From the NCBI GenBank assembly GCA_008933805.1, contig WBUH01000013.1, positions 1 to 64,000 of the forward strand: DNA of 64,000 nt. The letters run 5' to 3'. The notes under the pieces are model-generated. The model was not told where the DNA came from. It saw nothing but the letters and a program-made list of their open reading frames with translations, and made no database searches. Within the stretch, counting starts at the first letter, position 1, and the number at the start of each line of letters is the position of its first letter. The position numbers and the translations under genes were made by a program. The stretch is from Bacteroidota bacterium (GTDB taxonomy: Bacteria; Bacteroidota; Bacteroidia; UBA8524). Shown one piece after another: positions 1 through 64,000 of this stretch.

Positions 1-925
1 ACAAACAATTCGTAAAATGCTTCTACCAAAAGGTTTGACGCTTTCCCGCGCTGCATTTTCCAATGTTTTTCATAACAGGTTGTATGCGGGCAGTATTGTG
101 ATTAAAGCGGACAAGGCAGAAGCGGAAATCGTGGTCAAGGGGGTACATGAAGGTTTGGTGTCAGAAGAGTTGTTTGCGAAGGTTCAAGTGGTAGCCCGGG
201 GAGAAAAGGAAAGCCACGGTAAACCGAAAACCGCTAAAGAGGAATTGCCATTGCGTGGGTTTTTAGAATGCCCAGTATGCGGAGGTAATTTGACGGGCAG
301 TGCTTCCCGCTCCCGAAACGGTGTAAAGCATTTTTATTATCACTGTCAAAAGGGATGCCCGACACGGTTTAGGGCGGATGTTGCCAATGATGCGTTTGAT
401 GAGTGGCTTGCAACTGTGAGCCTTAAACCGGAACATACAGAAAACTATATACAATTGTTTGAGTCGATGTTTATGAAAGATGATGATGAAAGGAAAAAGC
501 ATCTTGCGCGTATTACTAATGAAATCGCAAAAACAGAAGACTCTTTGGTAAAGCTTGGTCGGCTGTATGTTGAAGGCAAAGTGGACGATACCGATTATGA
601 AAACCTCAAGTCTTCTTATAAGGACGAGATCGCCAAGTTGAGGTTGGAGAAAGAAGAGCATGAAATTGACGTTTCTGAAACGATTAAAGGTATGGAGTTT
701 GCGTTTTCTGTATTGAGCAATCTGCAAAATTTATGGAGGGAACTTGACCTTGAAGGCAAGCGAATATTGATTGGTTCGATAATTAACGGAAAGCTACTTT
801 TTGATGGTTCTGAGTATCGAACCAAACCAGAGGGCTTATTTATAAAAGAAATGGCTGCCATTGCTGACAGCCATTCTTGTTCAGTAGCGGGAGCTGGACT
901 CGAACCAACGACCCCCGGGTTATGA
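1..925 (+). CDS. large serine recombinase, C-terminal part (5' end outside window)
   Basis: The reading frame is open to the left edge, so the N-terminal catalytic serine domain is not visible; the first internal ATG is at 17. What remains is the end of a recombinase domain, then a zinc ribbon with CPVCGG near residue 86 and two further cysteines (YYHCQKGCP), then a charged coiled-coil at about residues 150-220. This order is that of large serine site-specific recombinases, which move integrative elements by cutting and rejoining attachment sites. The frame has no stop until the TGA at 923-925, which lies inside the tRNA-fMet gene on the other strand; the last dozen residues are simply translated tRNA. 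That suggests the element's end was joined to the tRNA gene. Confidence 0.85.
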   Translation, partial: QTIRKMLLPKGLTLSRAAFSNVFHNRLYAGSIVIKADKAEAEIVVKGVHEGLVSEELFAKVQVVARGEKESHGKPKTAKEELPLRGFLECPVCGGNLTGSASRSRNGVKHFYYHCQKGCPTRFRADVANDAFDEWLATVSLKPEHTENYIQLFESMFMKDDDERKKHLARITNEIAKTEDSLVKLGRLYVEGKVDDTDYENLKSSYKDEIAKLRLEKEEHEIDVSETIKGMEFAFSVLSNLQNLWRELDLEGKRILIGSIINGKLLFDGSEYRTKPEGLFIKEMAAIADSHSCSVAGAGLEPTTPGL

Positions 926-956
926 GCCCGGTGAGCTACCACTGCTCCATCCCGCA
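885..956 (-). tRNA. tRNA-fMet (initiator), anticodon CAT
   Basis: The minus strand folds as a full cloverleaf: acceptor positions 2-7 paired, D stem GAGC/GCTC, anticodon stem CCGGG/CCCGG with loop CTCATAA, and T loop TTCGAGT. Three consecutive G:C pairs at the bottom of the anticodon stem and an unpaired 1:72 position (here U opposite U) are the marks of an initiator tRNA. CCA is not encoded. The 3' end faces the recombinase gene, the side used by elements that integrate into tRNA genes. Confidence 0.93.
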
Positions 957-971
957 ATATTAAATGGAGTG

Positions 972-1002
972 CAAAAGTATAACTAATTACCGACCTTTGC
1001 AA
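972..1002 (-). promoter_or_regulatory. promoter of tRNA-fMet
   Basis: On the minus strand TTG (1002-1000) and TACTTTTG (979-972) are separated by exactly 20 bases. This fits the Bacteroidota primary sigma consensus TTG-N19/20-TAnnTTTG, and it sits 15 bases upstream of the tRNA 5' end. Confidence 0.75.
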
Positions 1003-1025
1003 CTTTACTTTAAAAAAAATGTCAC

Positions 1026-1904
1026 ATGACACACAAAGCAGGGTTTATTAGTATCATTGGAAAGCCCAATGTGGGCAAGAGTACATTGATGAATGCGCTG
1101 ATTGGCGAGAAGCTCTCCATCATCACTCCCAAGGCGCAAACAACGCGTCACAGCATTATGGGCATCATCAATACCGATGATTACCAAGTAGTGTTTAACG
1201 ACACCCCGGGAATTATTGACCCGCAGTACGGTTTGCAAAAAAGCATGATGCGCTTTGTGGACGAAAGTCTTGAAGGGGCTGATGTAGTTTTATACATTGC
1301 TGAAGTAGGTGAAAAAGAAATTCCTGCTGAGGCTTTGCAGCGCTTACAAAAAACAGCTTCGCCGGTAGTATTGGCCCTGAACAAGATTGATACGCTTGGC
1401 CAAGAAGAGATTGTACAAAAGACTGAGTATTGGAAGGGGCTGTTTGGCTTCAGCTCAATCGTACCAATCTCTGCGCTTAATAAATTTAATACCCAAGCAT
1501 TGCTTGAAGAACTGGTGCGTTACCTACCCGTTTGTCCCCCTTACTACCCTAAAGACCAACTGACAGATAAACCTGAAAAGTTTTTTGCCGCCGAAATTTT
1601 GCGCGAAAAAATATTTTTCAGGTATAAGAAAGAAATCCCCTACTCTACTGAGGTTGTTATTGAGCAATTTAAAGACGAGCCCGAGCTATTACGCATTAGC
1701 GCAGTGATAATGGTAGAACGCGACTCACAAAAGGGCATTTTAATAGGTGAAAAGGGACTTGCGCTTAAAAACACAGGAACGGCAGCCCGCAAAGAAATGG
1801 AGAACTTTTTTGGTAAGAAGGTGTTTTTGGAAATGTTTGTGAAAGTGAAGGAAAAATGGCGCGACACTAAAAGTGCTTTGAAAGAATTTGGATATGATGA
1901 TTAA
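1026..1904 (+). CDS. era: GTPase Era
   Basis: Era is a GTPase that binds the 3' end of 16S rRNA and acts in maturation of the small ribosomal subunit. The 292-residue length is normal. G1 is GKPNVGKST (residues 12-20), G3 is DTPG (59-62) and G4 is NKID (119-122). The C-terminal half carries the KH RNA-binding domain with the motif GEKGLALK. The ATG at 1026 gives the expected short N-terminus before G1. The gene stands alone: tRNA-fMet lies upstream on the other strand, and a strong hairpin terminator lies directly downstream before a convergent gene. Confidence 0.96.
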   Translation: MTHKAGFISIIGKPNVGKSTLMNALIGEKLSIITPKAQTTRHSIMGIINTDDYQVVFNDTPGIIDPQYGLQKSMMRFVDESLEGADVVLYIAEVGEKEIPAEALQRLQKTASPVVLALNKIDTLGQEEIVQKTEYWKGLFGFSSIVPISALNKFNTQALLEELVRYLPVCPPYYPKDQLTDKPEKFFAAEILREKIFFRYKKEIPYSTEVVIEQFKDEPELLRISAVIMVERDSQKGILIGEKGLALKNTGTAARKEMENFFGKKVFLEMFVKVKEKWRDTKSALKEFGYDD

Positions 1905-1912
1905 CATTCAAC

Positions 1913-1947
1913 AAAAAAGCCACCCTGCAAGCAGGGTGGCTTTTCGT
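1913..1947. terminator. bidirectional terminator between era and the convergent T9SS gene
   Basis: A perfect 10-bp stem (GCCACCCTGC, loop AA, GCAGGGTGGC; 1919-1940) is flanked by an A run on the left and a T run on the right, so it can end transcription from both sides. Confidence 0.9.
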
Positions 1948-1963
1948 TTATATAGTGTTACTA

Positions 1964-4405
1964 TTACTTTAAATACACTTTGCTTATTTGCATTCCTGCA
2001 CTACCTGCCACTTTCACAACGTAATATCCGGGCACTGTTTGCAACTCAGGTAACATTGCTGTTTGGCCTGCGTGAGCATCAATAACACCCTTATATACTG
2101 TTTTACCTAACAAGTCGATTACTTCTACAGCAAGAGTTTCGGTAGTTGTAGTACCTATACTAATGGTCGTCCCGTTTGAACCTATAAAGAAATCCGCAGC
2201 CGCTGATTCCTCAACCGCAGTTGTACTTTTCTTGCGGATGTGCAACACAAAACGTTCAGCAATATCACCGGTTTCAATATCAAACGTAAAGGCACCTTTT
2301 GCTATATCGTATAGTTTTCCGCTTAGTTTATCCTCAAGATAAACCTCAACACCCCTTTCTATATTTTCCAAAGCAGCTGTCAGTTGATGTTTTCCTGTAC
2401 TTGCTGTCGAAACAGCTATTGGTAGGTCAATACCCTTTTCAGGAATATCACTCCATACATCTCTGTTCAACCTTTTATCGTCAGAAACAATATAGATGCT
2501 TGGGGCAGAGGGGTCATTCATTTTCTTAAACCCATCCAATGCATCAAACCCATTTTGGGCTGCACTATCAGTAAAAAATTTTGCCTTATCGGTAACACCT
2601 GTTTTCAGGTTTTTAAGACTTAATTCAACGAAATTTTCTACTGAAACTGTTTTATCAAAAAAGTTTGACCCAATAGCCACATTTCTGCTGCTGTTAGGCA
2701 AGGTTACGCTTACATTGTTTGATGAAACTTTGATAGTAAAGGCGGTGAAAGGAGGCACTACACCATCGTTTATATTATCATAAGCAGTGTAGGTGCCTGT
2801 ATTTTGATCATAAAAATAAGCCGCCGTTCCTTGTATGTTTGCTATTGAACCATCCCAATAAAAGCCTGTAGGCCACGGATTGCGTATTATATGCCAACCT
2901 GATGTATCGTTGTTACTGCCTGTGCTTGTTAATCCTGATAATGTATAGTTTGAAGTACCTTGATAAGTACCTGTAATATCTATAGTAAGCGGCAAATTTG
3001 AGTTGCGCAGATAAACTGCAAAACCGCCAGCATCCATACTTTGAGATAAACCACTGGCTGCAGTCCAATGCGGTGCCGAACCTGACTCATCAAACCTGAA
3101 CACATTAGCATAATTTGGATCGGGTGTGCTAAAATACAACGGCACATCATCGTTTATTTGCGCCAATGTTGCGCCGCTCACAGGTGAGCAAATAGACCTC
3201 CAACCGGCACCACCGCCTCCTATGTAATACTCACAGGTGATGTTGCCTGATATAGCTCCGTTTAAGCTGCCACCGGCTCCTATCTGACCGTAACTGGTTG
3301 CCGAACTTGCTCCTAAAGTAAGTAAACTATTGGTGGTTAACGTTGTGCTGCTCGACACTCTAAGAATGCCTTCAAACTCAAACGCTGTGCCGTATAAGTT
3401 TGCTGTACCCGATTTGTAAAACTCAAGGTCGCCATTGCTGCTTCCTAAACCATTGCCGTAATTGTAAAAATCGCCGTATACTGAAACTAAGTTACCTGAG
3501 GTAACAGTTAAATTATAACCGCTATCCACCCTTAGGCTGCGACAAGTAAATGATCCGGGAGCGGTGTTAGATTGAATAATTACATCCATAGTTGATGAAA
3601 CCGTACCTCCCCACGAACTACCGTTCCAACTCAGTCTTAAAGGAATTGCAGTTGTTTGCGGAGTATTTCCTATTGTCCAGTTAGCTTTGTTATTTATCAC
3701 AGTTTTATCAAGACTAAGAATATTACTTGTCATGACTATATTCTCTCTTTTAACCAAACTCGAATCCATTCGGATTGCACTCACGCCACTCACCAAAGAG
3801 TCGGGCAATTCAGATTGAAACAACCCGGATGCAGAGGCGGTCCCGTCCCAATTAGCGTCAGAGGTTAATCCGGTAATGTAATTTAGATGAATGCCTGCCA
3901 AATATCTTGTAACCGTCAACCTGTATGTTGAAGAAGTATCGATGCTGGTAATACCCTGAAAAGCGAACACTTGATCAGTTCCACCGTTATGGTTTAAGGA
4001 TAGCGCAGTACCGGTTACAATGGTTCCGGTAGAGGCATTTGCCAAACCACCAGCATTTGAAGCTGCGGCAGTTGAACTCCAAAATTTTATTATTGTGCCT
4101 GCGGGCAACGCACTTGATGCTTCCCATATAAACACATACTCGTTTTTATTGCTGGTTAATATATTATACCCGTTTGCATCCTTATAGCATCCGTCAGTAA
4201 AGCCAATTTGTGTGCCTGATGTAATACCTTTAAGCAATACGATTGCAAAAGTATCAGCAGTGCTGTTATTCATCTGGCAGCTAACAAAGGCAACATCACC
4301 GGCATACAACGATGTTTGCGCTTTAACGCCGAAGGAAAAAAAGGTTAAAAATGTGGTTATTGCCCAAAATGACAATTTTTTTAACGAGTAGGTGTTGATA
4401 TTCAT
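1964..4405 (-). CDS. secreted protein with T9SS type A sorting domain
   Basis: This 813-residue protein has an N-terminal signal peptide (residues 1-29, ending VKAQ), so it is exported to the periplasm. Its C-terminal ~75 residues carry the T9SS type A pattern (VEVIDLLGKTVYKG, then GYYVVKV, ending KVYLK), which directs passage across the outer membrane and anchoring or release at the surface. The middle is rich in Ser, Thr, Gly and Asn and looks like beta-sandwich material; the first ~170 residues (LYAGDVAFVS, IGFTDGCYKD) resemble a domain common in Bacteroidota surface proteins, but I cannot name a function. It is monocistronic, with the terminator at its 3' end shared with era. The 150 bases upstream are very AT-rich. 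Confidence 0.85.
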   Translation of the reverse strand: MNINTYSLKKLSFWAITTFLTFFSFGVKAQTSLYAGDVAFVSCQMNNSTADTFAIVLLKGITSGTQIGFTDGCYKDANGYNILTSNKNEYVFIWEASSALPAGTIIKFWSSTAAASNAGGLANASTGTIVTGTALSLNHNGGTDQVFAFQGITSIDTSSTYRLTVTRYLAGIHLNYITGLTSDANWDGTASASGLFQSELPDSLVSGVSAIRMDSSLVKRENIVMTSNILSLDKTVINNKANWTIGNTPQTTAIPLRLSWNGSSWGGTVSSTMDVIIQSNTAPGSFTCRSLRVDSGYNLTVTSGNLVSVYGDFYNYGNGLGSSNGDLEFYKSGTANLYGTAFEFEGILRVSSSTTLTTNSLLTLGASSATSYGQIGAGGSLNGAISGNITCEYYIGGGGAGWRSICSPVSGATLAQINDDVPLYFSTPDPNYANVFRFDESGSAPHWTAASGLSQSMDAGGFAVYLRNSNLPLTIDITGTYQGTSNYTLSGLTSTGSNNDTSGWHIIRNPWPTGFYWDGSIANIQGTAAYFYDQNTGTYTAYDNINDGVVPPFTAFTIKVSSNNVSVTLPNSSRNVAIGSNFFDKTVSVENFVELSLKNLKTGVTDKAKFFTDSAAQNGFDALDGFKKMNDPSAPSIYIVSDDKRLNRDVWSDIPEKGIDLPIAVSTASTGKHQLTAALENIERGVEVYLEDKLSGKLYDIAKGAFTFDIETGDIAERFVLHIRKKSTTAVEESAAADFFIGSNGTTISIGTTTTETLAVEVIDLLGKTVYKGVIDAHAGQTAMLPELQTVPGYYVVKVAGSAGMQISKVYLK

Positions 4406-4569
4406 TTTTAGCGATAATTAAAAATTTAAAATTACTGCTTATAAATTTTTAATCACTTTTTCACTTCTAACACACCATGTTAACAACACAAATACTGATT
4501 ACTATATAGTACAATATAACTCATACTAAAAATATTTTTTAAAATAATTTACTAAAAAATAATAAATTT

Positions 4570-4977
4570 TTATACTGCAGCAGCCTCACGCAGACGCTCA
4601 TAGTTGCGCTTCACCTCACCTGATATAGGCACTGCATTGCCCTCATCATCAATACGTACAAAAGTAATATGAGTAGTACATACCACAACTTCCTCGCCAC
4701 CGTAAAAATTACGTTTCCGCGCCTCAATTTTCATGGTTACAGAAGTATTACCAATTGACAATACATCGCCATAAATCAATATTTGATATCCAAGTTTTAC
4801 AGGACGTTTAAACACTACTTCATCGATTTTGACGGTAACCATATTTGGGGTATTACATACATCGGCAGCCATTGATGCTGCGGCTTCGTCTATCCACGAC
4901 AGCATATTCCCTCCGAATAAATTACCGTGAATACCGAGGTCACGGGTCATACAGATTTTTTGCGTTATCAGTTTCAT
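4570..4977 (-). CDS. hotdog-fold acyl-CoA thioesterase (YciA/ACOT type)
   Basis: A 135-residue single hotdog domain. The N-terminal stretch GIHGNLFGGNMLSWIDEAAA is the active-site loop and long helix of the acyl-CoA thioesterase family: G-N-x-F-G-G followed by the D of WIDEAA. The later VFKRPVKLG and FVRID strands complete the fold. The family hydrolyses acyl-CoA thioesters in the cytoplasm; the chain-length preference cannot be read from sequence. The gene stands alone. The downstream side is AT-rich without a clear terminator. Confidence 0.85.
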   Translation of the reverse strand: MKLITQKICMTRDLGIHGNLFGGNMLSWIDEAAASMAADVCNTPNMVTVKIDEVVFKRPVKLGYQILIYGDVLSIGNTSVTMKIEARKRNFYGGEEVVVCTTHITFVRIDDEGNAVPISGEVKRNYERLREAAAV

Positions 4978-5293
4978 TTTTGTACTAATTTTAAATGTGA
5001 TTGTTGGAAAAATGACCCTTAGCGAGATGCAACAATGCCCATAGCAGGCATATTTGCTGTGCTTATCGTTTTTTTGAGGGCCGGCTGAAAAAGTGAGTTA
5101 TCAGCAACAATGCGCACAATGCCAACAGCACACTGCACGATGGGCCGCATGGCGTTTTCGTGAGTTTAGATGATATGTATTGCTGTTGTTAAGCATTTAT
5201 AAATGCGTTGCTTTTTCTTATAAAAGAGCTGCAAAGCTAAGCACAAGTTTTTATATAATGAAAGAACCGGCAATTAAATTCTGTTAACACAAC
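4978..5293. other. intergenic region without recognisable gene
   Basis: Both strands are broken by stops and I see no RNA fold or repeat I can support. The stretch at about 5070-5190 is richer in GC than its surroundings and could be decayed coding sequence, but nothing identifies it. Confidence 0.4.
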
Positions 5294-5321
5294 AAAAAAG
5301 GGAGTGTTTTGCGACACCCCC
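5294..5321 (-). terminator. Rho-independent terminator of the AidA/PixA-family gene
   Basis: On the minus strand an 8-bp stem (GGGGGTGT with ACACTCCC, one G:T pair) encloses a 6-base loop and is followed by six T residues. It lies about 30 bases after the stop codon of the gene ending at 5353. Confidence 0.88.
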
Positions 5322-5352
5322 TTCGTCGTTAAAATTATGGAACGGAAACAAC

Positions 5353-5883
5353 TTATAACTCAATTGTAATGAATGGATCCCATTGGAAATAACCAATTAC
5401 TGTACCTTGTTGGTTTAGCACTTGGAACGACCATGAGTATTGTACACTATTGCAAGCTTGCAAAGCAGTAGTTTGCCATGCTGAACTGGTGTAGGCAATA
5501 GGTGTAGCAGTGGTTGGATTTGTAGGGTTATTGATATACAAGTTTACGGCAAGCGGGAGACAAATGGGTTGTGTTACATAAGTACCGATTGCCGCAGATT
5601 GGAAATTGTACAAAATAGAACTAAACTCAACACCGGCACCGGGGTTGGTAATTGTCCAACGGATGTTATCACCCACATCGCACTGGATGGTAAGTTCTGA
5701 TTGGGCTTGCTCGTTTACAACATAGCAATCTTCAGTAATCATAAACACATACACATCTGATTGTGAATATGAGCCCAATGAGGTAGGAGCATTTAATGAG
5801 CCGGCAGGCAATTGGCCATTGGCAACTTTGGCAGCTAACGTGGCTGCATCAACAACGCATAGAATATCGATAGTATTAGACAT
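5353..5883 (-). CDS. AidA/PixA family (inclusion-body-type) protein
   Basis: This 176-residue protein has no signal peptide. The opening SNTIDILCVVDAATL, the central YVFMITEDCYVV and CDVGDNIRWTI blocks, and the ending GYFQWDPFITIEL follow the family of PixA (inclusion-body protein of Xenorhabdus) and AidA (quorum-sensing-controlled protein of Ralstonia/Burkholderia). The members are small soluble beta-rich proteins, sometimes made in very large amounts; their biochemical role is unknown. The gene is alone with its own strong terminator, consistent with high, separately controlled expression (inference). It lies immediately before the accessory island. Confidence 0.75.
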   Translation of the reverse strand: MSNTIDILCVVDAATLAAKVANGQLPAGSLNAPTSLGSYSQSDVYVFMITEDCYVVNEQAQSELTIQCDVGDNIRWTITNPGAGVEFSSILYNFQSAAIGTYVTQPICLPLAVNLYINNPTNPTTATPIAYTSSAWQTTALQACNSVQYSWSFQVLNQQGTVIGYFQWDPFITIEL

Positions 5884-6361
5884 AACTTTAAATTTTTGAT
5901 AGTTAGTTCTTACTCGTAAGGCTTTTCAGAATCCGCCCCAACAGTTACTTGGTTGGTCAAGCCCGTGTTTTTTAGAAATGGTACGGCAACATTTAATTGA
6001 ATTACGTGCACATAAACAGGGGGTCAGCCTTTTTCAAACCCAACTTGTATTTATTATAATCAAATGCAAGTTGGAGTAAATACATCCGTTAAAAAACAGT
6101 AGTTGTTACTGTATTGATAAACAGATACTTTTACGGGTAAGCCCTACTAACAAATAAGTGTTACGATGTTATGCAGTTACGCAGTTATCGTGTTATTTTT
6201 GTTACGCACCGCACAAGGGCTTGCGGGGTTTTGTCTGTATAGCAGACGGTTACGGGTTTCAAAGAACTTTTAGATACGTAGTAATTGGAAACGGACATAA
6301 ATGAAGAAGTCCCGATTTCTCGGGACTTCCATAACTTTTTTATACGAAGGTGATAATTGAA
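5884..6361. other. left flank of the accessory island, no gene seen
   Basis: It holds an imperfect inverted repeat at 6040-6074 (arms CCAACTTG and CAAGTTGG around an AT-rich loop) of unknown role. At 6311-6360 there is a solo copy of the block that follows the island hairpins elsewhere (hairpin CCCGA-TTTC-TCGGG, then ACTTCCATAAC and a GTGATAATTG end). A 74-residue minus-strand frame across 6185-6409 is translated repeat and I do not call it a gene. Confidence 0.5.
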
Positions 6362-6446
6362 ATACAGCCCATCTGTGTGTGAAATTTGTAGGCACAACTC
6401 ATAATGCAATTTACTTTTTCTAAGTTACAAACTAGCGTATTTGCCC
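6362..6446. repeat. island repeat B, left copy
   Basis: An ~85-base block (ATACAGCCCATCTGT ... TGTGAAATTTGTAGG ... CTAAGTTACAAACTAG ... GTATTTGCCC) that recurs with small changes at 9971-10059 in the same orientation. It is directly followed by hairpin R1. Confidence 0.8.
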
Positions 6447-6451
6447 CGCGC

Positions 6452-6600
6452 TCTCGCAAGTCTGTCGCGCAGGCTGTGCGGCAGCGACTTGTGAGAATAT
6501 GTAAAATAAGTTTGTAACTTATTCATTCTTTTAAAGTAAAACAATATGCTCCCGATTTCTCGGGACTTCCATAACCTTTTTATACAAAGGTGATAATTGG
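6452..6600. repeat. island hairpin repeat R1 with its ~100-base tail
   Basis: The outer stem TCTCGCAAGT / ACTTGTGAGA (one G:T pair) and the inner stem CTGTCGC / GCGGCAG surround a 9-base loop GCAGGCTGT (6452-6496). The tail holds a second small hairpin CCCGATTTCTCGGG and the block ACTTCCATAACC ... ATACAAAGGTGATAATTGG. The whole 149-base block matches R3 (8274-8423) almost base for base. Confidence 0.88.
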
Positions 6601-6754
6601 GACAATACCGTTCGCTGGTAACCGCCTGTATGTAAAACGCTTTTAGCTGTTCGGCTGCATCCCATAGGTACTTTCGGTCAGTATCGCTTTGGGTAATGCT
6701 GCTGTTTACATTAAAATTAAAATACTGTAGTAAGTGCGGTAAGGTTATACCGTC
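6601..6754 (-). pseudogene. possible remnant of a gene end
   Basis: On the minus strand the frame directly after the stop of the 6755-7273 gene stays open into hairpin R1 and encodes protein-like, less AT-rich sequence (for example QSDTDRKYLWDAAEQLKAFY). There is no start codon and no recognisable family. It may be the 3' end of a gene that was cut off when the cassette to its right arrived, or chance. Confidence 0.3.
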
Positions 6755-7273
6755 TTAAACAAACCAATATTTTATTATCCACCAATGGCGTCTTTTATAC
6801 TTTAACTCATATGATTCCCATTCTTTTGGAAGTTTACTATTTTGCTTAAAACTCTTATAAACAAGATTTGGGTCATAAAGCGTAATAATACTATTTCCCG
6901 ATAACATTTTTAGATTCAAAATAAAATCAGAGTAAGACTTTGTCCGAAAGAGCCTTTTAGTACTTATATCAAAAATACACCACCCAGTATATTTAACTAT
7001 AATACCGTTCGTTTCTGAACAATGAAGTAAAATATAATTTTGAACAAGGCCTATAGAATCAATTCCATTTATATCAGACAAGAGATTATTTGTATATTTT
7101 TCTTGTATAAACCAATTATCATCATTCTTAAGAGAATTTAGAACAATTGGCTCAATTAATGGTATTTGTTTCAAATCACCATCAGAAGAATACTCATAAA
7201 AACCCTTAAAAAATAGGGTGTATAAAATAAAACCAATTGAACATATAATAATTAAAGTCTTAAGTATTTTCAT
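6755..7273 (-). CDS. small membrane-anchored protein of unknown function (island gene 1)
   Basis: A 172-residue protein with one N-terminal hydrophobic helix (residues about 4-22, TLIIICSIGFILYTLFF), so probably anchored in the inner membrane with the rest in the periplasm. I recognise no family. The coding sequence is strongly AT-rich and full of Lys, Asn and Ile, unlike the core genes. It occupies the unit between hairpins R1 (downstream) and R2 (upstream). An immunity role against a secreted toxin is possible from context only. Confidence 0.6.
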   Translation of the reverse strand: MKILKTLIIICSIGFILYTLFFKGFYEYSSDGDLKQIPLIEPIVLNSLKNDDNWFIQEKYTNNLLSDINGIDSIGLVQNYILLHCSETNGIIVKYTGWCIFDISTKRLFRTKSYSDFILNLKMLSGNSIITLYDPNLVYKSFKQNSKLPKEWESYELKYKRRHWWIIKYWFV

Positions 7274-7396
7274 TTTAAACTTATTTTACATATACGGAAT
7301 ATGAGGCATCAAATTCAACACGCGTTTACATATTAGAATTTCCTCTAAACTGTGAATAATAAACCGTTCCCGTGACAGCACAACAAATATTACAGC

Positions 7397-7490
7397 CCCC
7401 CGCTCTCGCAAGTCTGTCGCGCAGGCTGTGTGGCAGCGAATTGTGAGAGCGGGGGACTTCCATAACCTTTTATACAAAGGTGATAATTTG
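7397..7490. repeat. island hairpin repeat R2
   Basis: The outer stem is extended to 15 bp here (CCCCCGCTCTCGCAA with TTGTGAGAGCGGGGG, one G:T pair; 7397-7455) around the same inner stem and loop as R1. The short tail goes straight to ACTTCCATAACCTTTTATACAA and GGTGATAATTTGG, leaving out the middle part of the R1/R3 tail. It lies just 3' of the first copy of the duplicated lipoprotein gene. Confidence 0.88.
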
Positions 7491-7502
7491 GAATATAGCT
7501 TA

Positions 7503-8237
7503 TCAACCTGCACCTTTTTGACATATCTCCATAATATTTATTACATGATTACCATAATGAGGCCAAATTTGTTTGAACAGAGTAGAATCCGTATCATATC
7601 TCCTTCTTTGAAGTCCTCTTAAAACTCTACCATTTTCCGTTTCTTGTAAAGAACAACACTCCGCTGCATAACCTATCAAAATGGATATAATATCAAAGTA
7701 GTTATCCTGAATATAACTTATCTCCAACCTCCTAAAAGTGCTATCATAAGTTCTCGCATCCCTTACAAATTTATTACCATAATAAATCCAATCAGATTCA
7801 CAATTCTTATTAATATACTCCTTTACCTCCAACAGAGCTTTACAATTCTTGTGTTGTTTAAAAGCCTCCCTAATGTCACTTTTAGAATATACATTAGAAA
7901 AAAACTCATACAGTCCAGCATCCAGGTTAACTGAGTCTCTCGGTTTTCTTAAGCCAAAAATCTTAAAATATTTATAGTTACTTTTATCAAAATCTTCGTA
8001 AATGTTTATTGCAATGAGATCTCTCAATACGAAAAACGATGTTATATTTTCGCTTCTCAGATAATCTAAATAAATAAATGTCTTTAGCGTATCCCCATTT
8101 TCTTCGAACCGATAACTTTCACTATACCTGCTGATTGTTTTTGATATTTCTTCGATTTCTGCATTTGACTTCCAGTTACATCCGATGAAAATAATCAGAA
8201 AAATAATTAACACTTGCTTTCTTAAATAAACCATCAT
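7503..8237 (-). CDS. lipoprotein of unknown function, copy 1 of an identical pair
   Basis: A 244-residue protein starting with a lipoprotein signal (LRKQVLIIFLIIFIGC, lipobox cysteine at about residue 20), so it is expected to be lipid-anchored. The rest is acidic and helical (EIEEISKTISRYSES; DIREAFKQHKNCKALLEVKEY), with no recognised family. Two ATG codons are adjacent (8237 and 8234); either may be used. The whole coding sequence is identical to 9147-9881. Identity over 803 bases (7466-8268 with 9110-9912) points to a very recent copy or to gene conversion. Being a lipoprotein in a hairpin-bounded unit, it is a candidate immunity lipoprotein (inference). Confidence 0.75.
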   Translation of the reverse strand: MMVYLRKQVLIIFLIIFIGCNWKSNAEIEEISKTISRYSESYRFEENGDTLKTFIYLDYLRSENITSFFVLRDLIAINIYEDFDKSNYKYFKIFGLRKPRDSVNLDAGLYEFFSNVYSKSDIREAFKQHKNCKALLEVKEYINKNCESDWIYYGNKFVRDARTYDSTFRRLEISYIQDNYFDIISILIGYAAECCSLQETENGRVLRGLQRRRYDTDSTLFKQIWPHYGNHVINIMEICQKGAG

Positions 8238-8273
8238 CGCTTTTTTATTAAACTAAATAATACTCCCCATACC

Positions 8274-8423
8274 TCTCGCAAGTCTGTCGAGCAGGCTGTG
8301 CGGCAGCGACTTGTGAGAATATGTAAAATAAGTTTGCAACTTATTCATTCTTTTAAAGTAAAACAATATGCTCCCGATTTCTCGGGACTTCCATAACTTT
8401 TTTATACAAAGGTGACAATTTGG
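8274..8423. repeat. island hairpin repeat R3 with its ~100-base tail
   Basis: Same structure as R1: outer stem TCTCGCAAGT / ACTTGTGAGA (8274-8318), tail with AATAAGTTTGCAACTTATTC and hairpin CCCGATTTCTCGGG, ending GGTGACAATTTGG. It lies 5' of lipoprotein copy 1 and 3' of the 8440-8958 gene. Confidence 0.88.
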
Positions 8424-8439
8424 AACACGACCCTACCCT

Positions 8440-8958
8440 CTATTCAATTTCTAAACTATATTCAATGTTCAACTTTCGAAGAATATATAAAATCAAAAGA
8501 ACATTATTTGCGGAGGCAAATTTTTCAATTTTATTTATTTCACAAATTCCATTTAAGTAATTTACTTTAACATCTATTTCCCATCGAAAGTATGGTGCCC
8601 AAGATGACTCTGAAACATCGGATATTCTACGAAAAAGAAAAACTATTGAATCATAACCCTCAGCACTAATTCTTGTTTTTATAATTTTCTCATGGGTATT
8701 TATTACAAAAACAATATCTCTAAAGTGCCAGATTAGCTCTTTGACAAAATACCACAAAAAATACATTAATATAAGGACACATAAAACAGAAATAAATAAA
8801 TTTATTCTATATATAACAACCAAATACAATGAAAATGCAATAAAAATCAAACTACCGGCTAACAAAATCATTGAAATAAGAAATTTATGCTTTCTTTTGG
8901 TAAACGTCATTAACGTCTCCTGGAATTGAATTTTTGTATCAGGCATTTTTACTTCCAT
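8440..8958 (-). CDS. small two-helix membrane protein of unknown function (island gene 3)
   Basis: A 172-residue protein with two adjacent transmembrane helices at about residues 28-48 (FLISMILLAGSLIFIAFSLY) and 52-75 (INLFISVLCVLILMYFLWYF), followed by a ~95-residue cytoplasmic-looking domain. No family recognised. M1 and M5 are both possible starts. It is AT-rich like the rest of the island and sits alone between hairpins R3 and R4. A membrane immunity protein is a reasonable guess from context, no more. Confidence 0.6.
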   Translation of the reverse strand: MEVKMPDTKIQFQETLMTFTKRKHKFLISMILLAGSLIFIAFSLYLVVIYRINLFISVLCVLILMYFLWYFVKELIWHFRDIVFVINTHEKIIKTRISAEGYDSIVFLFRRISDVSESSWAPYFRWEIDVKVNYLNGICEINKIEKFASANNVLLILYILRKLNIEYSLEIE

Positions 8959-9041
8959 ATCAATCCGTTTTAAGTTTTTCTTTTACCTGGTTTTATTTAG
9001 ATCTGTATGGAAGTTATCTAACGCTTTTATTACTGAACCTC

Positions 9042-9136
9042 CCCCCGCTCTCGCAAGTCTGTCTCGTAGGCTGTTTGGCAGCGAATTGTGATAGCGGGGG
9101 ACTTCCATACCTTTTATACAAAGGTGATAATTTGGA
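9042..9136. repeat. island hairpin repeat R4
   Basis: Counterpart of R2, 3' of lipoprotein copy 2. It has the same 15-bp outer arms and tail, but with about five differences from R2 in ~70 bases, some of which weaken the stem (TAGC instead of GAGC in the right arm; CTC instead of CGC inside). Confidence 0.86.
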
Positions 9137-9146
9137 ATATAGCTTA

Positions 9147-9881
9147 TCAACCTGCACCTTTTTGACATATCTCCATAATATTTATTACATGATTACCATA
9201 ATGAGGCCAAATTTGTTTGAACAGAGTAGAATCCGTATCATATCTCCTTCTTTGAAGTCCTCTTAAAACTCTACCATTTTCCGTTTCTTGTAAAGAACAA
9301 CACTCCGCTGCATAACCTATCAAAATGGATATAATATCAAAGTAGTTATCCTGAATATAACTTATCTCCAACCTCCTAAAAGTGCTATCATAAGTTCTCG
9401 CATCCCTTACAAATTTATTACCATAATAAATCCAATCAGATTCACAATTCTTATTAATATACTCCTTTACCTCCAACAGAGCTTTACAATTCTTGTGTTG
9501 TTTAAAAGCCTCCCTAATGTCACTTTTAGAATATACATTAGAAAAAAACTCATACAGTCCAGCATCCAGGTTAACTGAGTCTCTCGGTTTTCTTAAGCCA
9601 AAAATCTTAAAATATTTATAGTTACTTTTATCAAAATCTTCGTAAATGTTTATTGCAATGAGATCTCTCAATACGAAAAACGATGTTATATTTTCGCTTC
9701 TCAGATAATCTAAATAAATAAATGTCTTTAGCGTATCCCCATTTTCTTCGAACCGATAACTTTCACTATACCTGCTGATTGTTTTTGATATTTCTTCGAT
9801 TTCTGCATTTGACTTCCAGTTACATCCGATGAAAATAATCAGAAAAATAATTAACACTTGCTTTCTTAAATAAACCATCAT
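9147..9881 (-). CDS. lipoprotein of unknown function, copy 2 of an identical pair
   Basis: Identical in DNA to 7503-8237: 244 residues, lipoprotein signal with lipobox FIGC, no recognised domain. The two copies lie 1644 bases apart in the same orientation with one other gene between them. Because the copies are indistinguishable, any assembly error or collapse could be hidden here. If both are expressed they only double the dose. The bordering hairpins R4 and R5 are diverged from R2 and R3, so the copies are not one simple perfect tandem duplication. Confidence 0.75.
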   Translation of the reverse strand: MMVYLRKQVLIIFLIIFIGCNWKSNAEIEEISKTISRYSESYRFEENGDTLKTFIYLDYLRSENITSFFVLRDLIAINIYEDFDKSNYKYFKIFGLRKPRDSVNLDAGLYEFFSNVYSKSDIREAFKQHKNCKALLEVKEYINKNCESDWIYYGNKFVRDARTYDSTFRRLEISYIQDNYFDIISILIGYAAECCSLQETENGRVLRGLQRRRYDTDSTLFKQIWPHYGNHVINIMEICQKGAG

Positions 9882-9917
9882 CGCTTTTTTATTAAACTAA
9901 ATAATACTCCCCGTACC

Positions 9918-9962
9918 TCTCGCAAGTCTGTCGCGCAGGCTGTGCAGCAGCGACTTGAGGGA
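9918..9962. repeat. island hairpin repeat R5
   Basis: Outer arms TCTCGCAAGT and ACTTGAGGGA, inner CTGTCGC / GCAGCAG. The right arm is degraded compared with R1 and R3, and the usual tail is replaced by repeat B. It lies 5' of lipoprotein copy 2. Confidence 0.8.
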
Positions 9963-9970
9963 ATACATCT

Positions 9971-10059
9971 ATACAGCCCATCTGTATTGTGAAATTTGTA
10001 GGTACGGATCATATAATGCAAATCACTTTTTCTAAGTTACAAACTTAGTGTATTTGCCC
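9971..10059. repeat. island repeat B, right copy
   Basis: Same orientation as 6362-6446 with scattered substitutions. What follows (10060-10120) is only a weak, rearranged likeness of the hairpin (GTCTCTGTCGCAGTAGAC ... CGGCTTGCGAGG). The two B copies bracket hairpins R1-R5 and the four genes between them. Confidence 0.78.
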
Positions 10060-10184
10060 TATGAGTCTCTGTCGCAGTAGACTGAGCTACCGGCTTGCGA
10101 GGGCGAAAGAAATTATCCAGCGATACCACCTCTGAAAGAGATGGGAAATATCTTTTTATTGTTGACATTACTTAATTAAATTTT

Positions 10185-10556
10185 TTACTTAACCTTAGTA
10201 CCATAAAGAGGGGGCTTTTGCAGGAACTCTTTCCATAATAGTAAAACACTCTTAAACTCTTGAAGAGTATAACTTTCGTAGGGGCCACTACTATAATCTT
10301 TATCATCCCATATTTTACACCCGTAGGGTCTATCTCACAACTTACAAAATCTATTGAAAGCAGGGGGCTTACAAGGGGGGATATTATTTATGCTTTCATC
10401 AACCAAAATAATTAGCTCATCTACATCCTCAATTAAAGGAAGCATGCTCAAGAGTGTGGTAATTCGCCTTTCGCCGTCAGCATATTTTATAATAGTATTA
10501 TTGGGGTTAATAGTACTTTTAAATTTGATACCAAGTTGTACTATAATATTACTCAT
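10185..10556 (-). pseudogene. immunity-like protein gene interrupted by an in-frame TGA
   Basis: The frame from ATG 10556 (MSNIIVQLG) reads 73 residues to a TGA at 10337-10335, then continues in the same frame for 49 more codons to TAA at 10185. The part after the TGA (YTLQEFKSVLLLWKEFLQKPPL) is the same C-terminal motif as in the neighbour at 10592-10945 (INDYKRILEEWINFLKTPPL). One nonsense change in an otherwise open gene of normal length (~123 codons) is the simplest reading. Third gene of a row of three paralogues on the minus strand. Whether the 73-residue product has any function is unknown. Confidence 0.75.
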
Positions 10557-10591
10557 GTTTTTAATCATGAAGATTCTATAAAAAATTATTG

Positions 10592-10945
10592 TTACATTTT
10601 TTGGAAATTCAACGGGGGTGTTTTCAAAAAATTAATCCACTCCTCCAAAATTCTCTTGTAATCATTGATAGGAATTGTATATACATCATTAATCGTTACG
10701 TTTGTTGTAGTAATTTCAACTGATGTGTCATTAAAACTAATCTCCCTTTGATATGCTTGATTCGTTAAGGCTCTATCGATTTCTTTAAGTACTTGCATGA
10801 AATGTCCCTCATCAAATGATCCACTAAGATGATAAGCTATGTCAGCAGCGAGGGTTGCGTCAGGAGCGAAGCATTGCTTATAATTTTTACCATTTGTAAT
10901 AACATTACTAAAAGCTAAATTGTATTGTTTGATAATTGTGTTCAT
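10592..10945 (-). CDS. immunity-like small protein, paralogue 2
   Basis: A soluble 117-residue protein with no signal. Its C-terminal motif, a short strand then D-Y-K-x-I-L-x-x-W-x-x-F-L-x-x-P-P-L, is shared with the two neighbouring genes. This kind of ending is frequent in small immunity proteins kept next to contact-dependent toxins in Bacteroidota, but I cannot name the family, and no toxin is in the window. Its ATG overlaps the stop of the upstream gene (ATGA, 10942-10945), so translation is probably coupled. The gap to the broken third paralogue is about 35 bases. Confidence 0.65.
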   Translation of the reverse strand: MNTIIKQYNLAFSNVITNGKNYKQCFAPDATLAADIAYHLSGSFDEGHFMQVLKEIDRALTNQAYQREISFNDTSVEITTTNVTINDVYTIPINDYKRILEEWINFLKTPPLNFQKM

Positions 10946-11313
10946 ATTTTATTTATAAACGACATCCACTCTAAAACAATTTTTTCGAAATCATCCGTAG
11001 GTAATTGTTCATCTGGAAAAGACCAAGAACCCCCTTTATCTGTATATACAAATTTTGTATTATTGATGTCAATGTAGGCTATAATACCAGTGTCGGATGA
11101 TATTTGAATATATATCTTCGCAATAGTTATTGTATTAGTTTTAACTGAATCAATTTGATTAATAATAAATTCTTGAATGTCATCTCCGAGTATATAATCA
11201 CTCAAAAACTGACACAAAGTGGGTTTTAATTTGCTTTCACAAAAACTAAAATTTATGCCGCTGACAATTTTTTTATAAAAATTAACTTGATACTGTTTTA
11301 ATATATTACTCAT
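10942..11313 (-). CDS. immunity-like small protein, paralogue 1
   Basis: A soluble 123-residue protein (MSNILKQYQVNFYKKIVSG ...) ending in PTDDFEKIVLEWMSFINKI, the same C-terminal motif as the next two genes. The frame can be extended to 11463, but that extension is translated hairpin R7, and alignment with the paralogues (MSNII, MNTII) puts the start at ATG 11313. First gene of the three-gene run; overlaps the next by 4 bases (ATGA). Function is inferred from context only: a candidate cytoplasmic immunity protein. Confidence 0.65.
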   Translation of the reverse strand: MSNILKQYQVNFYKKIVSGINFSFCESKLKPTLCQFLSDYILGDDIQEFIINQIDSVKTNTITIAKIYIQISSDTGIIAYIDINNTKFVYTDKGGSWSFPDEQLPTDDFEKIVLEWMSFINKI

Positions 11314-11410
11314 AAATTTCCTATTGATTAAAGTTTGGAAGCAATGGATATGACATAATGTCTTCAACACCATTAACATATAGTATTTTAAATATGCAAA
11401 ATGCCCCCGC

Positions 11411-11502
11411 TCTCGCAAGTCTGTCGCGCAGGCTGTGCGGCAGCGACTTGGGAGAATCAACACAATAAGTTACAAACTTATTCTTTCCGTGTAAAGTAAA
11501 AT
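11411..11502. repeat. island hairpin repeat R7
   Basis: Arms TCTCGCAAGT / ACTTGGGAGA with the standard inner stem and loop (11411-11455), preceded by CCCCCGC as in R2 and R4. The tail (AATAAGTTACAAACTTATTC ... GTAAAGTAAAAT) is related to that of R1/R3 and marks the right edge of the island. Confidence 0.83.
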
Positions 11503-11549
11503 TTTGTTTGAAGAGATGTTGTTAAAACGCTGCACCAGCACAAATAAAA

Positions 11550-11580
11550 AAGCCTTTCGAGAATTTCTTCTGAAAGGCTT
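11550..11580 (-). terminator. terminator downstream of tRNA-Phe
   Basis: The 9-bp stem AAGCCTTTC / GAAAGGCTT with a 13-base loop is followed on the minus strand by a T run. It lies 11 bases beyond the tRNA 3' end. Confidence 0.85.
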
Positions 11581-11591
11581 GTCTTTGTTTG

Positions 11592-11664
11592 TGGTACCAG
11601 CCGGGATCGAACCAGCGACACAAGGATTTTCAGTCCTTTGCTCTACCAACTGAGCTATGGTACC
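11592..11664 (-). tRNA. tRNA-Phe, anticodon GAA
   Basis: 73-base cloverleaf on the minus strand: acceptor GGTACCA / TGGTACC, D stem with AGCTCAGTTGGTAGAGC, anticodon loop CTGAAAA, T loop TTCGATC; CCA not encoded. Its 3' end points to the hairpin island. Confidence 0.97.
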
Positions 11665-11679
11665 TTTTTTTGGGGAGTG

Positions 11680-11708
11680 CAAATGTAAGTGTTTTTTCAA
11701 AGTTGCAA
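11680..11708 (-). promoter_or_regulatory. promoter of tRNA-Phe
   Basis: On the minus strand TTG (11708-11706) and TACATTTG (11687-11680) are 18 bases apart, matching TTG-N19-TAnnTTTG within one base, 15 bases before the tRNA. Confidence 0.65.
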
Positions 11709-11771
11709 AACATTTTTTTGCTTACTGCTTTTTTATCATCTTTGAAGTCGGTACCAACCGCGTAAATCCTT

Positions 11772-13058
11772 ATGCAAATTGTTTCGCAACTTATTTTTGC
11801 CCTTGCCCTTGGTGCAGCTATATATACGTTTTGGCGCAACGTAAGTAAAATACGCCGCAACATTTTATTGGGCAAACCATTAGACCGCACTGATAATCAG
11901 CGGGAAAGAATTACCACTATGCTTAAGGTGGCCTTTGGCCAAAGCAAAATGGTAACCCGTCCCTTGGCAGGCATCATGCACTTGTTTGTTTACATAGGCT
12001 TTGTGCTGATAAACATTGAAGTGCTAGAAATTATCATCGATGGGCTTGCAGGTACTCACCGTGTTTTAATGGAACCCTTCGGTGCCGTGTACACAGCTGC
12101 CATTGCCTTCTTCGAGATTTTAGGCGCATTGGTATTGATTGGCTGCGTGGTATTTCTTATCCGCAGGTATAGCGGCAAAGTACCCCGCTTGAATATGCGC
12201 GAGCTTGACGGATGGCCGTTTAAAGATGCCACTTACATATTAGCAATTGAGATTGTATTAATGCTGGCTTTGTTTGTAATGAATGCTGCTGACACCCATT
12301 TTCAGGCACACAGCTCAATGCCCATAAGCGGACTAATAGCCCCGCTATTTGCCAATATGGATGCCGGAACAGCTGCCGGAATTGAGCGCGCCGCATGGTG
12401 GTTTCACATTTTAGGAATATTTGTTTTCTTAAACTATCTGCCCTACTCAAAACACTTTCACATTATACTGGCATTCCCAAACACCTACTTTTCACAACTT
12501 ACTCCAAAGGGTCAATTCACCAACATGGAATCAGTAACTACCGAAGTTAAACTGATGATGGACCCTTCGGCGGCACCTCCTGATAATTACGAACCTCCTA
12601 CAAGTTTTGGTGTAAAGGACGTTACCGACCTGCATTGGAAAAATCTGATGGATGCCTATAGCTGCACCGAGTGCGGACGTTGCACATCAGTTTGTCCGGC
12701 AAATGTTACAGGTAAATTGCTTTCTCCACGCAAGGTGATGATGGACACTCGCGACCGCTTGGAAGAGGTAGGCAAAAACATTGATAAAAACGGGCAGTTT
12801 GAAGACGATGGTAAAAACCTGCACAGTTATATCAGCGAAGAGGAACTTTGGGCTTGCACCACTTGCAATGCTTGTGCTGAGGCTTGCCCCGTAAACATTA
12901 ACCCTGTTGAGATTATTTACGGTATGCGCCAGTATTTAGTGATGGAAAAATCACAAGCGCCTACCGAACTGAACGGTATGTTTACCAATCTTGAAAACAA
13001 CGGTGCTCCTTGGCAGTTCTCACCATCTGACAGAGCTAACTGGACACAGGAAGTATAA
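11772..13058 (+). CDS. membrane iron-sulfur protein, HdrD/NarI-like electron carrier
   Basis: 428 residues. The first ~240 hold five to six transmembrane helices resembling the gamma subunit (cytochrome b) part of nitrate reductase/HdrE-like proteins. The C-terminal part has two [4Fe-4S] motifs, CTECGRCTSVCP (from about residue 298) and CTTCNACAEACP (about 362). Such proteins pass electrons between the membrane quinone pool and a soluble cysteine-rich partner. The partner is almost certainly the 13425-14216 gene, which carries the CCG domains that complete an HdrD-type subunit. The physiological substrate is not known. The ATG at 11772 gives a short N-terminus before helix 1. Confidence 0.85.
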   Translation: MQIVSQLIFALALGAAIYTFWRNVSKIRRNILLGKPLDRTDNQRERITTMLKVAFGQSKMVTRPLAGIMHLFVYIGFVLINIEVLEIIIDGLAGTHRVLMEPFGAVYTAAIAFFEILGALVLIGCVVFLIRRYSGKVPRLNMRELDGWPFKDATYILAIEIVLMLALFVMNAADTHFQAHSSMPISGLIAPLFANMDAGTAAGIERAAWWFHILGIFVFLNYLPYSKHFHIILAFPNTYFSQLTPKGQFTNMESVTTEVKLMMDPSAAPPDNYEPPTSFGVKDVTDLHWKNLMDAYSCTECGRCTSVCPANVTGKLLSPRKVMMDTRDRLEEVGKNIDKNGQFEDDGKNLHSYISEEELWACTTCNACAEACPVNINPVEIIYGMRQYLVMEKSQAPTELNGMFTNLENNGAPWQFSPSDRANWTQEV

Positions 13059-13060
13059 AC

Positions 13061-13417
13061 ATGAAAGCTCAACTGTATATATTATCAGTACTCTGTGCTT
13101 TTGTTTTCTTTTCATGCAAGAAAGAAAACGAAAACGCCACAGTTTGGTATTATTACAGCGAGTTAGATTGCAACCTTACTCCATTTATAGTTTCCAATGA
13201 TTCATTGCAGAATTTTGAAAACTGTAAAGGTTTCTTACAAAACAACGGCATAGAGGTTTTAAACGGCTATCCGCGCAACCACGGCCCGGGGCGTGCAATA
13301 CTTGCCTGCGGTGGCCCGCGCCATTTTGGGTTTACCCATTATGTGCTGATACATAAAAAAGATATTGACAAAGCGGTTTCATTAAAGCTACAGCCAATGG
13401 CTGAGAGCGATTTATAA
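13061..13417 (+). CDS. small lipoprotein between two Fe-S genes
   Basis: A 118-residue protein with a lipoprotein signal (MKAQLYILSVLCAFVFFSCKK, lipobox cysteine at 19). The mature part has two further cysteines and a GPGRAILACGGPRHFGF stretch; no family recognised. It begins two bases after the stop of the HdrD-like gene and ends 7 bases before the HdrB-like gene, so it is transcribed with both. Its insertion between two genes that are normally adjacent is notable. Confidence 0.75.
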   Translation: MKAQLYILSVLCAFVFFSCKKENENATVWYYYSELDCNLTPFIVSNDSLQNFENCKGFLQNNGIEVLNGYPRNHGPGRAILACGGPRHFGFTHYVLIHKKDIDKAVSLKLQPMAESDL

Positions 13418-13424
13418 TAGAGAT

Positions 13425-14216
13425 ATGAGCGAACCAATACAAGTGAAAACGATGGCCGAAATGGCCGCAATGGGCCAAGCACCCGAAGTATTGTTTTGGG
13501 TGGGTTGTGCCGGAAGTTTTGACGAGCGTGCCCAAAAAGTAACCAAGGCATTTGCCAAACTGCTGCACCATGCAGGTGTAAAGTTTGCAATACTTGGCCA
13601 AGAAGAAACCTGCACTGGCGACCCTGCCAAACGTGCCGGTAACGAGTTTTTGTTTCAAATGCAGGCAATGACCAATATTGCTACGCTTGAGGCTTACGGA
13701 GTGAAAAAAATTGTTACTGCATGTCCGCATTGTTTCAATACCCTTAAAAACGAATACCCTTCGTTGGGCGGAAACTACGAGGTAATGCACCATACATCGT
13801 TTTTGCAAGCCCTTATTAATGAAGGCAGACTTACTATTGAAGGCGGTTTGTACAAGGGCAAAAAAGTTACTTACCACGACAGCTGTTACCTTGGCCGTGC
13901 CAACGGCATATACGAAGCTCCGCGCAGTTTGCTGGAGAAACTGGATGCCGAACTGATAGAAATGAAACGTTGCCGAACCAACGGTCTTTGCTGTGGTGCA
14001 GGCGGCGCACAGATGTTTAAAGAAGCAGAAAACGGCAATAAAGAGGTGAATATTGAGCGAACGGAAGATGTATTAGAAACCAAAGCAAGCGTAGTTGCTT
14101 CTGCTTGTCCGTTTTGTATGACAATGCTTCGTGATGGCGTGAAACACGCTGAAAAAGAAGCTGATATACAGGTATTAGATATTGCCGAACTGATTGCACA
14201 AGCAAAAGATTTATAA
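13425..14216 (+). CDS. HdrB-like (Fe-S)-binding protein with two CCG domains
   Basis: 263 residues, soluble. It contains two cysteine-rich CCG-type domains: first WVGCAGS ... ACPHCFN near residues 25 and 105, then HDSCYLGRANGIYEAPR, NGLCCGAGGAQM and ASACPFCMTML in the C-terminal half. This is the pattern of the HdrB/GlcF/LutA group, which binds an unusual [4Fe-4S] cluster and takes part in two-electron redox chemistry. Together with the upstream membrane Fe-S protein it would form an HdrDE-like membrane redox complex. The substrate cannot be deduced. Confidence 0.87.
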   Translation: MSEPIQVKTMAEMAAMGQAPEVLFWVGCAGSFDERAQKVTKAFAKLLHHAGVKFAILGQEETCTGDPAKRAGNEFLFQMQAMTNIATLEAYGVKKIVTACPHCFNTLKNEYPSLGGNYEVMHHTSFLQALINEGRLTIEGGLYKGKKVTYHDSCYLGRANGIYEAPRSLLEKLDAELIEMKRCRTNGLCCGAGGAQMFKEAENGNKEVNIERTEDVLETKASVVASACPFCMTMLRDGVKHAEKEADIQVLDIAELIAQAKDL

Positions 14217-14257
14217 AATCTTTTTAGGCGGCAACACCGTAAGTATCATCATTACTT

Positions 14258-14974
14258 ATGAGAGTGAGCCACCACATACCGAATTTTCTTTTACTTGTTT
14301 TAAAAAACAGTATCCTCTGCTTTTGTGCAGTGTTTTCTGCTTGCAGTGATGGTGACAGTAACTATGTTATCCCCCAAACCACAGATACATTGGTAAAAAA
14401 ACCTGTTGCTGATGCTGCACAACTGCAAATGGAACCGATAAACGCATCAGCACTGAAACCAAAGCCTACCCCGGATTCATTACAAGGTTTTATAAAGTAT
14501 ATTATCCCTAAAGGGGCGCAATTCAGCCAACAGAACACGCCTACTTTGGTAAACGAAGACAGTTTGGTGTTTGAGGTAATTTTTGACAGCTCTGCCATTT
14601 ACACAACGGTTGAGCCTGAAAACCAAGCCGACATTAACAAACTATTCGGGTTTAGCGATTGCAGCACACTGCATCATGAAAACAGTGCCCGCTTTGGCTG
14701 GAGGTATTACCAAAACAAGCTCGAGCTGCTTGCCTATTGTTACAGCAATGCAGCATTGGCTTTTAAGTCCGTAAGCAGTATTCAAATCAATAAAAAATAT
14801 ACCTGCACCATAGTTGCTAAAGCAACTGAGTATGTTTTTTACCTTGAGGGAAAGAATCCGATAAGTATGCAGCGCGGATGTGCTGAAGGATTGCAGTTCC
14901 GTTTGTACCCTTATTTTGGCGGCACAGAAGCTGCCCCACACGAGGTTTCTATTCTTATAAAAAAAATCCACTAA
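14258..14974 (+). CDS. lipoprotein of unknown function
   Basis: 238 residues with a lipoprotein signal ending FSACSDG (lipobox cysteine near residue 29). The following ~60 residues are Pro/Lys/Thr-rich linker, then a compact domain with a jelly-roll-like strand pattern (DSLVFEVIFDSSAIYTTV; FRLYPYFGGTEAAPHEVSI) that could bind carbohydrate, but I cannot assign a family. It follows the Fe-S gene by 41 bases and is probably the last gene of that operon. Confidence 0.7.
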   Translation: MRVSHHIPNFLLLVLKNSILCFCAVFSACSDGDSNYVIPQTTDTLVKKPVADAAQLQMEPINASALKPKPTPDSLQGFIKYIIPKGAQFSQQNTPTLVNEDSLVFEVIFDSSAIYTTVEPENQADINKLFGFSDCSTLHHENSARFGWRYYQNKLELLAYCYSNAALAFKSVSSIQINKKYTCTIVAKATEYVFYLEGKNPISMQRGCAEGLQFRLYPYFGGTEAAPHEVSILIKKIH

Positions 14975-15107
14975 GTAATGGGTTGCATCTAAAAAGAACC
15001 CATAACACTTATAGAGTTTCCACACTACTTGGCCATATTGCCATCAAGGATGATAATAGTGAGTATCAACATTAGTCTGAATATAAAACTTAGGACTTTA
15101 AGAGTAA

Positions 15108-15138
15108 CGTTCCGAATGGTTTAAAACCATTCGGAACG
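15108..15138. terminator. perfect 15-bp inverted repeat between convergent genes
   Basis: CGTTCCGAATGGTTT and its exact complement are separated by one base. It lies in the middle of the 296-base gap between the convergent genes ending at 14974 and 15271. Without a T run on either side it is not a textbook terminator, though its position fits a two-way stop; a protein-binding site is the alternative. Confidence 0.5.
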
Positions 15139-15270
15139 AACCATTACAAAAGATTCGGCTTTATGCCCGTGGGTGTGGTAGTTATGAGCGTGTCGCTATT
15201 GAGTCAGCACCTCCCCTATTTGCTGAGCAAATTAATGCTTGCACCCCTCCTGTTTAATACTCACGCAAAT

Positions 15271-16476
15271 CTATTCAATCACCAATTTTTTGCTATATAC
15301 CTCGTTGGTGCCAATCACTTGTATTGTGCAATAGTAAACGGCAGCAGGCAACTGTATCGCCATTTCATTAACAACACCTGTTTCAAAAGCTACCTTTTTA
15401 CCCAACACATCATATACAGACACATTAAGTATATGTCCCAAGGGATTACTAAAACCCAGCGCATTTGAAGTTACGGGATTGGGGAAAATGTCAACCGTTG
15501 GGTTTGCCACAGCAGTTACACCAGTATTATTGTTACTTTTTAACAAAATCTCACCACTTAGTGTTCCAATCAGTGTCTTACCATTACGTGCCGACAATGA
15601 AAATGCCGACAAACCGGAAGGGAAAGAAGTATCTGCATTCCATGTCAAACCCCTGTTAGTAGTAATTAATGGCTTTGTGAATGTTAACCCTACCACATAT
15701 CCGATATTAACTGTAGGAAAGCTGATAGCTGTCGCCAAGGCTCCGCTGGGACCTGCCACCACCGGATACCAGTTACTACCACTATCAATAGTTTTCAAAA
15801 TTTCGGAGCCGTCGTATGTTAGCGCAAACCCAACTGATGCACTCGTAAACAATATATCTGCTATTGTATTTCCATTGCTAAGTGCCGACATATTTACCGG
15901 CTGCCAGTTTTGGCCTCCGTCAACTGTTTTCCTAATCTCTGTAGCTCCTGAAAACCCAACTGAATCATTAATAAAAAACAACGCTGTTGATGCCGCCAAA
16001 GAAGGGGTTGAAACAGCATTCCATGTTTGTCCGCCATCATTTGTAGCTGCAAACGAATTTCCCGAGCCAACTCCCCCTGTAGCATACCCAATATTTGCCG
16101 AAGTAAAAAACACGTTTGATACACCCTGGCTCATCGCAGATGATGAAACATCAGTCCAGTTTTGGCCGCCATCCGTTGTTTTTAATAAGTTAGGATTGCC
16201 TGTAATATCCGTACGACCGATAAACCCTGTATTAGCATCCAAAAAATGTACAACCTCAAAATTAGGGTCAGTAACCGATATATTCGGTGTCATATCCGTC
16301 CATGTATTTCCCCCATTGGTACTTTTCAAAAAAGTACTGTCGCCAACAGCATAAACAACTAAATCGTTTACAAACTGAATATCGTAAATAGCTTGGTTGC
16401 CTGTGTAAACAACGTTCCACTGACCAAAAGACATGATAGTGAGCAAAAGCCCGCAAAGCAGTAATGTGTATTTCAT
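15271..16476 (-). CDS. secreted YCF48/BNR-repeat protein with T9SS type A sorting domain
   Basis: 401 residues. A signal peptide (1-18, ending SFGQ) is followed by about six repeats carrying TDGGQNWT-like BNR signatures (TNGGNTWTDM, TDGGQNWTDV, NDGGQTWNAV, VDGGQNWQPV, IDSGSNWYPV, TNRGLTWNAD). This is the beta-propeller pattern of YCF48/HCF136-type and sialidase-like proteins. The last ~75 residues are a T9SS type A tail (VDIFPNPVTSNALGF, VYDVLGKKVAF, ending KKLVIE). It is exported by T9SS and displayed or released; the ligand is unknown. It is divergent from the 16598 gene and convergent with the lipoprotein before it. Confidence 0.88.
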   Translation of the reverse strand: MKYTLLLCGLLLTIMSFGQWNVVYTGNQAIYDIQFVNDLVVYAVGDSTFLKSTNGGNTWTDMTPNISVTDPNFEVVHFLDANTGFIGRTDITGNPNLLKTTDGGQNWTDVSSSAMSQGVSNVFFTSANIGYATGGVGSGNSFAATNDGGQTWNAVSTPSLAASTALFFINDSVGFSGATEIRKTVDGGQNWQPVNMSALSNGNTIADILFTSASVGFALTYDGSEILKTIDSGSNWYPVVAGPSGALATAISFPTVNIGYVVGLTFTKPLITTNRGLTWNADTSFPSGLSAFSLSARNGKTLIGTLSGEILLKSNNNTGVTAVANPTVDIFPNPVTSNALGFSNPLGHILNVSVYDVLGKKVAFETGVVNEMAIQLPAAVYYCTIQVIGTNEVYSKKLVIE

Positions 16477-16582
16477 AGTTCAAAAAAAATGTACCATAGC
16501 AGACCGCTCAATATCACGTAGTGTTGCAGCTTGTTGTAAAAAGACACTAATATGACACACTAAATACTACCAACAGCTTTAG

Positions 16583-16590
16583 TACCTTTG
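16583..16590 (+). promoter_or_regulatory. -7 element upstream of the 16598 gene
   Basis: TACCTTTG matches TAnnTTTG exactly; no clear TTG lies 19-20 bases upstream. Transcription would begin almost at the ATG at 16598, giving a mRNA with nearly no leader. Confidence 0.45.
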
Positions 16591-16597
16591 TATCATT

Positions 16598-17083
16598 ATG
16601 CATCATTTTCCTCCGCAATCAAAAGTTTGGGTATATATGGCCGACAGGCTTTTTACTGATGCCGAAACCCAAGCCCTTACAAACGCTATAGCCGATTTTA
16701 CAGCCCAGTGGACGGCCCACAACATGCAACTGAAAGCTACCGGACAAGTATATTTTAACCGTTTTATTGTACTACTGGTTGATGAAACCCAAGCAGGTGC
16801 CAGCGGCTGCTCAATTGATAAGTCGGTTCATTTTATAAAGCAGATTGAAGAAAAACTAGGCGTATCATTATTTAACAGGCAATTGATAGCTTACAAAAAA
16901 GGAGAAGACATTAATACCTTTTTATTGGGCGAAGTTGATAAATACGTGGCAAACGGCGAACTGACACCCGAAACGGTGTTTTTTAACAACACAGTAACCA
17001 CCAAACAACAGTTTGATGAGCAATGGCAGCAACCCATTGCCCAAAGTTGGATGAAACGCTACCTACCCACCCAAACCACATAA
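16598..17083 (+). CDS. conserved Bacteroidota protein (often labelled ABC transporter ATPase)
   Basis: 161 residues, soluble. The segments FPPQSKVWVYMADRLFTDAE, QWTAHNMQLKATGQVYFNRF, VDETQAGASGCSIDKSVHFI and IKQIEEKLGVSLFNR belong to a family widespread in Bacteroidota and often annotated as ABC transporter ATPase. I see no Walker A, Walker B or signature motif, so that name is not supported by sequence. In related genomes it tends to lie near the HdrD/HdrB-like Fe-S pair, as it does here (from memory, not checked). The function is unknown. Confidence 0.8.
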   Translation: MHHFPPQSKVWVYMADRLFTDAETQALTNAIADFTAQWTAHNMQLKATGQVYFNRFIVLLVDETQAGASGCSIDKSVHFIKQIEEKLGVSLFNRQLIAYKKGEDINTFLLGEVDKYVANGELTPETVFFNNTVTTKQQFDEQWQQPIAQSWMKRYLPTQTT

Positions 17084-18558
17084 CCCTGAAACGCACCGGA
17101 TTTTATATACTACTGGTTGCCCTGCACCTTGCATTATTTTGGCAGGTGAAAGACTTCCCATTTTTGGGAGACAGTATTCCCAGCAACCTGTTTGCCGCTG
17201 AGAATATTTACAATCACCATTTCGGGACAGTGTGGAACATTCCCGAGGCCGACCCCGGTCACGGCACATTATACCCCGCATTCATTGCCTTAATGTGGCT
17301 TATCTTCGGTAAAAGCTTATGGGTAACCCATTTAGTACAAATTGTGGTAGGATTGGCTACTTGCCTTATCGGCTATAAAATAGCCCGCAAAAACTGGGGT
17401 GAGAGTACCTCGCAGTTTGCAGTATTGTTGTTTAGCATATCACCGTTATACGTTGGGCAATTGATAGGCGCATCGTTACAGTTACCGCTCACGCTGGCTG
17501 CCCTTTCTGCCTTTTACTTTTGGCAGCAAAAAAAACACCTTGCATACGCCATAAGCCTTTGCCTAATGATGCTTTGCCATTTACAGGCTGCATTTTTGCT
17601 GTTATTCTTATTCATTCACGATGCCGCATTTTTCTACATCGAAAACGGCTATAAGCTTTACCTGCGTTGGTTTTTTATGCGCTGGTGGATATACGCGCTA
17701 CCCTTTGCTGTATTTTTAATTTGGGGCATACTGCACCAACAACACAGCGGCTGGGCATTTAGTTCTCCCAACTACTTGCGCGAAGCCCCCTCGTTTAAAG
17801 GGTTAGTGTACAACATAGGCATTATGGGCTGGAGAGTTATTGATTTTGGCTACCTGATACCTTTTGCCGTTGTAATTGCTTTCATCATCAAGCGGCGCAA
17901 AAAAATATACTTGGGTGATGCCAAAGTCCAAGCCCTTATCTCTTATGTGTTAATGTTGCTAATTGTAGGTGGCGGCATTTGTATTGTATTTGCCCACCCG
18001 CCTATACACCGCTACTTTTTGCCAACAACCTTACTGCTACTAATACTATTTGCAGCCATTTTAGAAGAGATGAAGCCCTTATCGGCCAAAATTTGGGCAA
18101 CCGTAGCGGCAATTGCTTTAGTGGCAGGCAACTTTATGTATTACCCCGGCAAGTGCATGGGCGATGCAAACCTTGCCTATTTACCTCTATTTAAATTAGA
18201 AGAAAAAATCGCGGCTGATTTCCCAAAAAATACTGTCTTTTATACCTACGCTCCATTAAGTTATCCTAGCTCCATCCGTTATATGGACAGCGCCAAAGGC
18301 CCTGTATTTAAAGGCCTGTATAATAAACCATTGGATAGTGCAACCTATGTTTTGCAAAGCTGTATGAATTGTGAATTTAGTGCCCGAGAAAAAGAAATAC
18401 TTAAAACATGGCACGGAACATCGTACACAGCAGGAAATGTATTTGTAAACATTTATGCAAACCCCGCTAAAGTGCCACAAAAACCAAAAGGCTGGCAATT
18501 ACGCCAACCTTCAGCTGCTGAGATTTGGTTGCAGGATGCTAAAGAAAATTTACAGTAA
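17023..18558 (+). CDS. polytopic membrane protein, probable GT-C-type glycosyltransferase
   Basis: 511 residues with about 10-12 transmembrane helices and an early periplasmic loop rich in acidic residues and aromatics (KDFPFLGDSIPSN, WNIPEADPGHGTLYPAF). This is the layout of ArnT/PMT-type glycosyltransferases that use polyprenyl-phosphate sugars; the DP/GHG motif of the first loop is suggestive but no family is certain. The ATG at 17023 overlaps the preceding gene by 61 bases in another frame. No other ATG precedes the first helix, so either this start or a rare codon just after 17083 is used. Confidence 0.7.
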   Translation: MAATHCPKLDETLPTHPNHITLKRTGFYILLVALHLALFWQVKDFPFLGDSIPSNLFAAENIYNHHFGTVWNIPEADPGHGTLYPAFIALMWLIFGKSLWVTHLVQIVVGLATCLIGYKIARKNWGESTSQFAVLLFSISPLYVGQLIGASLQLPLTLAALSAFYFWQQKKHLAYAISLCLMMLCHLQAAFLLLFLFIHDAAFFYIENGYKLYLRWFFMRWWIYALPFAVFLIWGILHQQHSGWAFSSPNYLREAPSFKGLVYNIGIMGWRVIDFGYLIPFAVVIAFIIKRRKKIYLGDAKVQALISYVLMLLIVGGGICIVFAHPPIHRYFLPTTLLLLILFAAILEEMKPLSAKIWATVAAIALVAGNFMYYPGKCMGDANLAYLPLFKLEEKIAADFPKNTVFYTYAPLSYPSSIRYMDSAKGPVFKGLYNKPLDSATYVLQSCMNCEFSAREKEILKTWHGTSYTAGNVFVNIYANPAKVPQKPKGWQLRQPSAAEIWLQDAKENLQ

Positions 18559-18793
18559 CATTTCCCAATGCCTTAACTTTTTTTAACTACCTAACTGTTA
18601 TGGTGATCCATAAACAGCACCTCTTCACACCCGTGCAAACCCGTATATCAACAGTTACAAAATTCCAAAAAACTATTGAATATTATTTATTAAAAATTGC
18701 AAACGGGGCATTTATTTTTTGCAGTTTATGCAATTATTTATTTGCTCCACAATTAAGTAGTGCATTATAATAGTTTGTGTATTTTTGAAACTA

Positions 18794-20290
18794 ATGGAAG
18801 GCGATAAAAAAATACTGCGCTTTTGGTATGCCTATCTGGTGTTCTTTTTTGGGTTTGCCTTGCTAAACCTTGACCGAATACCTGTTGCGTGGCTGGATGA
18901 AACCTTCGGGCTTGACCCGGCTGTGAATTTGGTACGTGAGGGCAGCTACACATCAAAAATATGGGCACACCCCGGCACCGAAGAAGTGTTTTTGGCCTAT
19001 ATGCCCTTTATACAGCTATACAACGCCGCTTTTTTGACCTTTTTACCTGCTGAAATTTTTTGGGTACGTCTTCCCTATTTATTGGCTTTTGCCATTGCCC
19101 TGTTTTACTTAGTCAAAATTTACCGTGGCCCCATGCAACTGGGACTTTTATTCTCCCTCGGGTTGGCTTTCGTTTTTATGAACGACAAAGGCGTGTATGA
19201 ATCCATGCGCAGTTTCCGCAGTGAGGTATTAGAGCTGATGCTAATGGCACCGGCCATCTATTTTTTCCTGCAAAATAAAAGACCGGTATGGGTGTCCTTC
19301 TTACTTAGCATGGTTTTTTTAACGCACCCCTCGTTATGGGTATGGGTTGGGGTATTAATGCTTTACTTGTTTTTTACGGTGGATGCCAAAAACAAAGTGT
19401 TTATCAGTACAGTATTTGCACTCCCAATTCTTGCTTTTTTAACCTACGCTGATTTTGATTTTGCAACGCTAAAATCGCAACTGATTGACCACGGCGGCGA
19501 GCACATGGCCAAAGGAAATGTATTTGTAGCACACATTTGGGAACGTTACTGGCCGTATTATAAACTACAACCGTGGATGGTAATATTACCCGTTTTTATA
19601 ACCATTTACTGTGTTTATATTATTTACAAAGATAAAAGCATCAAACAACGCCCTTTAGAGGTCGCTTTTCTGCTCACCTCGGTGTACTGGTTGTTTATCC
19701 TTGCACCCAATTACCGGTACAACACCCCCAATATCTTACTAATGTTTGTGCTGTTGCCCCGCCCGTTACTACTGATTAAGCAACGTTATTTTGATACCAT
19801 AGAAGCCCCAAAAAGGCTTAAACTTATACCGATAGTATATTTACTTACCGCACCAATTTTGGTGCTCGCCGAAGTACCCATGCTGGGACGTAATACGTTA
19901 GCCTTGGTACAACGCGAGGAGCGCAACCCCGATAAGGCTATCAACTGGTTGGAGAGTCAGTTTGATGAAACCAAAAAAATACTGCTGGTTGAAAATTCAA
20001 TAGCGCATTACTACTCGTTACAACACCCCAATGTTGACTTCGCGCTGGTGTACTCCGTATATAAATATGACTTTGCCGCTTACGACGAGGTGTATTTGGT
20101 AACGGTGAATGATTATCCGTTTAAAGGTGCCGAATTAAAAGCCGAGTATTTGCCCCACAAAGGCACTTTGTTTGGCCGCGAGGTCGGCAGCAGTGCAGTA
20201 ACCTATTACGGCCTTAAAGTGTATAAAATTAACTCTGCGGCTGAATTTAAGGGCTTGCAAAAGGGGTATGAACAATATGCCAATCAGTAA
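18794..20290 (+). CDS. polytopic membrane protein, GT39-like
   Basis: 498 residues from ATG 18794; a TTG at 18785 in the same frame is less likely. About 10 transmembrane helices are visible, with the first periplasmic loop WLDETFGLDPAVNLVREGS carrying the D-E acidic pair typical of GT-C (GT39/ArnT-like) enzymes. The C-terminal ~130 residues are a soluble domain. The likely role is transfer of a sugar from a lipid carrier on the outer face of the inner membrane; the substrate is unknown. It stands about 235 bases after the related 17023 gene and 7 bases before the next small gene. Confidence 0.7.
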   Translation: MEGDKKILRFWYAYLVFFFGFALLNLDRIPVAWLDETFGLDPAVNLVREGSYTSKIWAHPGTEEVFLAYMPFIQLYNAAFLTFLPAEIFWVRLPYLLAFAIALFYLVKIYRGPMQLGLLFSLGLAFVFMNDKGVYESMRSFRSEVLELMLMAPAIYFFLQNKRPVWVSFLLSMVFLTHPSLWVWVGVLMLYLFFTVDAKNKVFISTVFALPILAFLTYADFDFATLKSQLIDHGGEHMAKGNVFVAHIWERYWPYYKLQPWMVILPVFITIYCVYIIYKDKSIKQRPLEVAFLLTSVYWLFILAPNYRYNTPNILLMFVLLPRPLLLIKQRYFDTIEAPKRLKLIPIVYLLTAPILVLAEVPMLGRNTLALVQREERNPDKAINWLESQFDETKKILLVENSIAHYYSLQHPNVDFALVYSVYKYDFAAYDEVYLVTVNDYPFKGAELKAEYLPHKGTLFGREVGSSAVTYYGLKVYKINSAAEFKGLQKGYEQYANQ

Positions 20291-20297
20291 ATAGTAT

Positions 20298-20597
20298 ATG
20301 GCCGACGATTTACAAGATATTACCCAATCTCTAACGCCTTATTTTGCACTGCAAGAAGGCGGATATACTTACGATGCCCTTGTGAAAAGGATTGCCGAAG
20401 AAGTGCAATACCTGATTGATTATGACCTGAACAAGCTTTGGAATTTGCTGTACCGTATTGATGTATCAGAAAAAAAGGTAAAGGAGGTGATTGAAACTAC
20501 CCCCTTTAACCAACATTCGCTGCTAATTGCTCAACTAATACTAAAGCGTCAGCAGGAAAAAGTTATATCGCGCAAGAATTATAAAACCAATACCTAA
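20298..20597 (+). CDS. small conserved hypothetical protein
   Basis: 99 residues, soluble, mostly helical (YDALVKRIAEEVQYLIDYDLNKLWNLLYRIDV). No motif is recognised, though the helix-rich pattern with a WNLLYRIDV core is one I associate with small conserved Bacteroidota proteins. It starts 7 bases after the membrane protein and ends one base before the convergent Omp28-like gene, so it is cotranscribed with the former. Confidence 0.65.
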   Translation: MADDLQDITQSLTPYFALQEGGYTYDALVKRIAEEVQYLIDYDLNKLWNLLYRIDVSEKKVKEVIETTPFNQHSLLIAQLILKRQQEKVISRKNYKTNT

Positions 20598-20598
20598 C

Positions 20599-21615
20599 CT
20601 ATTCTACCCACAGTTTGGTAGTATAGCTGGTTGATCCGTTACGCACGGTAGCTAAATAAATACCGCTTGATAAGGCTGAAACATCCAGCACTGCTGTTTG
20701 TCCGTTAAGCGGTTGTATCAAAATCTCTTTTCCTGTAATATCAGTTACTACAATGCTCCCTTCTACAACAGGCTCGCTAAATGCAGCATGGTATTGCTTG
20801 CCCGCAACATCATACCCCCATGTACCTGCAAATGTTTCAATGTCATCAACATTGGTTATTTGGCCTTGCATATCTGCATAGTTTGCCTGATATACTTCTT
20901 TGGTTGCATCATTTTGTACAAACGCCACTACGCGCAGTTGCGAAAGTGATTTTACGTTTAAAGTAGCTATATCTAATTCAAGGCTGTCTTGTCCGCCAAG
21001 TTGTTTATTAACCAAATTAGCACCCGAAGTAGTAGGAAAAATTGAACGCATTACATTCTTATATACGCTTTCAGCATTGCGACCGGGTGAAGCTAAATAT
21101 GCTGTTTTCGGCACTCCCCTTTCAAGCAAAACAACATAAGCTTTTGCATCTGTTGCAGAGTTATCCATTGCAGAGGTAAAAACTACACGACCATTAAACC
21201 TGCCATTAATTATTCGAAGGTTCTTAATTTCAATTTGGTATTGCGGGGCGACGGCTATACGTTGGTTAATTCTTGAGGCCAATGAGCTCAGGAGTACGCT
21301 GGTTGAACCGTTGTAAGAACCGCCGTCGATTACTGATGTCGGGGTACCCGCTACGTTGTATTTCCCCGAACGTGAAAGGGCATCCGTGGGGCTTTCGTAA
21401 TGCAGAGAATCGTGGGTGTATGGAAAGGGTATGTGATAGGTAATCACCACTGCATTTGCAGGATTTTGGTCAGCAAAGTCATACACTTGCGGACTGTATG
21501 CGGCACAAGTAGGGCAACTGGCGTTCGAAAACTGTTCAATCAATACTCTTCGTTGCTGCGCCGATGACGAAAGGCACAAAAGAATTGCGGATGCTATTAA
21601 AAATATCTTTTTCAT
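20599..21615 (-). CDS. Omp28-like secreted protein with T9SS type A sorting domain
   Basis: 338 residues with a signal peptide (1-20, ending SSAQ). A thioredoxin-like domain follows, with the motif RVLIEQFSNASCPTCAAY (CxxC cysteines 34 and 37), which is the Omp28-related family of Bacteroidota. The C-terminal ~70 residues are a T9SS type A tail (GSIVVTDITGKEIL, GIYLATV, TTKLWVE). It is likely an extracellular thiol/disulfide protein. It is the third gene of a leftward operon with YHS and DoxX proteins (gap of 7 bases), consistent with a shared redox or metal stress role. Confidence 0.87.
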   Translation of the reverse strand: MKKIFLIASAILLCLSSSAQQRRVLIEQFSNASCPTCAAYSPQVYDFADQNPANAVVITYHIPFPYTHDSLHYESPTDALSRSGKYNVAGTPTSVIDGGSYNGSTSVLLSSLASRINQRIAVAPQYQIEIKNLRIINGRFNGRVVFTSAMDNSATDAKAYVVLLERGVPKTAYLASPGRNAESVYKNVMRSIFPTTSGANLVNKQLGGQDSLELDIATLNVKSLSQLRVVAFVQNDATKEVYQANYADMQGQITNVDDIETFAGTWGYDVAGKQYHAAFSEPVVEGSIVVTDITGKEILIQPLNGQTAVLDVSALSSGIYLATVRNGSTSYTTKLWVE

Positions 21616-21622
21616 CTGTTTA

Positions 21623-22024
21623 TTATTTAGCGTTAAAAAGGGTTTTGATAACAGGTATCTGATGGCGGTTTATCCATGCTACCACTGCGCAGCAAACAAA
21701 TACTACAACGGCATAGCCAAACAACAAACCGCCGTCGCCTTGCACTTCAATCCCTAATTTGGTAAGGTGAAAAAAGATAGCCCCTGATATCACCCCTAAC
21801 CCCATCAATGAGCCCAACCATGAGGTAGCCGGAATAAGCAATAATATTGAGGCTATTAACTCCCCTACACCGCTTCCAATACGACCAACAGGCTCTATAC
21901 CAAGGGTAGAGAATATATATACCGACTCAGGTGCGGCAGTAAACTTAAAATACAGGGTTTGCAGCATAATTATAGCTGCTACCAAACGGCAAACCCACAA
22001 AACAATTACAGTAGTTTTATTCAT
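21623..22024 (-). CDS. DoxX family membrane protein
   Basis: 133 residues with four transmembrane helices. The first helix with VCRLVAAIIMLQTLYFKF and the following loop AAPESVYIFSTLGIEPVGR, then GVGELIASILLLIP, are typical of the DoxX/DoxD family (integral membrane proteins linked to quinone, thiol and sulfur redox). No catalytic residues are known. It lies between the YHS gene (4-base gap) and the Omp28-like gene (7-base gap) in one operon. Confidence 0.85.
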   Translation of the reverse strand: MNKTTVIVLWVCRLVAAIIMLQTLYFKFTAAPESVYIFSTLGIEPVGRIGSGVGELIASILLLIPATSWLGSLMGLGVISGAIFFHLTKLGIEVQGDGGLLFGYAVVVFVCCAVVAWINRHQIPVIKTLFNAK

Positions 22025-22028
22025 AGCT

Positions 22029-22487
22029 TTATTTTTTTAGTGTTGCTGTCCAATTGTTATCAGCCTTGGTTTTCAGGTTCTTTTCGTCTTTGTCCCAGCT
22101 CTTTTTAGTATTGGTTAAATAGGCATTGTAAAACAGGTACAGTTTACCGTCCACCAATTTGTAGGTTTCAGGGTCAACCTCCACCTTGCTGCCATCATTC
22201 CCCATTGCGTATGCACACCAACCGCCGTATTGGGGCTCGTATTTTTCAGGATTCTTTTTAAACAAATCTAAATACACCCCATTCCCAAAGTAATAAGTAA
22301 TGCCTTTGTGCGTGTAGCTTTTGTCCTTTGTTCCTTTTTTGGGCGCACCGTAAAAATAGCTTACAGGGTCGTACCCCTCGATAGCAAGGTTACTCTTGTG
22401 GTTAAAGTGCTTTTTACGCGCAGCTTCGTCTTGCATTGGGTTTACTAGCAGCCCTGCGGTAAACAGAAATAGCAATACCGTTTTCAT
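22029..22487 (-). CDS. YHS domain protein, exported
   Basis: 152 residues with a signal peptide or signal anchor (1-16) and a YHS-type domain from about residue 30: NLAIEGYDPVSYFYGAPKKG, then ITYYFGNGVYLDLFKKNPEKY and PQYGGWCAYAMG. YHS domains are short beta-rich modules often found in metal- or redox-related proteins; the family function is not established. First gene of the YHS-DoxX-Omp28 operon, with a -7 promoter element and a CRP/FNR-type palindrome directly upstream. Confidence 0.86.
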   Translation of the reverse strand: MKTVLLFLFTAGLLVNPMQDEAARKKHFNHKSNLAIEGYDPVSYFYGAPKKGTKDKSYTHKGITYYFGNGVYLDLFKKNPEKYEPQYGGWCAYAMGNDGSKVEVDPETYKLVDGKLYLFYNAYLTNTKKSWDKDEKNLKTKADNNWTATLKK

Positions 22488-22507
22488 AGTGTTACTGAAT
22501 TATAACA

Positions 22508-22515
22508 CAAAGGTA
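22508..22515 (-). promoter_or_regulatory. -7 element of the YHS-DoxX-Omp28 operon
   Basis: TACCTTTG on the minus strand matches TAnnTTTG exactly, 21 bases before the ATG. There is no TTG at the -33 distance, which fits an activator-dependent promoter. Confidence 0.6.
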
Positions 22516-22533
22516 GAAGCTCATTTAAGAGCC

Positions 22534-22555
22534 GTTTGTCAGCTATGTGACAAAC
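22534..22555. promoter_or_regulatory. CRP/FNR-type operator palindrome
   Basis: TTTGTCA-N6-TGACAAA, with one further G:C pair outside (8-bp arms). Its centre (22544.5) is about 41-44 bases upstream of the start predicted from the -7 element, the classical position of a class II CRP/FNR activator site. The neighbouring gene encodes a Crp/Fnr regulator. Confidence 0.65.
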
Positions 22556-22563
22556 CAATGAAA

Positions 22564-23241
22564 TTATTTAAGTAATTCTATCGAAGGGATTAAAACCTCT
22601 CTGCGGCGCACATCTAAAAGGTTTTGCTCCTTTAGCTCGCCTAAAATGCGTGCGGTGGTTTGCCGTGCCAAGCCGTTTAGGGCAGCAATTTCTTGTTGGG
22701 TGAGGTAGTTTTTAAGCACTATGTTTTGGGTGATTCCTTTTGCTTCCTCCTCGGCCCATTCTTTAAAAAACTGAACCAATCGGGTGCGGGCATCTTTAAA
22801 CAACAGCGATGAATAGCGACGGCTTACCGTCATTTGTTGCTTACCCACCTGTTTTGAGTAATTAACCGCCAAGGTAGGGCGGGTTTTAAGCATGGCTTCA
22901 AACTCCGATACATTAAAGTTACACAACACCGTATCATTGCCCATAGCCATTGCAAAGCCGTGACTGCTGTTATTTTCTTCTAAACCAAGCTGCCCGAAAA
23001 TGTCGTTCTCTTTCAGTACGTCCAGCAATATCTCATTGCCGTCATCGTCGTAATAACCCAGTTTCACATTGCCCCGTTTCACAAAATACACCTTGCGCAC
23101 TTCATCCTCGGGAAAATAAATAAACTCGTGTTTGGTACAGGTTTTAAACGCCACCAGCCACTCTAACTGTTTATAGTCGTCGTCAGTAAGAGCATCAAAA
23201 ATGGTGTGGTTGCGTAAATACCAGTATTTAACAGATTCCAT
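22564..23241 (-). CDS. Crp/Fnr family transcriptional regulator
   Basis: 225 residues from ATG 23241; a TTG at 23244 in frame is less likely. The N-terminal ~120 residues form the cyclic-nucleotide-binding-like beta-roll (EFIYFPEDEVRKVYFVKRG; GQLGL). The long dimerisation helix follows, then a winged helix with recognition helix LARQTTARILGELKEQNLL. There is no FNR-type cysteine cluster. The effector is unknown. The gene ends just 9 bases before an operator-like palindrome in the promoter of the YHS-DoxX-Omp28 operon, its most likely target. Confidence 0.9.
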   Translation of the reverse strand: MESVKYWYLRNHTIFDALTDDDYKQLEWLVAFKTCTKHEFIYFPEDEVRKVYFVKRGNVKLGYYDDDGNEILLDVLKENDIFGQLGLEENNSSHGFAMAMGNDTVLCNFNVSEFEAMLKTRPTLAVNYSKQVGKQQMTVSRRYSSLLFKDARTRLVQFFKEWAEEEAKGITQNIVLKNYLTQQEIAALNGLARQTTARILGELKEQNLLDVRRREVLIPSIELLK

Positions 23242-23314
23242 CAATGGGTTTTATTATGGTAAAGATAGCAAACCTGCCCATTGGTAAAAAGTAAAGTATT
23301 AGGACAACTCCCTA

Positions 23315-24193
23315 TTAAACAGGATATACGTGTCTTTCAGAGTGGTATGACGAGCGAACCATCGGACCGCTTTCAACGTAGTTGAAACCTTTGCTCAATC
23401 CCACTTCTTTGTAGTATGCAAACTTATCAGGGTGAACAAATTCCACCACATCCAAGTGCATTTTAGTAGGTTGCAGGTATTGGCCAAGCGTTAGCACATC
23501 ACATCCGTGGGCTACAAGGTCGTCCATAATTTCAAATACCTCGTCATCAGTCTCGCCCAAGCCCAGCATTATACCGCTTTTGGTACGTATGCCTAAGTCT
23601 TTGGTACGGCGGGTTTGCTCAAGGCTGCGCTCGTATTTAGCCTGTGGGCGCACTTTGCGGTACAAACGTTTCACCGTTTCCATATTGTGCGAAATCACTT
23701 CGGGGCGTTCATTAGCCACCAATTCAAGCAATTCCCAGCGGGCTTTAAAATCAGGTATCAGGGTTTCAAGCGTAGTTTCGGGGCTTTCTTCTTTTACTAA
23801 ACGGATAGTATCCGCCCACACAGTTGCACCCAAATCTTTCAACTCATCACGGTTTACCGAGGTAATAACAGCGTGCTTAACGCCCATCAATTTTATAGCA
23901 TCCGCCACACGACGGGGTTCGTCAAGGTCGTATTCAGTCGGCCTGCCTGTAGCTACCGCACAAAACGAGCAACTGCGGGTGCATATATTGCCCAATATCA
24001 TAAACGTAGCTGTACCCTCGCCCCAGCACTCACCCATATTCGGGCAATTGCCACTTTCGCAAATGGTATGCAGCTTGTTTTCATCCACCAGCTTGCGCAC
24101 TTTGCGGTAATTTTCGCCTGTGGGCAATTTCACCTTCAGCCATTCAGGCTTTTTGGTGCGGGGGGTATCGCTAACTATAGGAAGTTCTATCAC
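23315..24193 (-). CDS. lipA: lipoyl synthase
   Basis: LipA inserts two sulfur atoms into octanoyl groups on lipoate-dependent enzymes by radical SAM chemistry. 292 residues. Cysteines 45, 50 and 56 ([12 protein letters not shown]) bind the auxiliary cluster, C71, C75 and C78 (CTRSCSFC) the radical SAM cluster, and the C-terminal RSSYHSE serine motif is present. The start is a GTG at 24193, which gives the usual N-terminus before [15 protein letters not shown]. It follows the 24233-24982 gene by 39 bases and may be cotranscribed with it. Confidence 0.96.
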
Positions 24194-24232
24194 AATAAAG
24201 TCCTTTTGATTGGGTTTAAGAAGAACAAGTGT

Positions 24233-24982
24233 TTACCACTTGCTGCCAAAAACTGCGCAAATATAAAACGAAGGGAAGAAATATTTGTTTTCGGTATGCA
24301 GCATCAAAGGCAAACGTTTGGGAAAAGCATCCACATACACGCCTACTTCAATGGCTTTTATTTCATCAGTAAAATCACCCCAATCGAAGTTAAACCCTGC
24401 TTTAGCAAAGCCGCCCATCCTAAACGTGAGCTCGTTGAACCCTTTTGAGAAGGGCGAGTTACCAATCACATCGTCTTGATTTATTTCTGCATCGGCAGTA
24501 ACTTTTTTAGTTACCACAAAGTTGTTGTTGTTTACATCGGTTACAAGCAAATCAAGGTAAACGGGTTTTAGCACAGAGAACACAGGCCCTACTGCAACAT
24601 TGAAGCTGATTGAGGCTGTATTCTTAAGTTTTTTTTCTGACAACATGAACTTGTTGCCATAACCAAAACGACCGATATACGCTGAATTGGCTTTGCCGTA
24701 TGTGTATGGACTTGTATTGGTGATGCCTGTATTGAAAATACGGATTTCTTTAGGGTGTCTTATCGAAAGAAATTCAGCTTCAAGGTATTCAACACGTCCT
24801 TCGGAAATGTAACGGCCAAAGCGTAAATCAAGTCCCACACCGCGGGGATGTGCCATCAGCCCGAAAGAAAACTCACGATTGTATTCATTCTCAGTAATCA
24901 GCTGGGCTGAGCCTTGTTGTGGTAAATACACAGCAGCCACGCCAAAAAGTACGACACGGATTATAACTCTATACCACCACAT
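24233..24982 (-). CDS. probable outer-membrane or periplasmic protein of unknown function
   Basis: 249 residues with a signal peptide (about 1-26, ending GSAQ). Alternating hydrophobic/polar strands and repeated glycine-aromatic turns (EFSFGLMAHPRGVGLDLRFG, AYIGRFGYGNKFML, GVYVDAFPKRLPLML) suggest an outer-membrane beta-barrel. I know no function for the family. The gene is divergent from osmC and lies just before lipA on the same strand. Confidence 0.7.
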   Translation of the reverse strand: MWWYRVIIRVVLFGVAAVYLPQQGSAQLITENEYNREFSFGLMAHPRGVGLDLRFGRYISEGRVEYLEAEFLSIRHPKEIRIFNTGITNTSPYTYGKANSAYIGRFGYGNKFMLSEKKLKNTASISFNVAVGPVFSVLKPVYLDLLVTDVNNNNFVVTKKVTADAEINQDDVIGNSPFSKGFNELTFRMGGFAKAGFNFDWGDFTDEIKAIEVGVYVDAFPKRLPLMLHTENKYFFPSFYICAVFGSKW

Positions 24983-25050
24983 TGATTTATCTTTGTTAAA
25001 AAATTGACGGGTGCCGAACGGCTACTCTTCATTCAAAAATAACGAAAAAA

Positions 25051-25467
25051 GTGCCAAAAATGTTTACTGCTGAAATAAAATACTTGGGCGATTTAAGAAC
25101 CGAAGCCACACACCTTGCTTCGGGCAAAACTTTTATTACCGATGCACCCGTTGACAACCACGGAAGAGGCGAGGCTTTTTCTCCTACTGATACGGTAACT
25201 GCCGCACTTGGCAGTTGCATGTTAACGCTGATGGGTATTGCTGCCAATACACATGAAATTGACATGAGCGGCACAAAAATAGAAGTGAAAAAACACATGG
25301 CTTCTGACCCCCGACGCATTATAAAAATTGACGTGGTGATTACTTTTACAGGTAAAAACTATACAGATAAGCAGAAGGCAATCTTAGAACACACGGCCAT
25401 TACCTGCCCTGTTGCCAAAAGCCTGAACCCAGAAATTGAACAAGCTGTTGAGTTTGTTTACCAATAA
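25051..25467 (+). CDS. OsmC family peroxiredoxin-like protein
   Basis: 138 residues, the usual OsmC length. The family reduces organic hydroperoxides with two cysteines, here in AALGSCMLTLMGI (about residue 58) and TAITCPVAKSL (about 122). FSPTDTVTAALGSC is the characteristic helix. It stands alone; a TATCTTTG element (24988-24995) upstream on the same strand may be its -7 box. A strong terminator follows. Confidence 0.88.
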   Translation: MPKMFTAEIKYLGDLRTEATHLASGKTFITDAPVDNHGRGEAFSPTDTVTAALGSCMLTLMGIAANTHEIDMSGTKIEVKKHMASDPRRIIKIDVVITFTGKNYTDKQKAILEHTAITCPVAKSLNPEIEQAVEFVYQ

Positions 25468-25488
25468 ACGTAGCAGCTAATCCAAACA

Positions 25489-25527
25489 AAAACGCACCCA
25501 AATTGCTGTTGCAAACGGGTGCGTTTT
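25489..25527. terminator. bidirectional terminator between osmC-like and MbnP-like genes
   Basis: An 11-bp stem (AAAACGCACCC with GGGTGCGTTTT) encloses a 17-base loop. A-rich sequence precedes it and a T run follows, between convergent genes. Confidence 0.88.
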
Positions 25528-25566
25528 ATATTACTGCGCAAATGCACAGTACAAAAAGTAGGTGTT

Positions 25567-26340
25567 TTAGTTGTGTACGTGACCAAACTCTATAGCGTGG
25601 TGAAAGTTTTCAGCCACTTTTACTGCGTTTGCTCCGGGCACATGAATCATATTGAAGGTAGCCACTTTAATTGTTTCGTGCTCACCGTCAAATAGTTTTT
25701 GCATATTTACCAGCATATGAATTTTTGAGGTAGCGCTGCTCTTTACTTGCAAATTGGTAGCGCCAAACGCATGACTGTTTTGTTGTATGGTATTATTAGC
25801 CCCTGAAAAGCCGCCCACATGGTATGAAAAACTTCCGTTGGAAGCCTGTGGCGAAGTACCCTCAAACTTCATAAAAATGTAGCCTGAGTTCCAGCTCCAA
25901 AACATGCCGTTAGCAGGGTCTAAAGCACCTGTTTGCGCACCCGAAACGTTACGAATACTATCTACCCCTATTGTATAGCTCACGCCCTTGTAATCACCGG
26001 CAGGAACATCGGCAATGGTTAGCAAGGTTCCGTTGGTTTTAGCCACATCCACCAAGTAATAACTTTCAGGAGCAACCCAATACGAACCGTCGGTTTTTTG
26101 AAGTTTAAAATTAGTGATGTAATACCTTACATTGGTAAATGTTAGTTGCTCTGACGATTGCGTAGTAAACGTCGTATTTAATGCAAACTCCGCCGTGCCG
26201 AATTTATGGTCAAACTCAACGGTAACAGCACCCTTTTGCTCTGTTGGAGCGGGGTTGGTATTTTTATTATCGTCTTTCTTACAAGAACTTATAAATGTTA
26301 GCAACGCCAGTGCGATTGCAAATCCTGATAATTTTTTCAT
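25567..26340 (-). CDS. MbnP-family lipoprotein
   Basis: 257 residues from ATG 26340 (the frame extends to 26391, but the start MKKLSGFAIALALL with lipobox ISSCKK is clearly right). The core VTVEFDHKFG, FTNVRYYITNFKL, YTIGVDSIRNVSGAQTGAL, MFWSWNSGYIFMKF and SFSYHVGGF belongs to the MbnP-like domain, first named for a partner of MbnH in copper/methanobactin-linked loci. Several histidines (HNTIQ region, HAFG, HHAIEFGHVHN tail) could bind metal. It lies at the 3' end of a cluster with a Cys-rich protein and YtxJ. Confidence 0.85.
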   Translation of the reverse strand: MKKLSGFAIALALLTFISSCKKDDNKNTNPAPTEQKGAVTVEFDHKFGTAEFALNTTFTTQSSEQLTFTNVRYYITNFKLQKTDGSYWVAPESYYLVDVAKTNGTLLTIADVPAGDYKGVSYTIGVDSIRNVSGAQTGALDPANGMFWSWNSGYIFMKFEGTSPQASNGSFSYHVGGFSGANNTIQQNSHAFGATNLQVKSSATSKIHMLVNMQKLFDGEHETIKVATFNMIHVPGANAVKVAENFHHAIEFGHVHN

Positions 26341-26424
26341 CGGTAATAGAATGTAATGTATAATTTTTTGCCGGCTTAATTGTAGTAGCACATGCTGTGC
26401 GGCATTGGCATCTGCTAATAGCGA

Positions 26425-26808
26425 TTATGAATACATTACATCCTCGGGCGGCTGAAAGAAATCTGAATTACAGGTTGCGACTGAAAGAGGTGCCTCCAAA
26501 TCATGCAATTCTGTGCAATCTGAAGGTGGAACGGCTACCTGAAAACAATTGATTAGTATGAATACTGAGATTTTTAGTTGCTGCCTCAAAGGCATTTCTT
26601 TACCGTTTGTTGTGGGTTTTTCAACCTCATTTAGCTCTTCGTTCAAACGGCAACTGCCTTCGCAATCTAACGCTGCGTTGTCTTTATTTTCACAAAGCAC
26701 CGTAGCATAATAGGTTTTATTAATTAAATAATTTCCTACTATACCCAAACGCATAGTAAACGGAAACGCAAGGGCTAAAAGCAACAATATGGCAGTAACC
26801 TGTCTCAA
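26425..26808 (-). CDS. small cysteine-containing membrane protein
   Basis: 127 residues from a TTG start at 26808; no ATG precedes the first helix. An N-terminal hydrophobic helix is followed by YLINKTYYATVLCENKDNAA and the CEGSCRLNEEL motif. In Bacteroidota a small family with a YLINxxYxxxxLCxNKDxxxxxCxGxCxLxxxL pattern is found beside copper-uptake genes; the fit and the neighbouring MbnP gene suggest a metal-related role (inference). Two further cysteines are in the C-terminal part. Confidence 0.7.
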   Translation of the reverse strand: MRQVTAILLLLALAFPFTMRLGIVGNYLINKTYYATVLCENKDNAALDCEGSCRLNEELNEVEKPTTNGKEMPLRQQLKISVFILINCFQVAVPPSDCTELHDLEAPLSVATCNSDFFQPPEDVMYS

Positions 26809-26859
26809 TCTATTAAAATAGATACTGCGAAAAACGGTAAAGTTGCCTTTAAAAAGAGT

Positions 26860-27207
26860 TTATTTTTTGTGCAAAGAGATTTGCTCTTGCAACTCAGAAA
26901 AATTGATGCCCATGTGCGATTCTTCATACACACATTCGCCATCAACAATCAATAATAATTGGGGTGATTCATGGTTTATTTTAAACCGCTCGGCAATAGC
27001 CGCTGAGATATCTCTATAACTTAATAAGTCTAAGTAGTAATACTCTTCACCTTTCTCCGCTTCGTTACTATCCATCCGGTTTTTAGCTACAGCACTAATA
27101 TTGCAACGTGTGCTGTGCTTAAAGATAACAACAGGAACCTTGTGACTTTGGGTACTGATTAACTCCAACTCATCAGGCTGGGTAATGTTTTTCCAACTAA
27201 GGGGCAT
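26860..27207 (-). CDS. ytxJ: YtxJ family thioredoxin-like protein
   Basis: 115 residues. KVPVVIFKHSTRCNISAVAKN carries the single-cysteine active site (about residue 36) of the YtxJ family, monothiol thioredoxin-fold proteins assigned to bacillithiol-linked redox systems. SPQLLLIVDGECVYEESH supplies the cis-Pro and last strands. The start ATG overlaps by one base the stop codon (TAATG) of a 36-residue lipoprotein gene upstream, so the two are translationally coupled. Confidence 0.87.
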   Translation of the reverse strand: MPLSWKNITQPDELELISTQSHKVPVVIFKHSTRCNISAVAKNRMDSNEAEKGEEYYYLDLLSYRDISAAIAERFKINHESPQLLLIVDGECVYEESHMGINFSELQEQISLHKK

Positions 27208-27317
27208 TATTTTCCTACTACAGTGCTAATTTTGTACGATGGGCATTGGTCTTTATGACAAGAACTCAACACACCCAAACCCGCAATTACCAGCAAAATA
27301 ACAAGTACCTTCTTCAT
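27207..27317 (-). CDS. 36-residue micro-lipoprotein coupled to ytxJ
   Basis: From ATG 27317 the minus strand encodes a lipoprotein signal (MKKVLVILLVIAGLGVLSSC, lipobox cysteine at 20) with a mature part of only 17 residues beginning CHKDQCPSY, so it carries two cysteines. The TAA at 27209-27207 shares its last base with the ytxJ start. The intact signal, perfect junction and cysteine content support a real gene. It would be tethered on the outer face of a membrane; a metal- or thiol-related role is inferred from neighbours. Confidence 0.7.
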   Translation of the reverse strand: MKKVLVILLVIAGLGVLSSCHKDQCPSYKISTVVGK

Positions 27318-27364
27318 ATATTTAATGTTTAAACTCCAGTGTATCTTTAGCATCCTCAAATTCT

Positions 27365-28558
27365 ATGCAAAATTACAAAAAAATATGTGAACTTCTAAGC
27401 AGTGAGGATTGTAAACCTTATGTAAATAAACTGATTAACAAAAACCCGGCGCAAATTGTTCTTCAATACAGCGGCAAAATACCTTGTGATGTTGCTGCAC
27501 TGGCAGAGCTGATTAAGCTATACCAAAAAGCAGCCGACAAGTTACCGTTGTGGGTTGATAGCCGCTGCGCCCTTTCGCAACGCAGCTATGAACAATCCAC
27601 TTCGCAATTAGTGGCTCTTTATAAATCAACGTTTATAAAGGGTAAAAAATTGCTCATTTTGGGTGGTGGGTTAGGAGTTGACGAGTGGGCCTTGTCCCAA
27701 ACCTTTGCACAGTTAACTACTATTGATAATGACGAGGCATTAAACCAAATTGTTGCTTTCAACTATCCAAAACTTGCAATAAAAAACGTCAAACGCATTA
27801 CCCAAACTGCCGAAGAGTATTTGTATGAAAGTGATGAACCCTTTGACTGCATTTATACTGACCCCGACCGAAGGGATGAAAAAGGGGAGCGAAAAATTAC
27901 TTTGCAGCAATCAACCCCTGATATTATTGCGTTACTGCCCAAATTATGGGACCGAACACAAACACTGATAGTAAAAGCCTCGCCCCTATTAGATATTAAT
28001 ACGGCTGTATTGCAGCTTGGCAATGTGCGTGAAGTACGGGTAATTGCAGTAAAAAACGAGGTAAAGGAAATACTAATTACCGCTGAAAAAGGGTTTACGG
28101 GTATAGCAAAAACAGTGGCCGTAAACCACAACGGCAGTGCGTGGCAAGAATACACAACAACTCAGGTCAAAAACCCATTACCTGAAACGGCACCTCCTGA
28201 CTGTTTCTTTGAGCCAAATACAGCTATTATAAAGGCAGGCCTGCACCAATCGTACGCTGCTGAACTTGGCTTAGGAACCATCGACCCGAAAACGGCTTAT
28301 TACACAGGCACTACCCCTATTGAAGACTTTATGGGGCGTCAGTTTAGTATTATCAACGCTGTCCCTTTTGCCAAAAGCGGTATCGCTGCTTATATAAAAC
28401 AACACGGATTGCAAAAAGCCAATGTGGCCAAACGCAATTTCAGACTATCGGTGGATGAGATAAAAAAGTTGTTCAAAATTAAGGACGGAGGTAATGAGTA
28501 TTTATTTTTCACCCAACAGGGCACTAAAGGGATACTGTATCATTGCAGGCCTGTATAA
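27365..28558 (+). CDS. THUMP-like class I SAM methyltransferase
   Basis: 397 residues. The N-terminal ~90 residues are helical; the methyltransferase domain has the SAM-binding loop LLILGGGLGVDEWALS (about residues 96-111) and a DP-type catalytic motif YTDPDRR, a variant of DPPY/NPPY. The C-terminal ~90 residues (NVAKRNFRLSVDEIKKLFKI) match the THUMP-like domain often fused to this methyltransferase in Bacteroidota. An RNA substrate is probable but unproven. It is divergent from the micro-lipoprotein/ytxJ genes with 47 bases between. Confidence 0.8.
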   Translation: MQNYKKICELLSSEDCKPYVNKLINKNPAQIVLQYSGKIPCDVAALAELIKLYQKAADKLPLWVDSRCALSQRSYEQSTSQLVALYKSTFIKGKKLLILGGGLGVDEWALSQTFAQLTTIDNDEALNQIVAFNYPKLAIKNVKRITQTAEEYLYESDEPFDCIYTDPDRRDEKGERKITLQQSTPDIIALLPKLWDRTQTLIVKASPLLDINTAVLQLGNVREVRVIAVKNEVKEILITAEKGFTGIAKTVAVNHNGSAWQEYTTTQVKNPLPETAPPDCFFEPNTAIIKAGLHQSYAAELGLGTIDPKTAYYTGTTPIEDFMGRQFSIINAVPFAKSGIAAYIKQHGLQKANVAKRNFRLSVDEIKKLFKIKDGGNEYLFFTQQGTKGILYHCRPV

Positions 28559-28709
28559 CACTGCAAATCTGCTTAGTTGACGAACCCATTCAGACACTAA
28601 AAAACTTACTTTTTTCTGTTTTAACTACCCAACAAGCATACTATTGAATAGTTGATAAACTGTGGGGTAACTTTCAACGATAAATAAGTTTATTTGTCGG
28701 GGTAGTTTT

Positions 28710-29831
28710 ATGATTGAAAAGTTTTTTTATCCGGTAAAGGTAGATGTGCCCGACGACCGTCGTCGGTTTTCTGGAAATATTGTTCAGCACAAAGATAAAT
28801 TTCCCGACACCTCAGGCTTTAAAATAGCACTGTTTGGGGTGTACGATGCCCGTTTGGGCGGACCGGCACAACAAAATGCCGAAACAGCATTCACCGAACA
28901 GCGAAACGAACTATATAGCTTGTACTTTAAGTTTCCGGGACTGAGTATTGTTGATTTAGGCAATATTATTCCGGGCGAATCGGCTGATGATACATTGTAT
29001 GCAGTTAGGACAGTGGTGAACGAACTAGCCACGCAAAATGTAGTATCGGTAATATTGGGCAACCACCAATTAGCAGGTGTTGGTCAATATGCAGGCTTTG
29101 ATAACCTTACCAAGTTTACCGAGGTAACTGTTTTTGATAACAAAGTATCCATTAACGAAGAGGACTTGGTATACCGCATCGTATCGCATGAACCTAATCA
29201 TCTTTTCAATCTTAACCACATGGGCTACCAAACCTATTTGTGCGATGAAGAAGCACTGATGGCGTTTGAAAAAATGTACTTTGATACCGTGCGCTTGGGT
29301 GTATTGCGTGGAAACCCGGATATTACTGAACCCAGCCTGCGCAACTCAAAAGTATGTGTGTTTGATTTGGCCTGTGTGAAATATGCCGATGCATTGGGCA
29401 GCCCCGGCTCAACGCCAAACGGTATCAGTGCTGAAGAAGCTTGCCAAATTGCCCGCTATGCTGGCATTAGCCCGCGTTTGCAAAGCATTGGTTTTTACGG
29501 TTTACCTACTTCACAAGTAAGCTCGGCACAACTAATCGCCCAAATGATTTGGTACTTTGCCGAAGGAGTATCGCTGCGCAAAGACGAAGACCCTGTGAAA
29601 GAACAGGAGAAGTTTTTGCAATACCGTACCGCCCTTAACGAAGGCCAACACGAGATTGTTTTTTACAAAAGTAAAACCACTGCCCGCTGGTGGATGGAAA
29701 TACCGCACCCCAAAAACCACAAAGAAAACACCTTCCCAATTGTGGTGCCTTGCAGCTATGCCGATTACCAAGTAGCCTGCAACAATGAGATGCCAGACCG
29801 CTGGTGGCGTGTATTCCAAAAATACACCTAA
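28710..29831 (+). CDS. degenerate ureohydrolase (arginase/formimidoylglutamase-like) lacking metal ligands
   Basis: 373 residues with the arginase/deacetylase fold order of ureohydrolases, but the metal-site motifs are broken. The GGDHS motif is GNHQL (residues 117-121), DxHxD is replaced by DNKVS (about 143-147), and DxDxxDP is FDLACVKYAD (218-227), while the following PGSTPNGIS still aligns with the family's PG...GG turn. Such proteins in Bacteroidota are often labelled formimidoylglutamase. With most manganese ligands gone, hydrolysis of guanidino compounds is unlikely; a structural or regulatory role is more plausible (inference). It is a single gene. Confidence 0.8.
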   Translation: MIEKFFYPVKVDVPDDRRRFSGNIVQHKDKFPDTSGFKIALFGVYDARLGGPAQQNAETAFTEQRNELYSLYFKFPGLSIVDLGNIIPGESADDTLYAVRTVVNELATQNVVSVILGNHQLAGVGQYAGFDNLTKFTEVTVFDNKVSINEEDLVYRIVSHEPNHLFNLNHMGYQTYLCDEEALMAFEKMYFDTVRLGVLRGNPDITEPSLRNSKVCVFDLACVKYADALGSPGSTPNGISAEEACQIARYAGISPRLQSIGFYGLPTSQVSSAQLIAQMIWYFAEGVSLRKDEDPVKEQEKFLQYRTALNEGQHEIVFYKSKTTARWWMEIPHPKNHKENTFPIVVPCSYADYQVACNNEMPDRWWRVFQKYT

Positions 29832-30088
29832 CGAAGGGAAAACAACCCCTTCTTATTTTCTATTCCCTAGCCGCCATTCCCTCAAATTACAACAGAGGAT
29901 AATTTGAGCGTTTGAATAGCTAACTTCACTCTTAACCTTATTACAAAAAAGGATGAGCGAACCTGTGCGCGTGTTGGATATTGGATAATATGCGTGCTTA
30001 TATACTTACCTCAAAACCATTTGCATACACCACTTGTTTAGAATTAGTATAAAGTAAAGTGTAAAAAGCATTTATCCTTACTTTAGTT

Positions 30089-30096
30089 TATTTTTG
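30089..30096 (+). promoter_or_regulatory. -7 element of the aconitase gene
   Basis: TATTTTTG matches TAnnTTTG exactly, 24 bases before the ATG. The -33 region has no TTG. Confidence 0.5.
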
Positions 30097-30119
30097 CGGC
30101 TTCTAAAAACCTTATAATT

Positions 30120-32387
30120 ATGGTATTCGACCTCGACCTGATAAAGAAAACCTATGCCCAAATGCCTGAAAAGATTAGTGCTGCGCGCAGTGCTTTGGGA
30201 AGGCCACTTACCCTTACAGAAAAAATACTGTACTCGCACCTTTGGGACGGTGCTGCTACCACTGCTTACGAGCGTGGAAAATCGTATGTAGATTTTGCTC
30301 CTGACCGTGTAGCTATGCAAGATGCTACCGCACAGATGGCATTGCTACAATTTATGCAAGCAGGCCGCGATAAGGTGGCGGTTCCTTCTACCGTTCACTG
30401 TGACCACTTGATTCAAGCAAAAACAGGAGCTATTGAAGATTTGCAAACTGCTATCGACACTAACAAAGAGGTGTACGATTTCCTTTCTTCTGTATCAAAC
30501 AAGTATGGTATCGGTTTTTGGAAACCCGGTGCCGGTATTATCCACCAAGTAGTACTTGAAAACTACGCTTTCCCGGGCGCAATGATGATTGGTACCGATA
30601 GCCACACTGTAAACGCAGGTGGTTTGGGTATGGTTGCCATTGGTGTGGGTGGTGCTGATGCTTGCGACGTTATGGCTGGCTTACCTTGGGAGCTTAAATT
30701 CCCTAAATTAATAGGTGTGAAACTTACCGGAAAAATGAGCGGCTGGACCAGTGCCAAAGACGTTATTTTGAAGGTAGCAGGCATACTTACCGTAAAAGGC
30801 GGCACAGGTGCCATAGTAGAATATTTTGGCGAAGGTGCTTCAAACATATCTTGTACCGGTAAAGGCACTATTTGTAACATGGGCGCTGAAATTGGTGCTA
30901 CCACTTCAATATTCGGTTACGATAAAGCAATGGGCGATTACCTGCGCGGTACAGCCCGTGCCGAAGTTGCCGACCTTGCCGATGCGATTGCCGAACACCT
31001 TACCGGTGATGCTGAGGTATATGCAAATCCTGAGAAATACTTTGATCAAGTAATAGAAATTAATCTTAGCGAGTTAGAGCCTCATGTAAATGGCCCCTTT
31101 ACTCCTGATTTGGCTTGGCCGCTTAGCAAATTTGCGGCTGCCGTTAAAGAAAACAACTGGCCCGCTACCCTTGAGGTAGGTTTGATAGGCAGTTGCACCA
31201 ACTCTTCGTACGAAGATATTACCCGTGCAGCATCAGTTGCCCAACAAGCCATTGATAAAAACCTTAAAACAAAAGCTGAGTTTACTATTACCCCCGGTTC
31301 TGAAATGGTGCGCTACACCGTTGAACGCGACGGGTATTTGAACACTTTTGACCAAATGGGTGGTGTTGTGTTGGCAAACGCCTGTGGCCCTTGTATTGGC
31401 CAATGGGCACGCCACACCAGCGACCCTAACCGTAAAAACTCAATCATTACCTCGTTTAACCGCAACTTTGCAAAACGTAACGACGGTAACCCAAATACTC
31501 ACGCATTTGTAGCTTCACCTGAAATTGTAACTGCGTTTGCTATTGCCGGCGACCTTACCTTTAACCCAATTACCGATACTCTTACCAACGAAAAAGGTGA
31601 GCAAGTGAAGTTGGATGAACCTAAAGGTATTGAATTACCCGCTAAAGGTTTTGATGTTGAGGATGCTGGTTACCAAGCACCTGCCGCTGACGGTAGCAGT
31701 GTGAAAGTAATTGTTGACCCTGCGAGCAACCGTTTACAATTGCTTGACCCGTTTGCTGCATGGGAAGGTACTGACTTAAAAGACCTTTACCTGTTGATTA
31801 AAGCAAAAGGCAAGTGTACCACCGACCACATCAGTATGGCAGGTCCTTGGTTAAAATTCCGCGGACACTTAGATAACATTTCAAACAATATGTTGATTGG
31901 TGCTATCAACTACTTTAATGACAGTGCTGATAACGTTAAAAACCAACTTACCGGTGAATACGGCCCTGTGCCTGCTACCCAGCGTGCATACAAAGCCGCA
32001 GGAATTGGCAGCATAGTGGTGGGCGACGAAAACTACGGTGAAGGTTCATCACGTGAGCACGCCGCAATGGAGCCTCGTCACTTGGGTGTTCGCGTAATAT
32101 TGGTAAAATCATTTGCCCGTATCCACGAAACCAACCTTAAAAAACAAGGTATGTTGGCACTTACCTTTGCCAACAAAGAGGATTACGAAAAAATTCAGGA
32201 AAACGATAAAATTGATATCGTAGGTCTTACTACATTTAGCCCCGGCAAACCATTAACAGTGGTATTGAAACACGCCGACGGCAGTGTGGATGAAATTACC
32301 GTAAACCACACCTACAACGACCAACAAATTGAGTGGTTTAAAGCCGGTGGTGCCCTAAACATCATCCGCAAACAAGCCAACGGTTAA
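30120..32387 (+). CDS. aconitate hydratase
   Basis: 755 residues, the size of mitochondrial-type aconitases. It interconverts citrate and isocitrate in the TCA cycle. The three [4Fe-4S] ligands are in [10 protein letters not shown] and CGPCIGQW, and the C-terminal swivelling domain has [15 protein letters not shown] with the active-site serine/arginine. The N-terminal [20 protein letters not shown] block is also conserved. It is monocistronic, with a good terminator downstream. Confidence 0.96.
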
Positions 32388-32428
32388 TCCGTTATGCAGG
32401 CTTCAAATTAAAAACACCTAATATTATC

Positions 32429-32465
32429 AAAAGGGGCGGCATCAAAAATTGATACCGCCCCTTTT
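32429..32465 (+). terminator. terminator of the aconitase gene
   Basis: A GC-rich stem (AAAAGGGGCGG with CCGCCCCTTTT, extended by ATCA/TGAT across one mismatch) ends in a T run. Confidence 0.9.
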
Positions 32466-32572
32466 CACATATAAAATCAAATCGCCCACTTATTGTGAAA
32501 TCAACCCCACTTATGAAATTGAATATTTAGTTGCGCAAAAACCTTAGTTACTTAGTGTAAAAGTATCTAATT

Positions 32573-33613
32573 ATGAAAAATCTAATACTATTAATTACGA
32601 AAGCAACATTTTTGATTTACTTCTTTTTAGGGCTGTCTACACAAATATTAGCCAACTTACCTCCAAACATCTATATATCAAGCTGCTATCAGCAAGTAAC
32701 CAACTCTGGCAACCGAATAACCCCTTTTAAATTTCTCAACGGAAGTGCCATCAAAATAACTACTATTCCTGCTAACGCAACTACATACTTTTTTGCGTAT
32801 GAAATTGTAAATGGTCAAGCTGTTTCAAACCCTTTCATCATACCTTATGGTGTTGATTACTTATTACAATATGACAAAACGTTTTCTATTGTAGTTCCTC
32901 CCGAGTATGTAAACCCTGGTGGCCCGGGAGGGGAAATTGACCCTATGATAATAAGTACAGTTTCTTTTACTCCTACTTTCAGCCCTGCCGACGGAACGGG
33001 ATGTTTCACATTTAACACATCACGCCTTTATAATTTTAATCCCAATTTAGACGGACTATGCATTAATCCTGCTGTATCCATAAGAAATCCTTCTTCAAAC
33101 ACAGTTTCACAGGTACAGTATACTGGAAACAATCAACTTCAGTTCTTCATTCCTGATGATGGATTTTGTGATATTCCCTTGGGGCAAGGCATTGTAGGAA
33201 TACGTTGTAGAACTATGGACTTTGAAATTGAAATTCAACCCTGTGACCTTAATAACCCAAACTGCCCAACACTCTTTTATACATTTCCTACAACTGTTTG
33301 TTGCGAATGCGAGCCTTGGCAGCCATCACAAAGAACGGAATTAGAAACTAACGAACTAAATGAAGGTAAAATGAGTGAAACATATAACAACATAGTTAAT
33401 GATGTTTTAATTTATCCTAATCCGTTTGTCGATGAAATAATTGTAATTACTGAACAAAGCGTAAAACAACTTTGTATAAAAGATTTAACAGGTAAAGAGT
33501 TAATCACAGCAATCGGCAATAAAATTGAAACAAACAACCTAAATAAAGGTATCTATTTGTTAGAAATACGTACACCCGACGATACTTTAGTTCAGAAAAG
33601 AATCATTAAGTAA
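32573..33613 (+). CDS. secreted protein with T9SS type A sorting domain
   Basis: 346 residues with a signal peptide (1-27, about ILAN). The central part is rich in Asn, Pro and Thr with eight or more cysteines (YISSCYQQ, GTGCF, LCINPAV, CDIPLG, IQPCDLNNPNCP, TVCCECEPW), suggesting disulfides; no family recognised. The last ~75 residues are a T9SS type A tail (VLIYPNPFVDEIIVI, IKDLTGKELI, KGIYLLEI, VQKRIIK). It is AT-richer than the aconitase gene. Monocistronic with a strong terminator. Confidence 0.85.
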   Translation: MKNLILLITKATFLIYFFLGLSTQILANLPPNIYISSCYQQVTNSGNRITPFKFLNGSAIKITTIPANATTYFFAYEIVNGQAVSNPFIIPYGVDYLLQYDKTFSIVVPPEYVNPGGPGGEIDPMIISTVSFTPTFSPADGTGCFTFNTSRLYNFNPNLDGLCINPAVSIRNPSSNTVSQVQYTGNNQLQFFIPDDGFCDIPLGQGIVGIRCRTMDFEIEIQPCDLNNPNCPTLFYTFPTTVCCECEPWQPSQRTELETNELNEGKMSETYNNIVNDVLIYPNPFVDEIIVITEQSVKQLCIKDLTGKELITAIGNKIETNNLNKGIYLLEIRTPDDTLVQKRIIK

Positions 33614-33630
33614 ATATTGAGTTTTCTTAA

Positions 33631-33657
33631 AAGCAGGCCGATGGCCTGCTTTTTTTA
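33631..33657 (+). terminator. terminator of the T9SS protein gene
   Basis: A perfect 9-bp stem (AAGCAGGCC / GGCCTGCTT) with a GAT loop followed by a T run. Confidence 0.93.
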
Positions 33658-33746
33658 TTTCTATCCCCGCCGATTATCGGCAGTATCGTCCACTTATTGC
33701 CATAACTGCCCACTTATTACTTGGTAATAGTATATCGTTTTGCCGC

Positions 33747-33861
33747 ACCATAGGTTTGCATAATTCTGCTAAAACCATAATAAACCTATGGTATAACGTA
33801 GCAACCTTATTGGCTTGCTGCCTTATTTGCTGGCCTGCTTACTTTTGTAAGCAGGCTTTTT
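33747..33861 (+). promoter_or_regulatory. structured leader upstream of the 33880 gene
   Basis: An 11-bp inverted repeat (ACCATAGGTTT at 33747-33757 with AAACCTATGGT at 33782-33792) is followed by a terminator-like hairpin (10-bp stem GCCTGCTTAC / GTAAGCAGGC, 33833-33856, then T5) ending only about 20 bases before the ATG. TAGGTTTG at 33751-33758 fits a -7 box inside the left arm. Either the hairpin attenuates the gene, or transcription starts after it at a weak box TATCTTTC (33863). Confidence 0.45.
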
Positions 33862-33879
33862 GTATCTTTCGTCCTCAAT

Positions 33880-34506
33880 ATGCAAACAGGAGACATAAAA
33901 GACTATGCCCGCATAGCAGGCTGGTCAATACTTTCAGTAATAAAATTTGCCGTAGTTGGTTTAGCCGTCAATTGGATATACGGCGTAATAAAAGTAGGCT
34001 GGTACATTAAACTGTTCGAAACCGGCGGCTGGCACATTGCCCTTTCAGCACTAATGGTAGTGTTATTGTTTGCTGCTTTCCCGGCAATTTACTTTTACTT
34101 AGGTTACCTAAGCGGTATGGGTCTGGCCATTAGTAAGGCTATCGAAAAAAACCAAGGATTTCTTACCGGAATATTAGGCAAAGTAGCCCACAGCAAATTA
34201 GGCTTGTTAGTTACAGACAAAGGCTCATCCATTGCCGCAAGTTCAGGCGAGTTGAGGTTGGTACGTTTTATCGTAAAACTATCAGGCTACAAAACCGAAT
34301 GGGAGCAACTGATACAGGTAAATAAACAAGGTACCGACGAAGAAAAAACTGCCGCTATAGATAATTTGGTTGAAAAAATTGTGACCCGATTACCTGAAAA
34401 CATATCAGATAAATTCATCTTCAGTTTACGCAATATCCTGCTGATAAACCTGATTATAGGCATTGGGATAGAAATACTATCGCATTACTACCCCGCTGCC
34501 GTTTAG
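33880..34506 (+). CDS. membrane protein of unknown function
   Basis: 208 residues with three helices in the first half (about 12-34, 50-75 and a re-entrant stretch IYFYLGYLSGMGLA) and one near the C-terminus (ILLINLIIGIGIEILSHYY). A soluble helical loop lies in between, with EEKTAAIDNLVEKIVTRLPE. No family recognised. It is convergent with the 34510 gene, with a gap of three bases. Confidence 0.65.
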   Translation: MQTGDIKDYARIAGWSILSVIKFAVVGLAVNWIYGVIKVGWYIKLFETGGWHIALSALMVVLLFAAFPAIYFYLGYLSGMGLAISKAIEKNQGFLTGILGKVAHSKLGLLVTDKGSSIAASSGELRLVRFIVKLSGYKTEWEQLIQVNKQGTDEEKTAAIDNLVEKIVTRLPENISDKFIFSLRNILLINLIIGIGIEILSHYYPAAV

Positions 34507-34509
34507 TAT

Positions 34510-35160
34510 TTAGTTCAGACTCCAGCCTAAACAAATAGAAAAGTATTCGTTTTTAATATCATTGCTACCCATTACCGTTTTAGCAATACTGCTTAAGCCT
34601 TGGCTCATGCGAAACTCTAACGAGTACAAACCCGCGGCTGAGGTTTCTACCTCAACACCAGCACCATATACCAAAGCGGTTTCCATCACCTTCAAGCCAT
34701 TTATCTTTTGTCCGCTCATATCCTTGTTAGTGCTGTTTTTATAATCAATATCATAAGCACCACTCAGGTTAAAGTTAAAACTGGGGCCGCCAAAAATCTT
34801 ACCGTAAAATCCTTTAGCCCCGTAACGCAGTTTTGCCATCACAGGCACTTCTGCATACAGTAAGCGGTATGTTTCTTCATAATCCTCATCAGGATTAAAA
34901 ATGTTGCCTTGCAAAGTTCCGGTAGCACTGGTTCCTTTTGAAACCACCAAACCATTTACCGTTAGTCCAAAATAATTGGTAAACTGATAAGTGCCGGCCA
35001 CTCCTCCTCCTATCATTAGGAGATTAGATTGATTTGCCAACGATGAACTGTTAAAAGATGCCTGCCCTATACCGAACAAGCCGCCGTAATAGAATCCCTT
35101 TTGTGCTTTCAGCCCAAGGCTTAAACACAATACCGCAAATGCTGCTACTATATTTCTCAT
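34510..35160 (-). CDS. outer-membrane beta-barrel protein (PorT/OprF-like family)
   Basis: 216 residues from ATG 35160; the longer frame to 35244 lacks a signal. The signal peptide MRNIVAAFAVLCLSLGLKAQ is followed by an eight-stranded beta-barrel pattern (FYYGGLFGIGQASF, GGGVAGTYQFTNYFGLTVN, EVPVMAKLRYGAKGFYGKI, ending SICLGWSLN with aromatic tail). This resembles the general outer-membrane beta-barrel family of Bacteroidota. No specific function can be given. It is divergent from clpP1, 200 bases apart. Confidence 0.78.
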   Translation of the reverse strand: MRNIVAAFAVLCLSLGLKAQKGFYYGGLFGIGQASFNSSSLANQSNLLMIGGGVAGTYQFTNYFGLTVNGLVVSKGTSATGTLQGNIFNPDEDYEETYRLLYAEVPVMAKLRYGAKGFYGKIFGGPSFNFNLSGAYDIDYKNSTNKDMSGQKINGLKVMETALVYGAGVEVETSAAGLYSLEFRMSQGLSSIAKTVMGSNDIKNEYFSICLGWSLN

Positions 35161-35359
35161 ACGTTTTTCAGGTATTGGTATATCATAAATATACGAATTT
35201 TTTTTGAATTCAGGTTTGTTACATTGCTCTGCCATTTGCAGCAATTCATCGCCAATAAGTGTCGATTAATAGAAACCAGCCTGCCAATTTTACCGTTTTG
35301 CACAGTTGGTTTTTTTTTTGTTGATTACACTTTGAAAAATCACCCTTAAAAATAATAAT

Positions 35360-36031
35360 ATGGATTTTGGTAAAGAGTTCCGCAAGTATGCCACCAAACA
35401 TAGGGGCATCAACAGTTTGCATACCGACAAGTATATAAATTCGGTTGAAAACATGACCCGAACAGTAATTGAAGAACGTCCTGTAAACTTTCGCGAGATT
35501 GACGTTTTCTCACGTTTGATGGCCGATAGGATTGTGTTTTTGGGAACTGGTATCGACGATTATATAGCAAACATAATTATCGCCCAATTCCTGTTTTTGG
35601 AATCTATGGATGCGAAACGCGACATACAAATGTACGTGAACAGCCCGGGCGGTTCGGTATACGCAGGATTAGGCATTTATGATACAATGCAGTTTATAAA
35701 ACCTGATGTAGCCACTATTTGTACAGGTATGGCGGCCAGCATGGGCGCTGTATTGTTGTGCGCAGGCGCAGCAGGCAAACGCAGCGGATTGGAACACAGC
35801 CGTGTGATGATACACCAACCAATGGGCGGTGCACAAGGCCAAGAGAGCGATATTGAGATTACTGCCCGCGAGATTAAAAAATTGAAAAAAGAGCTGTACG
35901 ATATTATTGCCAACCACAGTGGACAACCCTTTGATAAGGTTGAAAAAGATGCTGACCGCGATTACTGGATGATTGCAGGCGAAGCAAAACAATATGGTAT
36001 GATTGACGAGGTGCTTACCCGCAAACGCTAA
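35360..36031 (+). CDS. clpP: ATP-dependent Clp protease proteolytic subunit, ClpP1
   Basis: 223 residues. It is a serine peptidase with catalytic Ser127 (MAASMGAVLL), His152 (MIHQPMGG) and an Asp near 199-201 (DADRDYWM). The N-terminal RPVNFREIDVFSRLMADRIVF and NSPGGSVYAG stretches are typical. ClpP forms a double heptamer fed by ClpX. An almost same-size paralogue follows after 28 bases, so the two form one unit. Confidence 0.95.
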   Translation: MDFGKEFRKYATKHRGINSLHTDKYINSVENMTRTVIEERPVNFREIDVFSRLMADRIVFLGTGIDDYIANIIIAQFLFLESMDAKRDIQMYVNSPGGSVYAGLGIYDTMQFIKPDVATICTGMAASMGAVLLCAGAAGKRSGLEHSRVMIHQPMGGAQGQESDIEITAREIKKLKKELYDIIANHSGQPFDKVEKDADRDYWMIAGEAKQYGMIDEVLTRKR

Positions 36032-36059
36032 ACAATTAATTTATCTAAACATTAAAACT

Positions 36060-36728
36060 ATGGATCTTGGCAAAGAATTTAATAAGTATGCTACCAAGCA
36101 TTTGGGCATAAGCAGCTTAAGCACTCACCGCTTCACTAGTTCTATACAGAACATGACGCGCACGGTGATTGAGGAACGTCCTGTAAACTTCCGTGAGATT
36201 GACGTTTTCTCTCGCTTGATGGCTGATAGAATTGTGTTTTTGGGTACTGAAGTGGATGATGAAATTGCAAACATTATTGTAGCCCAATTTCTGTTCCTTG
36301 AGTCTATGGACCCAAAACGCGATATACAAATGTACATCAACAGCCCCGGAGGCTCAGTATTTGCAGGTTTAGGCATTTACGACACTATGCAATTTATTAA
36401 ACCCGATGTTGCTACTATTTGCACAGGCATGGCAGCCAGCTTTGGTGCTGTATTACTATGTGCCGGAGCAGCTGGCAAGCGTAGTGCGTTACGCCATAGC
36501 AGAGTAATGATTCACCAACCTCACGGTGGTGCACAAGGTCAGCAAAGTGATATTGAAATAACTGCAAACCTTTATAGGAAACTAAAAGGTGAATTGTACG
36601 AAATCATTTCACGCCACTCGGGCCAAACCGTTGAAAAAGTTGAAGCCGACGGCGACCGTGATTACTGGATGAAGGCCGATGAAGCCAAAGAATACGGTAT
36701 GATTGACGAGGTACTCGTTAACAAATAA
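36060..36728 (+). CDS. clpP: ATP-dependent Clp protease proteolytic subunit, ClpP2
   Basis: 222 residues, from ATG 36060 rather than the upstream in-frame codon at 36003. It is colinear with ClpP1 and roughly three quarters identical by eye. Triad: Ser in MAASFGAVLL, His in MIHQPHGG, Asp in DGDRDYWM, so both copies look active. Next to the nucleophile Met is replaced by Phe, and after the His motif Met by His. The product may form its own tetradecamer or a mixed ClpP1/ClpP2 one. Confidence 0.95.
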   Translation: MDLGKEFNKYATKHLGISSLSTHRFTSSIQNMTRTVIEERPVNFREIDVFSRLMADRIVFLGTEVDDEIANIIVAQFLFLESMDPKRDIQMYINSPGGSVFAGLGIYDTMQFIKPDVATICTGMAASFGAVLLCAGAAGKRSALRHSRVMIHQPHGGAQGQQSDIEITANLYRKLKGELYEIISRHSGQTVEKVEADGDRDYWMKADEAKEYGMIDEVLVNK

Positions 36729-36748
36729 TAATTCTCCCGTTATAACTC

Positions 36749-36779
36749 AAAAAAGGCAGGAAAACCACCTGCCTTTTTT
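36749..36779 (+). terminator. terminator between clpP2 and clpX
   Basis: The stem GGCAGG / CCTGCC, prolonged by A6/T6, with a 7-base loop and a T run. It separates clpX transcription from the clpP pair. Confidence 0.9.
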
Positions 36780-36902
36780 GTTGTTGTAATACTGGCTCAA
36801 ATACCATAAATTCATATTAAATTTGTAGTTGAAAACGGAGCTTTTACAACTACCCACATTTAGGAACTGCTTTTGCAGTAAAGCTCACTAAAGTCACACT
36901 TC

Positions 36903-38162
36903 TTGAAAAACAAAAAAGATACCACCTACTGTTCATTTTGCGGTCGCCCGGCAAGCGAAGCCGCCCTACTAGTCTCTGGCCAGGAAGCACAAATTTGTGA
37001 TGCCTGTATTGTTGAAGCCGGAAGCATTGTAGAGCAACAACTGGGCTTTACTCCCAAAACTGAAGAGAAAAAGGATAAAAAGGAAAAGAGCGCATTTAGC
37101 AAAACATCTAAAAGCCTTCTTACTCCTGCTGAAATAAAGCAACACCTTGACGAATACGTTATCGGACAAGACGAAGCCAAGAAAGTACTGTCGGTAGCGG
37201 TGTATAACCACTACAAACGCATTAACAGCAAGGTTAATGACAACGGTGTTGAGCTTGAAAAATCAAATATATTGTTGGTAGGTGAAACAGGTACAGGTAA
37301 AACCTTGCTTGCCCGCACCCTTGCCAAAGTGCTTGACGTTCCTTTCTGCATAGCTGACGCTACGGTATTTACCGAAGCCGGTTATGTGGGAGAAGATGTA
37401 GAAAGCACTATATCGCGCTTGTTACAAGCTGCCGATTATAATGTAGAAGCTGCACAACGCGGTATTATATACATTGATGAAATTGATAAAATAAGCCGCA
37501 AAGGCGACAACCCTTCCATCACTCGTGATGTGAGCGGTGAAGGTGTGCAACAAGGTTTATTAAAGTTGCTTGAAGGCACTGTAGCCAACATACCCCCACA
37601 AGGTGGACGTAAGCACCCTGAACAAAAGTTTTTGCAGGTAGATACCAGCAACATTTTATTTATTTGCGGAGGTGCTTTTGAAGGCATACAATCCATCATC
37701 AGCCGCCGTATTGATACACAGGCAATCGGGTTTAAGTCAAAAGGTGATGAGGCTGAAAACGACCAAAATAACCTGCTTAAATACGTTGCGCCAGCTGATT
37801 TAAAAAGCTACGGTCTTATTCCTGAAATCATTGGCCGCTTGCCCGTACTAACGTTCTTAAATCCGTTAGACAAGCCAGCATTGAAACGTATTTTGTTGGA
37901 GCCTAAGAATGCTTTGGTAAAACAATATGAAAAACTGTTTGAAATTGAAGGTGCCAGCTTGATTTTTGAACCAGAGGTAATCGATTATATTGTTGACAAG
38001 GCTTACGATTACAAAGTAGGCGCTCGTGGCTTACGTTCAATTTGTGAAGCAATTATGCTGGATTGGATGTACGATGCCCCATCTAAAAAACTGAAAGAAA
38101 TTACAGTTGATTTAGAATACGCCAAAGCTAAACTTGAGAAGCTAAACCTAAAAGCTGCTTAA
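36903..38162 (+). CDS. clpX: ATP-dependent Clp protease ATP-binding subunit ClpX
   Basis: 419 residues. The start is TTG at 36903; an in-frame TAA at 36879 excludes anything longer and no ATG precedes the zinc finger. Zinc-binding cysteines are 10, 13, 32 and 35. Walker A is GETGTGKT (127-134), Walker B IIYIDEID (188-195), and QAIGFKSKG contains the IGF loop that docks ClpX on ClpP. It unfolds substrates and feeds them to ClpP. It is separated from clpP2 by a terminator. Confidence 0.97.
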
Positions 38163-38702
38163 TTCTCTCCATTTTCCTGTAAGCCAAGCATTTGGCTATC
38201 AACATTATTTTGTTCTTGCTAACAATACAAGGCAACGCAGTTGTGCATTAAATATTGTGCACATCGGTTGCCAGAATATAAAATTCATATATATTTGAAT
38301 CAGTTCAAGTAGAAAAGTTACTCTTTCGTATTAGGCAGGCTCTTAGCATTATTTTGCAGTGCGCTAAACAATACTAATGAGGCCTTTGTAAATGATGGTT
38401 TATATTTTGGCAGTATTCCATTGATCTTTAAATAACTCCCCTTAACAAAGCATTTGTTTGTTGCATTTTTCAGACTGCAGCACCGCAATATTCTTTTGCC
38501 TGAATTACGTTGTATGGTAATAACCAGCCGGAGATAAGGTTTGGGGTGGGTTGTTTTGACTTGACGCTGACGTTTATTATAAATTAACTATATAAATAAC
38601 TATAAACCGACTATGATTATTAGTGCGCTACCCGTTAAAAGATTGTATTTAGGCATAGCTACCATAAGTATTGACTGAAGTAATAAATAATTATAACTAC
38701 GA
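38163..38702. other. 540-base intergenic region, nothing recognised
   Basis: Stops are frequent in all frames. It contains short inverted stretches such as GCATTAAATATTGTGC but no convincing terminator, RNA fold or exact TTG/TAnnTTTG pair that I can defend. It is less AT-rich at its centre (38490-38570), which could be decayed coding sequence. Confidence 0.4.
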
Positions 38703-39674
38703 ATGAAGGCCCGGCTGCTTGAGGCTTGTACGCCGCAGGAACTTGATGCTTTTTATAATTCGACATTATTTAGGGACTACATTTCCAGTACCTATGATTA
38801 CTTACCGCTGAATATTGAATACAAAAAAGAGTATTGCGGTGGAGAAGGCGATTATAAGAACACTTCAGTAATAATATTTGAAGGCGATGAACCCATTGTC
38901 TCACTTATTTCTTACTCAATAGGAACTCTATTTTCTTTTTTTAACGAACCGGTAACCATAATTAGCTCCGTTTTTGAAAATCGTGATAAGGAGGCAAGGG
39001 CTTTATCGCTACTTTTTAGTACGCTAAAAGAAATTGCCAAAAAAAATAACTACACGTCCATTTTATTTAGCAACAATACCCATTTACTGTCTACCTTTTT
39101 TAGCAAGCTAACTCAAACAGATTTGAGGTTTGAGGCCTACTTAGACCTTACTGAGTCAAAAGAAATCATTAAATCAAGCGTACGAAAAAGCTATAAATCG
39201 CTTATCAATTGGAGTGAAAAAAACATGATTACTGAGGTTGTTTCGCATGACAACCCCAGCTATGAAAAGTTTATGAGCTTCAGGGATTTCCACCGCCATG
39301 TATCAGGCCGTATTACGCGCAGCGACAAAACGTGGGAACTGCAATACGAATCGTTACTGAATAATCAAGCCTACTTAATGTTGGGCTACTATAATAATAA
39401 ATTGGCGTCGGGTACACTGGTAACGCATGGCAAAAAAACTGCGTATTATTGTGTAGGTGTATATGACCGCGAATTGATGGCCGCTGATGTAGGATTGGCT
39501 CACAACAATTTGTTGCAAACCATGTATCATGCAAAGGATATCGGGCTAAAAGAGTTTAATTTAGGGAATTTGCCTCTTAACAACACTGATGCTAAAGAGG
39601 CAAATATTTTTTATTTTAAAACCGGGTTTACAAAGTTTATGCGCACCCATACCATATTTACAGCTACTTTTTAA
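38703..39674 (+). CDS. FemAB/GNAT-like acyl- or aminoacyltransferase
   Basis: 323 residues, soluble. The C-terminal ~150 residues (VRKSYKSLINWSEKN, ASGTLVTHGKKTAYYCVGVYDREL, NNLLQTMYHAKDIGLKEFNLG) match the FemAB-like/GNAT-type fold used to add amino acids or acyl groups to glycans, lipids or peptidoglycan; the ending FYFKTGFTKFMRT is typical. The substrate is unknown. It overlaps nothing and is followed after two bases by a methyltransferase, so the two probably act together on one surface or small-molecule product. Confidence 0.65.
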   Translation: MKARLLEACTPQELDAFYNSTLFRDYISSTYDYLPLNIEYKKEYCGGEGDYKNTSVIIFEGDEPIVSLISYSIGTLFSFFNEPVTIISSVFENRDKEARALSLLFSTLKEIAKKNNYTSILFSNNTHLLSTFFSKLTQTDLRFEAYLDLTESKEIIKSSVRKSYKSLINWSEKNMITEVVSHDNPSYEKFMSFRDFHRHVSGRITRSDKTWELQYESLLNNQAYLMLGYYNNKLASGTLVTHGKKTAYYCVGVYDRELMAADVGLAHNNLLQTMYHAKDIGLKEFNLGNLPLNNTDAKEANIFYFKTGFTKFMRTHTIFTATF

Positions 39675-39676
39675 AC

Positions 39677-40393
39677 ATGGAAAATACAATTTCGAGTACA
39701 CAACAATGGTATGAGAAATCATACACGCAAGCTGGTTTTAAGGCACAACGCTTATACCCTAACGAAGAACTGCTGCGCTTTATGGGACGTAATTTTTTTA
39801 AAATCCCATTTAACGAACGTAAAAACATAAAAATTCTTGAAGCTGGTTGCGGCTCATGCAGTAATTTGTGGATGATTGGCAAGGAAAACTTTGCCGCATA
39901 CGGAATTGATTTGAGTGCTGCATCTATTGAATTGGGCAAACAAATGCTGGACAAATGGGGTTCATCTGCTAAACTTACCGTTGGCTCAATGACTGAAATG
40001 CCCTACGAAGCCAACTATTTTGATGCGGTTGTAGATGTTTTCTCAAGCAATTGCCTAGCCGTTGCTGATTTTGAAAACTTTCTTGCACATGTGTCCAGAG
40101 TATTGAAAACCGGCGGAAAAGTATTCAGCTATACCCCATCAGCAACATCAGAAGCATTCACTAACTATGCGCCTGCTGAAAAGATTGACGATTATACAAT
40201 TACAGGTATTTACAGAGAAACTGCCCCATACCACGGGAATTACTACCCCTTTAGGTTTGAAACCCCTGAACACCTTACTACATTGTACAATAAACACGGA
40301 CTTGAAATAACTGCTATGGAACTGATAACACGCACCTATAACAATATGGGCGAGCCTTTCCAGCAGATTTCACTGGAAGCCGTTAAGAAATAA
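39677..40393 (+). CDS. class I SAM-dependent methyltransferase
   Basis: 238 residues. The SAM-binding loop is ILEAGCGSCSNLWMIG (about residues 54-69), the acidic strand end YGIDLSAASIELG, and post-motif FDAVVDVFSSNCL. This is the small-molecule type of class I methyltransferase. The substrate is unknown. It lies 2 bases after the FemAB-like gene and is convergent with the PorP/SprF gene, 5 bases apart. Confidence 0.85.
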   Translation: MENTISSTQQWYEKSYTQAGFKAQRLYPNEELLRFMGRNFFKIPFNERKNIKILEAGCGSCSNLWMIGKENFAAYGIDLSAASIELGKQMLDKWGSSAKLTVGSMTEMPYEANYFDAVVDVFSSNCLAVADFENFLAHVSRVLKTGGKVFSYTPSATSEAFTNYAPAEKIDDYTITGIYRETAPYHGNYYPFRFETPEHLTTLYNKHGLEITAMELITRTYNNMGEPFQQISLEAVKK

Positions 40394-40398
40394 ACCGT

Positions 40399-41490
40399 TT
40401 AGAATATTTTAGGAACGCCCTTGCCTTGGTAATCGCAAATGTTTTTGTTGAGCCCTGCAAGGTCGTTTCTGCATTTGCTTAAATTGAAGAGAATGATGTT
40501 TATCTCGTGGGTGAAGAAATTACCGCTAGATACCCCTTTAAAGTTCGTATCAAAGCTATAAGTCATCCGTAATGAGGTTTCTTTTGACAAGTCAAACTCA
40601 TACCCCGCAAAAAACACTACCGCATCGGTTTGTTTGAAATAGTAGTTAACGGGATTTATACGGTACGATGCGCCGCCAAACACCTTACGGTTAAGATACA
40701 TAGCATTGATATCAAACACCTTGTGATTGCTCAACTGCAAGTTTTGCCCCAAATAACGGAACCCGGGAATAATGTAGTTATACTTACTCAACGGGATTAA
40801 AACGCCGCCGTGTACAGTTAGTTTTTTAGGCATAATCCCATTTACCAAAAGTCCTTCCTGCGGCTTAAAAATATGGTGTATGGCCGCACCCAAGTGCATA
40901 CTCATATCCATGCGTTTGCTAATGTATAAACGTTGGCGCCACAAAAATCCTGCGGCAAAATCAACATTATTTACAGGCTTAATATCAGGGTTCACCTGTG
41001 CCGATTTAGGTAAAACAACCCCCATTACAGGGTCAAGCTGGTCGCCAAACACCAACTTATCCCAATCAATACTTCGGCTGATGAATGTGGTTTGCAGGGC
41101 AAAACTAATAGCCCCCGCAGTATGATCTTTACGCCTGCGTGAAAAACTAAACGGGTTGTGTACAGCAAACACAAAGCCGCCCTCAGTAGATTTAAGCCTG
41201 CCATCACCCTCGGTATTACTCATAGCAACCAAACCCAACCCAATACGCGGAAACGCACAAGGCTTAAAATCATAAGTAGCCGTAGTGGTTACATAATGAC
41301 GGGGCAAGGTACGCCACATATTACGGTGGGTAAGTGCCACGCGATGCCCTTCATCCACACCAACAAAGGCAGGGTTCAAGTAAACGCGATTATTAAATAT
41401 CTGCGAAAACGCAGGGTCTTGCCCGTAAGCAAATCCCCCAAGTAATACTCCTATAAACAGTATATAAAACCTTTTCACCTTATTAATCAA
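40399..41490 (-). CDS. PorP/SprF family T9SS outer-membrane protein
   Basis: 363 residues. Signal peptide 1-23 (ending FAYGQ), then DPAFSQIFNNRVYLNPAFVGVDEGHRVALTHRNMW, the hallmark opening of PorP/SprF proteins, and a beta-barrel to the end. In Flavobacterium johnsoniae SprF is required to deliver the giant adhesin SprB to the surface, and genes of this family usually sit next to their large partner, as here. The start is TTG at 41490, overlapping the TGA of the giant gene by 4 bases; a GTG at 41478 is an alternative. Coupled translation is likely. Confidence 0.92.
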   Translation of the reverse strand: MINKVKRFYILFIGVLLGGFAYGQDPAFSQIFNNRVYLNPAFVGVDEGHRVALTHRNMWRTLPRHYVTTTATYDFKPCAFPRIGLGLVAMSNTEGDGRLKSTEGGFVFAVHNPFSFSRRRKDHTAGAISFALQTTFISRSIDWDKLVFGDQLDPVMGVVLPKSAQVNPDIKPVNNVDFAAGFLWRQRLYISKRMDMSMHLGAAIHHIFKPQEGLLVNGIMPKKLTVHGGVLIPLSKYNYIIPGFRYLGQNLQLSNHKVFDINAMYLNRKVFGGASYRINPVNYYFKQTDAVVFFAGYEFDLSKETSLRMTYSFDTNFKGVSSGNFFTHEINIILFNLSKCRNDLAGLNKNICDYQGKGVPKIF

Positions 41491-44400
41491 CGTATCAGCG
41501 TTACTGTACCCTCCCTATGGTACTTACCGTTAGGGCCTTTTTGACCGGGCCAAATTGAACCATCCAAAAATTCTGCTTCTGCCTTCCACACATACACATC
41601 CTGCGGACAGGGTGCTCCATCGGTAAATCCATCCCAGCCCACAGCAGGCTTAGTATCAATCAAATCAGTGGTTTCCCACAGCAATTTACCCCATGCATCG
41701 TAAATACCCAACCGGTATGTTTTTAATGATATACCTACCGGTAAGAACGTGCGAACATCGGGCCCACCCGCACCCGGAGTGAAGGCATTGGGCACAAACA
41801 ATCCTTTAAAGAATGGTAACTCAATAAAGGTTTGTGCGGTATCGCGGCAACCGTCAATAGTGGTAATGTATTGTGTAATTAAATAATTACCTGTAAACGT
41901 GTACCTGTGTGTAGGACTGGGCTGTGTGCTGGTATTACCGTCGCCAAAATCCCACAAATAAGTATTGGCATTTACCGATTGGTCTATAAAGGTTGCTTCT
42001 CCGTAGTTGGGTGAGTTACTGTTGGCAAAAGTATAGGTAAACGCCGCCGAAGGAACCGGATAAACAGTTACCCCCGTACCTACAAATACTGAATCAGAAC
42101 AAGCACCTCCACTGGTTACTTTCAGCTTCACAGGGAATGTACCTGCTGTGGTATAAGTATGTGCCGGGTTTTGTTGGGTAGATGTATTACCATCGCCAAA
42201 ATCCCACAAATAGGTAGTGGCAAATTGTGAGTTTGAACTAAAATTCACCTCCACTGGCGGACACCCGTCAGCTGTATCAAGGCTGGCTGTGGGAATAGGT
42301 CTGCGGAATACTTCAAACACGGCACTGGCAGTATCTTGACAGCCAAACTGGTTGTTTGCCCTAAGAACGGTGGTATAAGTACCAAAATTGGTATACGTTA
42401 CCGACGGGTTGGTATTTGCTGAGGTAAGGGTATTTCCAAAATCCCAGAAATAGCCTGTTGCTCCTGTTGAGCCATTGGTAAAGTTGACCACCGAAGGCAC
42501 ATCGCAGAAGGTGCTGGTTTGTGTAAACGCAGCCACAGGGACAGGATGCACCTGTATCAAGCGGTCGGTAGAATCTTCGCAACCTCTTGCGTTACGCACA
42601 ATCATGCGTGCCGTATAAACCCCTGTTGTAGTATAGGTATGAGTTGGGTTAATTACCGACGAGCCGTTGCCATCGCCAAACTTCCACGTTACAAATACTG
42701 AACCCGCGCTGCCATCGCTAAAGTTTACCCTATGTGGCGGGCAGCCTTGTGTGCTGTCAGCCGTTAATACGGGCACCGGTGGAGCATGAATGGTAATTGT
42801 ATCCTGGAACTGGTTGGTGCAGCCGTTAATCGCCGATACAACAAACAATCGCACGGTATAGGTACCCGAATTGGGGTAACTGTACACAGGGTTGTTCAAT
42901 ACCGATGTATCACCGTTGCCAAAATCCCAACGGAAACCTGATATGTTAGTGGCTTGGCTTTGGAACTGTATGCCCTGCCCCTTACACTGGGTAGAAGGCA
43001 CTTTGGTAAATGAAACCGCAGGCGGAGGCAAAACAGTAACGGTTAATTGGCTGGTATCTTGGGTACAATTATTTGCAATAAACTGTCTTACAATGTATGT
43101 ACCGGGTGTATTAAAGGTATGCGAAGGATTACGGTTAGCCGATGTATTACCATCACCGAAATCGTAACTTAAACTGGTTGCACCTACCGAGAAATCGGTT
43201 ACTTGAATGGTATGCGGTACGCAACCCACCAAACTATCAATACCAAAGAATGAACGGGCATTTTTAGGTTGTACAGTTACACGGCGTGATACAGTATCAA
43301 ATCCGCACTTATTCTCAACACGCAGTCTTATCGTGAATGTACGTATTACCGAATCAGTAGTATAGGTGTGTGGTGGCGGGTTTTGTGCCGTACTGGTATC
43401 ACCGTCGCCGAAATCCCAATAATACCTGTCGGGGAATGCCGTACTGGTATTGGTTATGGTAAATGTTTTAGGTGTACACCCGTTGTTTACATCTGTACCA
43501 AAGTTTGCCAGCGGTTTGGGGAATACACGCACAAGGCGAGTAACCAAACGGGTAGCACAAATATTGGTAGCACGCAAAGCAACGGTGTAAGCTGTATCAG
43601 CCAACAAGCTCTGCGGATAGGTAACAGGGGGTGGGGTAAATTGGGTGCTGGTAGTACCGTTTCCAAAATCCCAATCGTAGCTGGTAAACTCACCCGTACT
43701 GTTGTTTACAAAGTTCACTTGCAACGGAGCACAGCCTGTATCAGGCAAGGTAACCAATGCAGGGTTTGGCGGGCCTATGATGTGCACAATCATGGCAGCT
43801 GAATCTTCGCAACCATACACCGTTCTTGCCACTAATACTACACGGTAATAGCCGGGAGTAGTGTAATTATTGCGCCCTACCGAACCTGTAGATGTTTTAC
43901 CGTCGCCGTAGTTCCAAACGTAGGTAGATGCGCCCACCGTACTGTTGTTATAGAATACATCGCGGTTAATACACTCTAACGTATCACCACTAAAGGCAAC
44001 TATTGGCAATGGATGCACAGTAACAGGTTTAATAACACTATCACGGCAACCCCTGTCAGAGGTTACTATCAGTTTAGAAGTATAATTTCCGTTAGACGAA
44101 TACAAGTTGCGGGGATGCTGCGAAGTGGAGCCATTACCATCTCCAAACGTCCATACCCAGTTGGTTAATGTACCCAATGCCACTGTTGACGAATCGGTGA
44201 AACGTGAACTGTCGCGGAAGCAAGCAGTAGTTACACCAAAGTTAGCCACTGGCTTGGGATGGATAACAATAGGTTTGGCAATGGTATCGCGGCAACCCCT
44301 ATCCGTCACTACAATCTGCGTAACGTTATAAGTGCCAAAATTAAAATACGTATGTGCAGGATTTTGTGTTGATGAACCGTTGCCATCCCCAAATGCCCAG

Positions 44401-47400
44401 TTGCGCGCCGTGATACTACCTACTCCAACTTTTGAAGTATCGGTAAAGTTGCTTGCAAAACCGTAGCAGTTATCTTGGGTGCTAAATCCTGCAACAGGTT
44501 TAGGATACACCGTTACCGTTGTAGAAATGGTATCGCTGCCGCAATGGTTAGTGGCGCGCATAAACACCTTATAAGTACTGATGGTACTACCCGTAACAAA
44601 GGTTTCGGCAGGTGGATTCTGAGCGGTGCTGGTATTACCGTTGCCAAAATCCCAGAAGAAAGTTTGCGGGAAAGCAGTAGTTGCATTGGTAACCGTAAAC
44701 ACCGCGGGGCTACAACCTGCGGTTTGGTTGATGGTAAAATTAGCCACCGGTTTAGGGAATACCGTAATAGTATCTGTTACCGAACGTGTACCGCATATAT
44801 TAGTAGCATTTAGCGTAACAAAATACAGCGAATCTATGGTGCGGCTTTGGGTATAGGTGGCCGTTGGCGGAGTAAACAAGGTACTGGTAGTGCCGTTACC
44901 CAAGTTCCAATTATAAGTGGTGTGTATGCCTACACTGTTGTTCACAAAGTTCACATTCAGCGGGGCACAACCGGTATCAGGCAACAACGTAAATGCAGGG
45001 GCAGGCGGGCTGATAATGCGAACTACCAATGCGGTAGAATCTTCACAACCATATACAGTGCGACCTACCAACACCACACGGTAATAACCGGGGTTTGCAA
45101 ATGTATTGCTACCCACAGGCCCTGTTGAGGTATTGCCATCGCCATAATTCCAAACATAAGAAGCTACACCCGTTGACGTATTTGAATAATACACCGTACG
45201 ACCGAAACACTCTACCGTATCACCCGTAAAGGCCATAATAGGCAACGGATGTACTGTTACAGGTTTGATAATACTGTCGCGGCAACCTTGGTTTGAGGTT
45301 ACAATCAGTTTTGCATTGTAGTTGCCATTAGCTGCATACAAGTTTTTAGGATTGCGCAGGTTCGAACCGTTGCCGTCACCAAACGTCCATACCCAATTGG
45401 TAAGTGTGCCCAATGCAACTGTTGATGAATCTATAAATGATGAACTATCGCGGAAACAAGCTGCATTAACACCAAAGTTAGCAACAGGTTTAGGATGGAT
45501 AACAATCGGTTTGGTTGTGGTATCTCGACAACCCCTATCCGTTACCACAATTTGGGTAACATTATAAGTACCGTGTGTAAAGTAGGTATGCGTTGCATTT
45601 TGTGCCGATGAGCTGTTACCATCGCCAAACGCCCAATTGCGTGTAGTGATGCTTCCCACTCCTACTTTAGAAGTATCGGTAAAGTTGCTCACAAAACCGT
45701 AGCAATTATCTTGGGTGATGAAGCCCGCAACAGGCTTAGGATAAACCGTTACCGTGGTTGAAACCGTATCGCTGCCACAATGGTTGGTGGCACGCATAAA
45801 CACTTTGTAAGTGCTAATGGTGCTGCCCGTAACAAAGGTTTCAGCAGGTGGATTCTGGGCAGTACTGGTATCTCCGTTGCCAAAATCCCAGAAAAAGGTT
45901 TGTGGGAAGGCAGTGGTATTGTTGGTAACCGTAAACACAGCCGGACTACATCCTGCGGTTTGGTTAATAGTAAAGTTAGCCACCGGTTTGGGGAACACCG
46001 TAACCGTATCGGTTACTGAACGGGTTGCACAAATATTGGTAGCCCTTAATGTCACAAAGTACAATGAATCGATGGTGCGGCTTTGAATGTAAGTAGCCGT
46101 TGGCGGAGTAAACAAGGTGCTTGCCGTGCCGTTGCCAAAATCCCAATCGTAGCTGGTGTACAAACCTGTACTGTTGTTTACAAAGTTCACGTTCAACGGT
46201 GCGCAACCTGTATCGGGTACGAGCGTAAAGGCTGCTGTTGGCGGGCCTATAATACGAACCACCATTGCTGTCGAGTCTTCGCAACCATATACAGTGCGAC
46301 CTACTAATACAATGCGGTAATAACCGGGTGCAGCAAACGTATTGCTACCTACCGAGCCTGTCGAGGTATTACCATCGCCATAGTTCCATACGTAGGTGGC
46401 TGCCCCTGTTGAATTATTTGTGTAGAATACCGTGCGGTTAAAACACTCTACCGTATCGCCCGTAAAGGCAATACTTGGCAGCGGATTCACCGTTACAGCT
46501 TTAAAGTTACTGTCAGAACAACCCAAATCAGAAACCACAATCAGTTTTGCAGTGTACGTTCCTGCATTGCTGTATAAATTTCTTGGGTTGGTGATTGAAG
46601 AACCGTTACCGTCGCCAAACGTCCAAGTTCTGCTCACTATGCTGCCTGAAGCCACAGTAGTTGAATCGGTAAACACCGTGCTGTCAAGATAACAAGCGGT
46701 GGTGGCACCAAACCTTGCGGCCGGTTTGGGGTAGATAGTAATAGGTTTAGTAATTGTATCGCGGCAGCCCCTGTCGCTTATTGCAATCTGGCGCACATTG
46801 TACGTACCGTGGTTAATATAAGTATTGGTGGGACTTTGTGCCGATGAGAAATTACCGTCGCCAAACGTCCAGCTCCAATTGGTTACACTGCCCGAGCCTA
46901 CCCATGCACTGTCTGTAAAGTTACTGGTAAAACCAAAACAGTTGTTGGGAGCTGTAAATGCCGCGTGAGGAGTTGGGTATATGGTAAGATTGCGTGAGAT
47001 TGTATCAGTACCGCAATGGTTAAAGGCGGTTAACCTAACCCTGTAAATGCTCACGCTATCCACCGTGGTATACACCGGTGATGTTGGGTTGGTTGCTGTG
47101 CTGGTAGTACCATTGCCTAAATCCCATATAAAGTTATCAGGAAAAGCAGTGGTGGTATTGGTAATGGTGAAGGTAGCCGGTGTGCAACCGTTGTTTACGT
47201 TAAAGGCGAAATTAGCAACGGGTTTGGGGAACACTCTTACCGAATCAACAGCTTGGGTAGTACCGCAAATGTTGGTGGCACTTAGTGTAATATAATAGGT
47301 AGAATCGTTTCGCTGGCTTTGGAAATACGTTACAGTATCAGGATTGAACAAGGCGCTTGATTGACCGTTGCCAAAGTTCCAATCGTAGCTTATGTGCAAA

Positions 47401-50400
47401 CCGGTGGTTGCATTGGTAAACACCACTTTTAGCGGTGCACAACCTGTATCGGGTGCAAGGGTAAAGGCAGGCACGGGTGCCCCTATAATGCGTATGGTTC
47501 TTGCCGTAGAATCTACACAACCATAGGCAGTAGTAGCCACCAACACCACCCTGTACACACCGGGATTGGCATACGTGTTGCTTCCTACCGAGCTTGTTGA
47601 GGTATTACCGTCGCCGTAGTTCCAAACATAAGAGGCCGCGCCCGAAGTGGTATTGCTAAAGAACACATTGCGATTCACACAGGCCAAGGTATCCCCCGTA
47701 AACACAACCGTAGGCAGCGGGTTCACCGTAACAGCCTTAAATACACTGTCGCGGCAACCTTGGTTAGAGGTAACAATCAGTTTGGTAATATACACCCCGT
47801 CGGTAGCATAGGTATGGATTGGATTGGTTAGCACAGAGGTTGCACTGTCGCCAAAATCCCACGCACGGCTAATCAGACTACCCGTTGCTATGGTAGATGA
47901 ATCGGTAAATTGTGAACTGTTTGGATAACAAACCGTGGTTACCCCAAAGTTGGCTGTTGGTTTGGGGTGAATTACAATAGGTTTGATCACTGTATCCTTG
48001 CAACCCCTATCGGTGGTTACAATCTGGCGAACGTTATAAGTACCGTGGGTAAAATACGTGCGGCTGGCATTCTTAGCCGAAGAAGTAAATCCATCGCCGA
48101 AGGCCCAAGCCCAGCTTACCACTGAACCGCTGCTCACTTTGGCAGTATCGGTAAAGGTGCTTGCAAAACCAAAGCAGTTGTTTTGCGAACTGTAGCCTGC
48201 CTGTGGTTTGGGATGCACGGTAATGCTTTGGCTTAATGAATCCCTACAACCGAAATTGGTAGTAACTATCAATTTAGCCGTGTAAGTACCTGCTACATAT
48301 ACTTTTGAGGGATTTTGCTGGGTAGATGTAGTACCATCTCCAAACGTCCAGCTAAAACCTGAATTACTACCCTGGTTAACGGTTGAACTATCGCTGAACA
48401 TTGTAGGTTCGGGGTAACATACCGTAGTAGCTCCCCAATTAACAACAGGCAAGGGTTTCACGGCAATCTTCAACACGTTGCTAACCGTTGTGCACGAGCC
48501 TGATATTATCCTGCGGCGGTAATAGGTGGTATCAAATAACGCATCGGGCTGGTAATTGATGGTATTACTGGTGCCGATGGCCGTGCCCCAAGTGATGCTG
48601 TTGTTGGATTGCTGCCACAAATAAGTAAACGTGCCGTTACCACCGCCCGTAGCACCGCTGCCTAGTTGGGCAGGAGTTTGAGCGTAGCAAATGGTTTGGC
48701 TGCTGTTAATAGTATTATTAGTAATGGCAGGCGTTACGTGTATTTTTATGGGTGCTGATGTATCGGTGCAAGGCCCTGAGTTTACAACACGCCTGTACCA
48801 AGTAGTTACTGACAATGCAGGTGGGCCAAACCTATCCGCCGTTGCACCGCTGATATTTACCCAAGTTAAAGAGTCGGTACTGCGTTGCCATTGGTAGGTA
48901 AAGGTATTGTCGCCACCGCTAACTGTGCTGCCGGCTTGGCGTAAAGTATCAGGTGTACTGCCTTCGCAAATAAACTGCGGGGTATTAATTACGTTGTTTA
49001 AAATATCGGGCTTAACAGTTACCTGTTTTTCGGTTGAGTCTTTACACCCTTTATCAGAAGTGGTAACCAAACGGATGGTAAAAGTACCGTCGTTGGCATA
49101 CGTATGCACAGGACTGTTTTGACTGCTGGTGTCCGCGGCATTCAGCAAATCAAATTTCCAGAAGTTATTAATAGTGCCGCTGCCAATGGTACTGCCGTTG
49201 GTAAAGGTGAAGACGTTAGGGCCAAAGCACTGCAATGTATCGTTAATAGTAAATGCAGGATTGGGTTTTGGGTACACATACACTGTTTTAGTAACCGAAT
49301 CGGCGCACCCGAACACTGATGTTACCCGCAACTTCACAGGGTAAGTACCTGCAACCGTATATACCTTGGTAGGACTAGTTTGTACGCTGGTATCACCGTT
49401 GCCAAACGTCCAACGGTAGGTTAAACCCACCGCAGGGGTAATATTGCTGGTGTTGGTAAACGTAAAGCTGTTACCGTTGATACACTGGTCGGTATCGTTA
49501 ATGTTAAACGCTTGTGCGGGTTTGGCGTACACTACAGTGGGTCTTGTGGCAGTATCGCGGCACCCGAAATTGGTAATGGCTATCAAACGTACCGTATAAT
49601 TTCCGCTGGCGGTATATACTTTAGTCGGGCTGGTTTGGTTAGAACTATCCGCTGCCGATTGGCCGAAATTCCAGTTGTAGGTATTGCTGCCGCTGGCTAC
49701 CGATGAGCCGTTGGTAAACACAAAGCTATTCCCGTTCAAGCACTGGTCACTATCGTTCATAGTAAACGCAGCCACAGGATTGGGGTGTACAAACACCGTT
49801 TTGGTAATACTATCTTGGCAGGCACTATCCGTAGTTACAATCAGTTTCACCTGATAATTACCCACGGCACTGTAAGTATGGCTGGCAGTAACTGCTGAGG
49901 CAGTGGCTCCGTCGCTCAAATCCCAGTTATATCCTGTAATGCTACCCGTTGCAACGGTTGAGGTGCTTGCATCAAAGCTGGTTAAATCGTCAAAGCAAGT
50001 ATCGTTATGTTGGTAGGCCGCTACAGGTTTAGGGAGAATGTTTATCGGGCGGGTAGTACTGTCTTTACAGCCTTCGCCGGTAGTAACTATTAACTTAGGT
50101 GTGTATGCACCCGCTGCCGTAAAGTTGTTGGTTGCTGAAATGCCTGTATCGGTATTGCCGTCGCCGTAAATCCATTCGCTTTGTACAATACTTCCCACTG
50201 AAACAGTTGAAGAAGAAGTGAAGTTTGCATTGAACCCGAAACATACCGATGCAGTAGTATAAGCTGCCACGGGTTTGGGATGCACGGTAACTTTTACCAC
50301 GTTGCTAATGGTAGGACAAGCCCCTGACGACACCCTACGACGGAAGAACCTTGTTTGGGTAAGTACTCCAGACTGGTAAGAAGTATCGGTTGCACCTCCA

Positions 50401-53400
50401 ATGTTGCTCCAACTGGCTGAATCGGTGCTGATTTGCCATTGGTAATTATAAACTCCAAGACCACCTGTGGGCAGTGAACCTGCAAATTGTGCAGGAGCAA
50501 ACCCTTCGCAAATAGTTTGGTTGGCGGTAATGGTGTTATTTCCGATAGACGGAGTAACAAATATCTTAACGGGTGCCGATGTATCTTCACAAGGGCCTGA
50601 AGTTACAATACGCCTGTACCAAGTAGTTACTGACAATGCTGAAGGAGCATACAAAGTATCGGTTGCACCGCCAATAGATGTCCAGTTGGCTGAGTCGGTG
50701 GTTTGTTCCCAACGGTAGCCAAAGGTATTATCGCCACCGCTAACAGGGCCGCTCAACGGCACCAAGGTATCGGGCGTTTCACCCTGACACAAGAACTGGT
50801 CAGTAGCAATATCGTTATTAATAATGTCGGGCTTAATCGTAACCTGATTTTCTACCGAGTCTTTACAGCCTTTATCAGAGGTAGCAGTTAAACGGATGGT
50901 ATAAGTACCATCGGTAGCATACGATTTTGTGGGGCTGGTTTGTGATGAAGTATCGTTGGCAGTCAGTACATCAAAACGCCAAAAATGCGTCATCGTGCCA
51001 CTGTTAATCACACTTTGGTTAGTAAACGTATATAGGTTGGGGCCAAAGCATTGCAAGCTGTCGTTAATATTAAAATCAGGCGACGGCTTGGGATACACAT
51101 ATACGTTTTGGGTAACACTGTCAGAACAGCCGTTTATTGATGTAACCACTAGCTTTACGGCAAACGTATCATCGTATGCATACGTTTTTGTGGGGCTGGT
51201 TTGAGTGCTGGTAGCACCATCGTCAAACGTCCACAAATAACTCAAGCCTACCGCAGGGGTAATATTACTGGTATTGGTAAATACAAAACTGTTACCGTTC
51301 AAACACTGATCGGTATCATTAATGGTAAACGCCTGTGCGGGTTTAGCATACACCGTCATGGGCTTGGTAACTGTATCGCGGCAACCGATGTTTGAAACAG
51401 CCACCAACCCTACATTGTAAGTGCCGTTGGCCGCATATACCTTGCTTGTATTAGTTTGAGACGATGTATCAGTTGCACTTTCGCCAAAATTCCAGCCGTA
51501 GGTAACCGTACCCGATGCAATACTGGTGGCATTGGTAAACACAAAGTTGTTGCCGTTTACGCACTGGTCAGTATCGTTGGTGGTAAAATCAGCCACCGGA
51601 TTTGGGTACACAATTACCGATTGTGTAATACTGTCTCTACAAGCACTATCGGTAGTAACTACCAGTTTCACGTTGTAAGTATTAACCAACGTATAGGTTT
51701 TATTGGTAGTAACCCCACTGCCGGTGGTTGCGTCGCCAAAATTCCAACTGTAATTGGTAATGCTGCCCGTTGCAACAGCAGATGCAGAAGCATTAAAGCT
51801 GTGTTGGTAAGTATGGCAAGTATCGTTATACACAAACGAAGCCACTGGTTTTGGATGTACCCACAAGGTACGGGTAGTACTGTCTACACAACCTGAGTCG
51901 CTGGTTACAATCAATTTCGCTGTATAGCTGCCAACTGCGCCGTAAGCATTCTGCGGACCTGTAGTGCCGCTGGCGGTATTTCCGTCGCCAAACGTCCAGT
52001 TATATTGGGTGATAGCACCTGTTGCAATGGTTGACGTAGAAGTAAATGTTGCGTTTAAACCAAAGCACACCGAAGGTGCAGTAAACGAGGCCGCAGGTTT
52101 GGGATTAACGTTTACTTTAATCGGGTTGCTGATTACCGTACAAGAGTTTGAAGTAGCCAAACGTCTGTACCATGTAGTTTGGTTAAGTACCCCTGCTTGG
52201 AAATTGGTATCGGTTCCGCTTGTAATGTTTGACCATGAAGCAGAGTCAAGGCTAAACTGCCATTGGTACACAAACACACCGTTACCGCCTGTAGGGACAG
52301 TGCCGTTAAACTGTGACGGAGTGTATCCTGCACATTGGCTTTGGTTAGCGGTGATAATGTTATTGCCGATACCGGGTGTAACGGTAATTTTTATGGGGGC
52401 AGAAGTATCAGAGCAAGGCCCTGAAACAGCAACACGCCTGTACCATGTGGTAGCAAACAAAGCCGGAGGAGCATAGCTGGTTCCGGTTGCGCTGCCTATG
52501 TTACTCCAGCTAATTGAGTCGGTGCTTTGTTGCCATTGGTAGGTAAAACTACCGTCGCCGCCATTAATGGCAACGCCTGTATGTCGTAATGTATCGGGTA
52601 TCGAGCCTGAACAGATGTTTTGCGCCGAAGCGATGGTATTGTTAGTAATATCAGGCCTTACGATAATATTTCTTTGGATAGAATCTTTACAGCCCTTGTC
52701 TGATGTGGCCGTCAAGCGCACGGCCAAATTACCCGATGCAGTGTAGGTTTTGGTAACGTTAGTTTGGGTGCTGGTATCCAAGGCATCCAGCAAATTCAAT
52801 TTCCAAAAATAGGTTTGCGTACCGCTGGCAATGGTGCTGCTGTTTGAATATACAAACACGTTGCCGTTGTAGCACTGCAAAGTATCGTCGATGGTAAAGG
52901 CAGGATTGGGTTTAGGGTACACATACACCGTTTTCTCAATACTATCCGCACACCCATTTACTGAAGTTACTACCAAACGAACGGTATAGGTACCCTCTGC
53001 GTTATATGATTTTGTAGGATTGGTTTGGGTAGAGGTGCTACCGTCGCCAAACCTCCAAACGTAGGACAAGCCCACTACCGGGTTTACAGTGCTGCCATTG
53101 GTGAATATAAAACTGTTACCGTTCAAACATTGGTCGGTATCATTAATACTGTATGCAGGAGTAGGTTTTGCATACACTATTACGGGGTTAGTTACCGAAT
53201 CGATACACCCGAAGTTTGAAGTAGCTATTAGTTTCACACTGTAGTTACCATTTACAGCATACGTTTTTGAAGTACTGGTTTGGGTGCTGGTATCGTTTGC
53301 TCCTTCTCCCAAATTCCATAAATAAGTGCTGCTGCCGCTGGCTATACTGGTGCTGTTGGTGTAGGTAAAGCTATTACCGTTTACGCATTGGTCGCTATCG

Positions 53401-56400
53401 TTAGTAGTAAAGTTAGGTACAGGACGAGGGTGAACTACCACTGCTTGGGTAATACTATCCCTGCAAGAATTATCAGTGGTTACAATTAGTTTTACGTTGT
53501 AACTGCCGTGCGCCGCATAGGTTTTGGTGGTTGTAACGCCGCTACCGGTGGTAGCATCGCCGAAATTCCATCCGTAATTGGTAATACTTCCCGCTCCTAC
53601 GCTTGATGCAGAGGCATTAAACCCGTTGCCGAAACCCAAACAGGTATCGTTAGATACAAAAGAGGCCGTAGGCTTGTGGTGAACATTAATGGTTCGGGTG
53701 GTGCTATCGGTACAACTGCTGTCAGATACTGCAATCAGTTTTATAGTATAACTGCCTACCGAAGCATACGTGTGGCTTTGACTGCTGCCTGTGCCTCCGT
53801 TACCGTCGCCGTACGTCCAAGTATATTGGGCAATACTGCCCGTTGCAATGGTTGAAGTGGATGTGTAATTGGCTGCTAACCCTAAACAAACACTGGCCGT
53901 TGTAAACGAAACCGTAGGCTTAGGATTCACCAGCACTTTAACCACATTGCTGGGCTGTGTGCACACACCCGAAGTAACCAACCTGCGGAAATAGGTAGTT
54001 TGGGTTAATACGCCTGAAGTATAATCTATCGATTGTGCACCTACTATATTGTTCCAAGTGTTAGAGTCGGTACTGATTTGCCATTGGTAAGTAAAACTTC
54101 CCAAACCGCCTGCGGGGGTGCTGCCGTTAAATTGTGAAGGTGTAAAGCCCGCACATACAATTTGGTTGGCAGTAATGGTATTGTTAGTAATGGCAGGGGT
54201 AACCGTAATTTTAACAGGCACTGAGGTATCGGCACAATCGCCCGATGTTACCACACGGCGGTACCAACGGTTGGCTGTTAAAGCAGGTGGTTGGTAGTTA
54301 ACCCCGGTAGCTCCTACAATATTCGTCCATACGGCTGAATCGGTGCTTTCTTGCCATTGGTAGGTAAATGCTCCGCTACCACCGCTTACGGATGCACCCG
54401 ATTGCACAAGGCTATCCGGTGTTGAGCCTGAGCAAAGTCCTTGGTTGGATGCAACTACGTTGTTATTAATAATGGGGGTAGCCGTTACCTGATGCTGGGT
54501 TGAATCTTTACACCCTTTATCCGAAGTTGCAGTAAGTCTTACAATATAAGTACCCGATGCAGGGTAGTTTTTAGTGGGATTGGTGAGGTTAGATGTATCG
54601 GTTGTACCTGTGGGTACATTAAACTTCCACAGATACGTATTGCTGCCCGAAGCTATCGTTGTTCCGTTGGTAAATACAAACGAGTGGCCGGGGTAACATT
54701 GTATGCTATCATTAATAGTGTAAGCCGCTACCGGTTGAGGATACACATACACTGGCGTTGAAACCGAATCTTTACACCCCCCTGCGTTAATGGTAACCAC
54801 CAACTTCACTATAAAGGTATCAGCCGTTGCATACGATTTTGAGGGTGCTGCAATGGTTGAACTGCTGCCGTCACCAAACGTCCATTGGCGGCTATACAAT
54901 CCGCCTACTACCGATGTATCAGTAAAAATAAAGTTGTTACCGTTGATACATTGGTCGGTATCGTTAATATTGAAACCGGCCAAGGGCTCAGCAAACACGG
55001 TCATATTTGCCGATACCGAATCTTTACATCCCTGATCAGAAGTACCAATCAGCTTTACAGGAAACACCCCGTTGCTTGCATAGCTTTTAGTAGGGTTATT
55101 TAGTATCGATGTATCGGCCGGGTCTGAACTGAATTGCCATTTGTAGCTAACTGTCCCGCTGCTTATTGACGAGCCGTTGGTAAATACAAAGCTATTCCCG
55201 GTGAAACACTGTTCGCTGTCGTTTACGTTAAACGCCATATCTGGTTTGGGGAACAGGTAAACGTTTTTAGAAACTGAATCACGGCAACCGAAGTTTGAAG
55301 TAACAATCAGTTTCACCGCAAACGTATCGGCGGTAGTATATACTTTGGTAGGGCTGGTAGCAACCGATGTATCAGACGCTGTATTGCTGAATATCCATTT
55401 GTACGAAACCGTTCCCGACTGTATGCTTGATGTGTTGGTAAACGTTACACTGTTTCCGTTTAAGCACTGCATACTGTCGTTTATAGTAAAATCAGGTTCC
55501 GGAGCAGGACGGATGTACACATTGCGGGTAACCGAATCCCTGCAACCATTGTCTGACGTTACCACCAGCTTCACCGCAAACACACCCGTGGTATCGTACA
55601 CAAAGGTTGGGTTAGCAAGTATCGAAGTATCTCCGGCCCTTTCAGTAAAACGCCAGTGATAAGTATTGCTGCCGCTGGCTATGGTAGAAGTATTGGTAAA
55701 TAAAAAACTGTTACCATTTAAGCATTGGTCGCTATCATTAATGGTAAATAAAGGCGTTGGCTGTGGGAATGTAATTACTTGCTTGGTAATAGAATCAACA
55801 CAACCAAAAGCACTGGCAACTAACAACTGTACATTAAAGGTATCGGCAGTTGAGTAGCTTTTAGTAGGGTTTTGGGCTGATGAACCCGTACCGTCGCCAA
55901 ACGTCCATGTATAGGTAGTAATGGTTCCGCTGCTAATGGTTGAGGCATCGGTAAACGCAAAACTATGCCCCACTAAACACTGGGCACTGTCATTAATGGT
56001 AAAGTTTGCGTCAGGCAGTGGTCGCACCGTTATGGTTTGTGTGGTCGAATCGCTGCCGCACTCGTTTGTTATCTTTACCTTTATAGTATATGTTCCCGGA
56101 GTTGAGAGATAGATTGACGGATTATACGATGTAGAATCCCCTGACACATAAGTGTAGCTTCCTCCTGTTACCGTCCATTGGTAAGTAATACTGTCACCAA
56201 AATTCTCGTTGTAAATTACCCTATGCAGCAGGTTGGAAGCCAGCGTATCAAACGCCACTGTATCAGGCCCGCAAAATGCAACCGCACCGGGTAGTGTAAC
56301 GTCGGGCACATCCCTTATTACCAAGGTATCAACTACCGTATCTTGGTCGCATCGGTTGCTGCCTATCAGTGTTACATAATAGGTGCCCGCAGTATTAAAC

Positions 56401-58352
56401 TGAAAAGTAGGGGTTGGAGAAGTTAGGCTGCCTGATGTTACAGTATAACCGCTGTTGGGATTAATTATCCATTGGTAAGTGAGGTTATCACCTGTTGAGT
56501 TATTATTGGTAGTAATTATACTGTTTGCACAACCGCTGGTTGGATTTATATTCAATGTAAAATCAGCCAAGGGCGGCCTCATTATCCGCAAAATCCTGCG
56601 TATTGTATCATCCCCGCACACACTAAGCCCCGCTTGGGCAATGTTTCCTACTATCAGTTCTACTGTAAATGTTCCCGTATCTGTAAAATCTACTTGTAAA
56701 ACCTGACTACCCCAGTTAGCAGGGTTGTTGTTCCAGTTACCGTGGTTACCGAAATAACCCGAATTCAACGTCCAGCCCGTTGCGGGGTAAATATTCCACA
56801 AACGGCGTGGGGTTTGGTTACAGCCGCTGTTTGATGACACACTACCTGTATCCGATACGTCCTCAATCGTAACTAAATCATTCAAACAAGCCGTATCATC
56901 ATCTGGGTCAAAATCAATCTCAGCTTCGGGTTTGGTTGAAATATAAATAGGTCTGATAGTAGCACTGTTGGTACCGCAAGGGTTGGTAACCGACATTTCT
57001 GCTTGAAAAGCATTAGGAAAACCGGGGGTAGCAGTTCCGCACGAGGGAGTTAAAAAGGTTTTGCTTACACTGGGTGGCGGCGGGTGCGTAAACACCATGG
57101 GTGCCGTACCATCATTAAAGGTTAGCGTATATATTGAACCGGGTGCGTTATTACCAATACCCGTTGCTTTGCTGGTATCGATGGTAAAGGTAAGGCCGTA
57201 GGGGCGGCATCCTGAGGTACTACCTGAGTTACCGATGCTTACCCCGGGGTTACCACCGTTAAACACACTATAGGTACTTGTATCCTTACACCCTGCACCG
57301 TCTGTTGTGATAACAGTCATTGTAAACGCTCCCGATGTGGCGTACACGTGCGTTATCGTATCAAAAGATGACCCGAAATTTTGACTATTACCATCACCCC
57401 AATTGATTGAATACGAGTTATTGGTCGACATAGTAGTCGATACGTTATCAATCTGCAATGAAAAAGGAGACGATGAAACGTTACACTGAACAAACTTGGG
57501 GATGTTGTTAAAATCGTCGATGGCCGAGTTGGGGCGGCGACGTACATACACGGTTTTGGTAATAGTGTCCCTGCAATTACCGGGGGTAGTTGCAATCAAC
57601 CGAACATTGTACGAAACAATCGCCGAAGTTCCTGTTACATCATAAGTGGTGGAAGGGTTAGTAGCCGTTGAGGTAAGACTGTTACCAAACGTCCAACTGT
57701 AACTTAATGAACTTCCCGTTGATGTATTAGAAAACGAAACTGTTGTTCCGGAGCAAGCCGTATCGGGTGCAAACGTAAAATCTGCATTGGGGTAATTATA
57801 GAAAGTAACAACCACCGAGTCTGAAAGTCGTGAACACCCGTTTTGAGTTACTCTTACCTTATAAGTTCCGGGCGAAGTAGCACGCAAAGTTTGCGAAGTA
57901 GCTCCGCTGCTATCAACCCCATCCTTCACCCACTGGTAAGTTAATCCTGCCCCACCATTTGCCGTTAATGTTACCGAGTCGCCCACACAAACATTCTGCA
58001 AGGTTGCAGGAGTGATGGATGCGCTAACATTTGTAATGGTAAATACCTGAAAAACGGTATCTGAACAAAACGACGGGTTATTAAAAAAACGAATCAGCCA
58101 CACCGTATCGGTTAAAGCTGAACCAAAACTCTTGTTAACAGTATCTGAAGTGTATGTTGAATTATCGTTACCAAACACCCACAAAACACTATCGGGGGTA
58201 GCGCTGCCGGTATCAATAAATGAAATGGATTGATTTACACAATTTGGCGTAGATATAGAGAAGCCACTGTTTCCTGAACACTGCGCAAATACGGACTTTG
58301 CGAAGCCAAAAAACGCCAACAGTATGAAAGTAGATAGTAATCTGTTTTGCAT
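41487..58352 (-). CDS. giant PKD/Ig-repeat surface adhesin with gliding-motility C-terminal domain
   Basis: 5621 residues (16.9 kb). A signal peptide (1-23, ending VFAQ) is followed by several dozen PKD modules of ~80 residues, each with a W-x-F-G-D-G-x-x-S-T core, and by Ig-like modules with YQWQ-STDS-W signatures. The last ~100 residues (PNAFTPGAGGPDVRTFLP, YRLGIYDAWGKLLWETTD, WDGFTDGAPCPQDVYVWK) form the gliding motility-associated (type B) T9SS sorting domain. Like SprB it is expected on the cell surface as a mobile adhesin. The repeats are organised in two higher-order units (see repeats). The next gene encodes its PorP/SprF partner. Confidence 0.93.
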   Translation of the reverse strand: MQNRLLSTFILLAFFGFAKSVFAQCSGNSGFSISTPNCVNQSISFIDTGSATPDSVLWVFGNDNSTYTSDTVNKSFGSALTDTVWLIRFFNNPSFCSDTVFQVFTITNVSASITPATLQNVCVGDSVTLTANGGAGLTYQWVKDGVDSSGATSQTLRATSPGTYKVRVTQNGCSRLSDSVVVTFYNYPNADFTFAPDTACSGTTVSFSNTSTGSSLSYSWTFGNSLTSTATNPSTTYDVTGTSAIVSYNVRLIATTPGNCRDTITKTVYVRRRPNSAIDDFNNIPKFVQCNVSSSPFSLQIDNVSTTMSTNNSYSINWGDGNSQNFGSSFDTITHVYATSGAFTMTVITTDGAGCKDTSTYSVFNGGNPGVSIGNSGSTSGCRPYGLTFTIDTSKATGIGNNAPGSIYTLTFNDGTAPMVFTHPPPPSVSKTFLTPSCGTATPGFPNAFQAEMSVTNPCGTNSATIRPIYISTKPEAEIDFDPDDDTACLNDLVTIEDVSDTGSVSSNSGCNQTPRRLWNIYPATGWTLNSGYFGNHGNWNNNPANWGSQVLQVDFTDTGTFTVELIVGNIAQAGLSVCGDDTIRRILRIMRPPLADFTLNINPTSGCANSIITTNNNSTGDNLTYQWIINPNSGYTVTSGSLTSPTPTFQFNTAGTYYVTLIGSNRCDQDTVVDTLVIRDVPDVTLPGAVAFCGPDTVAFDTLASNLLHRVIYNENFGDSITYQWTVTGGSYTYVSGDSTSYNPSIYLSTPGTYTIKVKITNECGSDSTTQTITVRPLPDANFTINDSAQCLVGHSFAFTDASTISSGTITTYTWTFGDGTGSSAQNPTKSYSTADTFNVQLLVASAFGCVDSITKQVITFPQPTPLFTINDSDQCLNGNSFLFTNTSTIASGSNTYHWRFTERAGDTSILANPTFVYDTTGVFAVKLVVTSDNGCRDSVTRNVYIRPAPEPDFTINDSMQCLNGNSVTFTNTSSIQSGTVSYKWIFSNTASDTSVATSPTKVYTTADTFAVKLIVTSNFGCRDSVSKNVYLFPKPDMAFNVNDSEQCFTGNSFVFTNGSSISSGTVSYKWQFSSDPADTSILNNPTKSYASNGVFPVKLIGTSDQGCKDSVSANMTVFAEPLAGFNINDTDQCINGNNFIFTDTSVVGGLYSRQWTFGDGSSSTIAAPSKSYATADTFIVKLVVTINAGGCKDSVSTPVYVYPQPVAAYTINDSIQCYPGHSFVFTNGTTIASGSNTYLWKFNVPTGTTDTSNLTNPTKNYPASGTYIVRLTATSDKGCKDSTQHQVTATPIINNNVVASNQGLCSGSTPDSLVQSGASVSGGSGAFTYQWQESTDSAVWTNIVGATGVNYQPPALTANRWYRRVVTSGDCADTSVPVKITVTPAITNNTITANQIVCAGFTPSQFNGSTPAGGLGSFTYQWQISTDSNTWNNIVGAQSIDYTSGVLTQTTYFRRLVTSGVCTQPSNVVKVLVNPKPTVSFTTASVCLGLAANYTSTSTIATGSIAQYTWTYGDGNGGTGSSQSHTYASVGSYTIKLIAVSDSSCTDSTTRTINVHHKPTASFVSNDTCLGFGNGFNASASSVGAGSITNYGWNFGDATTGSGVTTTKTYAAHGSYNVKLIVTTDNSCRDSITQAVVVHPRPVPNFTTNDSDQCVNGNSFTYTNSTSIASGSSTYLWNLGEGANDTSTQTSTSKTYAVNGNYSVKLIATSNFGCIDSVTNPVIVYAKPTPAYSINDTDQCLNGNSFIFTNGSTVNPVVGLSYVWRFGDGSTSTQTNPTKSYNAEGTYTVRLVVTSVNGCADSIEKTVYVYPKPNPAFTIDDTLQCYNGNVFVYSNSSTIASGTQTYFWKLNLLDALDTSTQTNVTKTYTASGNLAVRLTATSDKGCKDSIQRNIIVRPDITNNTIASAQNICSGSIPDTLRHTGVAINGGDGSFTYQWQQSTDSISWSNIGSATGTSYAPPALFATTWYRRVAVSGPCSDTSAPIKITVTPGIGNNIITANQSQCAGYTPSQFNGTVPTGGNGVFVYQWQFSLDSASWSNITSGTDTNFQAGVLNQTTWYRRLATSNSCTVISNPIKVNVNPKPAASFTAPSVCFGLNATFTSTSTIATGAITQYNWTFGDGNTASGTTGPQNAYGAVGSYTAKLIVTSDSGCVDSTTRTLWVHPKPVASFVYNDTCHTYQHSFNASASAVATGSITNYSWNFGDATTGSGVTTNKTYTLVNTYNVKLVVTTDSACRDSITQSVIVYPNPVADFTTNDTDQCVNGNNFVFTNATSIASGTVTYGWNFGESATDTSSQTNTSKVYAANGTYNVGLVAVSNIGCRDTVTKPMTVYAKPAQAFTINDTDQCLNGNSFVFTNTSNITPAVGLSYLWTFDDGATSTQTSPTKTYAYDDTFAVKLVVTSINGCSDSVTQNVYVYPKPSPDFNINDSLQCFGPNLYTFTNQSVINSGTMTHFWRFDVLTANDTSSQTSPTKSYATDGTYTIRLTATSDKGCKDSVENQVTIKPDIINNDIATDQFLCQGETPDTLVPLSGPVSGGDNTFGYRWEQTTDSANWTSIGGATDTLYAPSALSVTTWYRRIVTSGPCEDTSAPVKIFVTPSIGNNTITANQTICEGFAPAQFAGSLPTGGLGVYNYQWQISTDSASWSNIGGATDTSYQSGVLTQTRFFRRRVSSGACPTISNVVKVTVHPKPVAAYTTASVCFGFNANFTSSSTVSVGSIVQSEWIYGDGNTDTGISATNNFTAAGAYTPKLIVTTGEGCKDSTTRPINILPKPVAAYQHNDTCFDDLTSFDASTSTVATGSITGYNWDLSDGATASAVTASHTYSAVGNYQVKLIVTTDSACQDSITKTVFVHPNPVAAFTMNDSDQCLNGNSFVFTNGSSVASGSNTYNWNFGQSAADSSNQTSPTKVYTASGNYTVRLIAITNFGCRDTATRPTVVYAKPAQAFNINDTDQCINGNSFTFTNTSNITPAVGLTYRWTFGNGDTSVQTSPTKVYTVAGTYPVKLRVTSVFGCADSVTKTVYVYPKPNPAFTINDTLQCFGPNVFTFTNGSTIGSGTINNFWKFDLLNAADTSSQNSPVHTYANDGTFTIRLVTTSDKGCKDSTEKQVTVKPDILNNVINTPQFICEGSTPDTLRQAGSTVSGGDNTFTYQWQRSTDSLTWVNISGATADRFGPPALSVTTWYRRVVNSGPCTDTSAPIKIHVTPAITNNTINSSQTICYAQTPAQLGSGATGGGNGTFTYLWQQSNNSITWGTAIGTSNTINYQPDALFDTTYYRRRIISGSCTTVSNVLKIAVKPLPVVNWGATTVCYPEPTMFSDSSTVNQGSNSGFSWTFGDGTTSTQQNPSKVYVAGTYTAKLIVTTNFGCRDSLSQSITVHPKPQAGYSSQNNCFGFASTFTDTAKVSSGSVVSWAWAFGDGFTSSAKNASRTYFTHGTYNVRQIVTTDRGCKDTVIKPIVIHPKPTANFGVTTVCYPNSSQFTDSSTIATGSLISRAWDFGDSATSVLTNPIHTYATDGVYITKLIVTSNQGCRDSVFKAVTVNPLPTVVFTGDTLACVNRNVFFSNTTSGAASYVWNYGDGNTSTSSVGSNTYANPGVYRVVLVATTAYGCVDSTARTIRIIGAPVPAFTLAPDTGCAPLKVVFTNATTGLHISYDWNFGNGQSSALFNPDTVTYFQSQRNDSTYYITLSATNICGTTQAVDSVRVFPKPVANFAFNVNNGCTPATFTITNTTTAFPDNFIWDLGNGTTSTATNPTSPVYTTVDSVSIYRVRLTAFNHCGTDTISRNLTIYPTPHAAFTAPNNCFGFTSNFTDSAWVGSGSVTNWSWTFGDGNFSSAQSPTNTYINHGTYNVRQIAISDRGCRDTITKPITIYPKPAARFGATTACYLDSTVFTDSTTVASGSIVSRTWTFGDGNGSSITNPRNLYSNAGTYTAKLIVVSDLGCSDSNFKAVTVNPLPSIAFTGDTVECFNRTVFYTNNSTGAATYVWNYGDGNTSTGSVGSNTFAAPGYYRIVLVGRTVYGCEDSTAMVVRIIGPPTAAFTLVPDTGCAPLNVNFVNNSTGLYTSYDWDFGNGTASTLFTPPTATYIQSRTIDSLYFVTLRATNICATRSVTDTVTVFPKPVANFTINQTAGCSPAVFTVTNNTTAFPQTFFWDFGNGDTSTAQNPPAETFVTGSTISTYKVFMRATNHCGSDTVSTTVTVYPKPVAGFITQDNCYGFVSNFTDTSKVGVGSITTRNWAFGDGNSSSAQNATHTYFTHGTYNVTQIVVTDRGCRDTTTKPIVIHPKPVANFGVNAACFRDSSSFIDSSTVALGTLTNWVWTFGDGNGSNLRNPKNLYAANGNYNAKLIVTSNQGCRDSIIKPVTVHPLPIMAFTGDTVECFGRTVYYSNTSTGVASYVWNYGDGNTSTGPVGSNTFANPGYYRVVLVGRTVYGCEDSTALVVRIISPPAPAFTLLPDTGCAPLNVNFVNNSVGIHTTYNWNLGNGTTSTLFTPPTATYTQSRTIDSLYFVTLNATNICGTRSVTDTITVFPKPVANFTINQTAGCSPAVFTVTNATTAFPQTFFWDFGNGNTSTAQNPPAETFVTGSTISTYKVFMRATNHCGSDTISTTVTVYPKPVAGFSTQDNCYGFASNFTDTSKVGVGSITARNWAFGDGNGSSTQNPAHTYFNFGTYNVTQIVVTDRGCRDTIAKPIVIHPKPVANFGVTTACFRDSSRFTDSSTVALGTLTNWVWTFGDGNGSTSQHPRNLYSSNGNYTSKLIVTSDRGCRDSVIKPVTVHPLPIVAFSGDTLECINRDVFYNNSTVGASTYVWNYGDGKTSTGSVGRNNYTTPGYYRVVLVARTVYGCEDSAAMIVHIIGPPNPALVTLPDTGCAPLQVNFVNNSTGEFTSYDWDFGNGTTSTQFTPPPVTYPQSLLADTAYTVALRATNICATRLVTRLVRVFPKPLANFGTDVNNGCTPKTFTITNTSTAFPDRYYWDFGDGDTSTAQNPPPHTYTTDSVIRTFTIRLRVENKCGFDTVSRRVTVQPKNARSFFGIDSLVGCVPHTIQVTDFSVGATSLSYDFGDGNTSANRNPSHTFNTPGTYIVRQFIANNCTQDTSQLTVTVLPPPAVSFTKVPSTQCKGQGIQFQSQATNISGFRWDFGNGDTSVLNNPVYSYPNSGTYTVRLFVVSAINGCTNQFQDTITIHAPPVPVLTADSTQGCPPHRVNFSDGSAGSVFVTWKFGDGNGSSVINPTHTYTTTGVYTARMIVRNARGCEDSTDRLIQVHPVPVAAFTQTSTFCDVPSVVNFTNGSTGATGYFWDFGNTLTSANTNPSVTYTNFGTYTTVLRANNQFGCQDTASAVFEVFRRPIPTASLDTADGCPPVEVNFSSNSQFATTYLWDFGDGNTSTQQNPAHTYTTAGTFPVKLKVTSGGACSDSVFVGTGVTVYPVPSAAFTYTFANSNSPNYGEATFIDQSVNANTYLWDFGDGNTSTQPSPTHRYTFTGNYLITQYITTIDGCRDTAQTFIELPFFKGLFVPNAFTPGAGGPDVRTFLPVGISLKTYRLGIYDAWGKLLWETTDLIDTKPAVGWDGFTDGAPCPQDVYVWKAEAEFLDGSIWPGQKGPNGKYHREGTVTLIR
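43260..48230. repeat. 412-residue super-repeat, four copies, inside the giant adhesin gene
   Basis: The same five-PKD block recurs four times. An anchor at the PKPVANFG-type motif lies at 44241, 45477, 46713 and 47949, exactly 1236 bases apart each time. The module order within each unit is the same (N-C-F/Y-G-F; F-G-x-x-x-A/V-C; F-x-G-D-T; PDTGCAPL; a GC-x-P-x-x-F-T-I/V-T-N module). Confidence 0.88.
48240..54500. repeat. 607/608-residue super-repeat inside the giant adhesin gene
   Basis: A larger unit with two Ig-like modules followed by about six PKD modules recurs. An anchor in the Ig-like module (gcctgtacc-type) lies at 48791, 50612, 52436 and 54257, 1821, 1824 and 1821 bases apart. The PKD part of a further copy continues to about 56040. 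Confidence 0.87.
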
Positions 58353-58602
58353 AGTAAGGCCACCCTAAAATAGCGGCAAATTAACACGCCATTTTAAATT
58401 TTATGTAAATTGTTTTAAAATAAATACCTAGCGCCCTTGCAAAGATAGACAATAAGTTTTAAAAGATTGTTGCGTTCAGAGGGCTAAAGTGAATTTTTAC
58501 AATTGCAAATCGCTAAACCCCAAGCGTATAGGTTTGGAAAAAAATACAACCGGAAAAAAGGGTTTTTTCGCTTAAAAATAACAGGTGTTATAACGGTATT
58601 TA

Positions 58603-59442
58603 TTAATCAGGTTTTTCAGAAATAATATGGCACCTTACATTCAATAATTCATCCTTTGGTTTGCCTGCAAACCTCTCTGTAAGCTTCACTGTTCCAAGCT
58701 CCTGCTCTTCTCCTTTTTCTAACTTAATTTGTATCGGAGCAAAACCTGCCAAGGCAAAAAGCTTGTAATAATCATCCGCTAAAAGTCGGTTTTGGTATTG
58801 TAAACCGTTGTTATATTTTTTTTGCCATTCGTTTTCTCCATAGCCGTAAAAGTTAAACCTCGACAAGTTTTTATCAAAGTATGCGTAATGGTCTTGTAAA
58901 TCAATCACACAGCTTATCACACCACCGGGTTTTAGTATGCGGTAGCACTCCCGCAAAATCAATAGTATATCTTCAGCAGGTATGTGCTCTAAGGTATCGG
59001 TAGAGTGTATGTAAGTAACGCCGGCAGTTTCAAGATTTGTTTTACGTGCATCAAAAGGGGCTTTATAAGAAATACCCAAGGCAGCCAAATCCACTACACC
59101 TGATAACCCTGCACGTTTAGCAGCATCAGCCACTAATGCCGGCTTCAACAACGGTTTAATATCTGTAACCAGTTGCTGCTTTATTCCTGCTTTGTGCAAC
59201 AACAGCGGCACTGCCAAATCGTAGCCCCCTCCAAATTCATACACAATACCTTCTTCAAGGTCTTCATGGTGGCCTTTAAAAGCTTCTAAATGCTGTTGAG
59301 CTGCTTTAATTTTTTGCCCAAACACTTCATCACTCATAGGCAGGTTGCGGGTGATGCGGGTTTGCAAAAAATAGTTAATCCTTTCAGCCGCAGGCAAACG
59401 GCTGATTAGTTTCTGCAAAGCGGCTTTGGTTTTCCAATTCAT
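58603..59442 (-). CDS. SAM-dependent methyltransferase domain protein
   Basis: 279 residues from ATG 59442 (a TTG four codons upstream is less likely). The N-terminal ~90 residues are helical; EFGGGYDLAVPLLLHKAG is the SAM-binding loop, and THIST-type HSTDTLEHIPAEDILLILRE and LKPGGVISCVIDL are class I methyltransferase motifs. It is typical of enzymes found in surface-glycan clusters. It is the last gene of the leftward operon, 57 bases after the XrtF partner. Confidence 0.8.
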   Translation of the reverse strand: MNWKTKAALQKLISRLPAAERINYFLQTRITRNLPMSDEVFGQKIKAAQQHLEAFKGHHEDLEEGIVYEFGGGYDLAVPLLLHKAGIKQQLVTDIKPLLKPALVADAAKRAGLSGVVDLAALGISYKAPFDARKTNLETAGVTYIHSTDTLEHIPAEDILLILRECYRILKPGGVISCVIDLQDHYAYFDKNLSRFNFYGYGENEWQKKYNNGLQYQNRLLADDYYKLFALAGFAPIQIKLEKGEEQELGTVKLTERFAGKPKDELLNVRCHIISEKPD

Positions 59443-59499
59443 GGTAAAACACAAATATACCTTGCAGGCCTATTGGGTACTTCGTATGTATGAAATAAA

Positions 59500-59940
59500 C
59501 TACTTTTTAAGTTTTTGCTGGAAATAGAAAGCAGGGATAAGGAGTACCATCAGAATTGGATTCATCACCAAGCGGTACAAAGGGACAAGTGCCGAATACT
59601 CGGCATTTGACGCTGCATTAAGCGTAAGATAAATATAGATAGGAAACAGGACTACTAATCCAAAAAGCTGGACGTAGAACCCGAAAATTACGAAACGTCT
59701 GTTGTTAAAAAGCGCATAGATAAGCAGGATGCACAATAAATCGTTTGCCAGAAAACGGACAAGGCGGCTAATGATAAAGTTTACTTCGGTACCGGGCTCC
59801 ATTGCACCGCCAAAACTCTGGTTAAAGCGAAATTGCCAACTTACAAAGTCAAACTCTTGCAAGCCATAAAACAAGGCAAGCCCTATAAGGGCCAACAGTG
59901 CTAAAAAAATCCGTTTGAAACCTATGTTAAGCAACTCCAT
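59500..59940 (-). CDS. exosortase F system-associated membrane protein
   Basis: 146 residues with four transmembrane helices. FNQSFGGAMEPGTEVNFII and the segment LYGLQEFDFVSWQFRF-like loop (residues 24-47) recall the small protein that accompanies XrtF exosortases in Flavobacteriia. It overlaps the xrtF gene by 14 bases, as is usual for such pairs. Its role in the sorting process is unknown. Confidence 0.8.
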   Translation of the reverse strand: MELLNIGFKRIFLALLALIGLALFYGLQEFDFVSWQFRFNQSFGGAMEPGTEVNFIISRLVRFLANDLLCILLIYALFNNRRFVIFGFYVQLFGLVVLFPIYIYLTLNAASNAEYSALVPLYRLVMNPILMVLLIPAFYFQQKLKK

Positions 59941-60520
59941 TTTGCGGTGGTGTATCTTGAGGATTTTCTTCGGCTTTAGTTTCAGGTTTTATCATGCGTA
60001 TCCACCAAATCCATAAAGCAAACACAATTACATATATTGAGAGTGTAAACAGGTATTTATGGGTAAAGTGAAAAAGTTGTGAGTGGTTTTGTGCCACATA
60101 GGCCAACAGTAACAACCTGCCCAAGTTAAACAAATGTATAATGGCAATGCCAAGTACACTAAACCAAGCAAGGCGTTTAGCACCGCCCCAAAAGCCTACT
60201 AAAAAGGCAAAGAACAAGTAAAATATTGCTACTCCGTTGCAGCCTTCATAAACGGCAATACCAGCAGGTTTGCCATTAATCCAAACGCGCACACTGTTAT
60301 CACCTTCCAGTATTTCAGTACTTACGTTATCATAAAACAGTCGCATAGCACCCACCACCTGACTTGCAACACCTTTTGTAATCGGGTCGGGTTGGGTTTC
60401 GTACCCCTTTACCCAAAATCCGTATATCTGGCTCAGTACTATGTACGTTACCAGCAACCTTGCCAAGAATAAAATAGCAGGCTTAAACTCGTTGTAAAAA
60501 TCTTTAATGGTTTGTTGCAC
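59927..60520 (-). CDS. xrtF: exosortase family protein XrtF
   Basis: 197 residues with about six transmembrane helices and the exosortase signature: Cys94 in YEGCNGVAIF, Arg135 in FNLGRLLLL, and a downstream His154 (FTHKYLF). Exosortases are membrane transpeptidases thought to cleave C-terminal sorting signals. XrtF is the Bacteroidota branch. The start is GTG at 60520. It overlaps the upstream GT2 gene by 17 bases and its partner gene by 14, so it is an integral member of this glycan operon. Confidence 0.88.
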   Translation of the reverse strand: MQQTIKDFYNEFKPAILFLARLLVTYIVLSQIYGFWVKGYETQPDPITKGVASQVVGAMRLFYDNVSTEILEGDNSVRVWINGKPAGIAVYEGCNGVAIFYLFFAFLVGFWGGAKRLAWFSVLGIAIIHLFNLGRLLLLAYVAQNHSQLFHFTHKYLFTLSIYVIVFALWIWWIRMIKPETKAEENPQDTPPQNGVA

Positions 60521-61340
60521 TTCGCAGATAGTTTTTATAAAATTTACCGGCCCATCCGTCGGGCAAAAGTTTCACCAGTGCCCGCACGAATATACCCAAC
60601 AAATATTGCTGGTGTGTAATTAATCCTTCTTTACAAAACCCGCCGATTGCTTTAAAGTCATTACGCACGGATGCTAACCCTAACCTGCGGCTATAGTTTT
60701 GCGACTGGGCATATACCAGCACTTTGGGAATATTACCCGATTGCGAGCCTGATTTAAACATACGCAACCACAGGTACCAATCTTCAGCAAAGTAAAAGTT
60801 CACATACCCGCCCGCATCTTGCACGGCTGATTTTTTGTAGAATACCGTTGGATGGCTATGGGGGTTGCGATAACCTGAAAACGCAAGCACACCTTCAAAA
60901 TCAAGGGGCACCTTGCGCACAAAGTCTTTCCCTTTTGGATGTTGCTCGGCATAATATGAACCCACTAAATCAAGTTCAGGATTGGAAATAATATAGTTTA
61001 CGGTTACTTCAAAACGGTCGGGTTGAGACTTATCATCCGCATCCATACGTGCTACCCACTCGTAGCTGCAATGCTTCAAGCCTTCGTTAAGAGCAGTGCC
61101 TAACCCCATATTCCGAGGCAATTCAACCACTTTAACATTCGGGGTATTTTTCAGCGTTTCAAGTTGAAGTGAAATTCCTTCTTCAACAGGGCCGTCGCGT
61201 ACGATTACAACTTCAGTGGCAGGCAAAGTTTGCGAAAGAATGCTATTGAGAGTCACTGTAAACTCATGCGGGGTATTCCCGTGATAAACAGGCAACAGCA
61301 CAGAAAATTGAAAATTTGCCACCAAGTAATGTTTATGCAA
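60504..61340 (-). CDS. glycosyltransferase family 2
   Basis: 278 residues with a GT-A fold: FSVLLPVYHGNTPHEF opening strand, ARMDADDKSQPDRFE (DxD metal site at about residues 98-101), then FAEDWYLWLRMFKSG, the usual acceptor-side ED motif. It transfers a sugar from a nucleotide donor to a surface glycan intermediate. The start is uncertain: TTG at 61340 overlaps the preceding gene by 8 bases; a GTG at 61322 is also possible. Confidence 0.88.
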   Translation of the reverse strand: MHKHYLVANFQFSVLLPVYHGNTPHEFTVTLNSILSQTLPATEVVIVRDGPVEEGISLQLETLKNTPNVKVVELPRNMGLGTALNEGLKHCSYEWVARMDADDKSQPDRFEVTVNYIISNPELDLVGSYYAEQHPKGKDFVRKVPLDFEGVLAFSGYRNPHSHPTVFYKKSAVQDAGGYVNFYFAEDWYLWLRMFKSGSQSGNIPKVLVYAQSQNYSRRLGLASVRNDFKAIGGFCKEGLITHQQYLLGIFVRALVKLLPDGWAGKFYKNYLRSATNH

Positions 61341-61917
61341 TTATAGTACCCGCCGACAGTTTTTGCCAAGGGGTTATGACTTCGGGTTTAGATATTTTGC
61401 TGCCGGTGCCTATATAGCACCCCTCGCCCACTTGTGCGCCGGTTGATATATTTACCCCGGGCATTATGGTACTATAACTTCTTATTACGGCATCGTGATT
61501 AATAATTGCTCCTGCATTCATTATTACAAAATCACCCAACCTAATATTTACTGTAAGCACTGTATTAATGCACAACACGCAACCCTTTCCCATTTCTACA
61601 TATTCATCGTCAGAAATTATTACTGACGGATGAATAAGTGTGGGGTATGCTACGTGGGGATTTGTTATTTGCTCTGCAATGGCTTTCCGTACTTCGGGTA
61701 ATGATATTGCTATGCAAACAGCCACAGGTTTTTGCAGTTGGTTAATGTATTCTACACCACCTAATACAGTAAAGCCGTTAACGATTTCTCCTGCCGTTTT
61801 GCCGTCGTCAACAAAGCCTAAAACATTCCAAGCAGGTGTTATTGCATTGCAGTTTTTCAGCAACGCTAACACTTCACGCCCGAAACCGCCAGCACCAACA
61901 ATTATGATATCCTGCAT
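61333..61917 (-). CDS. NeuD/PglD-like sugar O- or N-acyltransferase
   Basis: 194 residues. The N-terminal Rossmann-like part has IIVGAGGFGREVLALL; the C-terminal half is a left-handed beta-helix with hexapeptide repeats (VNIRLGDFVIMNAGAII, IMPGVNISTGAQVGEGCYIG). This family acetylates sialic acid or amino sugars. It starts at ATG 61917, sharing its A with the TAA of the upstream gene (TAATG). Confidence 0.87.
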   Translation of the reverse strand: MQDIIIVGAGGFGREVLALLKNCNAITPAWNVLGFVDDGKTAGEIVNGFTVLGGVEYINQLQKPVAVCIAISLPEVRKAIAEQITNPHVAYPTLIHPSVIISDDEYVEMGKGCVLCINTVLTVNIRLGDFVIMNAGAIINHDAVIRSYSTIMPGVNISTGAQVGEGCYIGTGSKISKPEVITPWQKLSAGTIIA

Positions 61918-62879
61918 TAAGAAATCGGCTTAATGACGTTAGTAATGATTAATCTTTTTGCCACTACATACACTGCACCTAATCCAAGTAGCATCAGCAC
62001 AAAGCTTGTTATAGATACTGAAGACGAGAAAACCACCCAAGCCGAAACAAGAGCCTGCAAAGCTGCATACAAACTACTTACCGCCAAATGCGGCCATTTA
62101 AGTTGATTGGTCAGGTATTGGTACAAGTGCAAACGATGGGCTACGAATATGTTTTGTTTAAGTATAAGACGATGTACAATGGTAAGTACACTATCAACTC
62201 CATACACCGCTAAAAACAGTACGTATTTGTAATCCTCAGTAGTTAAAATAAGTTTTATAAGCAGAAACAACACAACAAACGCCATGGCTACACTGCCCAC
62301 ATCGCCCGCAAAGCATTTTGCCTTTTTTCGGAAATTGAACATTAAAAATACAACAGCTCCTATTGCCGAGTAAATGATAAACTCGTCTTGAATAAATGGA
62401 GTGTATTGGTTGGCAAGTAAGGCAGCAAACAAAAACACTAAGCTATAAGCCCCAGTGATACCGTTAATCCCATCCATAAAGTTATAAGCGTTAATTGTGC
62501 CGATAACTAAAATATACGCGATTACTATTGCAGCGGGATGTATTGAAAATATACTCAAATCAACAAACATGAGTGATACTGCCAATAAATGAACAGCCAC
62601 CCGTATTTTGCCTGAAAGACTGCGAACATCGTCAACAAAGCTGATGGCCGAAATAAGCAAAAGCCCCACTGCAAACCACAAGTACTTGCCACCGCTCAAC
62701 GCACAGTAAATTAGCGGCGGCAGAACAAAAATAACGCCTCCCCCACGAAGGGTAATGGCAGTATGTGAGCTACGCTCATTGGGTTTGTCGATAATGTTAA
62801 ACCTATCCGCTATTCTAAAATACAATAGCTCCATCACGGTTAAAACCACAAACAATATTGGGTAGGTTATAAATTCCAT
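61917..62879 (-). CDS. WecA/WbpL-like undecaprenyl-phosphate sugar-phosphate transferase
   Basis: 320 residues with ~10 transmembrane helices. The glycosyltransferase family 4 motifs are NERSSHTAITLRGGG, FVDDVRSLSG, NAYNFMDGINGI and CFAGDVGSVAMAF, with HRLHLYQYL in the last loop. It links the first sugar phosphate to undecaprenyl phosphate and so starts a repeat unit. First membrane gene of the operon, 60 bases after the oxidoreductase gene. Confidence 0.92.
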   Translation of the reverse strand: MEFITYPILFVVLTVMELLYFRIADRFNIIDKPNERSSHTAITLRGGGVIFVLPPLIYCALSGGKYLWFAVGLLLISAISFVDDVRSLSGKIRVAVHLLAVSLMFVDLSIFSIHPAAIVIAYILVIGTINAYNFMDGINGITGAYSLVFLFAALLANQYTPFIQDEFIIYSAIGAVVFLMFNFRKKAKCFAGDVGSVAMAFVVLFLLIKLILTTEDYKYVLFLAVYGVDSVLTIVHRLILKQNIFVAHRLHLYQYLTNQLKWPHLAVSSLYAALQALVSAWVVFSSSVSITSFVLMLLGLGAVYVVAKRLIITNVIKPIS

Positions 62880-62939
62880 CTTGTATTCGGCAGGCTTTGT
62901 ATTCAGGTCAAACGTTTATTGAATACAAACGCCATTCTC

Positions 62940-63974
62940 TCATTTAATCTTTGATAAATCTCTTGATTGATATATCCGCTCAATTATATCCACCACTTTT
63001 AATCCTTCTAAAGCATTGGCGGTAATAGTATCCTTCCCGTTCAGTGTTTTCACTACGTTCTCAATCACATAATGATGATTAGCCGCGCTGCCCTTAAACG
63101 GGCCGTAATCATTAGGCGGGTTGGTGGCCTCTAATTGAGGGAGTGTATAATCTTTAATATGGCAATATTCTATCTCGTTCATGTATTGGCCGCCTACTTT
63201 AAAGCTGCCTTTGGTACCAACAACAGTAATACTGCTTTCCATATTGGTATCCCACACTGCGGTAGAAAAGTTAATACACCCGATACCTCCATTCACAAAC
63301 TCAAAGTTTACAACCCCGCTATCTTCAAAGGTGGTAGTATGTTTATGGTTAAAGTCTTTAAATATGGCGTGGGGGTTTTTAATATCCCCAAACACCCAAT
63401 ACATAATATCTACAAAATGACTAAACTGGGTAAACAATGTTCCCCCATCCAAATCAGTCGAACCTTTCCAGCCACCTTCTTTGTAATACCGCTCATCACG
63501 GTTCCAATAGCAGTTCACTTGCACCATCAGCACATCGCCTATAATGCCTGCACCCACAACCTCTTTCATCCAACGGCTCGGCGGGCTGTAGCGGTTTTGC
63601 TTCACCACAAATACTTGCTTCGAAACGTTTAACGCCTTAAAAATTACAGCTTCACATTCTGCTTTGGTAAGCCCCATCGGCTTTTCAATCACCACATTAC
63701 AATGGTGCTCTAACGCCTGTATGGCTTGCGGGCAATGCAGCCCGTTGGGCGTAGCTACTGTAATTACATCGGCCTCAATACCTGATTTATAAAACTCTTC
63801 GGCTGAATTGAAAAAAGGAATTCCGGTGGGGTAAAGCTCGTGATGTTGGGCATTAGCATCCGTATCAATTACAGCCACCAATGTTGCCCCCTCGTAGTTA
63901 TTTACGATGGTAGCATGACGGCGGCCAATATGACCGAACCCAAGTATAGCAAACCTAATATCAGCTTTTTGCAT
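62940..63974 (-). CDS. Gfo/Idh/MocA family oxidoreductase
   Basis: 344 residues. The N-terminal Rossmann fold has FAILGFGHIGRRHA (nucleotide binding), the EKPMGLT motif (about residues 97-103) holds the catalytic lysine, and DLDGGTLFTQFSHFVDIMYW lies in the substrate domain with its histidine. This is the layout of NAD-linked sugar dehydrogenases such as WlbA-type UDP-HexNAcA 3-dehydrogenases. It is the first gene seen of the glycan operon; genes further upstream are outside the window. Confidence 0.87.
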   Translation of the reverse strand: MQKADIRFAILGFGHIGRRHATIVNNYEGATLVAVIDTDANAQHHELYPTGIPFFNSAEEFYKSGIEADVITVATPNGLHCPQAIQALEHHCNVVIEKPMGLTKAECEAVIFKALNVSKQVFVVKQNRYSPPSRWMKEVVGAGIIGDVLMVQVNCYWNRDERYYKEGGWKGSTDLDGGTLFTQFSHFVDIMYWVFGDIKNPHAIFKDFNHKHTTTFEDSGVVNFEFVNGGIGCINFSTAVWDTNMESSITVVGTKGSFKVGGQYMNEIEYCHIKDYTLPQLEATNPPNDYGPFKGSAANHHYVIENVVKTLNGKDTITANALEGLKVVDIIERIYQSRDLSKIK

Positions 63975-64000
63975 TGGCTGCGCCCAAGCGGGTTTTAAAG

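What the first reader, a model, noticed from the sequence alone, without database searches (positions are those of the whole stretch)
7397..9962. Identical gene copies with diverged bordering hairpins
803 bases (7466-8268 and 9110-9912), holding a complete lipoprotein gene, show no difference, but the hairpins on each side differ at about five positions (R2 against R4) and several more (R3 against R5) within 45-70 bases. A simple tandem duplication would put equal divergence in both parts. This pattern is expected if the exchange point lies in or at the hairpins, or if hairpins mutate or are edited much faster.
Basis: seen in the sequence. Interest (0 to 1): 0.66.

Follow-up and report, generated by a model that had tools for sequence, protein, structure and literature searches.

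The report
Copied gene inside a repeat-bounded immunity-like array
A small gene appears twice, letter for letter, in a row of foreign-looking genes that probably protect the cell against neighbours' toxins; the hairpin repeats between the genes come from a degraded mobile element, and they look older than the gene copy, which probably spread by recombination in or beside them.

Summary
In detail: 7465-8268 and 9109-9912 are identical (804 bp), while the adjoining repeat sequence has 10 differences in about 125 bp (Fisher 1.4e-9). 'Fast-mutating hairpins' is not needed. Repeats of this family at unrelated loci differ from each other just as much (93-97% identity; R2/R4 95%), so the hairpin divergence is ordinary and the gene block is the young part.

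The hairpins belong to a family confined to seven clusters in this Bacteroidota genome. Each cluster is a row of small, mostly co-oriented, low-GC, mostly orphan genes. Several repeats carry the first ~27 codons of a REP-associated tyrosine transposase (RAYT), so they are decayed RAYT elements. No full-length gene of that type was found. One cluster lies directly downstream of an Rhs toxin tip and its putative immunity gene, so I read the rows as orphan-immunity arrays, like rAID but without the recombinase. Duplication plus homologous recombination (or gene conversion) ending in the repeats explains the pattern. RAYT-driven cassette movement is possible but unsupported. Function, reads and sister strains could not be tested.

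The parts
7465..8268 (-). identical block, copy 1 (ORF 7503-8237, 244-aa lipoprotein-like protein, plus conserved 3' tail)
9109..9912 (-). identical block, copy 2 (ORF 9147-9881)
6362..6610 (-). repeat R1: tail, terminator-like CCCGAGAAATCGGG, core hairpin, plus a decayed RAYT promoter/start remnant (about 6362-6446)
7395..7502 (-). repeat R2: short form; core hairpin followed directly by the tail
8266..8439 (-). repeat R3: A-type full spacer (tail, terminator-like hairpin, AT-rich middle stretch, core hairpin)
9040..9146 (-). repeat R4: short form, sister of R2 with 4 substitutions and 1 deletion
9913..10105 (-). repeat R5: gene-side half like R3, far half of RAYT-remnant type; codons MIRTYKFHNTDGLY at about 9971-10012
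11404..11501 (-). repeat R6: array-start repeat, directly downstream of the tRNA-Phe gene (11591-11664)
6755..7273 (-). small orphan ORF (172 aa), array unit
8440..8958 (-). small orphan ORF (172 aa), array unit between the two copies
10335..10568 (-). 77-aa ORF, diverged relative of the 117-aa family
10592..10945 (-). 117-aa ORF; 46% identical to an ORF in the array on C7 (L002 7154-7507)
10942..11313 (-). third relative of the 117-aa family

Best explanation
The window holds one of seven clusters in this genome made of small, AT-rich genes separated by a private repeat family. I read the clusters as orphan immunity-gene arrays, in which genes that neutralise toxins of rival bacteria are kept after the toxin gene is lost (inferred). 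The repeats are decayed, internally deleted derivatives of a RAYT-type transposable element (shown by its N-terminal codons in several copies), joined to a conserved tail after most genes (shown). Gene A was recently copied from one repeat-bounded slot into another, or homogenised between two older slots, by homologous recombination or gene conversion whose ends fell in the repeats. The gene block is therefore identical, while the repeats keep their older, family-typical divergence and are half-swapped (R3/R5). The steps of recombination are inferred.
For: 0/804 against 10/125 differences. R2/R4 identity of 95.3% equals that of repeats at unrelated loci (93-97%). R3/R5 share the gene-side half only. 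All 40-odd repeat hits with E < 0.01 fall in seven clusters. Array GC is 0.26-0.33 against 0.43 for the rest of the window. Most genes tested have no Pfam, NCBIfam or PADLOC family, and gene A is absent from 394 other genomes of the class. RAYT proteins from other Bacteroidia match inside the repeats from residue 1, best E 2e-12, supported. The cluster at C7:47-49.6k follows an Rhs-core ORF (TIGR03696, E 3.5e-6) and a 176-aa downstream gene, with the same tail and repeat after it. Several units begin with short ORF ends that look like toxin remnants.
Against: No single exchange point accounts for all differences; at least 5 in ~115 bp remain, so an extra step is needed. Only one of the seven clusters touches an Rhs gene, and the genome has only two Rhs-core hits. 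No array protein reaches a known immunity family; the nearest is PoNi_C at E = 0.05. One ORF in the C6 cluster lies in the opposite orientation. The structure models are too poor to use. No sister strain carries the repeat.
Confidence: 0.58

Rival explanations
1. Cassette system: each gene with its hairpin is excised and reinserted as a unit by a site-specific enzyme (integron- or rAID-like tyrosine recombinase, or RAYT acting on hairpins in direct orientation as in IS200/IS605 elements). Copy 2 is a reinsertion with the exchange inside the hairpin.
For: Direct, same-orientation imperfect palindromes flank genes in seven clusters and occur nowhere else. R5 is half R3 and half another subtype, as reinsertion would give. 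Repeats contain RAYT start codons.
Against: No integron integrase above cut-off. No tyrosine recombinase gene beside the window array. No full-length cognate RAYT in the assembly. No duplicated tRNA or tmRNA ends around the arrays. One exchange point leaves R2/R4 differences on the gene side. Unequal crossing-over followed by a deletion gives the same mosaic.
Confidence: 0.15
2. Recent simple tandem duplication; the hairpins then gathered changes at a much higher rate (replication slippage or DNA damage in hairpins).
For: R3, R4 and R5 each carry private changes, most of them breaking stem pairs. R2 and R4 share private features showing common descent.
Against: Other hairpins of the family in the same genome are nearly identical across unrelated loci. 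The far half of R5 is another subtype, not a mutated R3.
Confidence: 0.12
3. Artefact: consensus errors in hairpins or an assembly mistake at an 804-bp exact repeat.
For: Three of the four R2/R4 substitutions are G to T in one copy. Hairpins are error-prone for some sequencing chemistries (general knowledge). Reads are not available.
Against: The R3/R5 difference is a change of subtype over more than 100 bp, not point errors. Gene B (8440-8958) lies between the copies and the flanks outside are unique. Seven clusters show the same repeat architecture.
Confidence: 0.12

Closest known systems
[quoted passage not shown]
   Same: Arrays of co-oriented short low-GC genes with conserved intergenic motifs in Bacteroidota.
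   Different: No tyrosine recombinase at the array. The intergenic motif here is a RAYT-element derivative. Seven dispersed clusters rather than one recombinase-headed array. Immunity function untested.
Orphan immunity-gene arrays formed by effector displacement (Vibrio cholerae T6SS, PMC5361080) and Rhs orphan modules
   Same: Immunity-like genes, some preceded by apparent toxin 3' ends, downstream of an Rhs toxin/immunity pair at C7:47-49.6k.
   Different: Units are bounded by a shared repeat, and most clusters are far from any Rhs gene.
REP/BIME/REPIN repeats and RAYT (TnpA-REP) elements, notably the Bacteroidetes subclass 2.6 with atypical hairpins (PMC6006769)
   Same: Imperfect palindromes, some as inverted pairs around a RAYT start; several copies per genome.
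   Different: No full-length cognate RAYT found; repeats confined to gene arrays instead of scattered between ordinary genes.
Chromosomal integron cassette arrays (attC sites)
   Same: One small gene per imperfect palindrome, mostly the same orientation, little known function.
   Different: No IntI; the spacer carries RAYT codons and terminator-like and promoter-like stretches.

Membership tests
rAID | predicted tyrosine recombinase at the array | tested here: not met
   PF00589 hits in the genome: none next to the window array; only the C7:47k cluster has two recombinase genes about 5 kb away
[quoted passage not shown]
   a few genes are shorter than 100 codons and one C6 ORF is reversed
rAID | genes below 41% GC | tested here: met
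   0.26-0.33 in the window array, 0.32-0.33 over the other clusters measured
rAID | conserved intergenic motif | tested here: met
rAID | genes are orphan immunity genes | tested here: inconclusive
   no family match above cut-off; Rhs tip and downstream gene next to one cluster
Integron | IntI-type integrase | tested here: not met
   TIGR02249 best 75.9 bits against a cut-off of 265
Integron | attC sites with conserved R boxes | not tested
   palindromes present, but no attC model was run; no GTTRRRY/RYYYAAC pair noticed by eye
RAYT/REP element | RAYT (Y1) coding sequence associated with the palindromes | tested here: met
   N-terminal codons in A4, D1, D2, B0, G0 and R5, best E 2e-12; fragments only
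RAYT/REP element | full-length cognate RAYT in the genome | tested here: not met
   only three Y1_Tnp genes, lacking this N-terminus and with other flanking repeats
RAYT/REP element | GTAG/GGAG-type tetranucleotide at the hairpin foot | not tested
   subclass 2.6 REPs are described as atypical

The most novel reading that the evidence does not exclude
A RAYT-type single-strand transposase (encoded elsewhere or since lost) moves whole immunity genes as cassettes between its hairpins, which would make a RAYT-driven counterpart of integrons for toxin-immunity genes.
Probability: 0.1. Interest if true: 0.8.

Novelty: new variant of a known kind. Interest (0 to 1): 0.45.

Why it matters
If right, it shows a further way in which bacteria build and reshuffle libraries of immunity-type genes: remnants of a mobile element serve as shared borders between unrelated small genes, letting recombination copy or swap genes without a dedicated integrase. 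It also gives a clear rule for reading such arrays: compare the age of the borders with the age of the genes.

Tried and rejected
Integron: no IntI. tRNA/tmRNA integration island: two arrays start just after tRNA-Phe and tmRNA, but no repeated RNA-gene ends exist. Known defence genes: no PADLOC match for the array genes tested. Homologues of the hairpin: none in 394 other class genomes by pattern with up to 3 mismatches, nor by exact pattern in GTDB contigs or viral contigs; no plasmid match. General RAYT-Rhs partnership: 1 of 40 RAYT loci has an Rhs core within about 5 kb against 0 of 20 control regions, so it is not general; an earlier +/-1.5 kb test was too short to see it. The class-wide RAYT search used a query joined from the repeat-encoded N-terminus and a Bernardetia RAYT. 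Structure prediction of two array proteins was too poor (mean pLDDT 48 and 39), so no fold search was run. The simple 'hairpins mutate faster' reading was rejected because repeats elsewhere are equally diverged.

Full report
What is there. Window 7465-8268 and 9109-9912 are identical over 804 bp and contain a complete 244-aa lipoprotein-like ORF on the minus strand. The bordering repeats R2/R4 and R3/R5 are homologous but differ at 10 positions in about 125 bp, against none in 804 (Fisher 1.4e-9). Two of these differences (7464, 8269) lie just outside the palindromes, so the contrast is between gene block and whole repeat element.

The repeat family. A 169-bp consensus finds about 40 significant copies in the genome, all in seven clusters: window 6.3-11.5 kb; C7 at 18.5-23.2, 46.9-48 and 99-102.3 kb; C6 at 19.0-24.8 kb; C2 at 78.4-80.7 and 309.5-311.2 kb. 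In gene direction, a full spacer reads: stop codon, conserved tail (GGTCGTGTTCCAAATTATCACCTTTGTATAAAAAAGTTATGGAAGT), a terminator-like hairpin (CCCGAGAAATCGGG), an AT-rich stretch that in several copies contains TAAGTTTG (like the Bacteroidota -7 element TAnnTTTG; my reading, not tested), the core hairpin, then the next gene. Each spacer thus joins the end of one unit to the start of the next. The clusters are rows of small genes, nearly all on one strand, at 0.26-0.33 GC against 0.43 for the rest of the window. The pattern was not found in 394 other genomes of the class, and an exact version was absent from GTDB and viral contigs. Only five genomes represent the order.

Origin of the hairpins. 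Several spacers (A4, D1, D2, B0, G0 and window R5) contain an ATG followed by up to 27 codons of a REP-associated tyrosine transposase. Full-length RAYTs from nine other Bacteroidia match these from residue 1 (best E 2e-12), and a Bernardetia plasmid transposase matches a consensus of them at 60% identity. In one copy (D1) the start is enclosed by an inverted pair of hairpin arms (79% over 52 bp). The repeats are therefore internally deleted, decayed RAYT elements. No full-length RAYT with this N-terminus is in the assembly; the three Y1 transposase genes found are of another type with other flanking repeats. Subclass 2.6 RAYTs of Bacteroidetes are described with atypical hairpins (PMC6006769). 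Unlike ordinary REP sequences, this family occurs only inside the gene rows, so it probably spread together with the genes.

What the genes are. At C7:47-49.6k the row starts right after an ORF with an Rhs core (TIGR03696, E 3.5e-6) and a 176-aa gene in the place of its immunity gene; the same tail and repeat follow. Several other units start with short ORF ends that look like C-terminal toxin remnants; this is suggestive only. The genes tested mostly lack any family. This fits orphan immunity genes as in rAID (definition in PMC12247911) or arrays made by effector displacement (PMC5361080), but no function was tested. It is not rAID as defined, because no recombinase sits at the array, and not an integron, because no IntI was found.

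Why the gene is identical and the hairpins are not. R2 and R4 are 95.3% identical over 107 bp. Repeats next to unrelated genes elsewhere are 93-97% identical over about 160 bp. So the R2/R4 divergence is normal for the family, and what needs explaining is a young gene block between older borders. R3 and R5 agree on the gene side (94% over 84 bp), but beyond the hairpin R3 is of the A1/A2/A3/R1 subtype and R5 of the RAYT-remnant subtype. A break therefore lies at the hairpin's outer edge. Cassette reinsertion and unequal crossing-over followed by a deletion give the same mosaic. Either leaves at least five differences unexplained by any single exchange point (my count; 5/115 against 0/804, p = 3e-5). 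A gene-conversion tract between two older copies explains everything in one step: zero inside, family-typical divergence outside. I therefore favour homologous recombination or conversion ending in the repeats, with cassette movement, hypermutation and artefact as less likely rivals.

Side tests. Two arrays begin directly after RNA genes (tRNA-Phe; tmRNA), and their start repeats are 76% identical over 152 bp, but no RNA-gene ends are duplicated. RAYT genes sit right after Rhs toxin regions in two Bernardetia plasmids, yet in the class only 1 of 40 RAYT loci has an Rhs core within about 5 kb, against 0 of 20 control regions. The partnership is therefore not general.

Limits. No reads, no sister strain, no expression data. 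The assembly has 40 contigs at 97.7% completeness, so a cognate RAYT could be missing. 8,000 bases of L004 are withheld. The function of the genes and the mechanism of copying are inferred.

Noticed in passing
L096 (NZ_CP147014.1) 16376-18555 and L094 (NZ_CP147021.1) 4000-6498: In two Bernardetia plasmids a RAYT gene lies directly downstream of an Rhs-type toxin gene and a small gene; in the first it is enclosed by 90-bp inverted repeats.
   Followed up: partly
L025 10215-14352 (C7:52-56k): Two adjacent tyrosine recombinase genes (304 and 308 aa) after a 745-aa gene, about 5 kb from a repeat cluster; possible mobile unit.
   Followed up: no
L026 5224-9989 (C7:75-80k): Full-length Rhs gene (open frame of 3149 codons) ending in an HELGHNLGLNH metalloprotease-like motif, followed by a small lipoprotein gene, with a tyrosine recombinase gene close by.
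   Followed up: no
window 10335-11313: Three neighbouring diverged relatives of a 117-aa protein without hairpins between them; another relative lies in the array after tmRNA (L002 7154-7507).
   Followed up: partly
L060, L061, L062: Three other Y1 transposase genes in the genome, each with its own family of short palindromes.
   Followed up: no
L059 6270-9245 (C2:78.4-80.7k): A more diverged cluster of the repeat with extra tandem-like repeats (CCTCCCCCAACCCCTCC motif) between hairpins.
   Followed up: no
window 5353-5883: PixA-type inclusion body protein gene (Pfam E 5.5e-27) just beyond the array end, at normal GC.
   Followed up: no
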